From Cryoendolithus antarcticus (lineage: Eukaryota; Ascomycota; Dothideomycetes; Cladosporiales; Cladosporiaceae), in contig NAJO01000017.1 of assembly GCA_002077065.1 (NCBI GenBank), positions 558,001 through 622,000 of the forward strand: a stretch of 64,000 bases of DNA, written 5' to 3'. The translations under genes and the position numbers were made by a program. Under the pieces are notes generated by a model. It ran no database searches. It saw only the letters and a program-made list of their open reading frames with translations, and had not been told where the DNA came from. Shown here in pieces: positions 1 through 64,000 of this stretch; the stretch's first letter is position 1; each line of letters starts with the position of its first letter.

Positions 1-416
1 AGTCAGAAGTCATTGGTCATCTATAACTGGACGCTAGTGGTCGTACAACTGTGAGGACGCCAGTGAATGTCTCACTCTCTGAGTAAACTATGAGCCCGGG
101 TGATGACCGTGGATTTAAGTAGCCATGCAGTATTTGACGCTAGTGACCGTACAATGTGGAGGACGGTGAGAGGATTTTGCCTTATTGCCGCCACAACTGT
201 GATGAGAATGCCTTCCAATGGAAGTCCCTCGTGATCCAGAAACTGGACTTCACTTAGCGCCAAGACTCGACGAATACTAGCGGCGATCTCCAGTCTACCA
301 GTGAGCGGCTTCGTCAACGAACTTGACGACGTAGTGACCGCAATCTCATATCAGCCTTACCATCAAGTCATGTCACGATAGTTGCAAGTGACCGCATTCT
401 TATATTGCATTCGCCC
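1..416. other. Upstream region with an imperfect direct repeat
   Basis: No gene that I can support. A direct repeat of about 30 bp occurs at 29-59 and again at 135-166; both copies share gacgctagtg and cgtacaa and end in gaggacg. Weaker echoes (agtgaccgca) lie near 331-341 and 388-396. The 81-codon minus-strand frame at 72-317 matches nothing I recognise. The region is the 5' flank of the transporter that follows. Confidence 0.4.
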
Positions 417-1715
417 ATGGCGTCGTTCCTTGCGCCGGCGAGCATTGTTGGTTTAATCTTTGGTGGATGCTGCTCGAATGTTTTTGCACTGGAGGCTATC
501 GTCAGGTAATTCATCCGTATCAGGATTTCCCTCGAAGGTAGCTCGCTGACTATCGATCAGGAGCGAACCTGGCAGTGGTGCGAAGCCAATCGAATCAAAC
601 CGCTAAACTCACACGCTGACATTTCGATCACCCAGGCCTCTTGATCACATTCCTTCAATTCCTGTTCACGACACTCGCTTCTAGTCCGTCGCAGCTTGAC
701 CTGCACAACGGAGGCATGAAACTCAGCAAGCCGAGCGTACCGATATCGAGATGGGCCTACATCGCAGCGCTGTTCTTCTCTATCAACATGCTCAACAATT
801 GGGCTTTTGCTTTTAGTATCTCAGTGCCGGTGCACATCATTCTACGGTCGTTTGGAAGCGTCACCACTATGATCGCGGGATTCGTTAGAGGAAAGCGGTA
901 CTCACGCTTGCAAGTTGCGAGTGTAGCGCTGCTGACAGTCGGTGTTGTCGTCAGCGCTTGGGCGGACTCGGAGAGTAAAGTATGTGCTTGCCTGGGATAT
1001 ACCGATGTGACTCAGAACATGGCTGACGACTGTACAGGGAAAATCGATGACGATAGAGACGCAGGCATCGACGTCGGAGTTCACGACTGGTCTGTCGATT
1101 TTGATGCTGGCGCAACTGCTATCAGCGTACATGGGCGCCTACGTCGAAGACACGTACGCCAGCTTCGGCGCCAGCTGGACGGAGAATCTATTCTACTCGC
1201 ACTTCCTCAGTCTGCCGTTCTTTTTGCCACTGTCAGGTCCGATGCGAAGACAATGGTCTAGACTGGCATCAACGCCAGCTCTTGATAGAGATGTCAAGAC
1301 ATGGCCATCGTCGACGAACCCCGTACTTGCGGATCTGCTCTCGACAGCGCCACGGGGGCTCGTCTTCTTGCTAATCAATGCAGCGACACAGCTAGCATGC
1401 ATCTCCGGCGTAAATCTACTCTCAGCGAAGTCTTCCGCTGTGACGGTGACAATCGTGCTGAACATCCGGAAGCTAGTCAGCTTCATGCTCAGCACGTGGC
1501 TCTTCGGTCATGAGCTGAGCACGAAGATGTTGCTCGGTAGCACGTTGGTCTTTGGCAGTGGAGCACTGTATGGATGGGAGACTAGCTGGAGATTACCGCG
1601 CGAGAGGAAGCAGAGCGCTAGGAATGGTGGCGAGAATGTGAAGATCGCGAATGGAGGTGCCACAGGAGGTGGTGGTACGAAGCAAAGTATTGGTAGCCTT
1701 GAGAAGCAGACGTAG
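417..1715 (+). CDS. UDP-N-acetylglucosamine-type nucleotide-sugar transporter (UAA/YEA4 family)
   Basis: A multi-span membrane transporter of the UAA family; yeast Yea4 and relatives carry UDP-GlcNAc into the ER/Golgi lumen for glycan or chitin synthesis. Model: exons 417-505, 561-577, 636-979 and 1038-1715, 375 aa. Exon 1 starts MASFLAPASIVGLIFGGCCS and ends in ALEAIVR. Exon 2 is only 17 nt and supplies the S-E-P-G-S linker; exon 3 opens with GLLITFLQFLF. All junctions are GT-AG and keep the frame. Family features visible are LNNWAFAFSISVPVHIILRS, the FVRGKRYS loop and a C-terminal block with SAKSSAVTVTIVLNIRKLVS. The basic, Gly-rich tail after residue 340 looks disordered and cytosolic. Substrate specificity is inferred from the family; a related nucleotide sugar is possible. 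Confidence 0.86.
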
Positions 1716-3042
1716 CCATGTCTACATTGTAACACCACGACGTTGATATGACCTCGGTCTGCCCAATTCCGCGATTGGCTCAGTCTGCGTGTCGTTTAAC
1801 CTCCTACATGCGTTGGGAGGCCTTCTAGTAAAGTTCGACTTCGATCCAAAGCCTGAAACCGCGAAGGCCAAGTCAAACTTGTGGCTGTGAACGTCCTGTG
1901 TCAGGATGAAATTATTCGGTCATTCTGCAGATGTGGAATACCGAGGTAGATGATCACGTCTCAGACGCCTTAACATTTCCACGGAGAGTATAGTAAGTAC
2001 CGAACGAGACGTTACATTGTATGGCGGAGGTCGTAGACGCTGTGCCAAGACGACTAGACTTCACTTTAACCGCAGAGATGGAAAAGCCTCCACTACGTTG
2101 ACCAAGGACTTCCTCAATGCTGACTCGCATTTCGCGCCACCCTCTCACTGCGACTCTAGACTACGATCCGGATCCCGAAGCACGCATACCAGGCTGTAAC
2201 AAGGCGCGCTCGCGTGTGCGCGATCCTAGCACGCCTCGGTCCATCGAACCGAAGAACTTACCTATTGGCTAAAGGAATTACTTGATTGATGGCAGATTCG
2301 ACTCTCCTGCTCAGTTTCCCAGGTCATAGTCTCACGGTGACCCGGATGAGCAGCTTGGCATGCGGACTGTCCCCAACGTGCTACACTACATGCCTCAGCC
2401 TAGCCGGGAGCACCAGCAACGTTCCGCCTAGCATTGGATTCGGATCCTGCTTGCCAGGGAGAAGCTGCAGGTACCCTCAGACCGGACTGCCGTGGTCGAA
2501 TCAATTGATCAGGCGGTGGGAAGGGTAATGCGGACCCGAACGCCTTAGCAGTATACCTTCGACAAATGTGAACAATGTCAGCGAAATCCGACGTCATGAA
2601 TCGGGATCATGATGGCTGCTGTACGACTGAGATCATAACATTCCAGTGCTCCAATCCTTGTAGTTGATGGAGAGGCCATCCCGTGTCTCTGAAACGAAGC
2701 CACGGTTCGAATGACTCTCAGATGGTCAGATCGTACCTTTGCCACTGCGATACTCGCTACGAGATGCATTCAGTTGCCTGCAATCTGAGTGACGAGATCG
2801 AGCTGGATGCCCGGAACTGTTTCAGTGCTGCATGTACCTCGGTGGTTGTCGAGGCATATAAGGTAGGGGATTCAGCTTTACGATCACAGAGTCGTCAAGC
2901 GTTTCAGTCTTTCATCTACTCAGCCCTGCTGTTATAGCCCTTCATTTATTGCGCATCTTGAACACCTGTTGATCGGGTCGTCCACCAGCTCAGCGCTACC
3001 TCTTTCATCAACATTCGGCCAACCGCACCTGCTTCAACCAAC
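1716..3042. other. Intergenic region, 1.3 kb
   Basis: Only short frames with no recognisable product (for example 2286-2528 and 2683-2937). The last 190 bp look like the promoter and leader of the cutinase gene: a TATA-like box, then a pyrimidine-rich stretch up to the ATG at 3043. Confidence 0.5.
2857..2863 (+). promoter_or_regulatory. TATA-like element upstream of the cutinase gene
   Basis: The sequence tataagg lies 180 bp before the cutinase start codon and is followed by CT-rich DNA (tctttcatctactc). This is a plausible core promoter for an inducible secreted enzyme. It is based on motif and position only. Confidence 0.35.
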
Positions 3043-4404
3043 ATGTACGCAGCCTACCATGGCGCCATTCTGGCGTTAGCTATCTCAACCTCCGCCGCTC
3101 CGATTAATAAACGCCAGTTCAGTGGACTCAGCTCTCTTGGCGGCTCTTCAAGCAGTGGCCTCGGTGGGCTACCATCACTAAGCGGCGCGAGCTCTGGACT
3201 CGGCTCATTTGGCGGCTCTTCGGGACTCGGCGGACTCTCTTCATTGGGCGGCGGTTCCAGCTCTGGTCTCGGTGGCTTGTCGTCTCTCGGCGGACTCTCC
3301 TCGCTCGGGAGTAGCTCTTCTTCAGGCGGTCTGGGTGGCTTGTCGTCACTTGGAGGGTTGTCTTCCCTGAGAGGCAGCTCCGGATCATCAAGCGGCCTCG
3401 GGTCGTTGGGTGGACTGTCTGGTCTCGGTGGCAGCTCTGGCTCCTCAAGTGGCCTCGGCTCGCTCGGTGGCCTTGGTGGCCTTGGTGGCTCATCGGGAGG
3501 TAGCTCTCTGGGAGGGCTGGGAGGGCTATCAGGACTTGGTGGCTCAACTGGTAGCAGCGGCACCGGATCCACTGCTTCCGGCTCGGGCAGTAGCAATACC
3601 ACCTCTGGCACTGGCAGCTCCACAGGCTCCGGTACCGGGTCTGGCACCGGCTCCTTCGGCCTCGGCGGTCTGGGTGGTCTTGGAGGGTTTGGCGGTGGCA
3701 GTACTGGCAGTACCACAGGCTCTAGCACCGGCTCCTCTGGCCTCGGTGGGCTTGGTGGCTTTGGCGGATTCGGCGGATTCGGCGGCGGTGGTAGCTCAAC
3801 CCAGTCCGATGTCACTAATGGCGTCTGCGGTGACGTGACCCTCATCTTCGCTCGCGGCACCACTGAATCCGGCAACATGGGCACCGTCATTGGCCCACCT
3901 CTCGCAGCAGCTCTGAAAGCCCTCTACCCCTCTGTCGCAGTCCAGGGCGTCGACTACCCTGCTGACGCCGCTGGCAACGCCAATCTCGGCGGCTCTGGCG
4001 GACCGACGATGGTCGCAGACGCGCAGAAAGCTCTGTCTGATTGCCCGAACACCAAGATCGTTCTGTCGGGCTACTCGCAAGGTGCGATGGTGGTGCACAA
4101 CGCGCTCGGCTCCTTCGATGGGTCGAAGGTCGCTGCTGTGGTCGTGTTCGGGGACCCATTGAACGGGAGCGCGTTCACTGGGGTGGATGACGCGAAGGCT
4201 GTTGAAGTCTGCGCTGATAGCGATGGGCTCTGCGACAGAGCGGGCAGTGATCTTCCGGTTTCTGGGAGTCACATCAGCTACACGCCGTCGGCTGAGGCGG
4301 CTGCGAAGGCGGTACAGGCCATCATTGGAGGACCTGGCACGGGGTCTGCGGCGCCGGCGACGTCGAGTGTGCTTGAGCTGGACTCAACGCATGGCGCAAC
4401 CTAG
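3043..4404 (+). CDS. Secreted cutinase with a long Gly/Ser/Leu-rich repeat region
   Basis: A secreted serine esterase of the cutinase family (CE5), which hydrolyses cutin and related polyesters outside the cell. It is a single 453-aa exon. Residues 1-19 form a signal peptide, followed by a dibasic site (INKR at 22-25). Residues 27-255 are low complexity, made of variants of GLGGLSSLGGSSGSS and later GTGSGTGS and GGFGGFGG. The catalytic domain begins near C262: the cutinase block DVTLIFARGTTESGNMG, nucleophile Ser in GYSQG (about 342-346), Asp in CADSDGLC (about 389-396) and His in GSHISY (about 408). The domain itself is normal in length; the roughly 230-residue repeat arm is extra, since cutinases are usually 200-230 aa in all. 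The arm could be a wall or surface linker. The antisense strand has a long Pro-rich frame, which is a composition shadow. Confidence 0.92.
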   Translation: MYAAYHGAILALAISTSAAPINKRQFSGLSSLGGSSSSGLGGLPSLSGASSGLGSFGGSSGLGGLSSLGGGSSSGLGGLSSLGGLSSLGSSSSSGGLGGLSSLGGLSSLRGSSGSSSGLGSLGGLSGLGGSSGSSSGLGSLGGLGGLGGSSGGSSLGGLGGLSGLGGSTGSSGTGSTASGSGSSNTTSGTGSSTGSGTGSGTGSFGLGGLGGLGGFGGGSTGSTTGSSTGSSGLGGLGGFGGFGGFGGGGSSTQSDVTNGVCGDVTLIFARGTTESGNMGTVIGPPLAAALKALYPSVAVQGVDYPADAAGNANLGGSGGPTMVADAQKALSDCPNTKIVLSGYSQGAMVVHNALGSFDGSKVAAVVVFGDPLNGSAFTGVDDAKAVEVCADSDGLCDRAGSDLPVSGSHISYTPSAEAAAKAVQAIIGGPGTGSAAPATSSVLELDSTHGAT

Positions 4405-4564
4405 GCAGATTCAGAATTTCATTCGAATCGCAGTCATTACCACCTTTGGGGACTCTGGGCAGCTAGACTGGCATCTATGAGCAGTGTACGCTATACTAGT
4501 ATGACTATACATGCGCTTCGTTGCTTCAGAGCTTACTCGTGTTCTCATCGTTGGCCTCAGGCAG

Positions 4565-5477
4565 TCATCGACGACTCTCAACGGCTTCTCTCAGCTTCTT
4601 GATTACGTCTGATGGATCTTCAGCGCCAAACACTGCACTACCAGCCACTATCACATTCGCGCCAGCGTCGGCGGCAACATCGATCGTCTTCTCCGACAGT
4701 CCACCGTCGACTTCAATGTTCAACTCTGGGTAGTGTTTGCGTAATGCTTCGACCTTGGGCATCATGTCTGGCATGAACTTTTGGCCGCCAAAACCAGGTT
4801 CTACTGTCATCACAAGTACCATCTGCACCTTATATTAGTTATCTCAACGCTGTCTATGTTCGGCAAGACGCTTACGTCGGGTACTTCATCTTTGTTCTCG
4901 CTGTCAAGAATCTCGTATAGCACATCATGCTTTGTCCCGGGCTTGATCGCGATGCCCGCTCTCATGCCAAGACCGTGAATGTACTTGATCAACGCTTTAG
5001 GATTCGTTATCTCCTCCGTACGCGCCTCTGGCGATTCTGCATTTGATGAGAACGCGGCTTCGTAGTGAAAGCAGTAGAGGTCACATCCGGCCTTCTGGAA
5101 GTCTTTCACCCATTTCTTCGGCTACTGCGCCAGTCAGCCTCGTCTTGTCGATCGCTCCTCCCACGGTCATCTCCAGTGTTCTGCGTGTCCCACTCGGCTC
5201 CATTCGATCCACCATTCTCCCCATGAGGACATACCTCAGCGATCATCATATGGCAATCAAATGTACCCTTCCCGAACGCCTCCTTCGGCCTCTCCACATG
5301 CGGCCGGATCATAGTCACTACGGGAGGACCGAATGTGAGATTTGGCACAAAGTGCCCGTCCATGATGTCGACATGTAGCCAGTCTGCGCCCTGAGCAATG
5401 GTATCCGAGCATGCTTTGCCCAGACTGGCGAAGTCTGCGCTTAGTATTGAAGGCGCGATGATCGGGGCAGGAGCCAT
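4565..5477 (-). CDS. RPE1: Ribulose-phosphate 3-epimerase
   Basis: Interconverts ribulose-5-phosphate and xylulose-5-phosphate in the cytosolic pentose phosphate pathway. Minus-strand exons are 5477-5235, 5121-4876 and 4822-4565, giving 248 aa, normal for the family. Introns are 113 and 53 nt, GT-AG, phase 0. Family blocks are intact: [15 protein letters not shown], the metal-binding [25 protein letters not shown], and [14 protein letters not shown]. The last block includes the second conserved Asp region, and EVDGGL follows. The ATG at 5477 directly precedes the conserved N-terminus; an upstream in-frame ATG would add 34 unconserved residues and is probably 5' UTR. The gene is convergent with the cutinase gene, with 160 bp between their stop codons. 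Confidence 0.95.
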
Positions 5478-6417
5478 GGCGGGCAACTTTTGGAAGTGAA
5501 TGGAACGATCGATTGTCAATCTATTGCAGGGAAATCCAAGGCAACGAGTGTTCGACTTGTCTGAAGCATCTACACACAATGGTCCGGCGAAGCCGCTGTT
5601 CGCCGTCAGCCAGTAGTAGGGTTAGGGTGCTGATTACATAACACGCGCGCGACAACGTGTTCGGCTCTCACTTGTGTAGTCCTTTCATTTTCTTTTCTAA
5701 TTTCACAAATTGGGCTCGACAACGACCAGCTACATCATACCCAAGATCATATCGCAAATATGACGACTGACATCAAGTCCGAGTAGCATAACTTCTCTCA
5801 AACTAGACTAGCGACCTCATCTGACCCGCAGATGTCGTGCAGCCCTCTTCAGCCCATCGATTGGCTGTCAGTACGCGCCCGCCCAGCAACGTATGAAGTA
5901 CCCAGCGCTTCCACCGTCCTTCCACCGCTCATTCGACAGTCTCCGCATACGCCTAGTTACTGTCCGCAGTCGTCGCATGGCCCACATGGCGACCGAGTCC
6001 ACGAAAACCGGCTGCCATCGAGCCAACCAACGGCCCCCACCTGCGAACCACTGCATGAGGCTCTTCAATAGCGCCAGCAGTGCCTAGCTACTCTACCGAA
6101 CGTGGCCACCTTCCATCTCACTAGCCGCCGAATGGGCCTCGAGATAGCGCCGGTAGGTCTGACGGAACGTGTCGATTGAGGCTGATCATAAGGCCGCGTG
6201 CTGCATGATCTCCCAACCTTCTTCTCATTCTGCTATTCTTCGATTGCGTGTTGTGTGTGTTCCGGCTTGCGTTCTTTCATTGTTCCGGGTCTCTTTGGTG
6301 TGTTCTTCGTACAGGCTTCGTTGATCGAAGATTCTCTCGTTCTTTCCGCTGGTCGGACTACATTCACTTACCTACACCACCAGCGACCGCATCACATCCA
6401 CATATCCCACCGTACTC
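5478..6417. other. Intergenic region between divergent genes
   Basis: About 0.94 kb between the start of RPE1 (minus) and the next plus-strand gene, so it holds both promoters. The last 200 bp are strongly CT-rich (ttctcattctgctattcttc, ctctcgttctttccgctgg), typical of fungal 5' leaders. No gene is supported. Confidence 0.5.
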
Positions 6418-9195
6418 ATGTCCACTTCCGGACTCCTAGCACAATCCTCCGGCACCTCTGCGCTGGCTCGCAACGCTAGCCTCCGCGATACCATGATCGA
6501 GAACGCGCCCCAAGTATCCATCAGACGCGCCGCACCTCAAGCGCCCATTGCTAAAGCTGGCATCACATCACCAATGAGCGATGACTTCCCGACACCTCGA
6601 GCAATGCCACCTGGCTCGGGCAACTCGATCAGCACGCTATACCCAGTGGTCGAAGATGTACCAGCGTCACCAGCTTCTTCAGACACGCAGTCGGACCGGA
6701 GCTCGCTTTGGAGCAAACGAAGTTCTAATAGCGGCTTCGACGAGATGTACGACCTGTCAAGCAGCGAGAACGAGGACTTCCCCATGAAGCTGTCGAGCTC
6801 TGTAAAGCGACGCGTCGCAAGACCCGCAGTGCCACGCTATCCATCTCTGGTCATCCCATCACCAAGCCAGTGGCCTACCATCCAGAAGGCGAAGGCCGCC
6901 GAAACGCCAATGTCACCTGGCATGCAGATCATGCTGTCTCCCGCTGTGCTCGCCCAGCTGCAGGATCGAAATCTGAGAGTACCAAGTACCACCTCCGCGC
7001 CCTCACTCGATGGCAGTATGACGTCTGAGGAGCTCGCGCTCAGTAGCTGCCCATCAACGCCAGACATCTCCCTTCAGCAGGGCGAGCACACGTGGGAGGC
7101 ACCCATCCAGCTCAATCCGTCAGCCTTCTCAGTCCTCCACCACATTAACGCTGGAGACGACCATCCACTTGAGACTGTGCTTGAGATGCCAGAAGACGCT
7201 ATTTCTGAGATGCGGGAGATTATAGAGTCGCCACGCCGGGGTTTGCAGATCAGCACTGACAACATTGCACTCGAGCCCAGAAGCGCAAGTGTGGCTGACG
7301 ATGAGCTTTCCGCACTTTCAGTACCATCACCAGGCGGCTTCTTCGCATCCCTGGACTCGTCGCTGGGCCGTCGCACATGGTCAGGCGCTGATATTGTCCC
7401 CAACACTGGCACTGCTACCGAGTTCTATGGCGTGCCGTTCAGGAAGTCGTCTCAAGCTTCGCTACCAACCAGCACTGCCACGTCATTCTACGGTGTTCCG
7501 TGGGCGAACCGGCCCGAGAACCCAGTCGAACACACAATCGCACTCGCATCTCCTACAAGTGAGAAGAACGACCCATTGACAGCTCGTCGCAGAGTCTTCT
7601 CGCCCACTGATGTCGTTAAGGAAGTCGATGAGATCGACGAAGCGTACGGCGATGTGCTCCAAGAGACCGCTGCTGTGAATATCGACCGTACGCAGCTCTG
7701 GTTGTCGACACAGAAGGCCTACCTTGAGGACTTGTGTACCGAAGACACAGTACTTGACACGTTCAAGGACGTCGAAGGCGCCGTACCCAGCACACCCGAG
7801 CGACCTAGTGCATCTCCAGACGCATCCTCACCCGAGAGCAAGAAGTCTGTCCGCTTCGCCGAAGACGTTCCAACAGAGCCAGCAGTGAAGCGCGTCTCTC
7901 CCATCCACGACGGCACATTCTGGGCCGGGTTCAAGCACACCAAGCGCTCAGAACGTGCCCGCGATGTTTTTCAACACAGGCAAATGCGCGCCGAAGCGTC
8001 GCATATTCGCCGTGTCAGCGCAGCCAACTCCCATGCCGATCAGCTCCAAGGCAAGTTCGAGCTGACACATACTGATCGCCCTGCGCCGTCGCGACCGATC
8101 TCCTCTTTCCTGCCATCTGGCGCTGATGACGAGAAAGTCGAGATCATCGCCCGTGCTGAGAGGGAACGTCAAGCACTGCAGCAGCTGCAGGCTTCAAGCT
8201 GGGATTTGCAGGCGAAGAAGGAATTGAACGGCGGATCGCTGTTGACTTCACCAATCGTTGCAAGCTTCAAGAACCGGTCCGACGTCGCCATACTTGATCT
8301 CGCTGGACAGGTACACTGCTCCTGGGCATGGGACGTGGCTGCCTCGCACCCAAGCGCCAAGGTCTACTCCACGGTCTCCTCAGACGCAGAGGCGCATGTC
8401 CTTTCCTTCTCACTTGAAGGTCCCACCAATCACTCTGTCGTGGCTGCACCTAAGCTATGGAGCCTGCCCTTCCCGGACAACCACTTTGATGTTGTTAGTG
8501 CCAGGAATCTATATACTCACCTGAAGACTCTGCTTCCCAAGGGTGAAGTCGCAGATGAGTGGGACCTCACGCTCTCTGAATGCTTGCGTGTTCTCAAGCC
8601 AGGTGGCTACCTCGAGTACGATCTTCTCGATGCCGAGCTCGTGCACCCTGGTGATGGCAAGGCACAAGCCTTAGGCGTCGAGTTCGCTTTCAAGCTACGC
8701 ACGCGCGGCTACGAAGCAGCTAGCGGGAAGACATTCCTGCCGAGACTCAAGCGCGCCGGCTTTATAGAGATCAAGCGAGCTTGGATGGTCCTGCCCGTCG
8801 CCGACGTGTCAGTCAAGTGGACCGACGCCGGCAAGGAGAGCGCCAACAAGTCTACGCCCTCTTCTACCTCATCTACCGGCACTGTAGTGCAACGTACCGA
8901 CTACTTCTCTGAGCCATCCCGCGACATTGGACCCAACGGCTCCGTCGTCGATGTCTCATCGACCGAACCCTCGCCTCTCTACGCACCACCTGTCACAGGC
9001 AGCACGAAAGATGTCAGGGCTGTCACTGGGCTGATCGGGGCTAGGGCTTGGGAGCAGTGGATCCTGAAGCTTAGCCTGGAGATGGGAAGGGGTGATGCGT
9101 GCTTGGACGATGTTTCGAGGGCACTTGAGGAGGCTGGTAAGGGTGGGCAGGCGGGGTGGAGATGTCTTGTTGGGTGGGCGAGGAAGGGGGTGTAG
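6418..9195 (+). CDS. SAM-dependent methyltransferase-domain protein with long disordered N-terminal arm
   Basis: A single-exon protein of 925 aa. The first ~600 residues are Ser/Pro/Glu-rich and low in hydrophobic content, so likely disordered. The C-terminal ~300 residues contain a class I methyltransferase fold. VAILDLAGQVHCSWAWDVAA (about 622-641) stands where motif I would be, but the usual GxGxG is not evident. FPDNHFDVVSARNLYTHL (about 685-702) matches the FDxV post-motif region, and ECLRVLKPGGYLEYDLLD (about 721-738) is the very typical LxPGGxL motif. Substrate is unknown. The weak glycine loop means activity should not be assumed; it could be a regulatory pseudo-enzyme. The ATG at 6418 follows a CT-rich leader. 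Confidence 0.72.
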   Translation: MSTSGLLAQSSGTSALARNASLRDTMIENAPQVSIRRAAPQAPIAKAGITSPMSDDFPTPRAMPPGSGNSISTLYPVVEDVPASPASSDTQSDRSSLWSKRSSNSGFDEMYDLSSSENEDFPMKLSSSVKRRVARPAVPRYPSLVIPSPSQWPTIQKAKAAETPMSPGMQIMLSPAVLAQLQDRNLRVPSTTSAPSLDGSMTSEELALSSCPSTPDISLQQGEHTWEAPIQLNPSAFSVLHHINAGDDHPLETVLEMPEDAISEMREIIESPRRGLQISTDNIALEPRSASVADDELSALSVPSPGGFFASLDSSLGRRTWSGADIVPNTGTATEFYGVPFRKSSQASLPTSTATSFYGVPWANRPENPVEHTIALASPTSEKNDPLTARRRVFSPTDVVKEVDEIDEAYGDVLQETAAVNIDRTQLWLSTQKAYLEDLCTEDTVLDTFKDVEGAVPSTPERPSASPDASSPESKKSVRFAEDVPTEPAVKRVSPIHDGTFWAGFKHTKRSERARDVFQHRQMRAEASHIRRVSAANSHADQLQGKFELTHTDRPAPSRPISSFLPSGADDEKVEIIARAERERQALQQLQASSWDLQAKKELNGGSLLTSPIVASFKNRSDVAILDLAGQVHCSWAWDVAASHPSAKVYSTVSSDAEAHVLSFSLEGPTNHSVVAAPKLWSLPFPDNHFDVVSARNLYTHLKTLLPKGEVADEWDLTLSECLRVLKPGGYLEYDLLDAELVHPGDGKAQALGVEFAFKLRTRGYEAASGKTFLPRLKRAGFIEIKRAWMVLPVADVSVKWTDAGKESANKSTPSSTSSTGTVVQRTDYFSEPSRDIGPNGSVVDVSSTEPSPLYAPPVTGSTKDVRAVTGLIGARAWEQWILKLSLEMGRGDACLDDVSRALEEAGKGGQAGWRCLVGWARKGV

Positions 9196-10067
9196 GGTCT
9201 TTCTTTTGTTGGGGTGAGATGGTAGATAGGAGAGTATATAATATATCTTGTTGTGTTTAACTTGGTTTGCTCGTTCTTCATCATGCCGTTCCCCACAGCG
9301 TAGCCACGACTCCTGCGCCGTTATCCACGCACTCATCCCAGCGGACTTGGCGCAGACCGCCATGAGACACACGGCGATATCTTGAAACGAGTTCGCGATT
9401 TCGACTACTCACGATATGAACAGCGTTGTACGTTTCGTTGCACAACCGGCCACGAGCTACTCCCGACATACCTGGAGGAGAGGACTTCGCTCCGCCAGCT
9501 CCCACTACCAAGCTTCGTGGCGGACGTTGTGCACCTGCATGATTGGTCCAACATAGATCGCCCCCAACTCAGCCGCGCAGAGGCTGACTGAGAATACATA
9601 CATTGTATAAATCAAATTCAGATCACTATTCTCTTCTGCTCCTTCACTTCGCATCCACTTTCTTATCGCCAATATTCCCTCAGGACCCAGTAGGCCAAGC
9701 TCTACGCCAAGCAGAGTTTGTCAATGCTTTACGATAGCGATGACGCCTTAGCTCGCGCGGAGTTCGGTTATTCCGCATCCTAGATCAACTGCTGTCTATC
9801 GACTTGCCTACCTGGTCGATACTTCCGGCGCTACGTCCGGAGGCAGAAGGTGACTTCATTGTAACCATGTCATGCTGCAGCGGGAAGATGGCGTGGATGG
9901 ATGGGTTCCTGGATACTGGCACGCCAGGGCGCCGATCAGGCACGCGAGGAGGTGGAGAGATGGGAAAGCGCGCAGGCAAGGTACAAGTAGCTGCCATCTT
10001 CTTGTTGAGTCGCGTGTTTACTTTCCTTTCATCTCCATCTCATTAGACAGAGGCATTGTTCAGAAGT
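9196..10067. other. Intergenic region
   Basis: Just after the methyltransferase stop there is an AT-rich block (agtatataatatatcttg, about 9231-9248) that could serve 3'-end formation. A TATAAA occurs at 9606-9611, some 460 bp upstream of the peptidase start, followed by CT-rich DNA. No gene is supported here. Confidence 0.4.
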
Positions 10068-12010
10068 ATGTCTATCCAAAAGATTGCGATCTCGCTGGGT
10101 GCGCTCGGCGCGCTCTTCGGAGCCAATGCGCTGCCCTCACCTCAAGCCTCTACGTATGCAGTCAAAGAGCGCCACCATGTGCCACGCTCGTGGACGCCCG
10201 TGGGAGCTGCGGACAAGAGCGAGACCATCAACTTGCAAATTGGCCTGAAGCAAAGCAACGAGGGTACGGTGGAGCGCCACCTCATGGAGGTCTCCGACCC
10301 GGAGCACGCCCGCTACGGCAACCACTTGACGGCTGCTGAGATCGCCGACATCATTCGCCCAGCCGACGACACCATCAGTATGGTCCACGCCTGGCTGCGC
10401 GAGCATGGAATCGAGAATCTCGATGTTGCACCCGCAAAGGACTGGATCTCGATTGTCGTTCCCATTGAGAAGGCCGAGCAGCTGCTCCAGACTTCCTACT
10501 CGAAGTATAAGCACGTCAACGGCGACATCGTCAACCGTGCCCCGGAGTGGTCCCTCCCGCTTCACCTCCACGAGCACATCGACGTCGTCCAGCCGACCAC
10601 ATCCTTCATGTCTCCCCGCGCCCAGTTCAAGCCATGGGGACCGAAGATCGCGGGCCCACCACAAAGCATGACATGGTGGGAGTCCACTGGCAAGCACCAG
10701 TACGGCCCCAAGCCGGTGCAAGGAACCAACCTTACTGCCCAGATCGCTGCCGTGTGCAACGCCAGCTTCGTCACCCCGCAGTGCATCCGTACCGCATACC
10801 AAACTATCAACTACACCGTGCAAGCTGCCGACAAGAACAGCATCGCAGTCAACAACTACCTCAACGAGACCCAGCGCCGCGATGACGCGCGCCAGTTCCT
10901 TCAGCTCTATCGGCCTGAAGCTGTCTCCGGAGCGGATGACTTCAAGATCGTGATCATTGATGGTGCCGAGAACTACCAAGGCCCGAACATCAGCCGTGTG
11001 ATCGCCGAGGACCACGACGTCGAAGGTAATCTCGACGGCCAACAGGTCCTCTCCATCTCCTGGCCTACACCTTTCACCGCCTTCTCCACTGGCGGTTCTC
11101 CACCGTTCAATCCAGACATTACTACGCCAACCGACACCAACGAGCCATATCTCGCGTTCTTGAACTACGCTCTGGCGCAGCCTAAACTACCATACGTCTT
11201 CTCCTCCTCATACGGAGATGACGAACAGACTGTGCCCGAGAGCTACGCCCGCCGCGCCTGCGCCGGATTCGCCCAGCTCGGCGCCCGTGGCATCACCTAC
11301 TTCGTCTCCTCCGGCGATTTTGGTGTAGGAAGTGATGGTGAATGCTACTCTAACGACGGCAAGAACACCCCCGAATTCCTGCCAGCCTTCCCCACTAGCT
11401 GTCCGTGGGTCACCAGTGTGGGAGGCACCAAGAACTTCAATCCTGAAGTCGCTGTCACGAGGTTTGCGAGTGGTGGTGGGTTCTCGAACTACTTCCCTCA
11501 GCCAGCTTACCAGGCCTCGACCGTCAATGCCTACGTCGCTTCGCTGAACGGTCTGCATGACGGTCTGTACAACACGTCCGGCCGTGCGTACCCCGATGTC
11601 GCAGCCCAGGGGAACTACGATGTTGTTGTCTGGGCGCAGAAGATCATTAGAGTCGGTGGTACGTCTGCGTCCAGCCCAACGTTCGCTGGTGTGATTGCGC
11701 TAGTCAACGATGCGTTGCTGGCTGCGGGCAAGAAGCCGCTTGGATTCATCAACCCTTGGCTGTACAGCAAGGCCTACAAGACCTTCACGGACGTTACGAT
11801 CGGGAGCAGCTTCGGTTGCAACACTACTGGTTTCCCGGCGGCGACTGGCTGGGATGCCGTGACTGGTTTCGGTACACCTGTAAGTTGCGAGCTTCAGATG
11901 ACCTCAAGCATCCGCAGTGGCTAACATTTATTTGGCAGAACTTCCCCAAGCTCGTACAGGCTGCATTCCAGAATCAAGGTGGCAACTGGCACGGCCATGG
12001 TGGCTGGTAA
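10068..12010 (+). CDS. Secreted tripeptidyl peptidase, sedolisin family (S53)
   Basis: An acid-acting secreted serine-carboxyl peptidase of the sedolisin family that removes tripeptides from protein N-termini. Exons are 10068-11879 and 11939-12010 (58-nt intron, GTAAGT...CAG, phase 0), 627 aa. The ATG at 10068 gives a signal peptide, MSIQKIAISLGALGALFGAN. An activation pro-domain follows to about residue 195. The catalytic triad is visible: Glu319 and Asp323 in VEGNLDGQ, and Ser533 in GGTSASSP. The C-terminal calcium-site region runs from DVTIGSSFGCN to the ATGWDAVTGFGTP|NFPKL junction. Retention of the intron would end the protein 15 codons after the GTP, just short of the final block. The His/Gly tail NWHGHGGW is unusual but short. 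Confidence 0.93.
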
Positions 12011-12348
12011 GAGATGGTTCCTAGGATACCGGCATGAAGAAATGAAGCATGAGCAGACAGAGATGTACATACTGTATCAATGCAAGAACGCATCCATGAA
12101 GTGTCATGGCTGAGGCCATCATCGCAACCTCTCCTTCGCCTACACCCTCCCAATATCATCAGGCACCCTGTGGTGCTCATGACTGCACCGCAAGTGTGCA
12201 TTCGGCGCCATCAGACCAGTGAGAATCTCATGGGCGCTGTGATCTCGCCTCCCGCTGGTTCTTGATGACATTGCGGCCGCATTCCTCTTGTTGGCATGGC
12301 ACGGCCAACAGATGCGCATGTAGATCAAGGAACGCGTCAGCGCGTTGA
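12011..12348. other. Intergenic region
   Basis: About 340 bp between the peptidase stop and the first open codons of the HET-like remnant. No N-terminal HET-domain coding sequence can be found here, so the remnant has lost its 5' half. Confidence 0.4.
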
Positions 12349-13283
12349 TCTGACGCCAAGAAGATCATAGACACCATCAACAATATCTTCAAGAAACAAC
12401 AGACGGGGAGCTACTACAAACGCGAGCCCATCCAAGGTCTCGAGTATCTGGTATCGATACTGTCCACATACGATACATCCGACCCTCGCGACACTATCAA
12501 TGCGTTCCGCAACATCGCGAGAGAAACATACATCTCACCTACTCCTAGCACGTTCGCACCGGCTGACATTGAAATGCCTCCAGACCTCGACTACAAGCGA
12601 AGTCTCTTGGACGAATACACCGGCTTCATCAAGTGGATATACAGAAACACAGGCTGCATCGACATTCTGTGTCGGCGTTGGGCGATGGCGGAACGGAAGA
12701 CACAGCCCGGCGGCTACCCTCCACTCAGTGCACTACCGTCTTGGATACAAACCGTAAATGACACTCATCGAAGTGATCGCGCTCTGGGTCGTCGCCGGGA
12801 TGGGGACTGCTTCGTGGGTATGCCAGGACTTGGCCCATACAATGCAACGGAGAACAAGCGCCAGGACTGTACCAGACCGCATGTGCCTACGTACTGAGTA
12901 ATGTTACGGTCAATGGCTACATCAATACCAAAGAACTACTAAGCGGAGACCCACCATACATGGTGAAAAACTTCTTGAAGCGTGTGCACGAAGTCATTTG
13001 GGATCGCTGTTTTATCGAAGTGGAAGCAAAGGGACCGGAGCTCGGAGCGGGTAAGAGAATACACGGTCTAGCACCAAACAAGGCTCGTGTGGGCGACATA
13101 TTGTGTGTTCTGTTCGGATGCACTGTACCCGTCCTGTTGCAGGAGTACACCGACTCGCAAGGTGAGAAATCGTATCATCTCATTGGCGAGACGTACGTCT
13201 ATGGGCTCATGGATGGCGAAGCCATTCTTGCGCGTAGCAAAGAGGCCTTGGATGCAGATACGACATTCTTCCGTATCAACTGA
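12349..13283 (+). pseudogene. Remnant of a HET-domain (heterokaryon incompatibility) gene
   Basis: Two frames together read like the middle and C-terminal part of a fungal HET-domain protein. Frame 1 (12349-12897) includes GLEYLVSILSTYDTSDPRDT, FIKWIYRNTGCIDILCRRWA and DGDCFVGMPGLGPYNAT. Frame 2 (readable from about 12862, certain from 12960 to 13283) includes VGDILCVLFGCTVPVLLQ and YHLIGETYVYGLMDGEAILA, the typical HET C-terminal motif. Between 12850 and 12897 the frame changes without a convincing intron. An in-frame stop lies at 12346-12348, and the N-terminal HET core (the part with the conserved Trp and Glu) is absent. Intact members of this family trigger non-self recognition; this copy should be non-functional. 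Confidence 0.72.
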
Positions 13284-13673
13284 ATGCTTGTCGTGCGGCA
13301 CTGGAAACGTTTAGACTGTGAGTGTCCTATGATCAACAATCAGCAGCAACGAGATCAATGCCGTCCAAACGCTGGGCTCCACGGCCCTCTGGGGCAACGA
13401 ACGGGCTTGACAAGGATCAGACAAGGAACCGGCATGCATAGCTTCTGCAGTCCCCTCGGGTAGGTGCCTTCCTACGCATCACATTACACGCTGTTGGATA
13501 CAGTCAACGAAATCCCAATGCCCTTTGCCGTGCAGCAGTTTGCCATGTGCAGATTGTTCTGTCGGTGCACTCCAGTAAAGGCCAACCTCCCGTATATGTA
13601 TCGCGACATTTCCCTAACTCTCCACCTTTCCAACGCAACACTTCAACACCAGCCCTCACCAACCGCAAGCATC
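13284..13673. other. Intergenic region
   Basis: About 390 bp. The last 150 bp are CT/CA-rich and look like a leader for the next, broken, gene. Nothing else is seen. Confidence 0.4.
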
Positions 13674-14456
13674 ATGGGTACCCGACACCTCGTCTGCATC
13701 TACTACCAAGGCCGTTTCGTGGTTTCGTGGTCGCGCAGTACGGTCAATTCAATGGCTTGTAAGTAACCTCTCGCCAGCCCATATCCTCTACCCATTGAGC
13801 TATTGCGCATGCTGACCAGATCTCCTTTCATTCAGCCCGGAGATAAACGGCCTCAAAAGTTCTCCGCTTCATCGCCATCCCCGATAACATCCGCAAACAC
13901 AAGCTCAGCCTCCCCCACATCGTCGTCCTCTCCGAGAGCGGCACCCCAGGCTTGTCTCCAGACTTCCGGAAAGCCTTGACCTACAGCCCGACGTCTCTAA
14001 AGGAGTACCACGACATCTTTAACACCCCCGCCTCCTTCGTCAACTACGCCAGCACCGATATCCTCAGCTACATCGCCAAAGCCGACGCGAAGCACCCCGT
14101 CCAGATCTGCCGCTGGCTGTCGTTCGCCAACGCCGACATGTGTGAGTGGGTCTACGTCATTGATCTGGATGCGCAGGTATTCGAAGGCTCCTCTCCACCT
14201 CATGACCAAGCCGAAGGGTCAGGGGACGCTGTGGAAGCATCTGCCGAAGGGCAAGGACTCTGTCGACCTCATGGCCAAGTTCGCTCTGAGCGACTTACCC
14301 GCGGAGGAGAAGTTCCTCGACGCGTGCAATGCTGGGTCTGACAGGAGCATGGGGCCGGGTGATTCGAAGCTTGGTGAGATGCAGATAGGCTTGGATCTCG
14401 TCGAGCAGTGTGCTGCGAGTGGTAAGGGTCCGAAGGTGGTGCTTGGTGGTCAGTAG
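13674..14456 (+). pseudogene. Frame-broken copy of a conserved fungal gene of unknown function
   Basis: Starts MGTRHLVCIYYQGRFVV, an opening I associate with a fungal family of unknown function. It is broken by at least two small changes. First, an 8-bp tandem duplication (tttcgtgg at 13715-13722 and 13723-13730) shifts the frame so that AQYGQFNG is lost. Second, after an apparent intron (13759-13835) an A-run at 13855-13858 seems one base too long, so that LRFIAIPDNIRKHKLSL lies in a different frame. A third shift of frame near 14175-14200 separates EWVYVIDLDAQVFEG from LHLMTKPKGQGTLW; a 46-nt GT-AG intron at 14175-14220 could alternatively bridge it. The last frame ends at 14456 with a clean stop. 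The lesions look recent because codons remain recognisable throughout. Confidence 0.68.
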
Positions 14457-15681
14457 GTCTGTCACATGCGGCGGAATAGGCAGAGATTGGAAACGAGAGG
14501 CTGTCTCGTCGGAGATGGATCTCTGGGCCGAGGCTAGGTAGTTGCGCGTTTGATAGTCAAGTCAGTGAAGAGGTCATCCCCACAACACATCTCTGCTCAC
14601 ATCATTCAATCTGCCTTATCTGACCGATGGTAGTGCCATACACAGCTATCCACGCTCATCCGTGGCATACTTGTAGCCATCAATCGTCGTCGTCGTATAT
14701 AACCAAGCCGCCGCAGAACCGACCACGCGCATCGTATTCCGGGATCGTGTAGCTCGTCGGCAGAACTTCTTGGCTCCCGAGACTGGCATGCTCATGAGTA
14801 GTGCACGCCTGGCTAGGCTGGATGCTCGAGAGACGGCTAGCAGACCCGCCAGCGGTGGTCGTCACTACATGAGCGATAAGATGAGACAGTACAGCCACGC
14901 AGACCGAGCGTAAGACAGAAATAGCAATGCCTTCACCTCCACCGCCGTGCTCTTCTAGTGATAACGTGTTGTAGTGATCTTGGATACGGTCAGCCCAACA
15001 ACAGCGTCTTCATAGCGACGTCACATGACTCACTCCTAGTGTGGTACAGAGTGTTGATATTGCTGAACGCGTCCCCGCGCGTATTGTCACGGGAATCGTG
15101 GACTGCGTCGCCAATGTGGACGTCTGCACTACCCGACGCAGTTAGTGCATCGACTCGTAGACTTTGCTTCCCGACGGCCATGGTGCGTTCAAAGTCAGTC
15201 GCTGTTCAATCGATACTGGGAGACTGAATGCTACCACATCAGCGCTGCTTCGGCGATTCATGTATCAGTTGGATGTAACGGGAGTTGCTTCGTAAGGTCA
15301 GTACAGTGCGCACGAGCTGCTCCTGCTTCATACCTGTTGTCATCAAGACACTGGGCACCGACCATTCAGTCTTTCGGGCAGCCAGGCTGACAGGCACCTG
15401 GAACCGGGCTGTTGTGCTGGCTGTGGCTTGCGATTCCTGCATTGGTGCCTAAGACCAGCAGCTTGAAGAGTGGACATGCAGGTCATAACATCCGAGTAGA
15501 GTGCTTCTTCAGTCAGCTCAATCGTATGTCTACACTTACAACCTCTTCTTATAAGTATCTGCCGACGCTGAACCCATCGCTTGATCATTATTTCATTATC
15601 TCCGACTCGCGATCGTCTCGATATCATCACCTCGCGGCTCCCTTGCCATTACACATGCATTTCGTCCAGAGCTCAACCCCG
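14457..15681. other. Intergenic region, 1.2 kb
   Basis: Only short frames. A minus-strand frame at 14680-14898 ends in an acidic GLVIYDDDD tail and could be a gene fragment, but nothing supports it. The right end is the 3' flank of the Zn2Cys6 gene. Confidence 0.4.
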
Positions 15682-18512
15682 TCATCCGGGCGTCCCGGCG
15701 CCCATGAACGTCGCCCCTCCACCAGCCGGCTGACTTGGCTGCTGTTGTATCTGTGGCTGTTGGCCGTTCGTACCCTGCAATTGCTCATCTCCAGTATTCG
15801 GCGGATCGAGGTTCATAGGCCACAGACCCGTCAGGTTCGGGTCCAGCGCAGAGCCGCCCGTGCCTTGGATGTAAGAATCCCAGGCAGACTGCAAATCATG
15901 TTAGCTGGAACTGCGGTTGGGCACGAAGTCAAGGCACGTACCCAGTCAATGTCTCCGCCTCCCATAGCGTCCAAGCCACCGAAGCCACCGAAGCCACCTG
16001 CGCCAAACATCTGCGTGAACGGACTCGCAGGTCCACCATCGCCTGCGAGAGCATCCGCACCCGGCGTAAGCCCAGTAGCATACCCATCTCCGTAGCCACC
16101 TCGATCATTCACTGGCTCAGCATTGAGCAGCCCGTTCATACCCACCGGATACCCTGCACTCCGTTGCTGGCTTTGTTGCTGCGCTTCCGCAGCGAGATTC
16201 TGTAGATTGAAGCCACGACCTGGCGACATCCCGCCGGACGATAGGAGCCCGAGTGTCATAGCCGCACTCTGCTCAGGCGGAAGATCATCGGCACCCATAC
16301 CCGCTGCGGAGCCGTTGGGAAATAAGCCATAGACTGCGCCTCGTGAAGTGTTGTGATTCGGCACTCCATGGTGGTCTAGTAGCCCTGTCGCAGCAACAGC
16401 AGCCGAAGAAATCTGCTGTGTTTGTAATTGTTGGAGATGCTTCAGCTTGTCGACCATGACTCTTAGCGCGACAGAGGCTTTGTAAGCTTCCATACTCTGC
16501 TCCCGAACGGATTCCCAAATCGTAATGCAGTGCTCGACAGCACGCATCATGGCCTCTCTGCGATCTCCATCGTAGTGGTCTGCTGCCAGCGGAGGTGGAG
16601 ACGTCGGTGCGCTGCGATTCCGCCGCCGCTCGGTTTCGGCAACGTGGTACAGGTCCATGCATACGTTCACGCTGGCTAGGAGGAAGTCATGGGTTGTGAG
16701 TGAAGAGATGTACCATTTCACGCTTCGCAAGCGGCCACCGGGTTGGGATTCTTCGTGAAGTGTGGCTTGATGGGCTAGCATCTCCATCGAGGCGTCGATG
16801 CATGTTCGCCGGCTGTAGGCAAAGCGAGGATTATCTCTGCCTCGTGCGATGAAGCGACGATGCAGCACAAATAGCGAGCGCAGGTAGATGAGCTCCAGTC
16901 CCAGCCGCTGCATGATCAGATTCGCCGGATCGCGGGAAGAGTCGTGGAACGATCGCATTCGCAAGAGCGGAGGATGAGCTGCCCTCATCTCCCGCAGATC
17001 TTGATCAAACTTCATCGTCTCCTCGTAGCTTGGCGGGTCAGTGAGAGATTGCACTCTTTCAACAAGCTTGCCGAACAGAAACGTCATCTTCGACTTTGCA
17101 ATCATGTAAGTCATCGGTGTAGCTTCGAACGAAGGTCTCGAAGCTGGCAAAGCCGGCAGGTCCTCGTGCAGCTCATCGTCGTATAGGTTTCGGGGAGGCA
17201 GCGTGTCGATATGATCCGAGCGTACCATTGCAGGAAGTCCGAACTGGAAGGAGATTAGGAGGTCGCATTGTCGGATGAAGGTCCACACTCTGCGCCGCAT
17301 CTCGGCCTGAAAGGGTGTGATACTGGGATGTGGGCCAGGGTCGCGATGGTAGCCCATGCGCAGTGCCAGGCGCACGCAGAGACTTGTCATGAGTAGCACG
17401 CTGGGCTCAGCATCTCGGGATCGACCGTACTCTGCTTGGACGTGTAATACCAGTGTTTCCAGAACTTGCGGAAGCGGCTGGGTGATGTCCCCTAGTAGTA
17501 GACATTGCGCCGTCAGTCTTCGGAAGTCATGCGAGCTCTCCAATGATCTGCCTTGATACTCTGGCGGCTCATCGCCCGCTCTGTGGTACGACTGCAGCGA
17601 GAGTGTCATCATGGCGAAGCACATGCCCAGCCAGACGACGGGCGTGGCACTGGGGTTCATCCAATGCGCATCGTATTCTCTCTGAAATGAGGGTCCATGT
17701 ATGATGTGCACAGATGGATCGTATGCGTTGAAATAGCGCGCAATCAGCCGATCGCTTTCGACTTTCGGCGGGAATTGTGCGAGGATCTCCTCCTTGCTCG
17801 ATGCGGCGCAGTTACCTTGCAGAAGGAAAGCCGTCCCCTGCTTTTCCCTCGCTTTCGCCGCATTGACGCGATTCAGATGATTCGTGTAGTCCTCCTTGTG
17901 GCTGTCAAAGTACCTCTTGACCTCTCCGATCTCAGCCAGAATCGCATACCAATGCGCATCTGAAGCATACATGGCCCTTCCTGTGTTGTCCACCTTCATA
18001 ATGCCAATTCCCTTGCTGACCTGCTCGACCTCGCTATCCTCATCGCCATTCTCGCCTTCCTCGCGAATCATGTCCGTACCCTCAACATCCAGCCGTAAAT
18101 CCGAGGCAGTAGAAAGACTATTACTCCTGCTCGAATGGATAGCTGCTCTTGCCGCTGTCGCACCGCCTTCCATCGGCTGACCTTGCCCGTTCGTCATGAG
18201 TGACAGTACGAGGCCTTCTAGCCGATCGATGCGATTCTGCATGTCGTCTGGAGACTGTTCAGCGTTCCCGCCGCCCATGCTGCTGGCCTTGCGGGTCTTG
18301 GGCGCGGCGTAATTGCAGGACGCCATGTCGCCGCGCTTGCTGCAGTTGTCGCATGGGTGGCCGCGATTACATTTGAGCTTTCGGTGTCGACAGGGCGCGC
18401 ATGACAGCGGGACGCGATTGCGCTTGCGGACCACGCGGAACTGAGGCGTGTCTGGTGATGCGCCATTGGAGGAGGTGGAGGAGGGCGGTGTGGGTTGAGG
18501 ACCAGGAGGCAT
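15682..18512 (-). CDS. Zn(II)2Cys6 transcription factor with fungal-specific middle domain
   Basis: A nuclear DNA-binding regulator. Exons are 18512-15942 and 15888-15682 on the minus strand (53-nt intron, phase 0), 925 aa. The binuclear zinc cluster is complete at residues 38-66, with spacing C-X2-C-X6-C-X5-C-X2-C-X8-C, followed by a basic linker. The fungal transcription factor domain (PF04082 type) spans about 230-520: YFNAYDPSVHIIHGPSFQRE, CVRLALRMGYHRDPG, MRRRVWTFIRQCDLLISFQ. The C-terminus is Gly/Gln-rich and likely activating. I chose the ATG at 18512, 37 codons before the first zinc Cys; an in-frame ATG at 18785 would add 91 residues with no conserved feature. Targets cannot be read from sequence. 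Confidence 0.9.
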
Positions 18513-20619
18513 GGTGTGATCGGCAGTATACTGCGATGGACGCGCTGCTTGCGCCGTGATGAGCCCGCGATCTGAGGTCGCTGTCGCAAGCGAAGTACCG
18601 CCTAGTCCGGGGTTACTCGGGGGTGATGATGAAACTCGAATGGCTGGCCGGCTTTCCCAGTTGCTCAAGATCCAGTTACTACGCTGTGAAGTGCGCGCGC
18701 TCCTATACGCAGCTTTGGCGATAGATCGAGTGCAGTAGGTAGACACCGACAATGCGCGAGGTCTGATGTAGTCCAGACACGCCAAGAGTTCTCTCGTGTG
18801 GGGTTCAGATGCGAGTGCTCAAACCTTTGCACTCCTGCTGTGGTTTGCAAGGTGAGCGACCGAATCAGCAATGCGAACGTAGAGCCGCAGACGCAAGCTA
18901 GCGCATGGGTAGTAAGCCGATATACGTGAGTCACCGGATCTTGGAGAGGGCTGAGAGTGGGACGGGAGGAGGTGAGGTCGAGGACGGAGATAGCTTAACC
19001 CCGTCTTAAGGACGAGGAGGATATCTAGGGAGTGACGCGCCGCTGCTGCTGCCTCGAGTCTTCCAACTAGCCATGTGCTATTGCCGCATAGCAACCTGCC
19101 TCAACGAGGCTCCTGCTGCCCAATCCCGAGGATTTGGGTTCCTTCCCTGACGCTGCGAGTGTCGTTGCGATCCTGCGCTCCATCCATGTTACAATATAGC
19201 ACCATTAGCTTGCCTGCACATCCTCCATTGGGGTAGTCGATCAGATATGGACGAAGGTATGGGAGACTGAGAACGCTCAAGATCGCAGCAGCCAAGAATT
19301 GGGGAGAGACAACAAACACATGATGGTGCTACGAGTTCCGCAATGCATGCCTTTACTCACTGTCATGTTGGCGCGTCTGCAAGACGTCTGAGAAGCTGGG
19401 ACGTCCTGCGGCCGTTCGCTATGCAGTCCATCTGAATGCATACCAGAGGGCGCGAGCTGGAAGTCCGCTGTGCGCGCTGCGCTGCCAGCGATGGGCAAAT
19501 GCTTGATTTCGCGACTTTACGCGTTGCGAGGGGCTATCATGCACCATTGCCCAGGATGTCGACCAGGTCACAGTGTATTGGCAGCTCTGCAAAGCAGGAT
19601 GCAAGTCTTGGTGTTCATACAGATACGACGATAAGTGACGCGCCTCGTTGTCATGCTATTCTCATTGCAGTCATTGCCATTCGTGCTAATTCATGGTCGT
19701 GCGCCCGCGATGTGGTGTCGATCTGTCGAGTGAAGTTGGCAGCTGGCGAAGCGCATCACCGACGGCAATCTGCCTGCGACACGTCCAGCCGCGCGCAGAT
19801 CACAAGTGCCGCAAATATTCGCTGTATGCGGTAGAGAAGTGTAGTGGCGAAAGTGACCGGAGAGCGCGACCTTCGCGACGCGCTTCTCAGATTCCGCGGC
19901 CGTTAAGGTTTTCATAGACTCCCAGCAAAACAATTGTATGTGGAGCGCATCTTTCTCGCCGCCCCACAGCGATCATCCGAGCCGGCGCGGCGGTGCCCTG
20001 CTAGGCGAGCAAAGTCAGCAAGGCGTGTGCGGGAGGCTTGATCGCTCAGCAGCCAACGCTTGTCTCCGCCAATCAGTCGGAGAGTTCACGTGTCAGCGCG
20101 TGGCAAAACACAGTGACAAACACCACAAAACTTCCGAATAGATCGTGAAGCACGTAGCCGAAGATGACCATGAACTCAAGTAATACACTGTTCGCTTCTT
20201 CCTCGGTTACTCTCACAGTCCTGCACAAGGGCTATCTCATCGGAGCGATTGCATGGCTTGCCGCTGCGATCCGAAACAAGCCTGTGCGTTCCCATTGGCA
20301 CAGCAAACAGGCTTTCGGGGCACCGTCAGCGACGAGGGACCGAGGCGGGCATATCGATAAAGTGATGTAAGAAGCGCTTGAGCTTGCAGCTTAGTTGCCA
20401 TCGTCTTGGTCATCCTCGTGGAGGAGTTGAGAGTGGAGCTGCAGGATTCAGCAAGCGTTTGCACTACAGATTACAGATCCTGGGAGGAGAAGGTAGCTCC
20501 TACCTGCACGATTGAGCCTGTCTTCACCACTGCTGCTATCTTGCTTGCTTCCTCAGGATCATTCGCGGGGAGCTTCTTCTCACTCACACAACAGACGGCC
20601 GACGAGGCTTTACACAAGC
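18513..20619. other. Long intergenic region between divergent genes
   Basis: About 2.1 kb separate the start of the Zn2Cys6 gene (minus) from that of the AspRS-DUF2156 gene (plus). Frames within it (for example 19436-19834) have no recognisable product. The first 273 bp could be coding if the upstream ATG at 18785 is used. The region must hold both promoters; no repeat or RNA gene is evident. Confidence 0.4.
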
Positions 20620-23600
20620 ATGTCCGCCCTCAAGAAAGCCTTCACAGGCTTGAAGACCCATTCGCGCTCTGCCTCCCAAACTCGCGCTGGCACAGATAGC
20701 GATACCGAATCTGGCCCGCCTATCGCTCCAGCAAGCGAGGTAGGCATTAGTAAGCACGACACGGATCTCTCGACCGCCTCGTCAAAGCTCAGCAACGGCA
20801 GCACTCTCAATGGAAACGGCCAGGATGATGCGAAGCGTGGCTCCATCGACCGCATCCGCGCGTCGCTGGACCACAGACCGCGCCACTTCGTCACCGATAA
20901 GCCCCGCGCTTCGATCGATCAGCATGCTCGTAGCACTCACAGCCCCTTCGGTATATTCCGGAAACACAAGGGCCACTCGTCCGACTCTAATAGCTCTATG
21001 GACGAAGAGCCTCTGAGTCGGGATGGCGAGGCAACGAGCAGGAATCAGATGCACAAGCACGAGCGGCAGGCGGCGAGAGAGAAGCACACCAAGGAGGTCG
21101 AGGAGCGGCGCGAATATGAGCGAAAGCGAAAGGAAGAGGTCGAGGCGAAGGCGGCGCTGGAGGAGACTGATGAGCAGAGGAGCAAGTACGGCACCCTGCC
21201 AATCAACTCGTACGCCGGAGAGCCGAGGAATGAGGGGAGAGTGGACGTCAAGCTGCTCACGCCCGAGCATGTTGGGAAGATGGTCACGTTCAGAGCGAGG
21301 ATCCACAATCTGAGAAAGCTTAGTGCGAAGTTGATGTTCCTGGAGTTGCGACAACAGACTGCGACAGTCCAGGGCATACTGTCTGAGCATGGCGCTGTGT
21401 CAGCACATTTCCTTTACTGGGCGGAGCATCTACATGTCGAGACCATTGTCCTGGTGCGAGGCGTGGTACAAGAGCCCAAAGCCAAGCAAGGTGAAGTGAT
21501 AGGCGTCTCGATCCACAACCTTGAGATCCACATCCACGAGATGCACGTCGAAGGTACACCTGAGGAGTCTTTACCCTTCACAGTGCACGAGGCAGAAGTG
21601 TCGAAAGTCGACGTTCAGCGGGAGGGCGACACACGGCACGTGATCTCGGACCGCGCAAGGCAGGCGAGTAGAATCATCGATCTGAGGACTACAGCCGCAC
21701 AAAGTATTTTCAAGATTCAGTCTGGCATATGTGAGGCATTTCGCACACATTTGTCGTCCTTGGGGTTCATTGAGATTCACACGCCAAAACTGCAAGGTGC
21801 GGCGTCAGAGTCTGGTGCGAGTGTGTTTAAGGTGGACTACTTCGGTCGGCCGGCGTTCCTTGCTCAATCACCGCAATTGGGCAAGCAAATGGCCATCGCA
21901 TCAGATCTGCGACGAGTGTTCGAGGTCGGACCAGTGTTCCGTGCAGAGAACAGCAACACACATCGACATTTGACTGAGTTCACTGGGTTGGATCTCGAGA
22001 TGGAGATCGATGAGCACTACCACGAGATTTTGCGGACTCTGGACAGCACGTTCAAAGCCATCTTCTCACACCTGTACACGAACTTCAGACACGAGATTGA
22101 CGTGGTGAAGCACCACTTCCCGCACGAGGATCTGGTCTGGCTGGAGAAGACGCCGATCATTCCCTTTGCAGAGGCCATCCGCATGCTGAACGAGACTGGC
22201 TGGTTAGATGAGCACGGTAAGGTCCTTCCCGAAGACGAAGATCTGGGTACGCGAGACGAGATCCAGCTTGGCCGCGTTATCAAGGAGAAGTTGGGCACAG
22301 ATTACTATGTTCTCGACAAGTTCCCTGCCTCCGCCCGTCCCTTCTACGCTATGCCCGATCCTCATAATCCTGGCCTCACGAACTCCTTCGATATCTTCTG
22401 TCGTGGCCAAGAGATCCTCTCTGGTGGACAGCGCATCCACGACGCAGCAGAGCTGATCAAGAAGATGGAAGCACTCAAGATGGATCCCAAGTCAATGGAG
22501 GAGTATCTCTCTGGCTTCGAGTGGGCCGCACCCCCTCACGGTGGTGGCGGGATTGGTCTCGAGCGAATCCTCATGTTGATTCTCCAACTCGGCGACATCC
22601 GCCACGCGACGCTCTTCCAGCGTGACCCGCGCTCCCTGCCCGCTCAGCCAAAGGTCGTACAGCTGCGCCACCCCGAATCCTCAACCCTTCACCCGCCTTG
22701 GTCCGGGCAAGACCGCGCGGCAGCGCATATGGACTTCCAGCCGCTCGAAGAGCTCATCGCAAACTACGGCGACGCCTCAAACACCTCCTGGCTCGAGCCC
22801 AAATTCGAGCACTACCGCGAACCCTTTACCGGCGCAGCCATCGGCTTCGTGCCTCACGAGGGCTTTGCGATCACAGTCGGCGATCCACTTTGCCACGAAT
22901 CCCAGTATGCCAAGACCATAGCCTCCTATCTCAAGTACATCCGCAAAGAACGCCACCTCAAAGTTCTCTGGCTCCTCTGCGGCAGCGCCGTCTCCGAAGT
23001 GCTAGGCATGAAATTCGACTGGCGCACTCTCAGCGTAGCAGCCGAGCAGCGCCTAAACCCCGGCAACAATCCGGCGATCCACGACTCGGAGCTCCAGCGC
23101 AAGATCCGACACGCTGAGAAAGAGGGCGTGAAGATCCACGATATCCCCATCGGCACGCCACCCTCCAAGGAGATCCGCGAGAAAATCGACAAGCGCGTTG
23201 AGGACTGGTTGGCGGGGAGGAAGGGCAAGCAAGTCCATCTCACGGACGTGCATCCCTGGCAAGACGTCTCGCATCGGCAGTACCACTACAGCACAACTCG
23301 CGACGGGACCATCACCGGGCTGGTGATTCTGGCCCAACTCTCCCCAGCACATGGCTGGCAGATCAAGTTCTCCTTGGATTTCCCTGGCGCGCCAAGCGGA
23401 GCGATCGAAGCGCTCGTCATGCACAGTCTGGCTGCCGCAGCCGCTACGGGCGCGCAAAGCGTCACCTTCGGTGGCGGTGCATGCGCGAAGTTGACGCCGG
23501 GGCAGAACCTGAAGGGTACGAGGGTGAAGGTTCTGTCGAAGGCTTATTCTGCTATCGCGGCGGAGCTACACTTGACGAACAAGAGTGAATTCCGGGCTAA

Positions 23601-23779
23601 GCTCGGGGCGCAGGAGGATCCAATCTATGGTATGACTTCCCCTTTCTTGATTGATTATGGTGAGGGCGCGTTTGCTGATTACGTTTGCAGTGTGCTACCC
23701 ACCCCACGGCCTTGGACCAAGCGGTGTGAGGGCTATATTGAGTTTCTTCGAGGACGACGACGAGGGCGGAAAGGTCTAG
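20620..23779 (+). CDS. erdS: Aspartyl-tRNA synthetase fused to DUF2156: ergosteryl-aspartate synthase
   Basis: Expected to charge tRNA with aspartate and pass the Asp to the 3-beta hydroxyl of ergosterol, making an aspartylated membrane sterol. This is the published activity of fungal AspRS-DUF2156 fusions. Exons are 20620-23629 and 23691-23779 (61-nt intron), 1032 aa. Residues 1-200 are a charged, Ser-rich and coiled extension. The anticodon-binding OB fold follows (VKLLTPEHVGKMVTFRARIH). Class II catalytic motifs are present: QSPQLGKQMAIA, FEVGPVFRAENSNTHRHLTE (motif 2) and GGGGIGLERILML (motif 3, about 640). From about 704 the DUF2156/GNAT-like transferase begins: IGFVPHEGFAITVGDPLC, VLWLLCGSAVSEVLGMKFDW and TFGGGACAKL. 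The spliced end gives YPPHGLGPSGVRAILSFF. Both catalytic halves look intact. A separate AspRS gene should exist elsewhere for translation. The ATG at 20620 is preferred over an upstream in-frame non-ATG extension. Confidence 0.9.
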
Positions 23780-24151
23780 AAGGGCTTTGGTTTCCTCTCA
23801 CGGACTCGGGAACGCATAGCTAGGCTAAGATGGGCGAGACGATGAGATATGCACCGGGGAGTTGTACAGCGCCCGCTTTTGGGTAAGAAGCGATGGCTTC
23901 GGGTGAATGTTACGTTGAGCTGCCGGTCCAATGTGGCAATTGTATAGCCGTATGGGATCACTGAACCAACGTGGGTAGCAGAATTGTTACCAGCGGTGCG
24001 ATACCCTACTTGTACTTTCCGCAGCCGTTGACTCCCTGTGCCTGCGTGCGACGGTAGTTGATTCAGGCGCCTCAGTCCTTGGCCACAGGCCTCTGGCCAA
24101 GCGAGGGACTCCTCTCGTGCCGCCCATCCGCCTCCTTTTCCTATTCATTCC
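23780..24151. other. Short convergent intergenic region
   Basis: About 370 bp between two convergent genes, so it holds two 3' ends. No gene and no strong hairpin noticed. Confidence 0.4.
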
Positions 24152-27100
24152 TCACTTCTCGCAGCCGCCATGAGGATCAGGCAACTTATACCCAATTTCC
24201 TCCCTGAGGCTACCGCCAGAAACCTCCACCAGCTTGTTGCGACTTCTGCGGTAATACTCAGTAGCAGCATGCAGCTTTGGATTACTCTTGCTCGGGGTAC
24301 CGCCGAGGCAAAAGTGATCCTGGCACTTCTTACAGCGCTGGGAGCTCATGCGGCGGGCTTTGATCAGGGTCTCCAGAGCGTGGATGGTCTTCGTCAGGGC
24401 GATCTTGTAGATGTGCTCGGAGCAGGTCGTGCAAGTGGGGTCAACACATGAAGGGTGCGGCGCTGAGTTGTTCTCTTTGTCGGTCGACTGCTGAGGGACG
24501 TTGGCTGGTGGCGCCGTGGTCGCTGCAGATGCGGTGAGAGCTTTCGGACGGACCTGCTTGGACTTAGCAAGTGCGAGCAGACTTGATGGCGAAATTCAAT
24601 AGCCTACCTTTGGTACAGTCGTATCTTTCGGCGACAGGAACGGGAACGTGGTAGCATCCTCCTCATTGAGCTCCCCAGATGACATGCTCGCCGCCAGCTC
24701 TTTGCGATTTGCGTTATACTCCTTCGTCGCCGTAGTGAATGCTTGAGCCCGATCCAGGCTATACGAGCCGTTGAGCTTCACGCGGAAGGTTTCGCGAGTA
24801 TACCATGCCGCTGTGAGTGCCTCGCGCTTAGCTTTGCTGCGATTGCGCGCAAGCTTGTTGGCCGACATCGCGGTCGTGACGTCCTTCTCGACAACGTCTT
24901 CGGCCAGAGTAGTGGGCTCGGTGACTCCAGTGTTATCATCTGTCAGTGCAATAGCGACCGTGTCGTTGGCGAAGGCTAGTCCGGATCTCCCTAGCCAATG
25001 GTCATGAGCACTCTGATCCTCCACGTCCAGTACAGTCGGTTTCGTGAGGGATTCCTTGGTCTCTGATTGACTCGCAGGAACATCGGCGGCCGATAGACGG
25101 CTCATCGCAAGGTCTTCGTCAAGATCTGACATCACCTTAAGTGCTTCGATCTTCTGCTCTGGAGGTACGCTAGCCATCGCTGCTTCCGGGGCATTTGGTG
25201 CGGAAGACTTGCGCTCCGCCTGTGTAGCCATTGCTGGCATCATGATCGGTACAGCCTTCGAGGCAGAACGAGAAGAGTCTCTGCGTTGCGACTGTGGGAT
25301 CAGTGCCGGCAAGGGCGTGGGCATCGAGGTTGTCTGATAAGTTGCGTGGGCTGGGTACGTGAGAAAGTGACCATGCTGAAAGTCATTGGGAGGTGCAGCG
25401 GGTATATGATTGTCATAAACGTCGAGATCCTCGAAGTCCGCGTGTTCGTACACTGGTGCAGATGCGAGTCCCGGAGGCGCGAACAACGGAATGTGATGCG
25501 CATGTGGTGATGTGTGGAAGAGCATACCGTTGAGAGGCGGCGGCCCGAACGAAGGCATGATAGGTTGTTCAAGGGGCATCTCTGGAATCTGATGCGCGAA
25601 AGCACTTTGACCAAACAACGCGATCTGTCTTTCCAGCTGCGAGCATGGTTGAGGCGGCGACGCCGGTCCAAACAATTCCACTGGCTGCACCGACTGTAGA
25701 TGAATTGGCGGTGACAAAGCGAGTCTGGCAGCCGTCTGCAGGGTGTTGGGCGCCGGGGGTACCCAGAAATGCCTAGACATGGGACTCGTCTCTCTGCCGC
25801 GGGGAAATGAGGCAAACGGTAGCGCAGACGCTGACATGGTCGACGAAGCGGATGCTGACCCGTTGGATTTCAAGGACGCAGAGCGGCCGTCGTGCTTACT
25901 TGAAGAGTGTTGGAGTATTCCATTAATTTCTCCCACTCCCTCGATTTTGGGATTCTGTAGAGCATTGTATGCAACCTCATCGACGTGCTCATTCTTGTTG
26001 CATCGCGGATGTGCCCTGATCGTCTTCTTGTTCTTCAGCTTTGTCTGGCGAGATGCTGCCACTTGCCACTCGGAGCCTGTGACCTCTTCCACCGAAGCGG
26101 GTGTAGCAGCGCGAAGCACTGGGCTCGTGGAGTGACCATGTGAAGCAATGGTCTTGGATTCGGAGGGCACTGCGCCCTTCGGAACAGCAGTCGAACTGCT
26201 GTGAGCCTTCTTGCGTGCGATCGAGAATCCATTGAGATCTGTTGGAACCATTACCAAACCTCCAAGTATGTCTTCATCTCCGGTGATAACATCTACGGCG
26301 TCGTCAATGCGATCATCCACAGTGAAGCAAGGGAAGCACAATGGCTGTCTGTCCTCCTCTACCATTTGCACCAAATGCGTGGCTAGACGATCGCAGCGGC
26401 TGCAGCTGATACCACCTGAGGTTTTCGGAGGACTGCACGATCTTAGATGGTCGATGGAGAAGCGAACCACCCGATCTGACGCCGCTTCTTCGCGCGAAAT
26501 CATCGCCAGTGGTGACCCACGCGCATTAGCACGACTCGCCTTTTCACCCGTGGTGGATCCATCTGAGCAGCCCTTGGTCAGAGATGTGACGTCGCGGACT
26601 AGATCGCCATTCAGCACCAAGCAGGGCTCATCTCTCATATTGGAGCCCAGTGCATTGAAGGCCTGGGGCGATGGTCTCTCAGCGGGTGTCGTTTGGCTCA
26701 TCTCAGCTCCCTCAGTTGGCGTCTCTTTGTTCATCTGGTCCGACTCGATTTCCAGAGGCGCGGGCGCCGTAGTTTTTATATCCGCTGAACTTTGCGCAGC
26801 CTTTCGAGTCTGGAGTATCTGGATTCTTGCTGCCTTCGCAGCGTTGGCCGCACGAGTGTGCGGTGGAATGAAACCCGGTGGCGGCGGTATGCGAGACTGT
26901 GCTTGAACCTTTGCAGCTTCCAGTGCGCGTGGCGACGGTTGCTTGAGTGAGCTGGCCGCAACGGTAGCCCATGGTCCCGAATGACCTTTGGGCGCCGGGG
27001 CAAATGCAGGTCTGCCTCTCGCTGGTGTACTTGGGACTTTGGGTAAAGGAATTCGTGCTTTGGGTAGGGTACTGGCTGAGCTTCTTGGCTCATGTGTGAG

Positions 27101-28270
27101 GCTTTCATCGTACGGCGGGCGGACTTTCTGTCCAGGTTTCGTTGCGGTCTGTAGAAATGCTCTGCACTCTAGCAATGCTAGCTGACGGGCCTTGCGATCT
27201 GCGTCGCTGTCATTCAGGCTGGATGTGGCCAAGGGCCGCGTGTTGATTATCCGCTCGGTGTCGACGTCGTGAGTGTCGTTTGTATGATCGACCGTAGGTG
27301 ACAGATGCTGGTGCATTGACTCTTTGACGAGTACGGAGCTCACTTGTGCGCGCTGACGACCAGCTGAACCTGTCACTGTCGTGTCTGCGTACGTGTCAGC
27401 TGATAGGTGCATGGCAGCAACGCATCAAAGACTATCTCTTACGCCTTGAGCTTGGGTCCACCCCAGTTCTCAACTTCTGAACCCATGCAGATTGCGCTGT
27501 AGCTCTCACTGCTTCCTCCGATGGCGCATCTAGTAGCTGATCGAACGGCTTTTGTTCAGAGAATGTATGATGGGTAGCCTGCGACTCGATCCGTGAGTCC
27601 TCGTCTACTTTTGGCTTTATGGACTTTGGCGTCTGCGCATGCTCAGATGTTCGATAGTCATCGACATCATCGGTGTCCGGCTCCCAACCCTCGCAGGCCA
27701 GCTCATACGCAGCAACCGCGTCACTGTCATTGTCAGTCAACGAACCCACACTTTCGGCAAGAAAGGTGTACTCACGCATCCTCCTCTGCGACTCCAGGGT
27801 GCGAGACTGCCTTTTCGGAGTGCGATACGCTTTTTGTTGATAGATCATACTTTGACTGGCTCGCATCTGCCGCCTTAGACTGAATCTCTAGCACAGCGGG
27901 ACGCGTGTATGTCCTGGTGGCCATCTTTGTGGGGAGCTCAGTGGTGAGCTCTCGCGTAGTCACGCCGTTCTCGTCCACATACGCCTTCTTCATCAGCTCC
28001 GCCGTCTTCAGCAGTAGCATACTCTGCCACCAACATAGTTGCCACCACGCCAGTGTAATGGCGTAAAGCACGACACATCCTGCCAGCGCGCAGATAAGGA
28101 TGGCCAAATGCACCAAGTGGCGTGGAGCGTGCCAAAAGAGGGCGAGCTGGTAGTGTCAGTCACTGAGTACATCGGAGTGAGATGGGTGTACCTACGATGA
28201 GTGTCTCGAACCTGACTTCGCCTTCGAAGTGGAGAGTGTTACCATTGAACGCTCCCGGCACGGTCGCCAT
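24152..28270 (-). CDS. Unknown protein with N-terminal membrane segment and Cys-rich C-terminus
   Basis: Not recognised. Preferred model: minus-strand exons 28270-28196, 28146-27776, 27723-27443, 27369-24608 and 24562-24152, 1299 aa, all GT-AG and in frame. Exon 1 begins MATVPGAFNGNTLHFEG. A membrane segment lies at about 36-70 (HLAILICALAGCVVLYAITL, then a Trp-rich stretch). The long middle is Pro/Ser/Ala-rich and probably disordered. A four-Cys cluster occurs at ISCSRCDRLATH plus PLCFPCF. The C-terminus carries more Cys pairs (CVDPTCTTCSEH, RCKKCQDHFC). Alternatively these are two genes, because a stop at 27432 lies just 19 bp before an ATG at 27412. However, a good donor (gtaaga at 27442) and an acceptor at 27370 remove both and keep the frame, so I favour one gene. 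The 45-nt last intron is very short. Confidence 0.6.
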
Positions 28271-28507
28271 CGTGCTACGAGGGTGCCGTGAAGGCAGTCT
28301 GTGTTCTTGATGGCTACCATGCAGTCCAGCTTGTGAGCTGTAGTGACTTTGTGAAGTGAGGTGTAGCTGATGTTGCAAAGTTTGGTGGAGGCTGCATGTG
28401 TGAGCAAAACCTCCGCTGTTCGGCGGAAATGGCGGGCCGACGTGATGAAGTTGAGGAAGGGGCGACGAGGGCATTGCATCAGCCATGTTGCCAAGCATTC
28501 CGACATA

Positions 28508-31093
28508 TCATCCAAACGGATCCCCCTTCTCATCCAAATCGGTGAACTTCACCTCACTTATCGTTCTGGCTCGTCCCCTTTGTGGAGAGAAGCCCTTTCC
28601 CTCCCTGTCTACCTCGTCACTCTCCCGTCTCTGCCTCCCGGCTCCCTTTATCACTTCCGCATCCTCAAAGTCGCCAGAATCTCTCGACAGGTCATCACTC
28701 CACTGGCCCTTGGTGGCATCAATCATAGTACCTTCACTCGGTGCCGGAGACTCAGAGATACTCGCCATCCTCGCTCTACCACCAGAGAACATCTTACCAC
28801 CAAGCCCAGCGGCCATGGAGCTTCGCCTTCGTTGTAATGCTTGACCTGGCGCGTCTTCGGGATGCACTTCGATTTCTACCTCACAGCCCTCTGGTACCTG
28901 GCAAATGGCTCGATCCTCTTCACTCGTAGTTCGCCACATGACCTCCCTCACTTCCTTCCCGACTTTGTCGACCATGTCCATTGCCCAGATCACATCAAGA
29001 TGCTCATAGCCCTCGACGATCTTCTTGTGTACGATACGGACGTGTGGTTCACGGCCTCGATCGAAGCGGCGGAGTAGACGGCGGCCGTCCACCAGATCGT
29101 CCGAGCCGCAGACCCAGAGAGCTAGGGGAGGAAATTGGTCGTCGTACCAGGCGTACTTTCCACGTCTAGTATCGTGATGCTGATGCGTCAGGGTCTGACA
29201 GTGGAAAGATGTCAGATTCCGCTGTAGTCTCCTCCGCGCAGTGACCTTGGGCTCGCGATCGACGTAAAATTGTCGAATGATCTCATCATCCTCTTCATCC
29301 TCCTTGTCTTCTAGCTTGCCTTCCTCACGGGTCGCAAGAATGCACTTATGCTTCGCAAAGCAGTCTCTGCCTAGCCACCAGCGCATACTCTCTGCCGATA
29401 CGTGCACAGGCGCGAACTGGAACATGCGGTTCCGAAGCCCGCGATCCCAGCGTGCATCACTCCAGGAGAAAAGAAAGCTGAAGACAACGTAGCCCATGAA
29501 GCTATATAGAGACCCAGGCAGTATGAGATGAGCTTGATGCATCATGGGTATGAAAGCGTGAATGCCGAAGACCAGGCGGAACATGCCGTGCGAAATCACA
29601 CTCATGAATCTGAGATAGGCCTTGGCGATCAGAGGACCAGAGTAGGCTGCCGGTGCGAGGGCGCAGAAGACGGAGATCTTGTTGCCAATATCTGGACGTT
29701 GCTCTTTGGCGAGGGCGACGAAGGTCTGTGTTGTACCTTGACTATGGGCGATGAGCGCTAGCTTCGGAAAACCCGTCTCGGCGAGGACGCGATCGATGAG
29801 AGCTGGGAGGTCCATGACTGCCATTTGCCTGAGGTTCCATGCCCACCTATGTATATGTCAGTACTTGAATGTGGTACCGCGGAGAGACTGTACTTACATT
29901 CTCGGATCGCCATAACCCAACACAGTGTGCCTTGGGTTAAAGCCACAGCGGTTGTTGCCCAGCCAGACATCGTAGCCTGACTTTGCGAGAAAGAAAGCTA
30001 AGCTATCATCGTCGTTGCAGCAGAAAGCACCAGCTGCCTGCAGCAAGCCATGCATCATCAGGACAGGGTACTTCTTCTCCGCTGGTGGAAATGATGAGTG
30101 CGTTTCGGCATATGAACATCCGACCGAGTACTTCCGGAACGTCTCGAACGACTCAGGCAACCTACCATTCTGCGCCTTTGGAGTGTACTCTTGTGGATCG
30201 TAGACGTGATACAAGTCGATAATAAAGCCATCTTCGGTCTGCACCTCGAACGTCTCCGCATTGAGACCCACGCGTCTGGCGTAGTATGCTAAGTCGGGTA
30301 TCAATGGATCTGAACCACCTTCTGTGGGCTCGAACTCATCCGCATGAACGGTGCTCTCTCCAGATGGCGTGCGTATACCCTTATACTTCTTTCCCTGCAC
30401 CCATGCTCGTTCTGTCGCCTTCCTGGCCCTCGAGCGCTTCTCTTCTTCTTCGTGGAAAGGCCGGAGTCGATCTGGATTCTGTAGTACAGCGTAACAGCGA
30501 ATGCGCCGCCAGATCTTTGGGACAGAAGTGACTGCAGCGCCTGCGACGATTGCGAGTAGAAAGAGCAAGGACAAGACTGCGCTGGTCGCACGGAAGAAGC
30601 GACACTGAATCGACCGTAGTATAGATGGAGGGCCATACATCGGCAGTAGCGGGAAGAGTGGGTTCGTCCTCGATGCCGGAGCCGTTGGGGACAACGTAGC
30701 ATCGCTTGCTTCCGACTTCTCTATGCTGCAGGTACTGGATGCTTGGACCCCATGGACAAAGCCGGATCTCTCGTCTCGTCTTACAGGATCGGGGATAGTT
30801 GCAGGCTCGCGTCCCTCTGCCTCATCCTTCGCCCTGTTGAGCTTCGTAGCTTCTTCAACGGGGACCGCTGGCAGCCGTTGGCCATTGGCGAGCTCGATCA
30901 CTGGATCTTGAGGCGTAACGAAGTGCGCCTGGACAGCCTGGGTCTTGCCGACTGGAGCATCGTTCTGTCCAGGTCGCAGGAATGCCAGCTTCTCGGACTG
31001 GTCTGCGTACTTCGTCGCAGCACTGGCATCATCCCGTGCATTGGTCTTCTCCTGGAGAATTGTTTGTGTCGCGCGTGCGCCGAGAAGGGGCAT
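28508..31093 (-). CDS. Alpha/beta-hydrolase lipase, steryl ester hydrolase-like (TGL1/YEH family)
   Basis: Membrane-anchored lipase related to yeast Tgl1/Yeh1/Yeh2, which release sterols from steryl esters at lipid droplets or the plasma membrane. Exons are 31093-29898 and 29846-28508 (51-nt intron), 844 aa. One membrane span lies at about 168-190 (SAVLSLLFLLAIVAGAAVTS). The ab-hydrolase-associated lipase block is seen at FEVQTEDGFIIDLYHVYDP, and the oxyanion region at PVLMMHGLLQAAGAFCC. The nucleophile Ser is in LIAHSQGT (Ala replaces the first Gly of GxSxG, as is common in this family). The Asp is in VCGSDDLVDGRRLL and the His in VEGYEHLDVIWA. The C-terminal 130 residues are acidic and Ser-rich. 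The gene lies upstream of, and on the same strand as, the unknown gene, 5 kb from erdS; both would act on sterols. Confidence 0.85.
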
Positions 31094-31999
31094 GTTGCCA
31101 AAGACTGCACAGCCTGTCTTGGTCTGCTCTCAAGTCCCCAGTGGTCTTCCCTTTCATTGCACTAGTATGCTTCAACGTGCAAGGTCAGCAGGCCGCATCG
31201 GGGCGCCGTGGAAGCTAAGAATTCTGTAGGTAACGGCGAGATGGGTACTTCGAGGGAGGTGAGACGGAAGTGGATTGGGGAAGAGAGAGTAGAGACACGA
31301 GGTTACCATAAACATCCCACCTGCACTTCTCTGACGCGGCTTGCGGGCGCCGGCAGCACATTAACGATGAAACACGTTGCTGGCGACTGGATATTCAAGG
31401 TTGAGAGTTCGCGGTTGAGGCTCGTGCCGTGTATGACGTTCCTGTGCATTGAGGTATGATTTCCATGTGAGAGCGTGTCGCACATATGCCAGGTGGTCGG
31501 CAACGATCTTCCCAGTATCTCTTGTAGTCAACGGCTCCAGAATGCGTTCCACCTGCTCGTTCTCCAGCATCTGCATCATACGTAAGGCTGCTGTCACGTG
31601 AAGATGGCCATGTTTGTGATGGATCTCATTGACTCTGACGATGTTTTGGCGCCGGACACATCCGGTGTTTCTCAGGCCAAATGACATGTGATCCTGGAGC
31701 CTGAGGCTTACATAATGCAATCCTCACGCGAGCCGGCTATATCTCCAGGAGGTCTCGTGACAACGCTCGCAGCAGGCTTGAGAGCAGAGTGACGAGAATG
31801 TAGTTATCGGTCAAGCTAGTGGACGTAGGAGGAAACAGCACATTGGTCGTTCCTGCCGTGCTCCGTTGCTCTACTCAAATTGTCTTGGCGCGCGCGGCTC
31901 AGTCGACAGCCTCGGTATGAACTTCTGTTGCCGTTGAAGCTGACTAGCAGGCGTTCTTCGCTCCAACGTACAACATGCCTCTTACACAGCGACGACAGC
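31094..31999. other. Intergenic region between divergent genes
   Basis: About 0.9 kb holding the promoters of the lipase gene (minus) and PEX6 (plus). A 119-codon minus frame at 31361-31720 is open but matches nothing I know. No other feature is supported. Confidence 0.4.
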
Positions 32000-34900
32000 A
32001 TGGCTTACGACTTGCCGGTAGTGGGAACACTGAAGCGCAAGCGGCGGCGGAGGGAGGACAAGCCTGCTCTTTCAGCGCGGCTTGTATTGGACAGCAGCAT
32101 CAAGGGTGAATTAGGCGTCGCGTCCGAGGACATCCTGCTGGGATTGTTCCCTAGAGGACCATCTTTGAGCATCGGGGTGGACGAGTCTGAGCATGTCAAT
32201 ATCGCGGTTTCGGTAGCTGCGCCAGATAACGTGTCCCAAGAGACTGCCTGGACAATCCTCCCGATCAGCACGAGCAGGACATGGAATGACAAGCCTCTGC
32301 CGAATGGCACCATCAGGTTCCCGGCTGGGGCGCTCAGCACGCACAGCCTTGTTGCTGCCGTCCAAGCAGCATCGCCCACTAAGACTTTGCGACAAGACTC
32401 GACTATAGAGGTCAAGGTAACCGATGTGGTTGCACTTCCGCTCGATGCAGTGTACGTCAGCGTGGATATACCTGCACTGCAAAAGCTGGAGGAGGTACAC
32501 AAGCGATTCGGTGGCGGTTTCTTCGGTTCGAACGGGCAATCACACGCAAGTCGAGGCAAGAAGAGCGTTGGCTCCGAAGCTGGCGAGCCGGAGCATGGGG
32601 ACGCTTTGCAGACCAGACAGAAGCTAGTGGAGGATGCTTTCTCGAAAGTACTCGTGGTTCACACTGGCGACTTGCTCCCAATTTCACTATCTCATCCCAT
32701 CACACACGCGACTGCACCGCCCGCTAAAGTCCTCGCATGTGAGCCTGTGGCGCAGGGTGTCGTTTCGAAGTCTACCAGGATAGTCATAGTGGCTGCGGCG
32801 GACCGGCAGCAGAACGGCCACCATGGACGAGCATTACTATCACCCCGACTACCAGAGGAGACTGAGGATGATGACACCTCGAATGAGGCTTTCTTCTCCG
32901 CCACCGAGTCGCCCATGAAGCCCATTGTTACGTCCAAGTCAACCACGGATCTTTCGAATACTGATGATCTCTTCGACTCGAGTACCGAAGAGAGCAACCT
33001 ATCTGATGACTCGGACGAGATGATCTCGTTAGTACGGCCAGGATTAGGTGATCAGCCGTCAGGATTAAGTTCTGCATTATCATCAGCAACACCCCGGCCC
33101 TTCGCTGATAGACTGGGCGGAATCAGTACCCCAGGCTCAGTGTTCTCACACATGAGCGGCAGCACGGTCCGAGGAGCCCAAGCTGGTCGAAGCAAGACCT
33201 TCCGAGCGCAGTGTCTCCTGCATCCGATTTCAAACAGTGTGCTCCACCCTCGTCCGCCATCTACAGAAGACGAAGAAGTCCGTGTATTCGTAGATTCTAC
33301 TACGCTTACACGCCTCGGGTGCTTCTCCGGAGACTGGATCAAGATTGAGGCATCACAAAATCAAGACATGCCCAGCTTCAGTGCCTTCGGCGGATTTGGA
33401 GGCAGCTTGGTATCTTCGCAGTGGAGACCTGTTAAAGTATACAGCTTGCCGGAGAATATGTCGAAACGGCCACAAAGGTATCAAGTCAACACAAGACATG
33501 GAAGGCGAGACAGCATCTCTTCGCTTGTGACCAACAGCGCTAGTGTTGCGACACTATACATGTCACCGATCCTGCTCGGCAACCTGGATTCGCCCACTCA
33601 TGTCAGCGTCTCGAAGTTGGCGTTCGACCGCAAGGCTCTCCTCAAGCGAGCGATAGGCGGCAGACCCGCGTCGGCAGCGACACAGCTACCTCCAGTGGCA
33701 ACAGAAGTCACGTTGAGGAAGGTCGTCACACCAGTTTCCAATGATCGCGCACTCAATGATATGCTCTTTGCGAACCTCAAGGAGCATCTCGAGACGAAGC
33801 AAAGGATTGTGAAGAGTGGCGACCTTATTGCCATACCTATTGATGAGACATTAGGTAGAGCAATCTACGAGGGCGAAGTTGAGCAGGACGGTAACGACAA
33901 TGCCAGCATCATGTACAAGTGGAGTGCCCATCAATCATTGGAAAATGAGCCAAAGAAGACTGCCGCAAGCGTCGCCTGGTTCACAGTGGAGTCAGCCAAG
34001 GCGCAAGATAAGGTCATCACCGAAGCCGCGGACAGCGTGGACGTTTGGGGTGGTGCGGTGTCCATCGACTCCTCATCGACAGCCGTGCGCCAATCTGGCG
34101 ATGACCGACGCAAGCTTCCGTCCACGCAATCAAGCACATGGCCTTACTACCTCGGTGCTCGAGACGTGACGACGGAGCTTGCTGCAGGTAGCGGACCACC
34201 AGAATCGCCTGTTCAGCATATCAGCACCCTTCATCGACGGCTTCGTGAGCTCATCTCTGTGGCAATCAGTCGGCGCGCCGTGCATCTGGGCATGCCGCCC
34301 TTAGCTGTTCTACTCACCTCCACACAACGCAGCATCGGCAAAGCGCATACTGCGCAACACGTCTGTGCTGACCTTGGCATACATTACTTCCCAATCGAGT
34401 CCTTTGATCTTGCTACAGAAGGTGGATCTGGCGTAGACGTCCAAACGCAAGGTCTGCTCGAGGCCAGGTGTTATCGTGCTCTTGAGTGTGGTGCTGAATA
34501 CACCGCCATCTGCCTCAGGCATGTCGAGCAGCTAGACTCCGAGCGTGTGGCTTCCTCGCTTCGGGACGTACTCGGCCGAGCGAGAGTCTTTATCGCCACC
34601 ACAACTGATGTAGACAAGATCCCAGACTCAGTTCGTGGACTCTTCACTCATGAGCTGGAGATGTCTGCACCAGATGAGATCGAGCGCGAGGGCATTCTAC
34701 GGGGCATCCTGACCTGTTATACAGTACCTCTCTCGCCAGACGTAGATCTTGCCGACATCGCTGTCAAGACTGCAGCGCTTGTAGCAGGTGATCTTGTCGA
34801 TGTGGCCGCGCGTGCTTCCACAGCCCGCGAGACCCGCATAGCAACACTCTGCGCCGCAGCATCTACTACCTCCGGGTTTGATGTCACTCCTAAGGATCTT

Positions 34901-36380
34901 CGGCTTGCCGGTGGCTCTGCAGCCTCATGCCTCGTTCCTGCAGACTTCGAAAGTGCCGTGGAGCTCGCGCGCAAGAACTTTGCAGACTCGATCGGTGCGC
35001 CCAAGATCCCCAACGTTCAATGGTCTGATGTCGGGGGCTTGTCCCATGTCAAAGAAGCAGTGGTTGAGACCATTCAGCTCCCTCTCTCACGTCCCGAGTT
35101 GTTCGCCAAGGGCCTCAAGAAGCGCTCCGGCATTTTGTTCTACGGCCCACCGGGCACGGGCAAGACGCTTCTTGCCAAAGCCATCGCCACGGAGTTCAGT
35201 CTCAACTTCTTCTCCGTCAAAGGACCTGAGCTGCTCAACATGTACATCGGTGAGTCTGAAGCAAACGTCCGACGCGTCTTTCAGCGAGCTAGAGATGCAA
35301 GACCATGTGTCGTGTTCTTTGACGAGCTGGACTCTGTGGCGCCAAAGCGTGGCAATCAAGGCGATAGCGGCGGAGTCATGGATCGTATTGTCTCTCAGCT
35401 GCTTGCCGAGCTTGACGGCATGAGTGACGGTGAAGATGGTGGAGGTGGAGTCTTCGTGATTGGCGCTACGAACCGTCCAGATCTTCTTGATCAAGCGCTC
35501 CTCAGACCAGGCAGATTCGACAAGATGCTCTATCTTGGTATCTCAGACACGCACGACAAGCAAGCCACTATTTTGCAGGCGCTGACGCGGAAGTATGTCT
35601 CTGTATCTAATCTTGATTCAGGTCTGAGCTACACTGACAATGCATCCCAGATTCACGCTCTCACCCTCCCTCTCCCTACCCCGGGTCGCTCAGTCCCTCC
35701 CGTTTACCTTCACAGGCGCCGATCTGTACGCTCTCTGCAGCGACGCCATGCTCAAAGCCGTCACACGCTCTGCTCGTCTAGTAGACGCCCGTGTCGCTGC
35801 CATCAACTCCACGCGATCCGCCGAAGATAAGGTTCCCATTACTATAGCAGGCTTCTTCGACCACCACGCCACAGAAGTAGACCTGAATGTTCTAGTCGAA
35901 GAGGTAGACTTTGCAGAGGCAAGGAAGGAGCTAGTGCCTAGTGTTAGTCTCGACGAATTGAGGCACTACGAAAGTGTGCGTGATCAGTTCGAGGGAGCTG
36001 GCGGGAAACAGAAGTCGATCGAGGATACTATGGAATCTCAAAATGCGCCTCCAAGCGCTCAGAACAACAAAATTGAGCCGAAAGCTGTTGCAAGGGCGAA
36101 GCTGAACGAGCTCATGGCTCGCAAAGGCTCGTCACGTTCCGCAGTGTCGAATGGTAACGGTAGTGCTGTGGGCGCACCCGCTGGCGCATCGAGCGATGAA
36201 GATGACTATGTGATTCGCACCGATAAGTTGAAGCTCAACGGGAGTAATGGAAGCAATGGCAAGGCGCCTGTTCGACCTTCTGCACCAGTCAGATCTCCGA
36301 GCAGCAAAGGCAAGGGAAAGGGCAAAGCCAAAGCCGTTGAACAGCCAGGGAACGATATGGGCGAGGATCTGTACGATTGA
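32000..36380 (+). CDS. PEX6: Peroxisomal AAA-ATPase Pex6
   Basis: With Pex1 it forms the hexameric AAA motor that pulls the ubiquitinated import receptor Pex5 out of the peroxisomal membrane. Exons are 32000-35592 and 35651-36380 (58-nt intron, GTATGT...CAG, phase 2), 1440 aa, normal for filamentous fungi. The N-terminal half is a divergent substrate/adaptor region; D1 (about 740-990) lacks clear Walker motifs, as expected. D2 is intact: GILFYGPPGTGKTLLAKAIA (Walker A, about 1047), CVVFFDELDSVAPKRG (Walker B, about 1102), VIGATNRPDLLDQALLRPGR (sensor 1 and arginine finger). The splice restores RVAQSLPFTFTGADLYALCS, a Pex6 hallmark. The C-terminal tail is Ser/Gly/Lys-rich (KGKGKGKAKA). The ATG at 32000 gives MAYDLPVVGTLKRKRRRRED; the in-frame sequence upstream is judged 5' UTR. 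Confidence 0.95.
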
Positions 36381-37296
36381 GTGGCCTGTAAATGTATATG
36401 TGTACAGCAAAAGCATTGTCATCAGATGTACATATCTTCATTGTACAGAACTTCGCACATCACGTCTGCGTTGGCGTATTGTCACACTTCCATTGCCATC
36501 CCACCTTACGCCTCACTCCCCAATAAAATACGTACACCCCTCCCTCCCAATCCACACCTCATGTCTCCGCCCCGCATCCACATCCAGTCTACTGCCTGCG
36601 CCAAATGTCTCTTTTACCGGCTTTGCATCATCGGGATACGTGATGGTGAGCTCGCCACGCAAAATTAAGTGCGTTGTGAGGCCGTCATGCGAATGCGGAG
36701 GGTAGTGGGCGTTCCTGGGCGCTTCTTAGTGGAAGGTCGATGGATACCTGGTGTTGGCGGGGGAGCTTTACGGGCCATCAGTCCATGAGAAGACGTGCGA
36801 GAAGCCCCAGGAGCGTACCGTAGACTCTACGGACGCTTTGCTCAAAAAAAGCATATTGATTCCTATCAGCGTGATTTATGTGTTGTGATAGAGGGACCTA
36901 CAGAGATGCGATGGTCTGGCAGGTGGTCAGCCCAGTGACGTCGAAGCGCGACTCAGCTGTGAGATCGCTCAGGGGAAGCGGCCTGTCTCATTATGGATTC
37001 ATCTCTATATCTGCATGCATTGGCGATCGGCACCATTGGGCTTGGGGCTGTGAGCTCACGCGAGATAATAATGCCTCAGAACAATCTGCATGTAGTTGGT
37101 GTTGTCAATCAAAGCCTGTCGGACATATGAACATTGTGCAGTCCAAGATCGCTACCACTGTGGTCACTGCGAGTGTAGGAGTGAATCGAAGATATCTAGA
37201 ACTCCATGGACTGCATCTACTAACTTACTATCTCCTCGATCTCGCCGATCATTTTGTGAATGACTGCAACGGATCGGGCTTCCATCATCCCAGACA
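36381..37296. other. Intergenic region
   Basis: About 0.9 kb. Contains pyrimidine-rich stretches near 36480-36600 and a poly-A run at 36843-36850. Frames such as 36878-37345 overlap the next gene in another frame and have no recognisable product. Confidence 0.4.
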
Positions 37297-39525
37297 ATGG
37301 CATCAACAGCAAGCGACTCACCAGAGCTGGCAGCGACAGTTCTGAAGCATGCCAAAGCAGAGTACGAAGCCCAGCTGCAGACTGGCGTGAAGCACGATTC
37401 CTTCGACCACTTCCTGACGACGTTAGTCTCTCCAGACGCGTCGAAACCATCGTCCATCTCGACGGACACTTCGCGCAAGATATCGCAGTACTTTATCTCC
37501 AGCTCGCACAATACTTATCTCACGGGCAACCAGCTATGGTCGAAAAGCTCAACAGATGCCTACAAAGACGTCCTCAAGCGAGGATGTCGGTGCATTGAGA
37601 TTGACGTTTGGGATGGCGACTCGCCTTCTTCGGCCTCATCATCTGATGCCGAAGGACAGACCGGCAAGCCACGTAAGGAAAGCGAAGTGAAGAAGATTCG
37701 CGGCCTTTTCAAGAAAGGTCTCAGCAAGCTCAAATCCAATGACAGGCCCATCAAAGCGGTCCAGGACGAAGCCGCGAGGCCAGAGTCCTCACCGGGCGAA
37801 GACCACATGCCCACGCCGTGGCGGACTATGAGCGGTCGCGCTGAGCCAAAGGTCTATCACGGCTATACAGCGACAAAAGAAGTGCCGTTTCGCAAGGTGG
37901 CTGAAGTTATTCGCGATTACGCATTCCGGAAGTCGGATCTGCCTCTCATTGTCTCTTTCGAGGTACACACCAGTCCCGAGCAGCAAGAGATCATGGTGGA
38001 GATCATCAATGATTACTGGAAGCAGTATCTTGTACCGACACCTTCTGACTTCAGTGAGACCACGCCTCTGCCAACGCTGGAAAGCCTCAGGAAGCGAATC
38101 TTGATCAAGGTCAAGTACACGCCGCCTGAAAAGGCGGACAAGTCGCTGTCGAAGACCACTTCACACGAAGAGTCATCGGACGATGAGACACAAGGCGAGC
38201 AAGTCAAGAAAGGCACGATCATTGGAGCACTTGGTCGTCTCGGCGTGTATACTCGGAGTTGTCATTTCCATGGCTTCGATCAGCCCGAAGCCAAGCTCCC
38301 AACGCACATCTTCGCACTTGGCGAAGGCAAGCTATTGGATCTCCAGGAGCAGTCACCCGGTCAGGTATTCAAGCACAACCTCGACTACCTGATGCGAGCG
38401 TACCCGAAAGGCACCAGAGTCCGGTCGAACAACCTTGATCCGGCGCCGTTCTGGCGGCAAGGCATACAGATGGTGGCTTTGAATTGGCAGCAGATGAACG
38501 CCGCGATGATGCTCAACGAAGCTATGTTCACAGGAACGGGTGGCTGGGTGCTCAAGCCGGAGGGCTATCGATTGGAGAACGGCACACTGCCTGCACTTAA
38601 ACGGACCGACATGGATCTCACGATCAGAATCTTGGCCGCACAAGGACTGGGGATCGAGGAAAGCATGCCAGATGCATATGTGAAGTGTGAATTGCATGTC
38701 GGCTCTCAGTCCGACGACGGTACTAGTGATTTCCGAGATGGTGGGAAGAACAAAGGTGGGGAATGGAAGCGCAAGACTTCCGTGCGGCATAGTCGCGATC
38801 CCGACTTCGCTGGCGAGGCGTTGAGCTTTGCGGGCGTTACTAGTGTTGTGCCCGAGTTGAGCTTCGTTAGGTACGTGGCTTCCATTCCGGTTTCTATGGT
38901 TGGGATCATGCACCATATTCAGCGTTTCTACGTGCGACCAGCACAGAGCGGTCTGACGTTGCTTGGTGCTGCTTGATCTTGTCATGGTCGTACTGTGCGG
39001 CAGTGTGGCGAGTACACTCCGTGAGACGAGACACACCGCCACATCAATCTCCGGCTTGGAGCACGCGACCATGGAAGTCTGGGGTAGCCAGCACGAGCGC
39101 GGCTCTTGCTGCCGGTCTGCGAGGAGTACAAGACCGTTGCGCGTTTGGTCGCTTAGTGACCACGCTATACCAACGGGTGGCTGCACAAGAGCCGTCACAC
39201 TGCCATGCTGTGCGCTGTCAGCATCCAGCAACTGCCGAAACTGTGGAGAAGTACTTCAGTAACGCACTTCTCATTTTGCTACGCGGCTGTAACTGGGAAA
39301 ACACCAGCTAATGATAGTACTTGCAGGTTCAAGCTCATGGATGAGGATCGTTTCCAGCAGGACAAGATGATCGCATGGGGGTGTTACAGACTTGATCGGT
39401 TCCGCCCAGGTCTGCAGCTACTTCACCTCTCCGATCTGTCTGGACGGGGATGTAACGCACGGTTGCTCATCAACTCAACAATGTCCGTTGTCGCTTCCGC
39501 GCAGGCGGGTCAGGTGGCGAGCTGA
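37297..39525 (+). CDS. Phosphoinositide-specific phospholipase C
   Basis: Cleaves PtdIns(4,5)P2 to IP3 and diacylglycerol at the plasma membrane. Exons are 37297-38870 and 39327-39525, 590 aa. X-domain motifs: [15 protein letters not shown] with the first catalytic His, [12 protein letters not shown] (metal ligands), [13 protein letters not shown] with the second His, and [16 protein letters not shown] Ser/Lys-rich linker inside the X domain carries [11 protein letters not shown] domain: [19 protein letters not shown] and [20 protein letters not shown]. The C2 domain begins at [15 protein letters not shown], and splicing joins PELSFVR to [20 protein letters not shown], which completes it. No PH domain or EF-hand is seen, so this is a short fungal PLC. 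The intron is 456 nt, far longer than others here. Reading through it would replace the end of C2 with 35 unrelated residues. Confidence 0.9.
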
Positions 39526-41557
39526 GTGTCCAATGGACTGGACAGCTCAAGATCAGCAGCTCATATACGAGTGGCTAGGGAAATCGCTTCGATGTGATGA
39601 TTCATCGAGGCGGTCCGAGGTTGCTATATCGCAATGTGAGAGCCGCTGGCGTACGCAGACAGCGCCTCAAGCAGGTCGTGCAACGCTCAGCAGCTGTGAA
39701 TCTGATAGTACATCGCCGATCATGGAGCAACAACAGAGTCGCTGAGAATTGACGCTATGGTGGGTTATGGAGTAGGGTAGCATTGGCCCAATGGTTCGGT
39801 GCGTGCGAGTGGATATTTGACTGTATCAATTCCGAGAGTGCCGAAGACTACCGACTTTAGCTTGCAGCCAATTTCCGCCTGCGAATTGAGCAGACTGTGC
39901 AGTTTCGCATGATTTCGAGTGTTCTAGGCTGACCACAGCGTATGTTATCGTGGCAGCGATTGCAACCACTATGAGCCCACTGAAACTCGGCTGGGAGGTC
40001 GTCTCCTCAATCTAATGGTCTGTTCGAGTCTCGACAAGTATGGTGCAGTCCTTCAAATGTCCCATACTGTGGTCAGCAGAAGCAGCTGCTGCAGGAAGAG
40101 CGGTGTCGCTGCAACTGCAATGGATCGCAGTGTCCTTCATGCAGTGAAACCCCTTGTGGACCTTGAAACCGTCCTCAGATCTGGAGAAGGGTTATAACAG
40201 CGACGGTCTTGCTCGAAGCGAGCGGAAAGACTTGTGCTGCACTTAGCCTGTATTTTTGGCAGCCATTCTCGCAACACCTATCACATTTGTCATGGGAGCC
40301 TTGGGGTGGGATCGATGTGAGGTCAGTCGGCAGGACCCGAAGCGGTAAGCGTCTGCCAAGATCGGGTCCAGAAGGTTTCTTCCGTCTAAGCTAACTTCGA
40401 AGGTGTCCTGCAGTCTCGAAAAACATCGTGACTTGTTCCTCATGTCTTGCAGCCACATGCGGCCTGCCGGAATTGATCCTGCACCTGCACCGAGGACCTC
40501 CATCCATGCTTGAGCAATCACGCCGATGCACAAGCGTTGGCCCTAAACGGCACGCTCTCACCACTTTCCCGGCTGCACAGTAGACTTTCCGCACAGAGTT
40601 GACAGGTCACAAAGTCCATTCGAACGTCCTGCGCATCAGTCAAAGGCAAGGACAGCTCTACCACAAGTCAACGACTCTGTATGTAAGCTGATCACATCGC
40701 AAGCTGCTGTATTCTCACACTATAAGTATCATCACTCCTTAAGCGATTGGGAGGCGTGCTTGATCCGTCCCAGCTTCCAGGTTGCCGGCATGCCTGGCGT
40801 GTGGTGCGGTTGCTGGAGCGCTTGATTAATCTATCTGGGTTCCCTAGATGTGGATCGCGACGTGCGATGGCGCAAGCCGCAGGCACAGAGCTCGGCGCGT
40901 CAGGCCCGTTGTTCTAGCTTGCAATTCTGCCATCGCCTCACACATGGGCATCTCACTTGGTCTCATGCCATTGCGCGGAAGCTTGAACTCTATCATGCAT
41001 CTGTCACGATCCATGACCCGCCGCAGGTCTAGACGGCAACTTCCGCGTGCTTTCGAGTGCGCGAGTCGAGCATTCGTTCATTCTAGAGGCAGCATTCCGA
41101 CTTCGCTTACGGGATGTCGGATCGGTCACTGGTCCTATGTGCGAGTGTAACCGTGAGCTTGAGCAGGTCGCCGGACCTGTGTCATGGCCCTTGGAGCACA
41201 AGACAGCTAACCGGCAGACTTGACGAGTACGTCGAGTGTTTGTTCAGGGTGGCAGGCTAGCGGCATAGTTGGGAGTGCTCAACAGCAATGCTATGCATGT
41301 TTGCGACACGACACATACTGTACTCACCGAGTCCTGGCCGATATAAGTATGCATGCCCCTTGTGTCTGCGTTCGAAGTTCAACTACTCCCAGCAGCCCTC
41401 TCGTACACAGTTCACTCTCTCGGCTCTTGACCTGTCAGCATACTCAACATCAACAGTCGCTACAGCTTACCTTTTCCGAGTCCCGAACCTTTCGACCTTG
41501 ATACACTATACCACTACCTTTACTGACCTCACCAACGCCTTTGCCTTACCGCCTACC
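39526..41557. other. Gene-poor region, 2 kb
   Basis: Many short frames on both strands and none recognisable. The last 220 bp resemble a promoter and leader for the next small gene: TATAAG at 41342-41347, then a long CT-rich leader to the ATG at 41558. A T-loop-like gttcgagtc at 40022 does not sit in a tRNA fold. Confidence 0.4.
41342..41347 (+). promoter_or_regulatory. TATA-like box of the zinc-ribbon gene
   Basis: TATAAG about 210 bp before the ATG at 41558, followed by CT-rich leader DNA. Motif and position only. Confidence 0.35.
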
Positions 41558-41855
41558 ATGTCTTGCTGCCGCCAGCGCTACGAGGCGACGCTCCGCCGCC
41601 TGGGCATCGAACAACTACCGACGCTGCAATCCCACCACGAAGGTCGTTCGAGCAGACACTTCTCTCCACTCGATGGCAATCTCCCCGTGCGGACAATGCC
41701 AGTACGTACCGCTCGCAGCGGCCTTATCCACCCAGAATCAGACTGATCTCGACCAGGTACCTGGGCAAAGATGTCCAAGCTGTCTACATCGCGGCCAGAC
41801 AGTCTGGGTCATACGCGGTAAGCGTTGCCCTGCATGCGGCACCGAAGTGAAATGA
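41558..41855 (+). CDS. Small zinc-ribbon protein of unknown function
   Basis: Two exons, 41558-41701 and 41757-41855, joined by a 55-nt intron (GTACGT...CAG, phase 0), give 80 aa. It begins MSCCRQRYEATLRRLG and ends with two Cys pairs: RCPSC, about 14 residues, then RCPACGTEVK. The spacing and the Gly-Lys turn (IRGKRCPACG) look like a zinc ribbon or knuckle. Function is unknown, and there is no signal peptide or membrane segment. If the intron were retained, translation would stop 15 codons later and lose all but the N-terminal Cys pair, so splicing would decide whether the zinc site is made. A promoter-like TATA box and a leader precede it. Confidence 0.55.
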
Positions 41856-44055
41856 GATCGGTAAGCACAGCTACCCGGACCTCGCTGTGAGGTGATCGGT
41901 ACTGATGCATCTACAGACACCCGACCGGCCCGTCAATATGCATCTGGAGTTCGAGGCGTTGTCATTCGGCATGTCCGGGCGTGAAGAGGGCTATCTTGTT
42001 CGCCATAATTTGCTTTCCGATCGGGAGTCACGGTGATTGGCGACAAGTTGGGACTGTATGAGCACCTCATGTCTGCTTCCGCATCTGCTGCATGGGGCTT
42101 GAAGAAAGGCGTCGTCAGCTGGCGTCTAATGGGAAGCGATCTGAAGAACAGGGATGTGAGGTAACATGTACGATAGTAATGCAGTACCTCGCTAGCTTTT
42201 GCCACTTCCATGCTACTACCGGCTCGTCCTTTGACTTCACGCAAGCGTTCGGGGAATCACCAGAGCGAGCCGTCGGAGGATCTCTCTGTTGATCAAGGGT
42301 ATTCTACAGCCAGCCACGCTGTCGCCGGCTCGGACCGTTTTTAAAAGACGGCCCCATGCGAGACGCATGCAGCTATAGGGTGATCGCCCATGCTTGGCGA
42401 TCAACCTCACCTCGTTGCCGGAGTCGACTCCGGTCTACACACCACCAAGCAACGGTAACCCGGTCCCTGGCACGCAGCACGCTGCTTCCGGCTTCCAATG
42501 CTCTGGCACAAGATGCATCGATGTGACAGCCGGGGAAGCAAGACATGCAGAACGCCTCTGCATGCCAATCGCAGCCTGTGAGCGCCGGTGACGGGTGGTG
42601 ATACCTCACACCACTCGTGTGCAGGTCAGATTGCCGATAGATCACATTCTCTACCGCGCTGGCTGCAACTGAGATTGTCTGGACAGGGCGTGCGAAATAC
42701 TGCATGGCATGACTGTGTGGTGCCACTGAGAACGGACTCGGGCTCGCTTCCATCTAATTTCCTGCAGCTGTGCATGCAATCTGGAAGAACCCTGATGTTG
42801 TTGCATTTTCCCGAAGCGTAAGCGTGGCAAGACCTGCATCAAGGCAATATATCCTTTGTACGACGCAGATGGTGGAGGGTCCAGGCCACACCCACAGCCG
42901 AGCCGAGAACAGAACGCGTGGACTGAGTTGTAGTGAGCATAAAAGGCCGACGAGAGAGTGATGCTTGGCTGGACCAGAGTCAGTATAGTGTTGTGGACTG
43001 TGACCGAGCGACGCAACGAAGGGAAACGAATGAAACGATAGCATGGAAAAGCCATCGCCTGCACACATCGCATGATTGGCGATCATGACCAAGTGTAGCA
43101 TGTCCCCATTAACGCGAATTGATTGTCTAGACACGATCGAGCAGATCGCGGAGAATCTAATGCTGTTGTGCGGTCTTATCAAGAGCTTAAGCATCTGCAA
43201 GAGCGTCCTGCATTGCCCGATCATTCGGGTGCCATGCGTTTGACTGAGTGACCGATACGCCAGCAGAACATTATTGCTAGACAAGACATATGTCCAACGG
43301 TGACAGACTCACTTTCTTACCACCGCCGCCCCTCGTGAGGCTTGCGTGTGGTTGCATGGTCATTCTCTGCATCGAACGTCCTTCAATATGCACGCTCGGC
43401 CAGAGCCAGTGCCATCAAGCAATCACGTCTGGCAGCAAGGCGAGTGTATCCGAACCCACTACGCTTGAGTCTCCTTGCGCGTTTGCCCCGTATGGTAGTG
43501 GCAGAATCTATGTATAGTGTTCTTCTGTCAACGCGCCACGAAAATCCTCGCAGTCATATAACGTAATCCTCCCTGTGGAAATCCTCATTTCGGCGGACTG
43601 CCATCGCTTCCTCGCAAGCGATCATGCCCTTCCTCCTATGCAAATTAGTGTGACTTTTCCCCGCCATTACTGTGACAACGCTTACACGTGCCAAGCAAGG
43701 CTTAGCCAAAGTCTCCCGAAGCTTTTCCGCAGTTGCCGGAGATCCAGCTCGAGCCCAACTGTCGCTTCCCATCTCCAGGCCTCACTTGCACTTCATCAAT
43801 CCTCAGCATCGACACCAGCATTCACGTCGCACTAGTAGCAGCATCAGCGACAAGCAGCCAGTGACATATGTGAGTATGCGCCTGAGACATGTGGACACAT
43901 GAGAGTGGATTAGGTGGCTTGCGCTGCGAGGCGGGTGGTTTGCGTCAAAAGCAAAGCTGACGTGTACAACTCCAGCAACACAAGAGTGCTATCTCCGTTG
44001 ATCGACTTTATCGCGCAAGACACCAAACTCATCAGCTACGCGTACCATCGTCAAG
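41856..44055. other. Gene-poor region, 2.2 kb
   Basis: The longest frame is a 176-codon minus ORF at 42754-43284 with no family resemblance. An isolated TATA-like cataaaagg occurs near 42937 on the plus strand without a following gene, and tttttaaaagac near 42338. The final 200 bp lead into the CYSTM gene. I see no repeat array or RNA gene. Confidence 0.4.
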
Positions 44056-44408
44056 ATGTCGGCACAAGGCTACTACCAGCAGGGCCAGCCCCAATACCCA
44101 CAGCAATCCTACGGGTGTGTCCCTCTCAGGTCGGCCCATGATACCGCGCAACTCCTCACTAACCACATGTTCCTTACAGACCTCCACAAGGCAACTACGG
44201 CCCACCTCAACAGCAATATGGCGGCTACCCTCCCCAGCAACAGATGGGCTACCAGCAACAACCGCCCCAGCAACAAGTCGTGTACAAAGAGAAGAAAGAC
44301 CGAGGGTGTCTGATGAGCTGTCTGGCGGTGTTGTGCTGTTGCTTTGTGTGCGAGGAAGGGTGTGATTGTTGTGTTGACTGCTGTGAGTGCGCGGAAGGGT
44401 GCTGTTGA
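44056..44408 (+). CDS. Cysteine-rich tail (CYSTM-like) small membrane protein
   Basis: Two exons, 44056-44114 and 44180-44408 (65-nt intron, phase 2), 95 aa. The N-terminal ~55 residues are Gln/Pro/Tyr/Gly-rich repeats (QGYYQQGQPQYPQ, PPQGNYGPPQQQYGGYPP). The last ~40 residues carry 14 Cys: CLMSCLAVLCCCFVCEEGC, then CDCCVDCCECAEGCC. This is the layout of CYSTM-type stress-response peptides, whose Cys-rich tail is thought to lie in the membrane. The tail here is more acidic and longer in Cys clusters than in yeast members, so it could also be a metal-binding variant. Without splicing, the first frame ends shortly after the intron start. Confidence 0.75.
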
Positions 44409-44851
44409 TCGAAGTGAGAAAATGAAGTGTGAGCGTGAAAGCGAAATGAGGGAACGGAGCGTGGTTATGGTTCTGTTGTAATGAAGGCCAGGCTCGAGGG
44501 TGAATCCTGTGTGATGTGGGAGACTTGCTTGCTTTGACTGATGCGGATTTGGCGGTAATGACGGTGCTCTCCCTTTGATGGTGCAGGTAGACTGTGCGAG
44601 TCGTAGCACTCAAGTCGATTGCGCTCTTACTTCATGCGTTTCGTGTGCCATACGGGCGGCCCAGAAATTTTGTCGGTGTGTTTGTTGGCCGCGAGCGCAC
44701 TTGAGCGCCGAATGACCTACTTACGATTGCCGCAAGACTTCCTGGCTTGCTCCATCCGGCTTCTCGCTGTCACGAAAGATCCGCCATTCGTGCGTGTGTA
44801 TTCGGTATTGGCCATCATATGTCACCTAGAGCTTCTCAGATCTTCTCCACT
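44409..44851. other. Convergent intergenic region
   Basis: About 440 bp between the CYSTM gene and the end of the Trs23 gene. The minus-strand frames here (for example 44032-44613) run antisense through the CYSTM gene and are not supported. Confidence 0.4.
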
Positions 44852-45354
44852 TCATGGCCTGACCAGATATCCAGCCAACGCCTTCTCGAACTTCTCGACC
44901 CTGACCGGCATCTCCAGACTGTAGAAAGGATTCTTCACCACGTAGTCCCCATAGATCTCGTAACACCTCCTCACCACGACGTCAGCATTAGGCTGCTCCG
45001 GACTCGTGACCAGCAGGAACTTCACACCCGTCGGCGTTTGGAAACAAGTCAACCTGAAGTGACTGCTCTCCAGCGATTCGATGCCGGTGGTGGGGAGGTT
45101 CCGCGAGTTGGGGACCGAGGTATTGGAGTGCTTGGGAGGAACTGGGTTGAGCGTACGCGAGATGGCGTGGATGCCGTGGAATGTGCCAGCGAGGATGAGA
45201 GAGTCGTTGCTGTTCAGCGCTTGCAGGCCGGGGGCGAAGGTATGGTTATAGATCAGGCCGCCCGCTTTGTTGATGATTAGGAGGGCGAAGACTACCCTGG
45301 CTAGATGTAAGCGATGCGATTAGAGTGGAGGGGAGGTGGCGTACATTTCGCCAT
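44852..45354 (-). CDS. TRS23: TRAPP complex subunit Trs23 (TRAPPC4, sybindin family)
   Basis: Core subunit of the TRAPP complexes that activate Rab GTPase Ypt1 in ER-Golgi and autophagy traffic. Exons are 45354-45345 (10 nt) and 45300-44852, 152 aa. The tiny first exon encodes M-A-K plus one base. After a 44-nt intron (gtacgc...tag) the protein continues SRVVFALLIINKAGGLIY, the family N-terminus. The longin-like fold continues through DSLILAGTFHGIHAIS, SSHFRLTCFQTPTGVKFLLV and the C-terminal CYEIYGDYVVKNPFYSLEMP, all strongly conserved in Trs23. If the tiny exon is wrong, translation would lack a start codon before the conserved segment, so I favour it. Confidence 0.85.
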
Positions 45355-45652
45355 GGGTCTCCTCAGGAAGCCTCCCGTAGTTAGAACACTGCTCTCTGAA
45401 TTTACGGCGATTGAAATGTTAAGAATAGAATAGTGTATGGCTTCACGTACCCAAGTTTGGCGGCGGAAGTGGCTGCGGGAGATCTACAGGCTGCCATGCG
45501 ACAGTGTGGGGAGAGCTTCTCAGTCTCACCACCTCCATTTCACCAAGATTCAGCCAAGACAAATTGTGCCTGGCTGCCTTGACCCTCACCGGTGGTCTCA
45601 TCACTATTCCGCTCCTTGAGGAGCTTCCCATCCAGCTCACCGCACCGCCAGC

Positions 45653-47113
45653 ATGCCTCCATCAAGGAACCCCGCTGGCATGGCTGCCACCGCCGCCAAC
45701 ACGATGGGTGCGGTGAATCGCATAACGCGAGAGATGGCGAACATTCAAACCAGCGGCGATCTCTCGCTTGCCGCTGCATGTCGGGACACAGACGTGCGTA
45801 AGATGCGTGCTCTGATCATCGGCCCTCCAGAGACACCGTACGAGTTCGGCTTCTACGAATTTGAGATTCACTTCCCGAGAGCATACCCGATTGAGCCTCC
45901 TACAGTGACTTGTATCACGACAAACGGTGGCAAATGTCGATTCAATCCCAATATCTACGCACAAGGCAAGGTCTGCTTGTCAATTCTAGGGACCTGGCGA
46001 GGAGAGGAGGGCGAGCAGTGGAGCTCAGCACAAGGTCTTGAGAGTGTGCTGCTCAGCATACAATCTCTGATGAGCTCCAACCCATACGAGAACGAGCCAG
46101 GTTTTGAGCGTTTCAAGTTGGAGGACAAGGACGCCGCTGCATACGCTCAGAAAATCCGTCACGAAAGCCTTCGCATATCGGTGATCACACGTCTCGAACA
46201 GATCCTTGGTATCGACACGCGAAAGTCCGAAGATCCTGAGACACCTCCTGTGCCCGACACGACCTGCGGTAGTGCTGATGTCTTCGGTGAGAATGACGTC
46301 GCCACTCCAGCGACTGACCCCTCAGTCTACGAGTACGATGCGGAGTCCTCCTACCGTGCTCTAGACCTCACGCCTTGGGATCCATTCCCAGATCTCCTCA
46401 AGCGGCGATTCCTGTGGTACTACGACGCGTATATCGCGACAATAGATAAATCCTCTAAGGAGCAGAAGGACGGCAAAGCCTTCGCTCTGACGCGTTTCGA
46501 AGACCTTCACAACGGCATGGCGGGCACGTATCAGTACCTCAATCTCCGTGCGCGCCTGGATAGAATTCGTCGTAGCCTGGCAAGTGAGTGCGACGCGTGG
46601 AAGCTGGCTGGCGCGAAGCAGGCCAAGGACTCTACGCAGCTCGCCACACAGCTTGCGTTCCAGTTCAAGCAGCTCGGTTATAAATGGAACGATTCGACGT
46701 ACTCTGGCTCTAGACTGGAAATCTCACTCCCTGACTCTTCGAACCCATTCGTCTGGCATCTCACTCTCTTCGGCGAGCCGTCTACCAATCTCGACGGAGG
46801 AGTATTCAATCTCTCATTCACAGTCCCGCCCAACTTCCCAGAGGCGTGGCCTAGAGTCTACTTCGACACGCCGATGTATCATCATCGCATCAGCGCGAGT
46901 ACAGGAACACTGTGCTACTTCCCGGTGAAGGAGGACGAGATCGGCAGTCACCTTGAGGGAATTGTCAAGGCGATCGAGGACAAGGAGCCCAGGTTTGACC
47001 CCAGGATCATGGTCAATCCGGACGCGTCTGCTCTGTACTGGGGAGGCGATGAGAAGCGGAAGATCTACCACCGCAAGGTGCGGAGAAGTGCACAGGATAG
47101 CATGGGTTGCTGA
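45653..47113 (+). CDS. UBE2Z-like protein with two UBC folds
   Basis: A single-exon 486-aa protein. The N-terminal UBC fold (about 20-190) resembles the E2 enzyme UBE2Z/Use1: ALIIGPPETPYEFGFYEFEI, FPRAYPIEPPTVTCITTNGG, and the active-site Cys in GKVCLSILGTWRGE. The LMSSNPYENEPGFE block is typical of this subgroup. A linker of about 110 residues with Asp/Glu/Pro follows. A second UBC-like fold (about 330-470) contains SNPFVWHLTLFGEPSTNLDG, FTVPPNFPEAWPRVYFDTPM and TGTLCYFPVKEDE, where a Cys sits near the usual catalytic position. The protein probably conjugates ubiquitin or a ubiquitin-like protein. Whether the second fold is active or a scaffold cannot be told. The start ATG follows a CT/CA-rich leader. 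Confidence 0.85.
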   Translation: MPPSRNPAGMAATAANTMGAVNRITREMANIQTSGDLSLAAACRDTDVRKMRALIIGPPETPYEFGFYEFEIHFPRAYPIEPPTVTCITTNGGKCRFNPNIYAQGKVCLSILGTWRGEEGEQWSSAQGLESVLLSIQSLMSSNPYENEPGFERFKLEDKDAAAYAQKIRHESLRISVITRLEQILGIDTRKSEDPETPPVPDTTCGSADVFGENDVATPATDPSVYEYDAESSYRALDLTPWDPFPDLLKRRFLWYYDAYIATIDKSSKEQKDGKAFALTRFEDLHNGMAGTYQYLNLRARLDRIRRSLASECDAWKLAGAKQAKDSTQLATQLAFQFKQLGYKWNDSTYSGSRLEISLPDSSNPFVWHLTLFGEPSTNLDGGVFNLSFTVPPNFPEAWPRVYFDTPMYHHRISASTGTLCYFPVKEDEIGSHLEGIVKAIEDKEPRFDPRIMVNPDASALYWGGDEKRKIYHRKVRRSAQDSMGC

Positions 47114-47397
47114 GATACAATCTCTTCTCAGATGCGCAGGGAAGTCGGTGTTCAGTGGGCGAGCATTCCTGTGCGCGGTGGAATAGCACTGCTCAATAAT
47201 GGACGGATGGCGTTTTGGGCCGTGGTACGACGATGCCTAGGTTGACATGTGGTGCTTGCGGACGAGGCACGAACACTACTGCTTTTAGCGCGGCGCTGGG
47301 GCGGGATAGCATACTACACGACCGGCAAATGAGACACACGAGACATGAAATTCGTTCAGGCAGCGTCTGGTACATTTTAATGGACGTCGTATAGTCA

Positions 47398-49092
47398 TTA
47401 ATCGGAGATCATAAACTGTGACAGTCAGCACAATCCCCTCAGACCTCTGCCACATACGACTACTCACCCAGCTCCCTCCCAACATAATGACCAACCAAAT
47501 CGCAGTCAGCGCCCCAGCCCCACCCTTGTCCCTCATCGTAATCGCCGCCGGCGGCTTGATCTGCCCCACTCCCATCCCAGCATTCGGATCCCCCTGACTC
47601 GTCCCTCCAGTCGTATTACTCACCGGCCCAGCGACGCTCTGAATAAGATTCGACTGTATGACTTCCAGCGCGCTCATCTGCTGACCTACGCCATACTCGC
47701 CATCCCACTCCATCCACCATCGACTTGGACAAGTAACGCCGTCGGATCCGCCGGAGCAGGCTGCGGCAGCTGCTGTCGCGGAGGAGCGAAGCAAGGGTAG
47801 AATTGTGGGCGCTGTCCAGGGTGCGAGTTTGGTTGTCGCGGCGTACCAGCGACTGAGATAGGCTTTGAAGCTGTGTTGGTCGGTGTTGCATATGCCTTTA
47901 CTAGGCGCGAAATTGATTTCGCAGGAGACTTCTGGGAGGTGGCTTAGTAGGGGAATGGGTCAATTTGTTGAGCTTACGTGGGACTGCTCCATGCTCGTAA
48001 ACATTCTGGTGCGGATGGCAGACGTACCGTACATGATCGTCTGGTTCCTGAAGAACGCCATGTTGGCTCCTAACAAGCCGGAGACTCTGGTTCCCCACTT
48101 GGCTTGCACGTCGCCAGTCGTCTGAAGAATCGCGTCAGTTTGGCACGAGAAGGGTGCATCTGACAGGTTTTGCATACCTGGTTCCACATCGTCGCCGCGG
48201 TGAGCAGCATGATACCGGCGTTATATGTCCACTGCGTTTGATCGACTTGCGAACAATTCAGCTTGTCGGCCTCACTGCCGTCGAAGACTTGGTAGGCTTC
48301 GTTGATAAGTCCGATCCTGGACATCTGGAAGTTGAGTCAGTGAACCTTACTTTAACTTGATTGCACCAAATCGCAGCGACAGACCCAGTCCCAAGACCTT
48401 TCCGCCCAATCGAAGTACGTCTGATTCTGCGTGTACGCCCCTAGTCGCGCTGCGATCGCAGCGAAGGGGCCATTCGCGATCGTGTTCTTGTAGTTGTAGC
48501 CAGCATTGATGGATACGGCCTGCCACCTCAGTCCACCTCCACACGTCGAGGTGTCCCATCTCGATGCTTGCCGGTTGAATACGGCCTGCACGAGGGCTAG
48601 CCATTGAGGCTCGTTCGGCGGTGGATTCGGGAACTTCAGCTCGGCTGCACTCATTGCACTCATCGCCCAGAAGGACTGATCGTCATTCCCTAGATTGCTC
48701 GTCTGATTTCGAGGCTCGTAATCCACACCTTCGCCTACCTGGAAGAGCATGGCTTGCATGACATTGTCGTTGTACGTCGTGTCACCGGTGTAGTACCAGT
48801 AGTCTATCAGCGAGCCGAACATGGCGCCAGCTTCCCACCAGTAGTAAGGAGGCTTAGGAAGAAGGCCAGGAACCTGGCCGGTCTCATTGCCGGAATAATA
48901 AGACATCATGCCATGTGCGATTGTACTTGCCGCCGAGCGAATGGAGGCTTGGAGGAGATCAGTCAAGTACATGGCACAAGCTCTCGGGCGTCACTTAACT
49001 GGGTTATCGAGGTCAAGCTCAATGGCATTCGTATTGCCGCTGAGGAGGAAGAGCGCAGCCCCGCTCGCGAGAAGCCGTGGCATTGAAAACAT
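47398..49092 (-). CDS. GH76 mannan endo-1,6-alpha-mannosidase (DCW1/DFG5 family), odd first splice site
   Basis: GPI-type cell-wall glycosidase/transglycosidase linking GPI proteins to glucan. Proposed minus exons: 49092-48999, 48947-48385, 48324-48178, 48121-48028, 47931-47468 and 47415-47398, 459 aa. Exon 1 encodes a signal peptide ([20 protein letters not shown]) and AIELDLDNP. Then [40 protein letters not shown], the catalytic Asp pair in [15 protein letters not shown], and [20 protein letters not shown] follow. The C-terminus is hydrophobic ([15 protein letters not shown], then FMISD), fitting a GPI signal. The first intron is irregular: in the phase needed, the donor reads ttaagt instead of gtaagt. 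The alternatives are a start at the ATG at 48972 without signal peptide, a recent donor mutation, or a sequence error. The other introns are GT-AG, though one donor is a weak gtctgt. Convergent with the double-UBC gene. Confidence 0.8.
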
Positions 49093-50004
49093 AATTATAC
49101 CTCAGAGTCAGGCTCTAGTCCGCCCGCGGGTCGATGAAGCTTTGATCTCCAGGCGTATGACTTCGACCTTCGTGACTGGCAGTCTGATGTTCGGACGCTT
49201 GGCTCACTGCCGGTGTGTGACGCAAATCTCGAAGTCTCGCATCCAGCACGTTCGTCTCAGAGTCGGTGCGATTACAGCGTTCCAGCTCGCAAGTCCTGGA
49301 CGTAGAAGCGAGTATAGACAATCCAAGTACACTACCCGCAAGGCTGCCTTGTTGTAGTGAGGATGCTGGCGACGGTCTTTCGCCTACACCCTCGGCCGAG
49401 CTCTCGAGATAGCTCAATCCTCCAATTTACCCCTGGCAGCAGAAACAATGTGCAATGACAGAACGAATGGAGGCGCAAAAGCGACAGAACGGAGAGTTCT
49501 GAGAAATTGCATCACCTACATCCATCAACACCAGCTTCGCCACTCCCAATGCCGCAAGTCTACATGCGACAACGGCACCGAACAAGGCATCCGCGTCACA
49601 TGGTGCGGTCGAATCGATCCTTCCGTTGCTGTGTAGCCTGCACGATACGAGTCCATCTGTCAAGCGAGGAGCTTTGATTGGGCTGCATTGGAGATCTGGA
49701 GGGGAGGGAGGCTTGGCTCGGGGAAGAAGCTTGACTGTGAGGTGGGGGAGTGCTTGAATCGTTCATAACGCGTCGTCAATCCAATTTGGGTTGGTGAAGA
49801 GAAAGCTTTGGTATTGTTGAAGTGAGGTCCAAAGCTGGAATGCATATGGAGCTGCGTAGAGTTCACATCACGCTCCACCCCCGGTAGACGAAAAGCTTGG
49901 CATAATGCACGAATTAAGTATAGAAACATGAAGCGCGGTGGTCTCTTGCGCCAGGCCATGGGGTCGACGGGATCTGACATGTTATGCCGCCATCTATAGT
50001 TACT
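49093..50004. other. Intergenic region
   Basis: About 0.9 kb between the GH76 start and the stop of the next minus-strand gene. Only short frames are present, none recognisable. Confidence 0.4.
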
Positions 50005-51237
50005 TTACGCACCCTCATCCATCATCCCCAGCACCTCCAACTCCGTCCGCACAACCCGCTCAAACTCTCCTCTCTCCATCCCTACACTCCTCGCTAACCT
50101 GTACAAGCTTTTGATATCCGTCGCTATGTGCATTTTGATCCCAATCTCTGCTCTATCATCCCGCTCTGCCTTCCGCTCGAGAGCCTCCACACTGCCTATT
50201 GAGGATGTGGGTGAGATCGCTCGAGGCTGTTCCAGTGACGAGAACTCCGGCGTAGGAAGAACGGAGTCTGCAATGTGGGCGGAGACGTGGGGATACAGAG
50301 CTTTCTGCCAATCGGGTCGATCGTCTGGGGGAGAGTCTTTTCGTTGTGCGGTTCGTGTTGTTGGGTCTTGTTGCTGCGCTGCGGGTACTAGAGGCGATCG
50401 GGTCCGTTGTGTAGTCCCTGTCAAGCTGCTATCGCCGAGCTCTGGGTGGTCTTCGTCTGGGTCGTGCGAGTCGAGTGCCGGCTGCACCTCATTGCTGTAG
50501 CGCGCGAAGTACTCCAGTTCGGACTGTGATCGGTCTCGTGCATTTTGGCCGCCATTCGAAGGTGGTGCAGGAGAGCGCTTTGTTGCTGGCGTCCGGCCAC
50601 CTGGCGTCTGATCATATGCTGCCCAGTAACCCTCATCGTCGTCATCGTCCTCCTCGACCTGTTCATCTTTCGCATCTGGCACGTGATACCCATTACTGTT
50701 CTCGTTCGCCTGGGGCACAGCGATGCTTGTCGTGCTTACTGCATCGTTCGCCTGTGCCACCCGCTCGAACCACTGTGCGCCATCTTCTACATCTTCCAGA
50801 CTCCTCAGCTCAGTCAACTTCCATCCGGGTCCAGTACCGCCATGTTCATCTGTCTCACACCAGACGTATATTGGAAGCAGGTCGAACTGTGCAACCTCTA
50901 GTCGTGAATGCAGTGTCTCCTCATCTAATCGTCGATACCGCATCACGTCCACGTCGTCAATTTCAACTTCGCCAGACACGGGATGTGGTTCGAGCTCGAG
51001 GTGCTCGACAATCGAGGGTAGCTTTGCCGCACGATCTGCGTCCCAGCTGAGCAGTCGTACCCAGCCGTCTGAGCTAGGTGCCCCACTAGTTGCCAAGTAG
51101 CTGAGTCGTTGCCGGAGCACTGGAGCGAGGAGAGGGAGCAAAGCTGGAGGAGGTCGAGGCGAGACGAATGTGGTGGGTAGGCATGCCAGCAGGGGAGGTA
51201 GGAGCTCACGTGGATCTGGTGCTGGCGGCGAAGCCAT
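50005..51237 (-). CDS. Conserved-looking protein of unknown function
   Basis: A single exon of 410 aa. I chose the ATG at 51237 (MASPPAPDPRELLPPLLACL); the open frame extends 87 codons further but that part reads as leader DNA. The N-terminal ~180 residues are well folded in composition: FVSPRPPPALLPLLAPVLRQ, GWVRLLSWDADRAAKLPSIV, RLEVAQFDLLPIYVWCETDE. The middle has a run of seven Asp/Glu residues before EGYWAAYDQTPGGRTP, then a Ser/Pro/Gln-rich disordered stretch. The C-terminal ~60 residues form a predicted helix pair (HIATDIKSLYRLARSVGMER). There is no signal peptide, membrane segment or catalytic motif. I do not recognise a family. Confidence 0.75.
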   Translation of the reverse strand: MASPPAPDPRELLPPLLACLPTTFVSPRPPPALLPLLAPVLRQRLSYLATSGAPSSDGWVRLLSWDADRAAKLPSIVEHLELEPHPVSGEVEIDDVDVMRYRRLDEETLHSRLEVAQFDLLPIYVWCETDEHGGTGPGWKLTELRSLEDVEDGAQWFERVAQANDAVSTTSIAVPQANENSNGYHVPDAKDEQVEEDDDDDEGYWAAYDQTPGGRTPATKRSPAPPSNGGQNARDRSQSELEYFARYSNEVQPALDSHDPDEDHPELGDSSLTGTTQRTRSPLVPAAQQQDPTTRTAQRKDSPPDDRPDWQKALYPHVSAHIADSVLPTPEFSSLEQPRAISPTSSIGSVEALERKAERDDRAEIGIKMHIATDIKSLYRLARSVGMERGEFERVVRTELEVLGMMDEGA

Positions 51238-52555
51238 GTCGTCGGTGGTGTTGCCAATCTTGTGCTCCGGAGGAAGACTCGTCCGTCTTTGCGGGAATGG
51301 TCTCGTGATTGTTTGCCTGAGAAAAGAGCTTCCAAAGGTCTTCAACAGGCGTTCAGGTATAACGAAGAGCCGGGCAGCAGTCACGAAGCAGGAGGTGAGT
51401 AGGAAACAAGAAGAATACTTGACCCGTAACAACACTCTACCGATCTCTAGCTCTGATACTTTATTATTGCCTGACTCGTTCGGCAATACGTCTCTCATGA
51501 AGCATTACAGTGGATCCAATCATTTCGGTCAGGTGGAAGAAAGTTGACCTACACAGCCTCGCCCGCTGCTGCCCCCACACAAACACGATCTCTTGGATCC
51601 GATCGCCCGCAAACAGCAAGGGCAGGCGCGTCGCGGAGAAAGATACCCCGGGTGCCGACGCTAGGCCTTCTTCCGGTTTATTGCTGACATGTGATAGTGC
51701 GATCTATCAATTGTTGATTAGCAGATCGTCCACCACCTCATTCCATTCTGGGCGGTTGATCACAGCGGGATAACCGTCAACCAACGCAGTCGTATTCGCT
51801 GCTGGCCATGACAGCTGAGTGCTCGAGAATCTGTACAACATGAGGCTGCTTATTACGACTCACGAGAAGAACGCCTCGAACAGTGCCGACGGCCGACCTC
51901 TGTTGAAGCGGCCGTTCTAGTTGCGCATACCACACCGCAGGCATATCGCGCCAGGTGCTGCACTAGACCTATCACTTGCAGTCCTCGCCCGAGCCTCATC
52001 GTGTCTGGACTCCCCCTCGCGTGGAACGCGTTCACTCCAAGCGCCGACTGACAGCGCCCGCCGTGTTTCGGCCAAGGCGTTTCAGATCTGCCAATTGGTC
52101 GCAGGTGCAGAACAATAGCACGTCAAGTCAAGCTGCACCACAAGAAAGCTTTCACACAGGCCATGGGGTGAAGCTGAATCGTCGCATCGCGGTGTCAGCA
52201 TGGCACTGGCGCGTGTTGCTTGCGACGGCCGGGAAACCCCTCGACCCTCCTGGTGACTGGCCATGGCGCTCGTCTCACTGACTGCAGGCGTACAGAAGGT
52301 GAAAGCGAGGCGACCTTCCTTTCACCGTCTCGTCAGCATCGCTATCGTGTCTCTTTGTTTATTGTCTTTGTTCCTATTGTCTTTCGCTCTTCCATTTCAC
52401 GGTCTCAAGCTCTCGCTTCCAGTCGCAGCACCGCTAATCGACATACACTCGCTCTAAACACTGATATTGTATCATACTAATCGTGCAGGCACGATCGCCA
52501 CTCGCTACTGCCGTAATAGCGCTTCGATAGCGCTTCGCCCCTCATTACGACCATC
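51238..52555. other. Intergenic region between divergent genes
   Basis: About 1.3 kb with the promoters of the unknown minus-strand gene and the subtilase. The last 200 bp are CT-rich (ctctttgtttattgtctttg), a likely subtilase leader. No gene is supported. Confidence 0.4.
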
Positions 52556-54190
52556 ATGAAGTTATCAGCATACTTGACCATATTGGCGGCTTACGCATGC
52601 ACGCAAGCCGTAGCAGAGACCTCGCATCAGTCCGGCGGTGCAGAACACATCGTCATCATCGACAAGAACCATCCGACTCCACCTCAAGTAGCAGAGGTTC
52701 TTCAACGTCTCGAGCTCAATGAGTCCCACCCCGATGTCCGACACATCTTCAATAACAGCGCTTTCATCGGCTTCGCAGCAAGCATGAAGTCCCACTGCCT
52801 GGACCTCCTCGCCAACATGTCGGACATCTCCATGGTCGAAGAAGCAGCGACAGTAACCCACTCGCTAGCTCTGCCAGTTCGGCATGAAAGGCGCGTGGTC
52901 ACCACTGCTAAGACTTGGGACACTCGCTCCTCAGCCCCATGGGGCCTGCAGCGCATTTCTACTGCTTCCTTCGCGGCCGGCGACCCAAAGGCACTGGACT
53001 ACACTTACTCATTCTCTAATGGCGGGCTCGGCAAGGGCGCAGACATATACATCATCGACACAGGTCTCTATACTGAGCATGTCGTCTTCGGGAATCGCGC
53101 ATCCCAACCGTGGTCATACGATAACAATATGACTGTTGTGGATGGCCACGGTACGCATGTGGCTGGCACAGCTGGAGGCGAGACTCTGGGCGTCGCCTCA
53201 AATGCGAACGTCTTCGGTGTTCGCGCACTAAGCGGCACAGGATCTGGCTGGTCCTCCAACGTCGTTGCAGGCATAGACTGGGTGATCCAGCAACACGACA
53301 AGCGTAAGTCTTACTTCGGGCACACCGGCTCCGTGCTCAGCATGTCCCTTGCCTCAGGCGGCACAGTGACAGCGATCGACACAGCCGTCTCGGCAGCCAT
53401 ATCAGCAGGTGTTCACGCTGTCGTAGCAGCCGGCAATGCAGGCGAGGATGCTTGCTCTACCTCGCCATCGCTCAGTGGCGGGACTCACGGCGGCGCGATC
53501 ACAGTCGGCTCCGTCGGTATCACGGGCGAGCGTAGTTCCTTCAGCAACTACGGCGATTGCGTTGATGTCTACGCGCCGGGTGAAGACATCATTTCGGCCT
53601 GGCTCGGTGCGCCGGATATGGTCAACGTCTTGTCTGGTACAAGCATGGCTACACCACATGTCACTGGGATCGTAGCTTATGCTATGGCGAATACGACACT
53701 TGCCAACGACCCGGCGAAGATGAAGGAGTGGATCCGTATGCAAGGGCTGCCCAGAGCTGATGGCACTGTCTTGGCGAACAATGGGGTGCTTGGTGGAAGC
53801 ACCAGCGGGCTGATTGGCGTGAAGCGGAGAGGCATTGGGGAGGGTTTCAACAGCCTTGTGGCGTGGCTGCAGAGACTTGGTAAGCACGGTCATCACCACC
53901 ATCGTCGAAGGGGTGCAGAGGAGGCGACTAACAGTGTGGCTTCCAGACTCTTCGACGACATCGTAACATCTGCCGATCACGACATTCTAGAAATGACTCT
54001 CCTGAAGCGCGGCGCTGCTGACGGACTGGCAAAGCTGGCGACCTGGTTCCTCAATCTCCTTCACGGCGGGAGGAAGAGGCACAGCCGCTCGATGCAGGTC
54101 TCTAGGCCCGCGCTCGTGGGACCCGACACCGGCATGCTGTACTCACTCGATGTGACTGGTACCGAGCCTACGCTCACTAAGCGCGAGTGA
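52556..54190 (+). CDS. Secreted subtilisin-like serine protease (S8) with peptide-repeat C-terminal extension
   Basis: Single exon, 544 aa. The signal peptide is at 1-20 (MKLSAYLTILAAYACTQAVA). The inhibitor pro-domain (I9) runs to about 110 and begins EHIVIIDKNHPTPPQVAEVL. The protease domain has all catalytic residues: Asp in IYIIDTGLYTEHV, His in DGHGTHVAGTAGG, the oxyanion Asn in VVAAGNAGEDACS, and Ser in LSGTSMATPHVTG. It resembles proteinase K-type fungal alkaline proteases. Those normally end soon after the Ser region, but here about 150 residues follow. They contain two similar amphipathic segments, GFNSLVAWLQRLGKHGHHHH and DGLAKLATWFLNLLHGGRKR, each preceded by a Lys-Arg pair and followed by a basic cluster. 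A third copy lies out of frame just past the stop. The tail could be a pro-peptide or wall-binding part cut off by a Kex2-like protease. Confidence 0.92.
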   Translation: MKLSAYLTILAAYACTQAVAETSHQSGGAEHIVIIDKNHPTPPQVAEVLQRLELNESHPDVRHIFNNSAFIGFAASMKSHCLDLLANMSDISMVEEAATVTHSLALPVRHERRVVTTAKTWDTRSSAPWGLQRISTASFAAGDPKALDYTYSFSNGGLGKGADIYIIDTGLYTEHVVFGNRASQPWSYDNNMTVVDGHGTHVAGTAGGETLGVASNANVFGVRALSGTGSGWSSNVVAGIDWVIQQHDKRKSYFGHTGSVLSMSLASGGTVTAIDTAVSAAISAGVHAVVAAGNAGEDACSTSPSLSGGTHGGAITVGSVGITGERSSFSNYGDCVDVYAPGEDIISAWLGAPDMVNVLSGTSMATPHVTGIVAYAMANTTLANDPAKMKEWIRMQGLPRADGTVLANNGVLGGSTSGLIGVKRRGIGEGFNSLVAWLQRLGKHGHHHHRRRGAEEATNSVASRLFDDIVTSADHDILEMTLLKRGAADGLAKLATWFLNLLHGGRKRHSRSMQVSRPALVGPDTGMLYSLDVTGTEPTLTKRE

Positions 54191-54261
54191 TGGATGGACT
54201 ATCAAAGCTAGGGACGTGGTTCCTCAATCTCTTTGGTGGCGGAAGGAAGAAGCATCATTGA
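53822..54261 (+). repeat. Three copies of an amphipathic Trp-containing peptide module
   Basis: Copy 1 is near 53822-53914, copy 2 near 54005-54090 and copy 3 at 54190-54261. Each reads [DE]-G-[FL]-x-x-L-x-x-W-[LF]-x-x-L followed by Gly and a Lys/Arg/His-rich end. Copies 1 and 2 follow Lys-Arg inside the subtilase frame. Copy 3 is in another frame but is clearly related at DNA level to copy 2; by hand count about 50 of 63 aligned bases match, including tggttcctcaatctc. Confidence 0.75.
54190..54261 (+). other. Short ORF overlapping the subtilase stop (TGATG)
   Basis: A 23-codon frame whose ATG shares its A with the last base of the subtilase TGA stop. It encodes the third amphipathic repeat, MDGLSKLGTWFLNL followed by a Gly-rich and Lys/His end, then a stop. 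It may be a leftover repeat cut off by a small indel, or a product of termination-reinitiation at TGATG. There is no independent start context or leader. Confidence 0.4.
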
Positions 54262-55026
54262 GAAAGTCAGACGTTGCGGATGGTAACAATGATTCAATGC
54301 TCCCAGTGAGAGGTGCGAGTCACAACGCACGGGCTTTAGAATCGCACTGGGAAGTAGGAGTGCGGCATCGCCAGGCAGAGCCTGCTCGCGGTCAGGAGTG
54401 TAGCACATCAGACATATGAGTGTTGGCAAGATCCGCACAGGCACAGGGTAGGAGCGATGCCTACAGAATCGCGATGCATAGCCGATCCATACATGTCGAA
54501 ATGAACCTCTGATCGCGGACACTTCCATAGATGCGATGACTGTGCTCTGACATACTACCTAGCAGTCCCTGTGCTGATATCAGAGCCTCCGCAAACGGCA
54601 TGGCGCTCTTGCGGTGTTAGCGAGAGAGCATCGCTGTAGCACTCGATGTCTGCTATCGTCTCTCATTGACATGACGTCCAGTGGATCGGTCGACGTGGGG
54701 TGAGTGATAGACCCATATGAGTCTCTGCTGTAGTCACCGAGATGTCGACTGCACTCGATAGCGTCTGCATTGTTCCTGCATTCGGTCGTCAATGATAATG
54801 TCTTTGGTGGAGGCGCGTCAACAAAGAGGAGGCCTTGGCGCGTTGCTGACTTCCCTTCGGAGAGCGACTGCGCCACGGGAGATCGAGTCCAGTGTACCTT
54901 CATCCCAGCGGTACAATGGCGGCGTTCGCGGGTTGTTTATCTTGAAGTCTGTTCATGTACTAAAGCTTTATGTACTAAAGCTCATGCATTACACTCCTGG
55001 TCAACCCAAGTCTCCCCTAGCCAGCC
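54262..55026. other. Intergenic region
   Basis: About 0.76 kb between the subtilase locus and the dipeptidyl aminopeptidase gene. A short repeated motif, tgtactaaagct, occurs twice in tandem at about 54956-54981, close to the start of the next gene. No gene is supported. Confidence 0.4.
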
Positions 55027-57741
55027 ATGGAGACGCAGTACCAGGTCCTCTTCGAGCAGTCACAACCACTAACTCAGCATGACGAAGAGACCGAGCGACG
55101 ACGATCCGCGTCGTCTGCATCAACGATGTCGATGGTACTAGAGCACGTGTCCGATAAGGCCGCACGCGAAGCACTCTACCGCGATCACCCTGCCCCCGAG
55201 CATGAGCTGGACATGGAGGATCAATTGGCTTGGAAGCGGAGTGTCAAGCCAGCAGACAAGAAGGCAAGACGGGTGTTCTATATCCTCATTGCCATTGGCA
55301 TCGTGGGTTGGCTGGCTGCATTGGGCCTGTTTATTGGGCAGGAACGACATGTCAGCCGTGCTAGCCGACCACACGATCCGCATGCCACGAATACGGTGGG
55401 CAGTGGGAAGAAAGTCACGTTACAGCAGGTGCTAGAGGGGAAGTGGTACGCTCGAAGCCACGCAATTCGGTGGATCGCTGGGCCTGCCGGAGAGGACGGT
55501 CTACTACTTGAGCGAGGAGGGCAAGAGGGAAGGGACTACCTTGTCGTTGAAGACGTGCGGTACCGAGAACAGAACATTGAGGTGCAGAAGGAACACAGCA
55601 GCACGCTGATGAAAGCTGCGACTTTCAAGGTCGGCGAGGATACTGTGTATCCCTCAGAGACTTGGCCGAGCGCGGATCACAAGAAAGTGCTCGTGCAGAG
55701 CGACTATGAGAAGTTGTATCGACACAGTAGCTTTGGACGGTACTGGTTCTTCGATGTCGAGTCTCAAAGAGGAGAGCCGCTGGACCCGGCGAACATACAC
55801 GGGCGCGTGCAGAGCGCGAGCTGGTCGCCGACAGGAGACGCTGTCGTTTTCACGAGGGACAACAATATGTACATCCGACACTTGGACAGCGATGTGATGC
55901 AGGCCATTACTACGGACGGAGGACCGAATCTGTTCTACGGCGTGCCTGACTGGGTGTACGAGGAGGAGGTTTTCGCAGGATCGAGTGTGACCTGGTGGGC
56001 TGGCGACGGGAAGTATGTCGCGTTCCTGCGGACGGATGAGAGCAAAGTACCTGTCTTCCCGGTGCAGTACTTCTTCTCGAGGCCTTCGGGTAAGAAGCCA
56101 GCTCCCGGCGAGGAGAAGTACCCGGAGACAAGCGAGATCAAGTATCCGAAGGCTGGCGCACCGATGAGCGTGGTCACTTTGCAGATCTACGATGTGGAAA
56201 AGGGCGAGGTCTTCGAGGTGCCCATTGATGGCGACTTCGAAGATGACAACCGTCTCATCACTGAAGTTTTGTGGGCTGGCAAGACTGGGAAGCTAATTGT
56301 GCGCTCGACCAATCGTGACAGTGACATACTCAAGCTCATCCTGATCGACGCTGTCAAGCGCTCAGGCAAGATAGTGCGCGAGCGTGATGTGCAGAAGCTT
56401 GACGGTGGCTGGATGGAGGTCTCCGAGACTACCACGTTCATCCCAAACAACGCCAATTCTGAGTCTCGCAAAGACTACGCTCGATCACAGGACGGCTACA
56501 TTGATACAGTCATCCACAATGGCTTCGATCATCTTGCCTACTTCAGTCCCCTGGACAATCCCGAGCCAAGAATGCTCACTGAAGGCAACTGGGAAGTCGT
56601 CAAGGCCCCTTCCGGTGTCGACCTGAAGAACAACCTTGTCTACTTCATCGCCACCAAGGCTGACAGCATGGAACGCCATGTTTACAGCGTCGACATCAAC
56701 GCCGGTCCCTCAAGCATCAAAGACGTCACTGACCAGAACGAAATCGGCTACTACGGCGCCAGCTTCTCAGACGGCGCAGGTTTCATGCTGCTGTCGTATC
56801 AAGGCCCAAAGATACCTTGGCAGAGAGTGAAGGCAACTCCAGGGAATTACCTTGATCTGACAGACATCACGATCGAGGAGAACAAAGCTCTCGCGACCCT
56901 CGCCCAAGAGACCGAGCTCCCAATCGAGATCTACAAGACCTACAACGTCGAAGGCTTCGATCTCAACGTTGTCGAGCGTCGTCCCCCGCACTTCGACGAC
57001 AGCGGCAAGAAGAAATACCCAGTCCTCTTCTACCTCTACAACGGGCCCGGCTTCCAAGAAGTCGACCGCCGCTTCACAGTAAACTTCCAGTCCTACGTTG
57101 CCAGCACACTAGGTTACATCGTCGTCACTGTCGATGGCCGCGGCACGGGCTTCCTTGGCCGCGAACACCGCTGCATCATTCGAGGCAACATGGGCTACTG
57201 GGAAGCGCACGACCAGATAGCCGTTGCGAAGATGTTCAAGGGCATGAATTACGTTGATCCGGAGAAACTGGCGATCTGGGGATGGTCGTACGGAGGCTTC
57301 ATGACGCTCAAGACGCTTGAGACTGATGCAGGGGAGACGTTCAAGTATGGTATGGCTGTTGCTCCGGTGACGGACTGGAGATTTTACGACTCGGTGTATA
57401 CGGAGCGGTACATGCATACGCCGCAGCATAACCCCGAGGGCTACGACAATGCGACGATATCCAACATGACTGCACTGGGCCAGAATGCGAAGTTCCTGGT
57501 CATGCACGGGTATAGCGACGACAATGTGCACTTCCAGAATACGCTACAGTTGCTGGATCGACTGGATCAGGCAAATGTGCGAAATTACGATGTGCATGTC
57601 TTTCCTGACAGCGATCACAGTATCTATTTCCACAACGCTAATGCCGTGGTTTACGAGAAGCTGAGCGACTGGTTGGTGAACGCTTTCAACGGCGAGTGGT
57701 TAAGGACGGAGAACCCGACGCCAATGGCACTTGGTGGGTGA
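55027..57741 (+). CDS. Vacuolar/Golgi type dipeptidyl aminopeptidase (DapB/Ste13/Dap2 family, S9B)
   Basis: Type II membrane serine peptidase that removes X-Pro and X-Ala dipeptides from N-termini; in yeast, Ste13 trims Glu-Ala spacers of alpha-factor after Kex2. Single exon, 904 aa. A cytosolic tail comes first, then one membrane span at about 85-105 (FYILIAIGIVGWLAALGLFI), then a lumenal DPP-IV beta-propeller (SWSPTGDAVVFTRDNNMYIR, FYGVPDWVYEEEVFAGSSVT). The propeller includes the Glu-Glu pair that binds the free N-terminus. The hydrolase domain follows: nucleophile Ser in IWGWSYGGFMTLKTLE, Asp in MHGYSDDNVHFQNT, His in FPDSDHSIYFHN. All catalytic parts are intact. It lies between the subtilase with Lys-Arg-flanked repeats and the repeat precursor whose spacers fit its specificity. 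Confidence 0.95.
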   Translation: METQYQVLFEQSQPLTQHDEETERRRSASSASTMSMVLEHVSDKAAREALYRDHPAPEHELDMEDQLAWKRSVKPADKKARRVFYILIAIGIVGWLAALGLFIGQERHVSRASRPHDPHATNTVGSGKKVTLQQVLEGKWYARSHAIRWIAGPAGEDGLLLERGGQEGRDYLVVEDVRYREQNIEVQKEHSSTLMKAATFKVGEDTVYPSETWPSADHKKVLVQSDYEKLYRHSSFGRYWFFDVESQRGEPLDPANIHGRVQSASWSPTGDAVVFTRDNNMYIRHLDSDVMQAITTDGGPNLFYGVPDWVYEEEVFAGSSVTWWAGDGKYVAFLRTDESKVPVFPVQYFFSRPSGKKPAPGEEKYPETSEIKYPKAGAPMSVVTLQIYDVEKGEVFEVPIDGDFEDDNRLITEVLWAGKTGKLIVRSTNRDSDILKLILIDAVKRSGKIVRERDVQKLDGGWMEVSETTTFIPNNANSESRKDYARSQDGYIDTVIHNGFDHLAYFSPLDNPEPRMLTEGNWEVVKAPSGVDLKNNLVYFIATKADSMERHVYSVDINAGPSSIKDVTDQNEIGYYGASFSDGAGFMLLSYQGPKIPWQRVKATPGNYLDLTDITIEENKALATLAQETELPIEIYKTYNVEGFDLNVVERRPPHFDDSGKKKYPVLFYLYNGPGFQEVDRRFTVNFQSYVASTLGYIVVTVDGRGTGFLGREHRCIIRGNMGYWEAHDQIAVAKMFKGMNYVDPEKLAIWGWSYGGFMTLKTLETDAGETFKYGMAVAPVTDWRFYDSVYTERYMHTPQHNPEGYDNATISNMTALGQNAKFLVMHGYSDDNVHFQNTLQLLDRLDQANVRNYDVHVFPDSDHSIYFHNANAVVYEKLSDWLVNAFNGEWLRTENPTPMALGG

Positions 57742-58884
57742 AGAATTGCGGCTGTCTCACAACGTGTGGGGCCTGGGTAACGCTGTTATCGAGATAATTG
57801 CGGCAGCGGATGGCACGGCCAGATCAACAGTGAGAGGCTGAGGTCGGTAGTAGAGTACTACAAGACAAGCCAAAGGCTCATTCTCAAGGTCACAGCGGTG
57901 CAAGGGTTACCGTGGTAGGTGCGGCAACCGAAGCAGAGAGAAGGGCAGCACGGCAGGCTGCTCCGCACAAGCGAGAGAGCTTGACCGCGCTGACCGCCAA
58001 GACTGCTCTCAGGGGTCAGCACATGACACGGTGGCAATCGTTGCCTACCAAATTGCAAGCGGTTTGCTTTTCACTGAAGAACACCAATACCGGTGCACTC
58101 TCTCGACCCGCCTCTCGTTCTACGCAACAAGTGTTGGAAGACATCAAGACATTGCTCGCGAAGACCTCGCCATCACCTCCGATCTGGACAACTACAAGCG
58201 TGAAATCGATGAATGCCACGACACGCTATACCACACAAGCTGGTTCATACTCATCGATAACGTCATCAACATTACCCTCACACTGATCAGCCACGTCGCC
58301 TTTTTTTCCCGGGCCCGCCGCCATGCCTGGTGCACCGATTTGGGACTGTATGAGCGTGTTGGGCTAGATCGCGATAAATCTGGCGCTTCTATATCGGTCC
58401 TACCAGATTTGGGCGATCAGGGACGCTCTTGAGAGGACTTTGCGCTTCTATGAGATGTCGTGTTGGCATTTTCTCGTCGGTTGCTGTTGGCAGATGATGA
58501 GGGTATTGGTGGCTTGGATGGCAAGGTGGTGTGTCGGTGATGTCGCGGTGGGATGATGCGACTGCCTCTGTTATACGTTGGGTGCGAAGGCAGTGGCAAA
58601 TGAAGGCTGAGGGAATGGCTGGTGGATGTGTCGAAAGAGTGCTTGAGAGTCGGCTGTGCGACGCCGAAGGGATTGAAGAAGCGGAGGTCATTCGCGCTGA
58701 CCAGCAGTACAATGCTGAGTCGCTACCTAGTGGAGAGACGTGACAACGTGTTTCACGTGAGTCGCACATGTTCATACCGCTGTCGCTTCGATCTACACGG
58801 TCCCAGCTTCATCTCTCCAGGTCGGCTCAGCACAACACTAGCTCAGTACTGGTGGCTGCCACCACATCCACCACCCCAGCAGCC
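57742..58884. other. Intergenic region with a possible gene fragment
   Basis: About 1.1 kb. The plus-strand frame at 58031-58432 has no ATG start but contains a helical stretch followed by a hydrophobic segment (SWFILIDNVINITLTLISHV), so it may be an exon or relic of a small membrane protein. I cannot build a full model. Confidence 0.3.
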
Positions 58885-59208
58885 ATGATCGACATCCTCC
58901 ACAATCTCGTCTGCGGCGCATTTACCCTATTGCTTCACTCCATCCTGTGCATCGTCGCAAGGCTGTCTCACACCGCCCCACTGTTCAACGAAGTGATCAC
59001 ACTGGGCTACGAAATCGAGGCTTTACGGCTCCTTTTCAAACTCTACCATTCCAGCGCGGTGCGAGGTTCTGGGGAAAGACGCGAAGGAATGGAAGATGCG
59101 TGCTTCGCATCTTCCATCAGGGAATTTGGCTGGTTCTTGATGTGCGTGGGGATGAGTCCATGGCTGAGCCCAGAGTTGTATCGTTGTGAGGAGGGGTATT
59201 GGCTGTAG
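58885..59208 (+). CDS. Hypothetical small membrane protein
   Basis: A 107-codon frame starting at the ATG at 58885: MIDILHNLVCGAFTLLLHSI, a hydrophobic first 30 residues that could be a signal anchor. A helical region (EVITLGYEIEALRLLFKLYH) and a Cys-containing end follow. I do not recognise it. It ends 78 bp from the stop of the convergent UstYa-family gene. It could be a real small protein of the locus or a chance frame; codon use was not measured. Confidence 0.3.
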   Translation: MIDILHNLVCGAFTLLLHSILCIVARLSHTAPLFNEVITLGYEIEALRLLFKLYHSSAVRGSGERREGMEDACFASSIREFGWFLMCVGMSPWLSPELYRCEEGYWL

Positions 59209-59286
59209 CCGGCTACGCGAGCCAGAACGAAGGCGATTTTCACCAAAACAGTGACGTAGAAGTTGGATGTCGCCCTTTGCCTATAC

Positions 59287-60366
59287 CTATGGAATCTCGC
59301 TCCAGATTCGCTGCCCTTCCTCCGGCGGCGCCAGATAATCCAGTGGCGGCTCCTCGGGCACCTGCCTGACTCTCGCCCACTCCCGCACCTCATCGAAGTT
59401 CCGGCATCTATGCTTCGTATTGAAGTCTACGAAAGCCTCCGGATACTGCTTATCGGGCGGCTGGTACCAGACTTGGCCGAGCAGACCGATATCGACGGTG
59501 CACATAAGCTGTTGGCGGACGATGTCGAGGCAATGCGCTTGGAGTGTATTAGTAGTGAGGAGACGAATGGGTAGTAAGAAGACGTACTGACGTGCTTCTG
59601 CACGATGTGAGGTTGGTTCTTGAAGGCGCCTTTGCCGAGGGCTTGGTAGTGCTCGAAGTTGTAGTATAGAGATTGGCGGAGGAGATTCTGCGAAAGAAAT
59701 CAGCACTTCACACCTCTCTTGTGAGAACGCATCAGCAGCGTACTAGGCAGTGCAAATGATGCAGTCCTTCCACATTCGCGGGGTAGCCGCCTCCGAACTC
59801 AGCGCTGATCCGGACTTTGTCTCGACTCATACCAGCTGCTTCGGCCTGAGCCTCGGGTACCACTGCTGCTCGATCTACAGCCCATGTCAGTATCTGCGGG
59901 GCCTTGTAACGTCAGGCACCGTACAGTTTACTCCCAACGCCTCCCACGCTGCATCCGTCTTCGGCCCAGCAAGTCCCCGATACACGTTCTCTTTGAGGAA
60001 GGATCCATTGTATAGCTGGTCGTGATACTTAATCTCCAAATCATGCAGCAAGGGCGACGGCTGCGCTACTTGGCTTATGCACGACGGCTGTGTTGTAAGT
60101 GCGATCACTGCAGTCAAGACCGCGACAGTACTAAGTGTCGCACCAGCCCATAGCAACTTCTGTGCAGTTGTCCAGGATTGCCTTCGCTGCTGACAATGGC
60201 ACCCTGTGCTGAGCTCCTCGACCGAACGTCCGTTCGATAATTTCTCCGATGCCTGGTCGAACGACTCCGAGGAGTCGCCCGCGTTCAGTGGGTCATACAA
60301 CGATCTTGACTCCCGAGGTAGTGGTATCGAGAAGATCGCTTTGACCCTTTTCGAACTGGACTGCAT
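59287..60366 (-). CDS. UstYa-family (DUF3328) protein, putative peptide oxidase/cyclase
   Basis: UstYa-family proteins are membrane-anchored enzymes or partners that oxidatively cyclise Tyr-containing peptides in fungal RiPP (dikaritin) pathways such as ustiloxin. Minus exons: 60366-59925, 59874-59744, 59687-59588 and 59537-59287, 307 aa; introns 50, 56 and 50 nt. A Ser-rich cytosolic N-terminus is followed by one membrane span at about 70-92 (LLWAGATLSTVAVLTAVIAL). Then come YHDQLYNGSFLKENVYRG, AAWEALGVNY across intron 1, and EFGGGYPANVEGLHHLHC with the first HxxHC motif. The second HxxHC, KHVTHCLDIVRQQLMCTVDI, is made by splicing exon 3 to exon 4 at a ccaag acceptor. The C-terminus has VDFNTKHRCRNFDEVREWA, typical of the family. 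Both motifs are intact, so the product should be active. It is divergent from the precursor gene at 61756. Confidence 0.9.
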
Positions 60367-61755
60367 GGCCTCTCCAGATCTCGGTGATTTTCGGTATTGC
60401 TCCTGTTCGTGGCGCCAAAGTAGGGAAGTTTACTACTGCAAATCTTGTGAGACGCGATGTTTATGCGTTGTAGCAAGCGACGAGAATGTGGACTGAACGC
60501 TCTAAGCAGGCTGATATCCCAATTTGGGATTACTATGGATATCGCGGTAGGTGTTTGAGAACGCTCAGACAGCCGGAGGAGTTGATAAGCCTCGACCAAT
60601 GCATCAATGGAAAACTGACAAGAAAGGTGCGGACAGTGGAGATCCTGTACGCCAATGGATCGAGCCAAAGTCCACATACTTTGCAGCAGCTATTCTCCTC
60701 CTACTTGACAGTGTTCTGCTCGCTTGCATATGCCCTTTAAGAGCAATGCCGCCATCTGTGGTCTCGATGAGTCTAGCTTTCGCGTTCAGCTGACCCAAGA
60801 TCTCGTACCACTAGCGGCGTGCAGCTATATTGCTAGCTGCGCGCTTCAACAGTGTCAGAGGGTCATACGACAGCTACCACGACTCGATCGGGCGTATACG
60901 AGGTTGCTGTAGCACGGGACCTGCAGATGTAGTGCAAATAAGGCGAGCTGACTGCTGTCACCTCATCGCTTGGCAATGCGATTTTGCGGGGTAGAGTCAG
61001 CCAGAACAGGCAAGCTTCGGCCTCAGGTCATATGTTGCTCGCGAGCGTACGTACGAGATGGCTAGGTTTGTGTCGCGAAAGAAAGCAAAGCGGGTCGGCA
61101 CTCGCAGGCATATGGTCATCATAATCGGCCATGCGAGTGAATGACTGCGAGATCAGACACAAGGCGAAGTTGCTGGGCGGTGTAACACTGAACCTACTTC
61201 ATCAGCAAGCCACCGACTCTCGCAAGAGCAAGCCACGCTTACACCATGCTTCCAGTCACCGCGAAATATTACACAAAGCAATGCTTGCTCTCGGCTGAAA
61301 AGTCCTCGGGTAGTCTGATTGCCGTCAAGCATGCAATTGTCCGAGCACCTGGATTCCCGGTGATGCAGGGAAGGGCCACGTGATCCGGCGCCACCATAGT
61401 GTACTGATTCAGTACGGCCTAGTCCTGCTAGATCTGGCCGATGTGTGACCACTCAAGGGGCACAGTAGCTATCCGGTAGGGATGTTCCTTTGAGACTTGG
61501 TGTGCAGGGCTGACTCCGCCGTCGTAGAGTGCGACCGATAGCGTGATCGATAGCGCGGCCAGCCGTGTATGCATTGAGCAAGCTTACGAGCAGTGCCGAC
61601 ACATCACGCTAGCTCTTCGTCTTACTCCGCGGGTCTAGAGCAGTGCACAGGAAGTACATAGTCAGACAGCAGTCCTGTGTAGGCCATACTGTTCGCTCAT
61701 TGTCTCTGTCATAGTCAGTCGTAGTCATCCCATCGAGATTCCACGCAACGCTACA
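60367..61755. other. Divergent promoter region between UstYa-family gene and repeat precursor
   Basis: About 1.4 kb with no supported gene; small frames (60486-60740, 61153-61452) look random. It must contain both promoters and is the natural place for shared control. I could not identify a binding-site palindrome with confidence. Confidence 0.45.
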
Positions 61756-62902
61756 ATGAAGGCTAGCTTCTCGGTCATCGCTCTCGCCCTTGGCATTGGC
61801 GCACTTGCGTCTCCAGTCCCAGCAGCCGAGCCACAGGGCTATGGAAATGTATGTGGACACTTGACCCGCTCCCCTGACTAGCGGGGAACTGACGTTCGGC
61901 CCAGTATGGCAACGTGAGTCCGCACCATTCATCGAAGTCCAGGAAATACAGGCCATCTGACGTGAGATCGGATCGCAACAGTATGGCAATTGTGAGTACA
62001 TCCTGGCGGGACCAGCGACTCGAGAACCGAGACTAAATTGTGGCGAATAGACGGAAGATACGGCAGCTGTGAGTGGTCCAGACTCTCGTTCTTACATGCA
62101 GCGATGCTGAGTGTCCACCGGCAGATGGCACCTACCCGAAGCTAGCCACCCGAGAGGCAGCGGCTGCTCCAGCACCAGGCTACGGCAATGTAAGTCCAGC
62201 ACTCCCTCGCGATGCTGTTTGTGCACCAGTTGACCATGCACCGTGTAGTATGGAAATGTAAGGCCCTAATTGCAGCAGGTATCGAGCATCGCTAATGGAT
62301 CGCGTGATGTGAACAGTATGGAAATTGTAAGAGACTCGTTGCGATGCTCACTCTATTCGCTCGACTAGACGCATAATGCTGACGAAAGGACAGATGGGAA
62401 ATACGGGACATGTAAGCTGGATGCCGATGAATCCTCTACGTGGGGCATTCCAGGCCTGGATGCTGATAGCCTACGGGACAGACCGCAACTATCCCAAGAA
62501 CGCCGTTCGTGAGGCTGCACCGAATCCAGAGGCCGAAGCGGATGCCGACCTGGCGGCTCTAGAGGACCTCGTCTCCGCTATCAAGTCCAAGCGAGCCAAC
62601 TATGGTGAGTGATCGCACACCAATAAAGACCATAGGACACTGACGGTTGACTTAGGCAACTACGGTCAGCGTTACGCCATGTAGTGCAGGTGTGCAACTG
62701 CTGAATCTTCGTGTCCAGGCAATTACGGCGCATACGGCGCATACGGCAAATATGGGAGGCAGGTCATCCCTCGACCATCGAGGATGTAGCAGGCGTGCAT
62801 CGTACTGATCTAGAGTCCAGCTACGGATCGTACCCTCGCGAGGCCGAGCCTGAGGCTGCGCCAGAGGCTGCGCCTGAGGCGGTACCAGCACCAGCCGAGT
62901 AG
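61756..62902 (+). CDS. Secreted Tyr-Gly-x repeat peptide precursor built from micro-exons (putative RiPP precursor)
   Basis: Model with 12 exons: 61756-61848, 61905-61913, 61982-61991, 62051-62068, 62125-62189, 62249-62257, 62317-62326, 62394-62411, 62470-62604, 62656-62664, 62719-62758 and 62821-62902; 165 aa. Exon 1 gives a signal peptide (MKASFSVIALALGIGALASP) and the first YGN. Exons 2, 3, 6 and 7 each encode one YGN (9 or 10 nt). Exons 4 and 8 encode YGRYGS and YGKYGT (18 nt). Exon 5 encodes YGTYPKLATREAAAAPAPGY and a further YGN start. Exon 9 holds NYPKNAVREAAPNPEAEADA, an acidic helix and KSKR. The last exons give GAYGAYGKYG, then YGSYPREAEPEAAPEAAP. Introns 1-10 are GT-AG; the last appears to be GC-AG. 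Cores ending YP(K/R), followed by R-E-A spacers of X-Ala and X-Pro dipeptides, suggest Kex2-like cutting and DPP-IV trimming. No database check was possible; the peptide function is inference. Confidence 0.8.
61838..62830 (+). repeat. Tandem Tyr-Gly-x coding repeats with a duplicated 9-10-18 nt exon cassette
   Basis: The codons TAT/TAC GGN AAN recur at each exon end or micro-exon. Cassette A is 61905-61913, 61982-61991 and 62051-62068; cassette B is 62249-62257, 62317-62326 and 62394-62411. Sizes (9, 10, 18 nt) and phases are identical between cassettes, and each is followed by a longer exon with YPK...REA. This implies segmental duplication of a four-exon block. The intron sequences have diverged more than the exons. 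Confidence 0.75.
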
Positions 62903-63446
62903 ACGACCGCTTCTGAGCAGGGCAGGCCATTGTGGCATTGCAGTCCGGTAGTGATGGCCGGGGCAGAAGAGCAACAGAGGCTTGTGTCCAGGCATGTCAG
63001 CTCCGTAGTGACGATTTCGAGGATGCAGACGTAGACGATAATGACTATCTTGTTGCGCATCTGTTCCAAACTTCCAAAGTCTCAACCCGCGGCGCGTGTG
63101 CCATGAAACCGGACAGACGATATTTCGATGGAGCTCGGTCCAATAACCACTACGGAGCTTCTCATGTGCTCTTCTCCTCAGCCTCATCCACGCGCCTCTG
63201 TCGCACATATAATGAGATGCGCAAGCGGATATTGACGACAAAGTGACATTGAGAGACGCATGCATTGAGATACGCGATCACTGGGGCGTGGAGAAGGTCG
63301 TGAGCTCATTTAAGGAAGGTGAATGTGCGGTGGTGGGTGGGCGAGGTTCGTTAGCGTCGGCTAGACCAAGCCAATCGTATCGGTTCCATGTTCTGCGCTC
63401 TGAGGATTTACTCGTTGTGCAGAGAATCCCTCTACACGCACATAAT
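62903..63446. other. Intergenic region
   Basis: About 540 bp between the precursor stop and the RNA exonuclease start. No gene is supported; short frames overlap the precursor in antisense. Confidence 0.4.
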
Positions 63447-64000
63447 ATGGCGAAACGCAAGAGAGAGCATAGGGAGGAGCGCACGCACAGTGGCGTGGCT
63501 CAGACACTTGCGCGAGTCCGCGACTCCCAGCAATCGCCAGCCGAGTCGTCGTCCCCAATGGACCAAGATGTGGAACAAAATAGCAAAGCAGACGATGGCG
63601 GCGACTGGGAGGTCGCTGGCTCCAAACGGCAAAAGAGACTGAAGAAAGAGCCGACTAAGGAGAAGGGCAACTATCCCTCTATCACCCATTCGTCGCAGGC
63701 CAGACTGCAGAGTATCGTCAAAATCAGTGACCTGCAAAACTTGATCTTGTACACGCTTGCCGACGGCACTGGGCCACAATGGTGTTCTGTTAGACACCAC
63801 GCGAATGTGAGGCGAGTGGTGGCGCTTATGGTACCGGGTCTTGAAGCTGGCATGTTTGATGGCTCGATAGCGCTTGAGCTAGAGGCAGACGCGATGGTCG
63901 GCGAGGACTCAACTTCCTCGAATGGCCTTCACCTCCCTGTCAGCGGTGGCGATGGCGATCAGCTGGGGAAGGACATGTCAGGTGTGACAACAGACCTACC
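63447..64000 (+). CDS. RNA exonuclease, Rex1/Rnh70-like, N-terminal part (runs off window)
   Basis: The frame starts at the ATG at 63447 (MAKRKREHREERTHSGVAQT) and is open to the window end, giving 184 codons. The N-terminus is highly basic with Lys/Arg clusters (SKRQKRLKKEPTKEK), fitting a nuclear signal. The conserved block SITHSSQARLQSIVKISDLQ then NLILYTLADGTGPQWCSVRH and VRRVVALMVPGLEAGMFDGS matches the region before the exonuclease domain in fungal Rex1-type (DEDD family) RNA 3'-exonucleases, which trim 5S rRNA and tRNA precursors. The catalytic domain itself lies outside the window. The first 80 residues are likely disordered. Confidence 0.8.
   Translation, partial: MAKRKREHREERTHSGVAQTLARVRDSQQSPAESSSPMDQDVEQNSKADDGGDWEVAGSKRQKRLKKEPTKEKGNYPSITHSSQARLQSIVKISDLQNLILYTLADGTGPQWCSVRHHANVRRVVALMVPGLEAGMFDGSIALELEADAMVGEDSTSSNGLHLPVSGGDGDQLGKDMSGVTTDL

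Follow-up and report, generated by a model that had tools for sequence, protein, structure and literature searches.

Among described systems, the gene analyzed here stands closest to the KEX2-processed repeat proteins (KEPs) and to the precursors of dikaritins such as ustiloxin, phomopsin, asperipin-2a, and victorin. KEPs often lie near DUF3328 genes (22% of 7878; PMC7329392), and runs of X-Ala or X-Pro dipeptides after a Kex2 site have been described in them as a Ste13 signature (PMC6339444); a KEP produced in Pichia was found to lose such dipeptides (PMC9769878). In the newer definition of dikaritins, the DUF3328/UstYa enzyme defines the class, and a tyrosinase and a methyltransferase are not required (PMC12048977). 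The strings "intron," "exon," and "splic" are absent from the main text of PMC7329392, as are "intron" and "exon" from the available text of PMC6339444; in other fungal repeat proteins, the introns reported number one or two, are placed close to the signal sequence or ahead of the first repeat, and do not define micro-exons (PMC8786786, PMC11333574), and the accessible part of PMC10182648 holds nothing on split repeats. As far as the accessible text of the open-access literature goes, we found no matching case of a micro-exon-bearing precursor of a fungal RiPP or KEP.

The locus described here lies in a 64,000-nucleotide stretch of Cryoendolithus antarcticus DNA (the window) and holds what we read as a known kind of precursor in a new gene architecture. 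Its exon-like stretches between conserved splice signals, the frame that they form, the layout of repeats and spacers, and the neighboring genes are all read directly from the DNA. Like KEPs (PMC6339444, PMC7329392), the predicted protein shows repeated near-identical motifs, here three Tyr-Gly cores with 18 YG units, together with a KR site, stretches of X-Ala/X-Pro, Tyr-containing repeats, and a nearby DUF3328 gene, and its N-terminus looks signal-like by eye; it differs from them in having one dibasic site out of four and in having its repeats split over micro-exons. KEP repeats are bounded by KR, RR, or KK, and in this protein KR precedes core 3 only, the other sites being TR, VR, and PR, so we call the precursor KEP-like and not a KEP. 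As in dikaritin loci, a repeated precursor with Tyr-containing cores adjoins a UstYa/DUF3328 gene with two HxxHC motifs, although we see one UstYa, no tyrosinase or methyltransferase nearby, YGx cores of ~25 residues, and a different gene architecture. Ascomycete alpha-pheromone precursors offer a partial parallel, with X-Ala/X-Pro dipeptides for Ste13 behind a Kex2-type site, but in the present protein these dipeptides come after single Arg, the present cores lack Trp and Cys, unlike the PCW cores described in the available text of PMC6339444, and the gene has a UstYa neighbor and micro-exons.

In architecture, the gene recalls the MEGs of Schistosoma, which encode secreted proteins on many tiny, mostly frame-neutral exons (PMC10526429). 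Several of its predicted internal exons are well under 30 nt and most of these are frame-neutral, a likeness of architecture only and not a claim of homology; MEGs are animal genes with introns of 100 to almost 5000 bp, compared with 51-70 nt here, and the part of PMC10526429 available to us describes no design of repeated cores and cleavage sites for them. In filamentous fungi, a microexon is found in Xlr2 of Trichoderma virens, but that is one regulatory microexon in a transcription factor, against seven predicted in a small secreted precursor; the same 2024 paper regards functional microexons as undescribed in filamentous fungi before its own case and cites earlier, limited reports of fungal microexons (PMC11121469).

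The precursor gene (61756-62902, + strand) is predicted to consist of 12 exons with 161 codons plus a stop (486 nt coding), the exons measuring, in order, 93, 9, 10, 18, 65, 9, 10, 18, 123, 9, 40, and 82 nt, so that the seven internal micro-exons run 9, 10, 18, 9, 10, 18, and 9 nt. An earlier note on this DNA had listed exons of 9, 9, 9, 10, 10, 18, and 18 nt, all of which are present and joined in one frame. The single frame that it proposed also holds, at 162 codons including the stop instead of 165, and the introns are as short as it had said, with an upper bound of 70 nt in place of 68 (51-70 nt). The parts of the gene, with identities to its homeologous copy, are as follows.

61756-61848, + strand: exon 1, 93 nt; signal-peptide-like N-terminus, SPVPAAEPQ, and the first Tyr-Gly-Asn unit; phase 0 end; 90/93 identical in the homeolog
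61905-61913, + strand: micro-exon 2, 9 nt (YGN), phase 0-0; 9/9 identical in the homeolog
61982-61991, + strand: micro-exon 3, 10 nt (YGN plus the initial base of the Tyr codon that follows), phase 0-1; 9/10 in the homeolog
62051-62068, + strand: micro-exon 4, 18 nt, two Tyr-Gly units, phase 1-1; 17/18 in the homeolog
62125-62189, + strand: exon 5, 65 nt; closes core 1 with the single Arg of LATR, continues as the EA-AA-AP-AP spacer, and opens core 2
62249-62257, + strand: micro-exon 6, 9 nt (YGN), phase 0-0; 8/9 in the homeolog
62317-62326, + strand: micro-exon 7, 10 nt, phase 0-1; 10/10 in the homeolog
62394-62411, + strand: micro-exon 8, 18 nt, two Tyr-Gly units, phase 1-1; four differences in the homeolog, all silent
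62482-62604, + strand: exon 9, 123 nt; closes core 2 with the single Arg of NAVR, continues through an X-Ala/X-Pro spacer and the ADLAALEDLVSAIKS segment to the dibasic KR, and opens core 3
62656-62664, + strand: micro-exon 10, 9 nt, phase 1-1; 9/9 in the homeolog
62665-62718, + strand: intron 10, donor GTCAGC, in-frame TAG; 53/54 bases identical between homeologs
62719-62758, + strand: exon 11, 40 nt; carries core-3 Tyr-Gly units, of which the homeolog has one (9 nt) fewer
62759-62820, + strand: intron 11, GC-AG here (GCAGGT), GT-AG in the homeolog (GTAAGT)
62821-62902, + strand: exon 12, 82 nt; closes core 3 with SYPR and adds the acidic EAEPEAAP tail and the stop

The 11 introns sum to 661 nt, against 486 nt of coding sequence. 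GT-AG boundaries are found in 10 of the 11, intron 11 being GC-AG in the window copy, and a YTRAN branch-site-like motif lies 11-21 nt before every acceptor in both copies (distances of 8-30 nt were scanned); its distance agrees between the copies in 10 of the 11, with a 2-nt shift in intron 7. None of the three frames of the unspliced DNA is open (20, 16, and 12 stops). Five of the seven predicted micro-exons are symmetric, while skipping of micro-exon 3 or 7 alone breaks the frame, and the exon phases leave 128 ways of linking exon 1 to exon 12 in frame. A different donor for intron 11, GTAGCA, was set aside, as it would leave an intron of ~35 nt; it is apparently the one used in the public gene model of Rachicladosporium sp. 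CCFEE 5018, and we prefer the GC donor because both the homeolog's GTAAGT and the WKAS of an Oleoguttula relative (below) fall there. If intron 10 were retained, its in-frame TAG would shorten the protein, which would then end in GQRYAM (homeolog, GQRYAV).

Such a series of exons is in excess over shuffled sequence. In-frame Tyr-Gly micro-exons of 9, 10, or 18 nt with consensus acceptor and donor flanks number six in the gene, compared with a mean of 0.0006 in 5000 dinucleotide shuffles (one such unit in 3 of the 5000 and more than one in none), and neither strand of window positions 1-61700 holds any. Irrespective of content, 10 exon-like stretches of 6-21 nt occur in the gene, five of them model exons, against a shuffle mean of 1.9, a count reached in 1 of 3000 shuffles; their density is 10.3 per kb in the gene and 1.3 per kb in window positions 1-61700. 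Across the genome, the 18-nt exon pattern was found at four places, all in the precursor gene and its homeolog (reversed control, 0), and the 9-nt pattern at eight places, four of which are in these two genes (control, 1). Two other loci with the 9-nt pattern (L016 and L021) were read and rejected as Tyr-Gly genes, and a script scan over 3 kb found at most six YG per frame and no second micro-exon-like unit at any of the four loci outside the two genes (these two, L022, and L023).

The genome (46.97 Mb in 149 contigs) holds many loci in pairs, and the diverged pairs of kinase, UstYa, DPPIV, and Kex2 matches are as expected of a duplicated or hybrid genome. When the gene region was searched against it, only the gene itself and a homeolog matched (C65:362917-364161, - strand), the latter being 83% identical and aligning along the entire gene. 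The homeolog encodes 158 residues and keeps the frame and all 11 introns. Exons are identical at 436/477 bases (91%) and introns at 509/661 (77%), and the terminal intron bases differ at only 1 of 44 positions (p 7e-5). Codon differences comprise 26 silent and 11 replacement changes (dN 0.038, dS 0.290, dN/dS ~0.13 across the spliced frame) and fall on codon positions as 8, 5, and 28 (chi-square p 1e-5); within the micro-exons, 5 of the 7 differences are silent and 6 of the 7 are at third positions (p 0.007). The one exonic indel is 9 nt long, a single YGx unit, and the intronic indels are 2 and 1 nt. Taken together, this pattern supports purifying selection on the predicted spliced frame. Intron divergence is patchy, at ~10% in introns 1-4 and ~34% in introns 5-9 and 11, and intron 10 differs at 1 of 54 bases compared with 151 of 607 in the remaining introns, an unevenness that points to gene conversion or to a function of intron 10.

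The closest named relative of the precursor, P0001, belongs to Rachicladosporium sp. CCFEE 5018, as does P0018, the closest named relative of the neighboring UstYa; neither is identical to its counterpart in the window. The gene model of P0001 already contains micro-exons 2, 3, 4, 6, and 10, but it omits exon 7 and then continues through intron 8 in another frame; the annotation of this strain is described as ab initio (Augustus, GeneMark, EVM), and the accessible text names no RNA-seq (PMC5502844). In Oleoguttula sp. CCFEE 5521, P0002 is 65% identical over 73%, and its model reads through some introns, matching introns 7 (its end), 10, and 11 in place and, marginally, exon 3 with intron 3. 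Local alignment scores were 104 and 116 downstream of exon 9 (shuffle maxima 42 and 43) and 45 and 44 after exon 6 (34 and 32); around exon 3, the score was 44 against a shuffle maximum of 41 in copy B of the gene, while against copy A the best match for this stretch (42 versus 41) falls at an unrelated place. By back-translation, STENVS in P0002 gives AG|TACGGARAAY|GTNAGY, which is the 10-nt exon 3 with both splice signals (at a marginal score), TIDGKYGT gives the acceptor before exon 8, and IWKAS (WKAS = TGG AAR GCN AGY) matches the GC donor at intron 11, which thus seems to be shared with Oleoguttula. The read-through suggests that the splice sites are common to another genus at some places, so that the conservation in relatives looked for in the earlier note is borne out in part across genera, as far as protein models can tell.

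Other proteins share parts of the design. P0003 and P0016 have a YGTYPK ... PEPEAEADADLAAL stretch in common with the precursor and P0017 its first part; beyond the exons, the stretches of P0003 and P0016 gave no alignment to the precursor introns above shuffles, and scores beyond the shuffles were seen only along exon sequence (41 versus 38 and 29 versus 27). P0004, P0005, P0008, and P0013 are Tyr-Gly repeat proteins with a clean KR + X-Ala/X-Pro + GYGN design, and their repeats may be free of introns; they may share ancestry with the precursor or only its composition, and a search of the C. antarcticus genome with P0004, run without a positive control, gave no match.

A decaying gene, or one whose micro-exons are mostly skipped so that the exon chain is a relic, could account for the GC donor of intron 11, the in-frame stop within intron 10, and the loss of exon 7 from the public CCFEE 5018 model. 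Such a relic would hardly be expected to keep dN/dS at ~0.13, with micro-exon changes that are mostly silent and at third positions, and the frame is broken by the loss of exon 3 or 7 alone, while the GC donor itself is seemingly shared with Oleoguttula; we hold this explanation to be very improbable.

The origin of the introns was also considered. Introner-like elements have placed several introns in one gene in Dothideomycetes, the class of Rachicladosporium (PMC4457414), but they were rejected as a source here. The 55 pairs of precursor introns lack consistent similarity (the best pair, 3/6, gave z of 2.1, 3.2, and 3.2), so the introns do not repeat each other, and in the genome the gene region has no match apart from itself and its homeolog. 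Exons 2-4 and exons 6-8 have the same lengths (9-10-18) and the same phases (0-0, 0-1, and 1-1), as if a four-intron module had been duplicated (introns 1-4 to introns 5-8), but between matched introns no similarity is consistent (the best match, 4/8, has z 3.0 in copy A and -0.2 in copy B), and any such duplication would be an old one.

The predicted protein begins MKASFSVIALALGIGALASPVPAAEPQ, of which MKASFSVIALALGIGALA reads by eye as a signal-like N-terminus, and continues with the three Tyr-Gly cores. The last residues are YGTYPKLATR in core 1 and YRNYPKNAVR in core 2; core 3 begins after KR and finishes with YGSYPR ahead of the acidic EAEPEAAP tail. The 161 residues include 22 Tyr, 22 Gly, no Cys, and no Trp, and 9 of the 18 YG units are encoded entirely or for the most part by the seven predicted micro-exons. 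One putative cleavage site is dibasic (KR, before core 3) and the other three are single Arg (TR, VR, PR). Spacers of EA-AA-AP-AP ahead of core 2 and EA-AP-NP-EA-EA-DA after NAVR both follow a single Arg, and the residues after the sole KR site are AN.

We surveyed the spacers at 38 candidate Arg sites in 19 proteins (17 found by search and the two precursor copies). A Tyr-Gly core was reached within 45 residues at 24 of the 38 sites; spacer length was even at 21 of these 24, and all dipeptides were X-Ala or X-Pro at 11 of them, counts that are not independent because the site rule required Glu/Asp plus Ala/Pro after a single Arg and because orthologs and nested sites are included. The EA-AA-AP-AP of the precursor copies is also Ala-rich in the shifted register (3/4), so the cleanest support for the dipeptide register comes from P0004, P0005, P0008, and P0013. 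This register, and the KR that precedes the same core type in those four proteins, argues against a full-length, uncut, Tyr/Gly-rich protein of the wall or matrix, a reading that would suit the three single-Arg sites among four and the abundance of Tyr and Gly without Cys; we find it improbable.

Upstream of the precursor lie three genes that may bear on its processing.

59287-60366, - strand: UstYa/DUF3328 oxidase gene, 307 aa, 4 exons (60366-59925, 59874-59744, 59687-59588, 59537-59287); PF11807 176 bits (cut-off 25)
55021-57738, + strand: membrane dipeptidyl peptidase (open frame), S9/DPPIV family; PF00930 361 bits, PF00326 195 bits; relatives in the PDB
52520-54187, + strand: subtilase (open frame), proteinase K-like (PDB relatives), signal-like start; PF00082 105 bits

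The UstYa and dipeptidyl-peptidase neighbors, and the presence of one dibasic Kex2 site among four, go beyond what the earlier note had described. The UstYa gene starts at 60366, 1.4 kb from the precursor and in divergent orientation, and its predicted product belongs to the family that defines the dikaritin class, with both HxxHC motifs (HHLHC at 186, HVTHC at 223) and, by eye, one membrane span. Its first intron was picked from 18 in-frame options, guided by known UstYa sequences, and the resulting junction GVNYRAAVVP is identical in the public proteins P0018 and P0019. The homeolog of the gene is intact (dN 0.040, dS 0.554). Because the predicted precursor adjoins a gene of this family, a tyrosine-linked product is likely. 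The genome search found nine UstYa matches at about six loci in 47 Mb, and rough, post hoc arithmetic puts the probability of one lying within 2.5 kb by chance at ~6 in 10,000. As relatives of this UstYa are very common (519 at E<=1e-30), it may act in another pathway. The homeolog has the same neighbors, as follows from the genome-wide pairing, and the locus tags of the CCFEE 5018 genes (B0A51_07261 and B0A51_06508) do not show linkage. In Oleoguttula, the tags argue against linkage: the precursor (LTR95_006018) is on a contig of 17.4 kb and the closest UstYa protein (LTR95_003046) on another of 26.6 kb, which means either that this genus has lost the linkage or that the assembly is interrupted.

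The dipeptidyl peptidase has a Ste13/DapB-like N-terminal anchor (by eye), ends 4.0 kb upstream of the precursor, has a homeolog, and is one of four DPPIV_N loci found in the genome; of the second DPPIV_N pair (L030 and L031), L030 has a different, signal-like start. The neighboring peptidase may be the ordinary vacuolar DapB. The subtilase, with a homeolog at C65:371574-373226, has no P-domain match, and its role in the precursor locus is doubtful; Kex2-type convertases with a P-domain are encoded on contigs C79 and C97. None of the 16 tyrosinase matches in the genome lies on the window contig (C59) or the homeolog contig (C65), and no methyltransferase or transporter was found among 20 neighboring ORFs scanned with Pfam, so that the older five-gene definition of dikaritins, with a tyrosinase and a methyltransferase in the cluster, does not describe this locus. 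Elsewhere in the area, we noted an 815-residue open frame a short way downstream of the precursor (63216-64000, continuing to L011:6660) with no Pfam match at E 0.001, a glycoside hydrolase family 76 gene (47288-48990, two fragments, - strand), and a 57-nt tandem repeat of 2.1 copies (3373-3489) that is Gly/Ser-rich in one frame (by eye).

These neighbors bear on whether the Tyr-Gly peptides stay linear, as surface-coating or pheromone-like products of a real micro-exon gene with Kex2/Ste13-type processing, next to which the UstYa gene would be incidental. X-Ala/X-Pro ladders are typical of alpha-pheromone precursors (PMC6339444), the UstYa linkage is not seen in Oleoguttula, and the two contigs lack a tyrosinase. 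Linear peptides nevertheless fit poorly with a UstYa gene within 1.4 kb, one of so few such loci in the genome, and with the association of Tyr-containing repeats with DUF3328 neighbors reported for KEPs (65.6% versus 38.2%; PMC7329392), and we treat them as a possibility that we would not expect to prove right.

With modest confidence, we propose that the gene encodes a secreted, KEP-like precursor of a dikaritin-type RiPP, with repeats split by micro-exons, that is processed and then modified by UstYa. The parts of this proposal differ in strength: we are highly confident in the micro-exon gene model; given that model, processing of the precursor is likely; and given both, modification by UstYa is fairly likely. 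To judge from conservation, all 11 short introns would be spliced out, adding 9 of the 18 Tyr-Gly units to the mRNA from exons of 9-18 nt, and the signal-like N-terminus would direct the product to secretion. Cleavage at KR would be the work of a Kex2-type protease, and Kex2 or another protease might cut the three single-Arg sites, where the case is weak. A Ste13-like dipeptidyl peptidase, possibly the product of the neighboring gene, would trim X-Ala/X-Pro up to the Tyr-Gly cores, as the spacer register suggests, and the neighboring UstYa oxidase, judged by family and proximity, would join the tyrosines or otherwise oxidize the cores. The view in the earlier note of a peptide precursor with repeated cores on tripeptide-sized micro-exons is strengthened by the homeolog with its 11 introns, purifying selection, the partial match across genera, the X-Ala/X-Pro spacers, and the UstYa neighbor. 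A bolder version, in which frame-neutral YGx micro-exons are chosen during splicing to program a family of UstYa-cross-linked cores with varied repeat number, appears unlikely to us.

The proposed KEP-like precursor joins micro-exon splicing and fungal ribosomal natural products, two subjects that we did not find together in the open-access literature, as far as its accessible text goes. Genome mining for repeat precursors depends on correct gene models, and since P0001 loses an exon and the frame and P0002 reads through introns, similar genes may escape such screens. Exons of 9 nt between introns of 51-70 nt offer a sharp test of the minimum exon of the fungal spliceosome, the gene is a test case for how introns settle in successive repeat units, and splicing could in principle alter the repeat number of the product.
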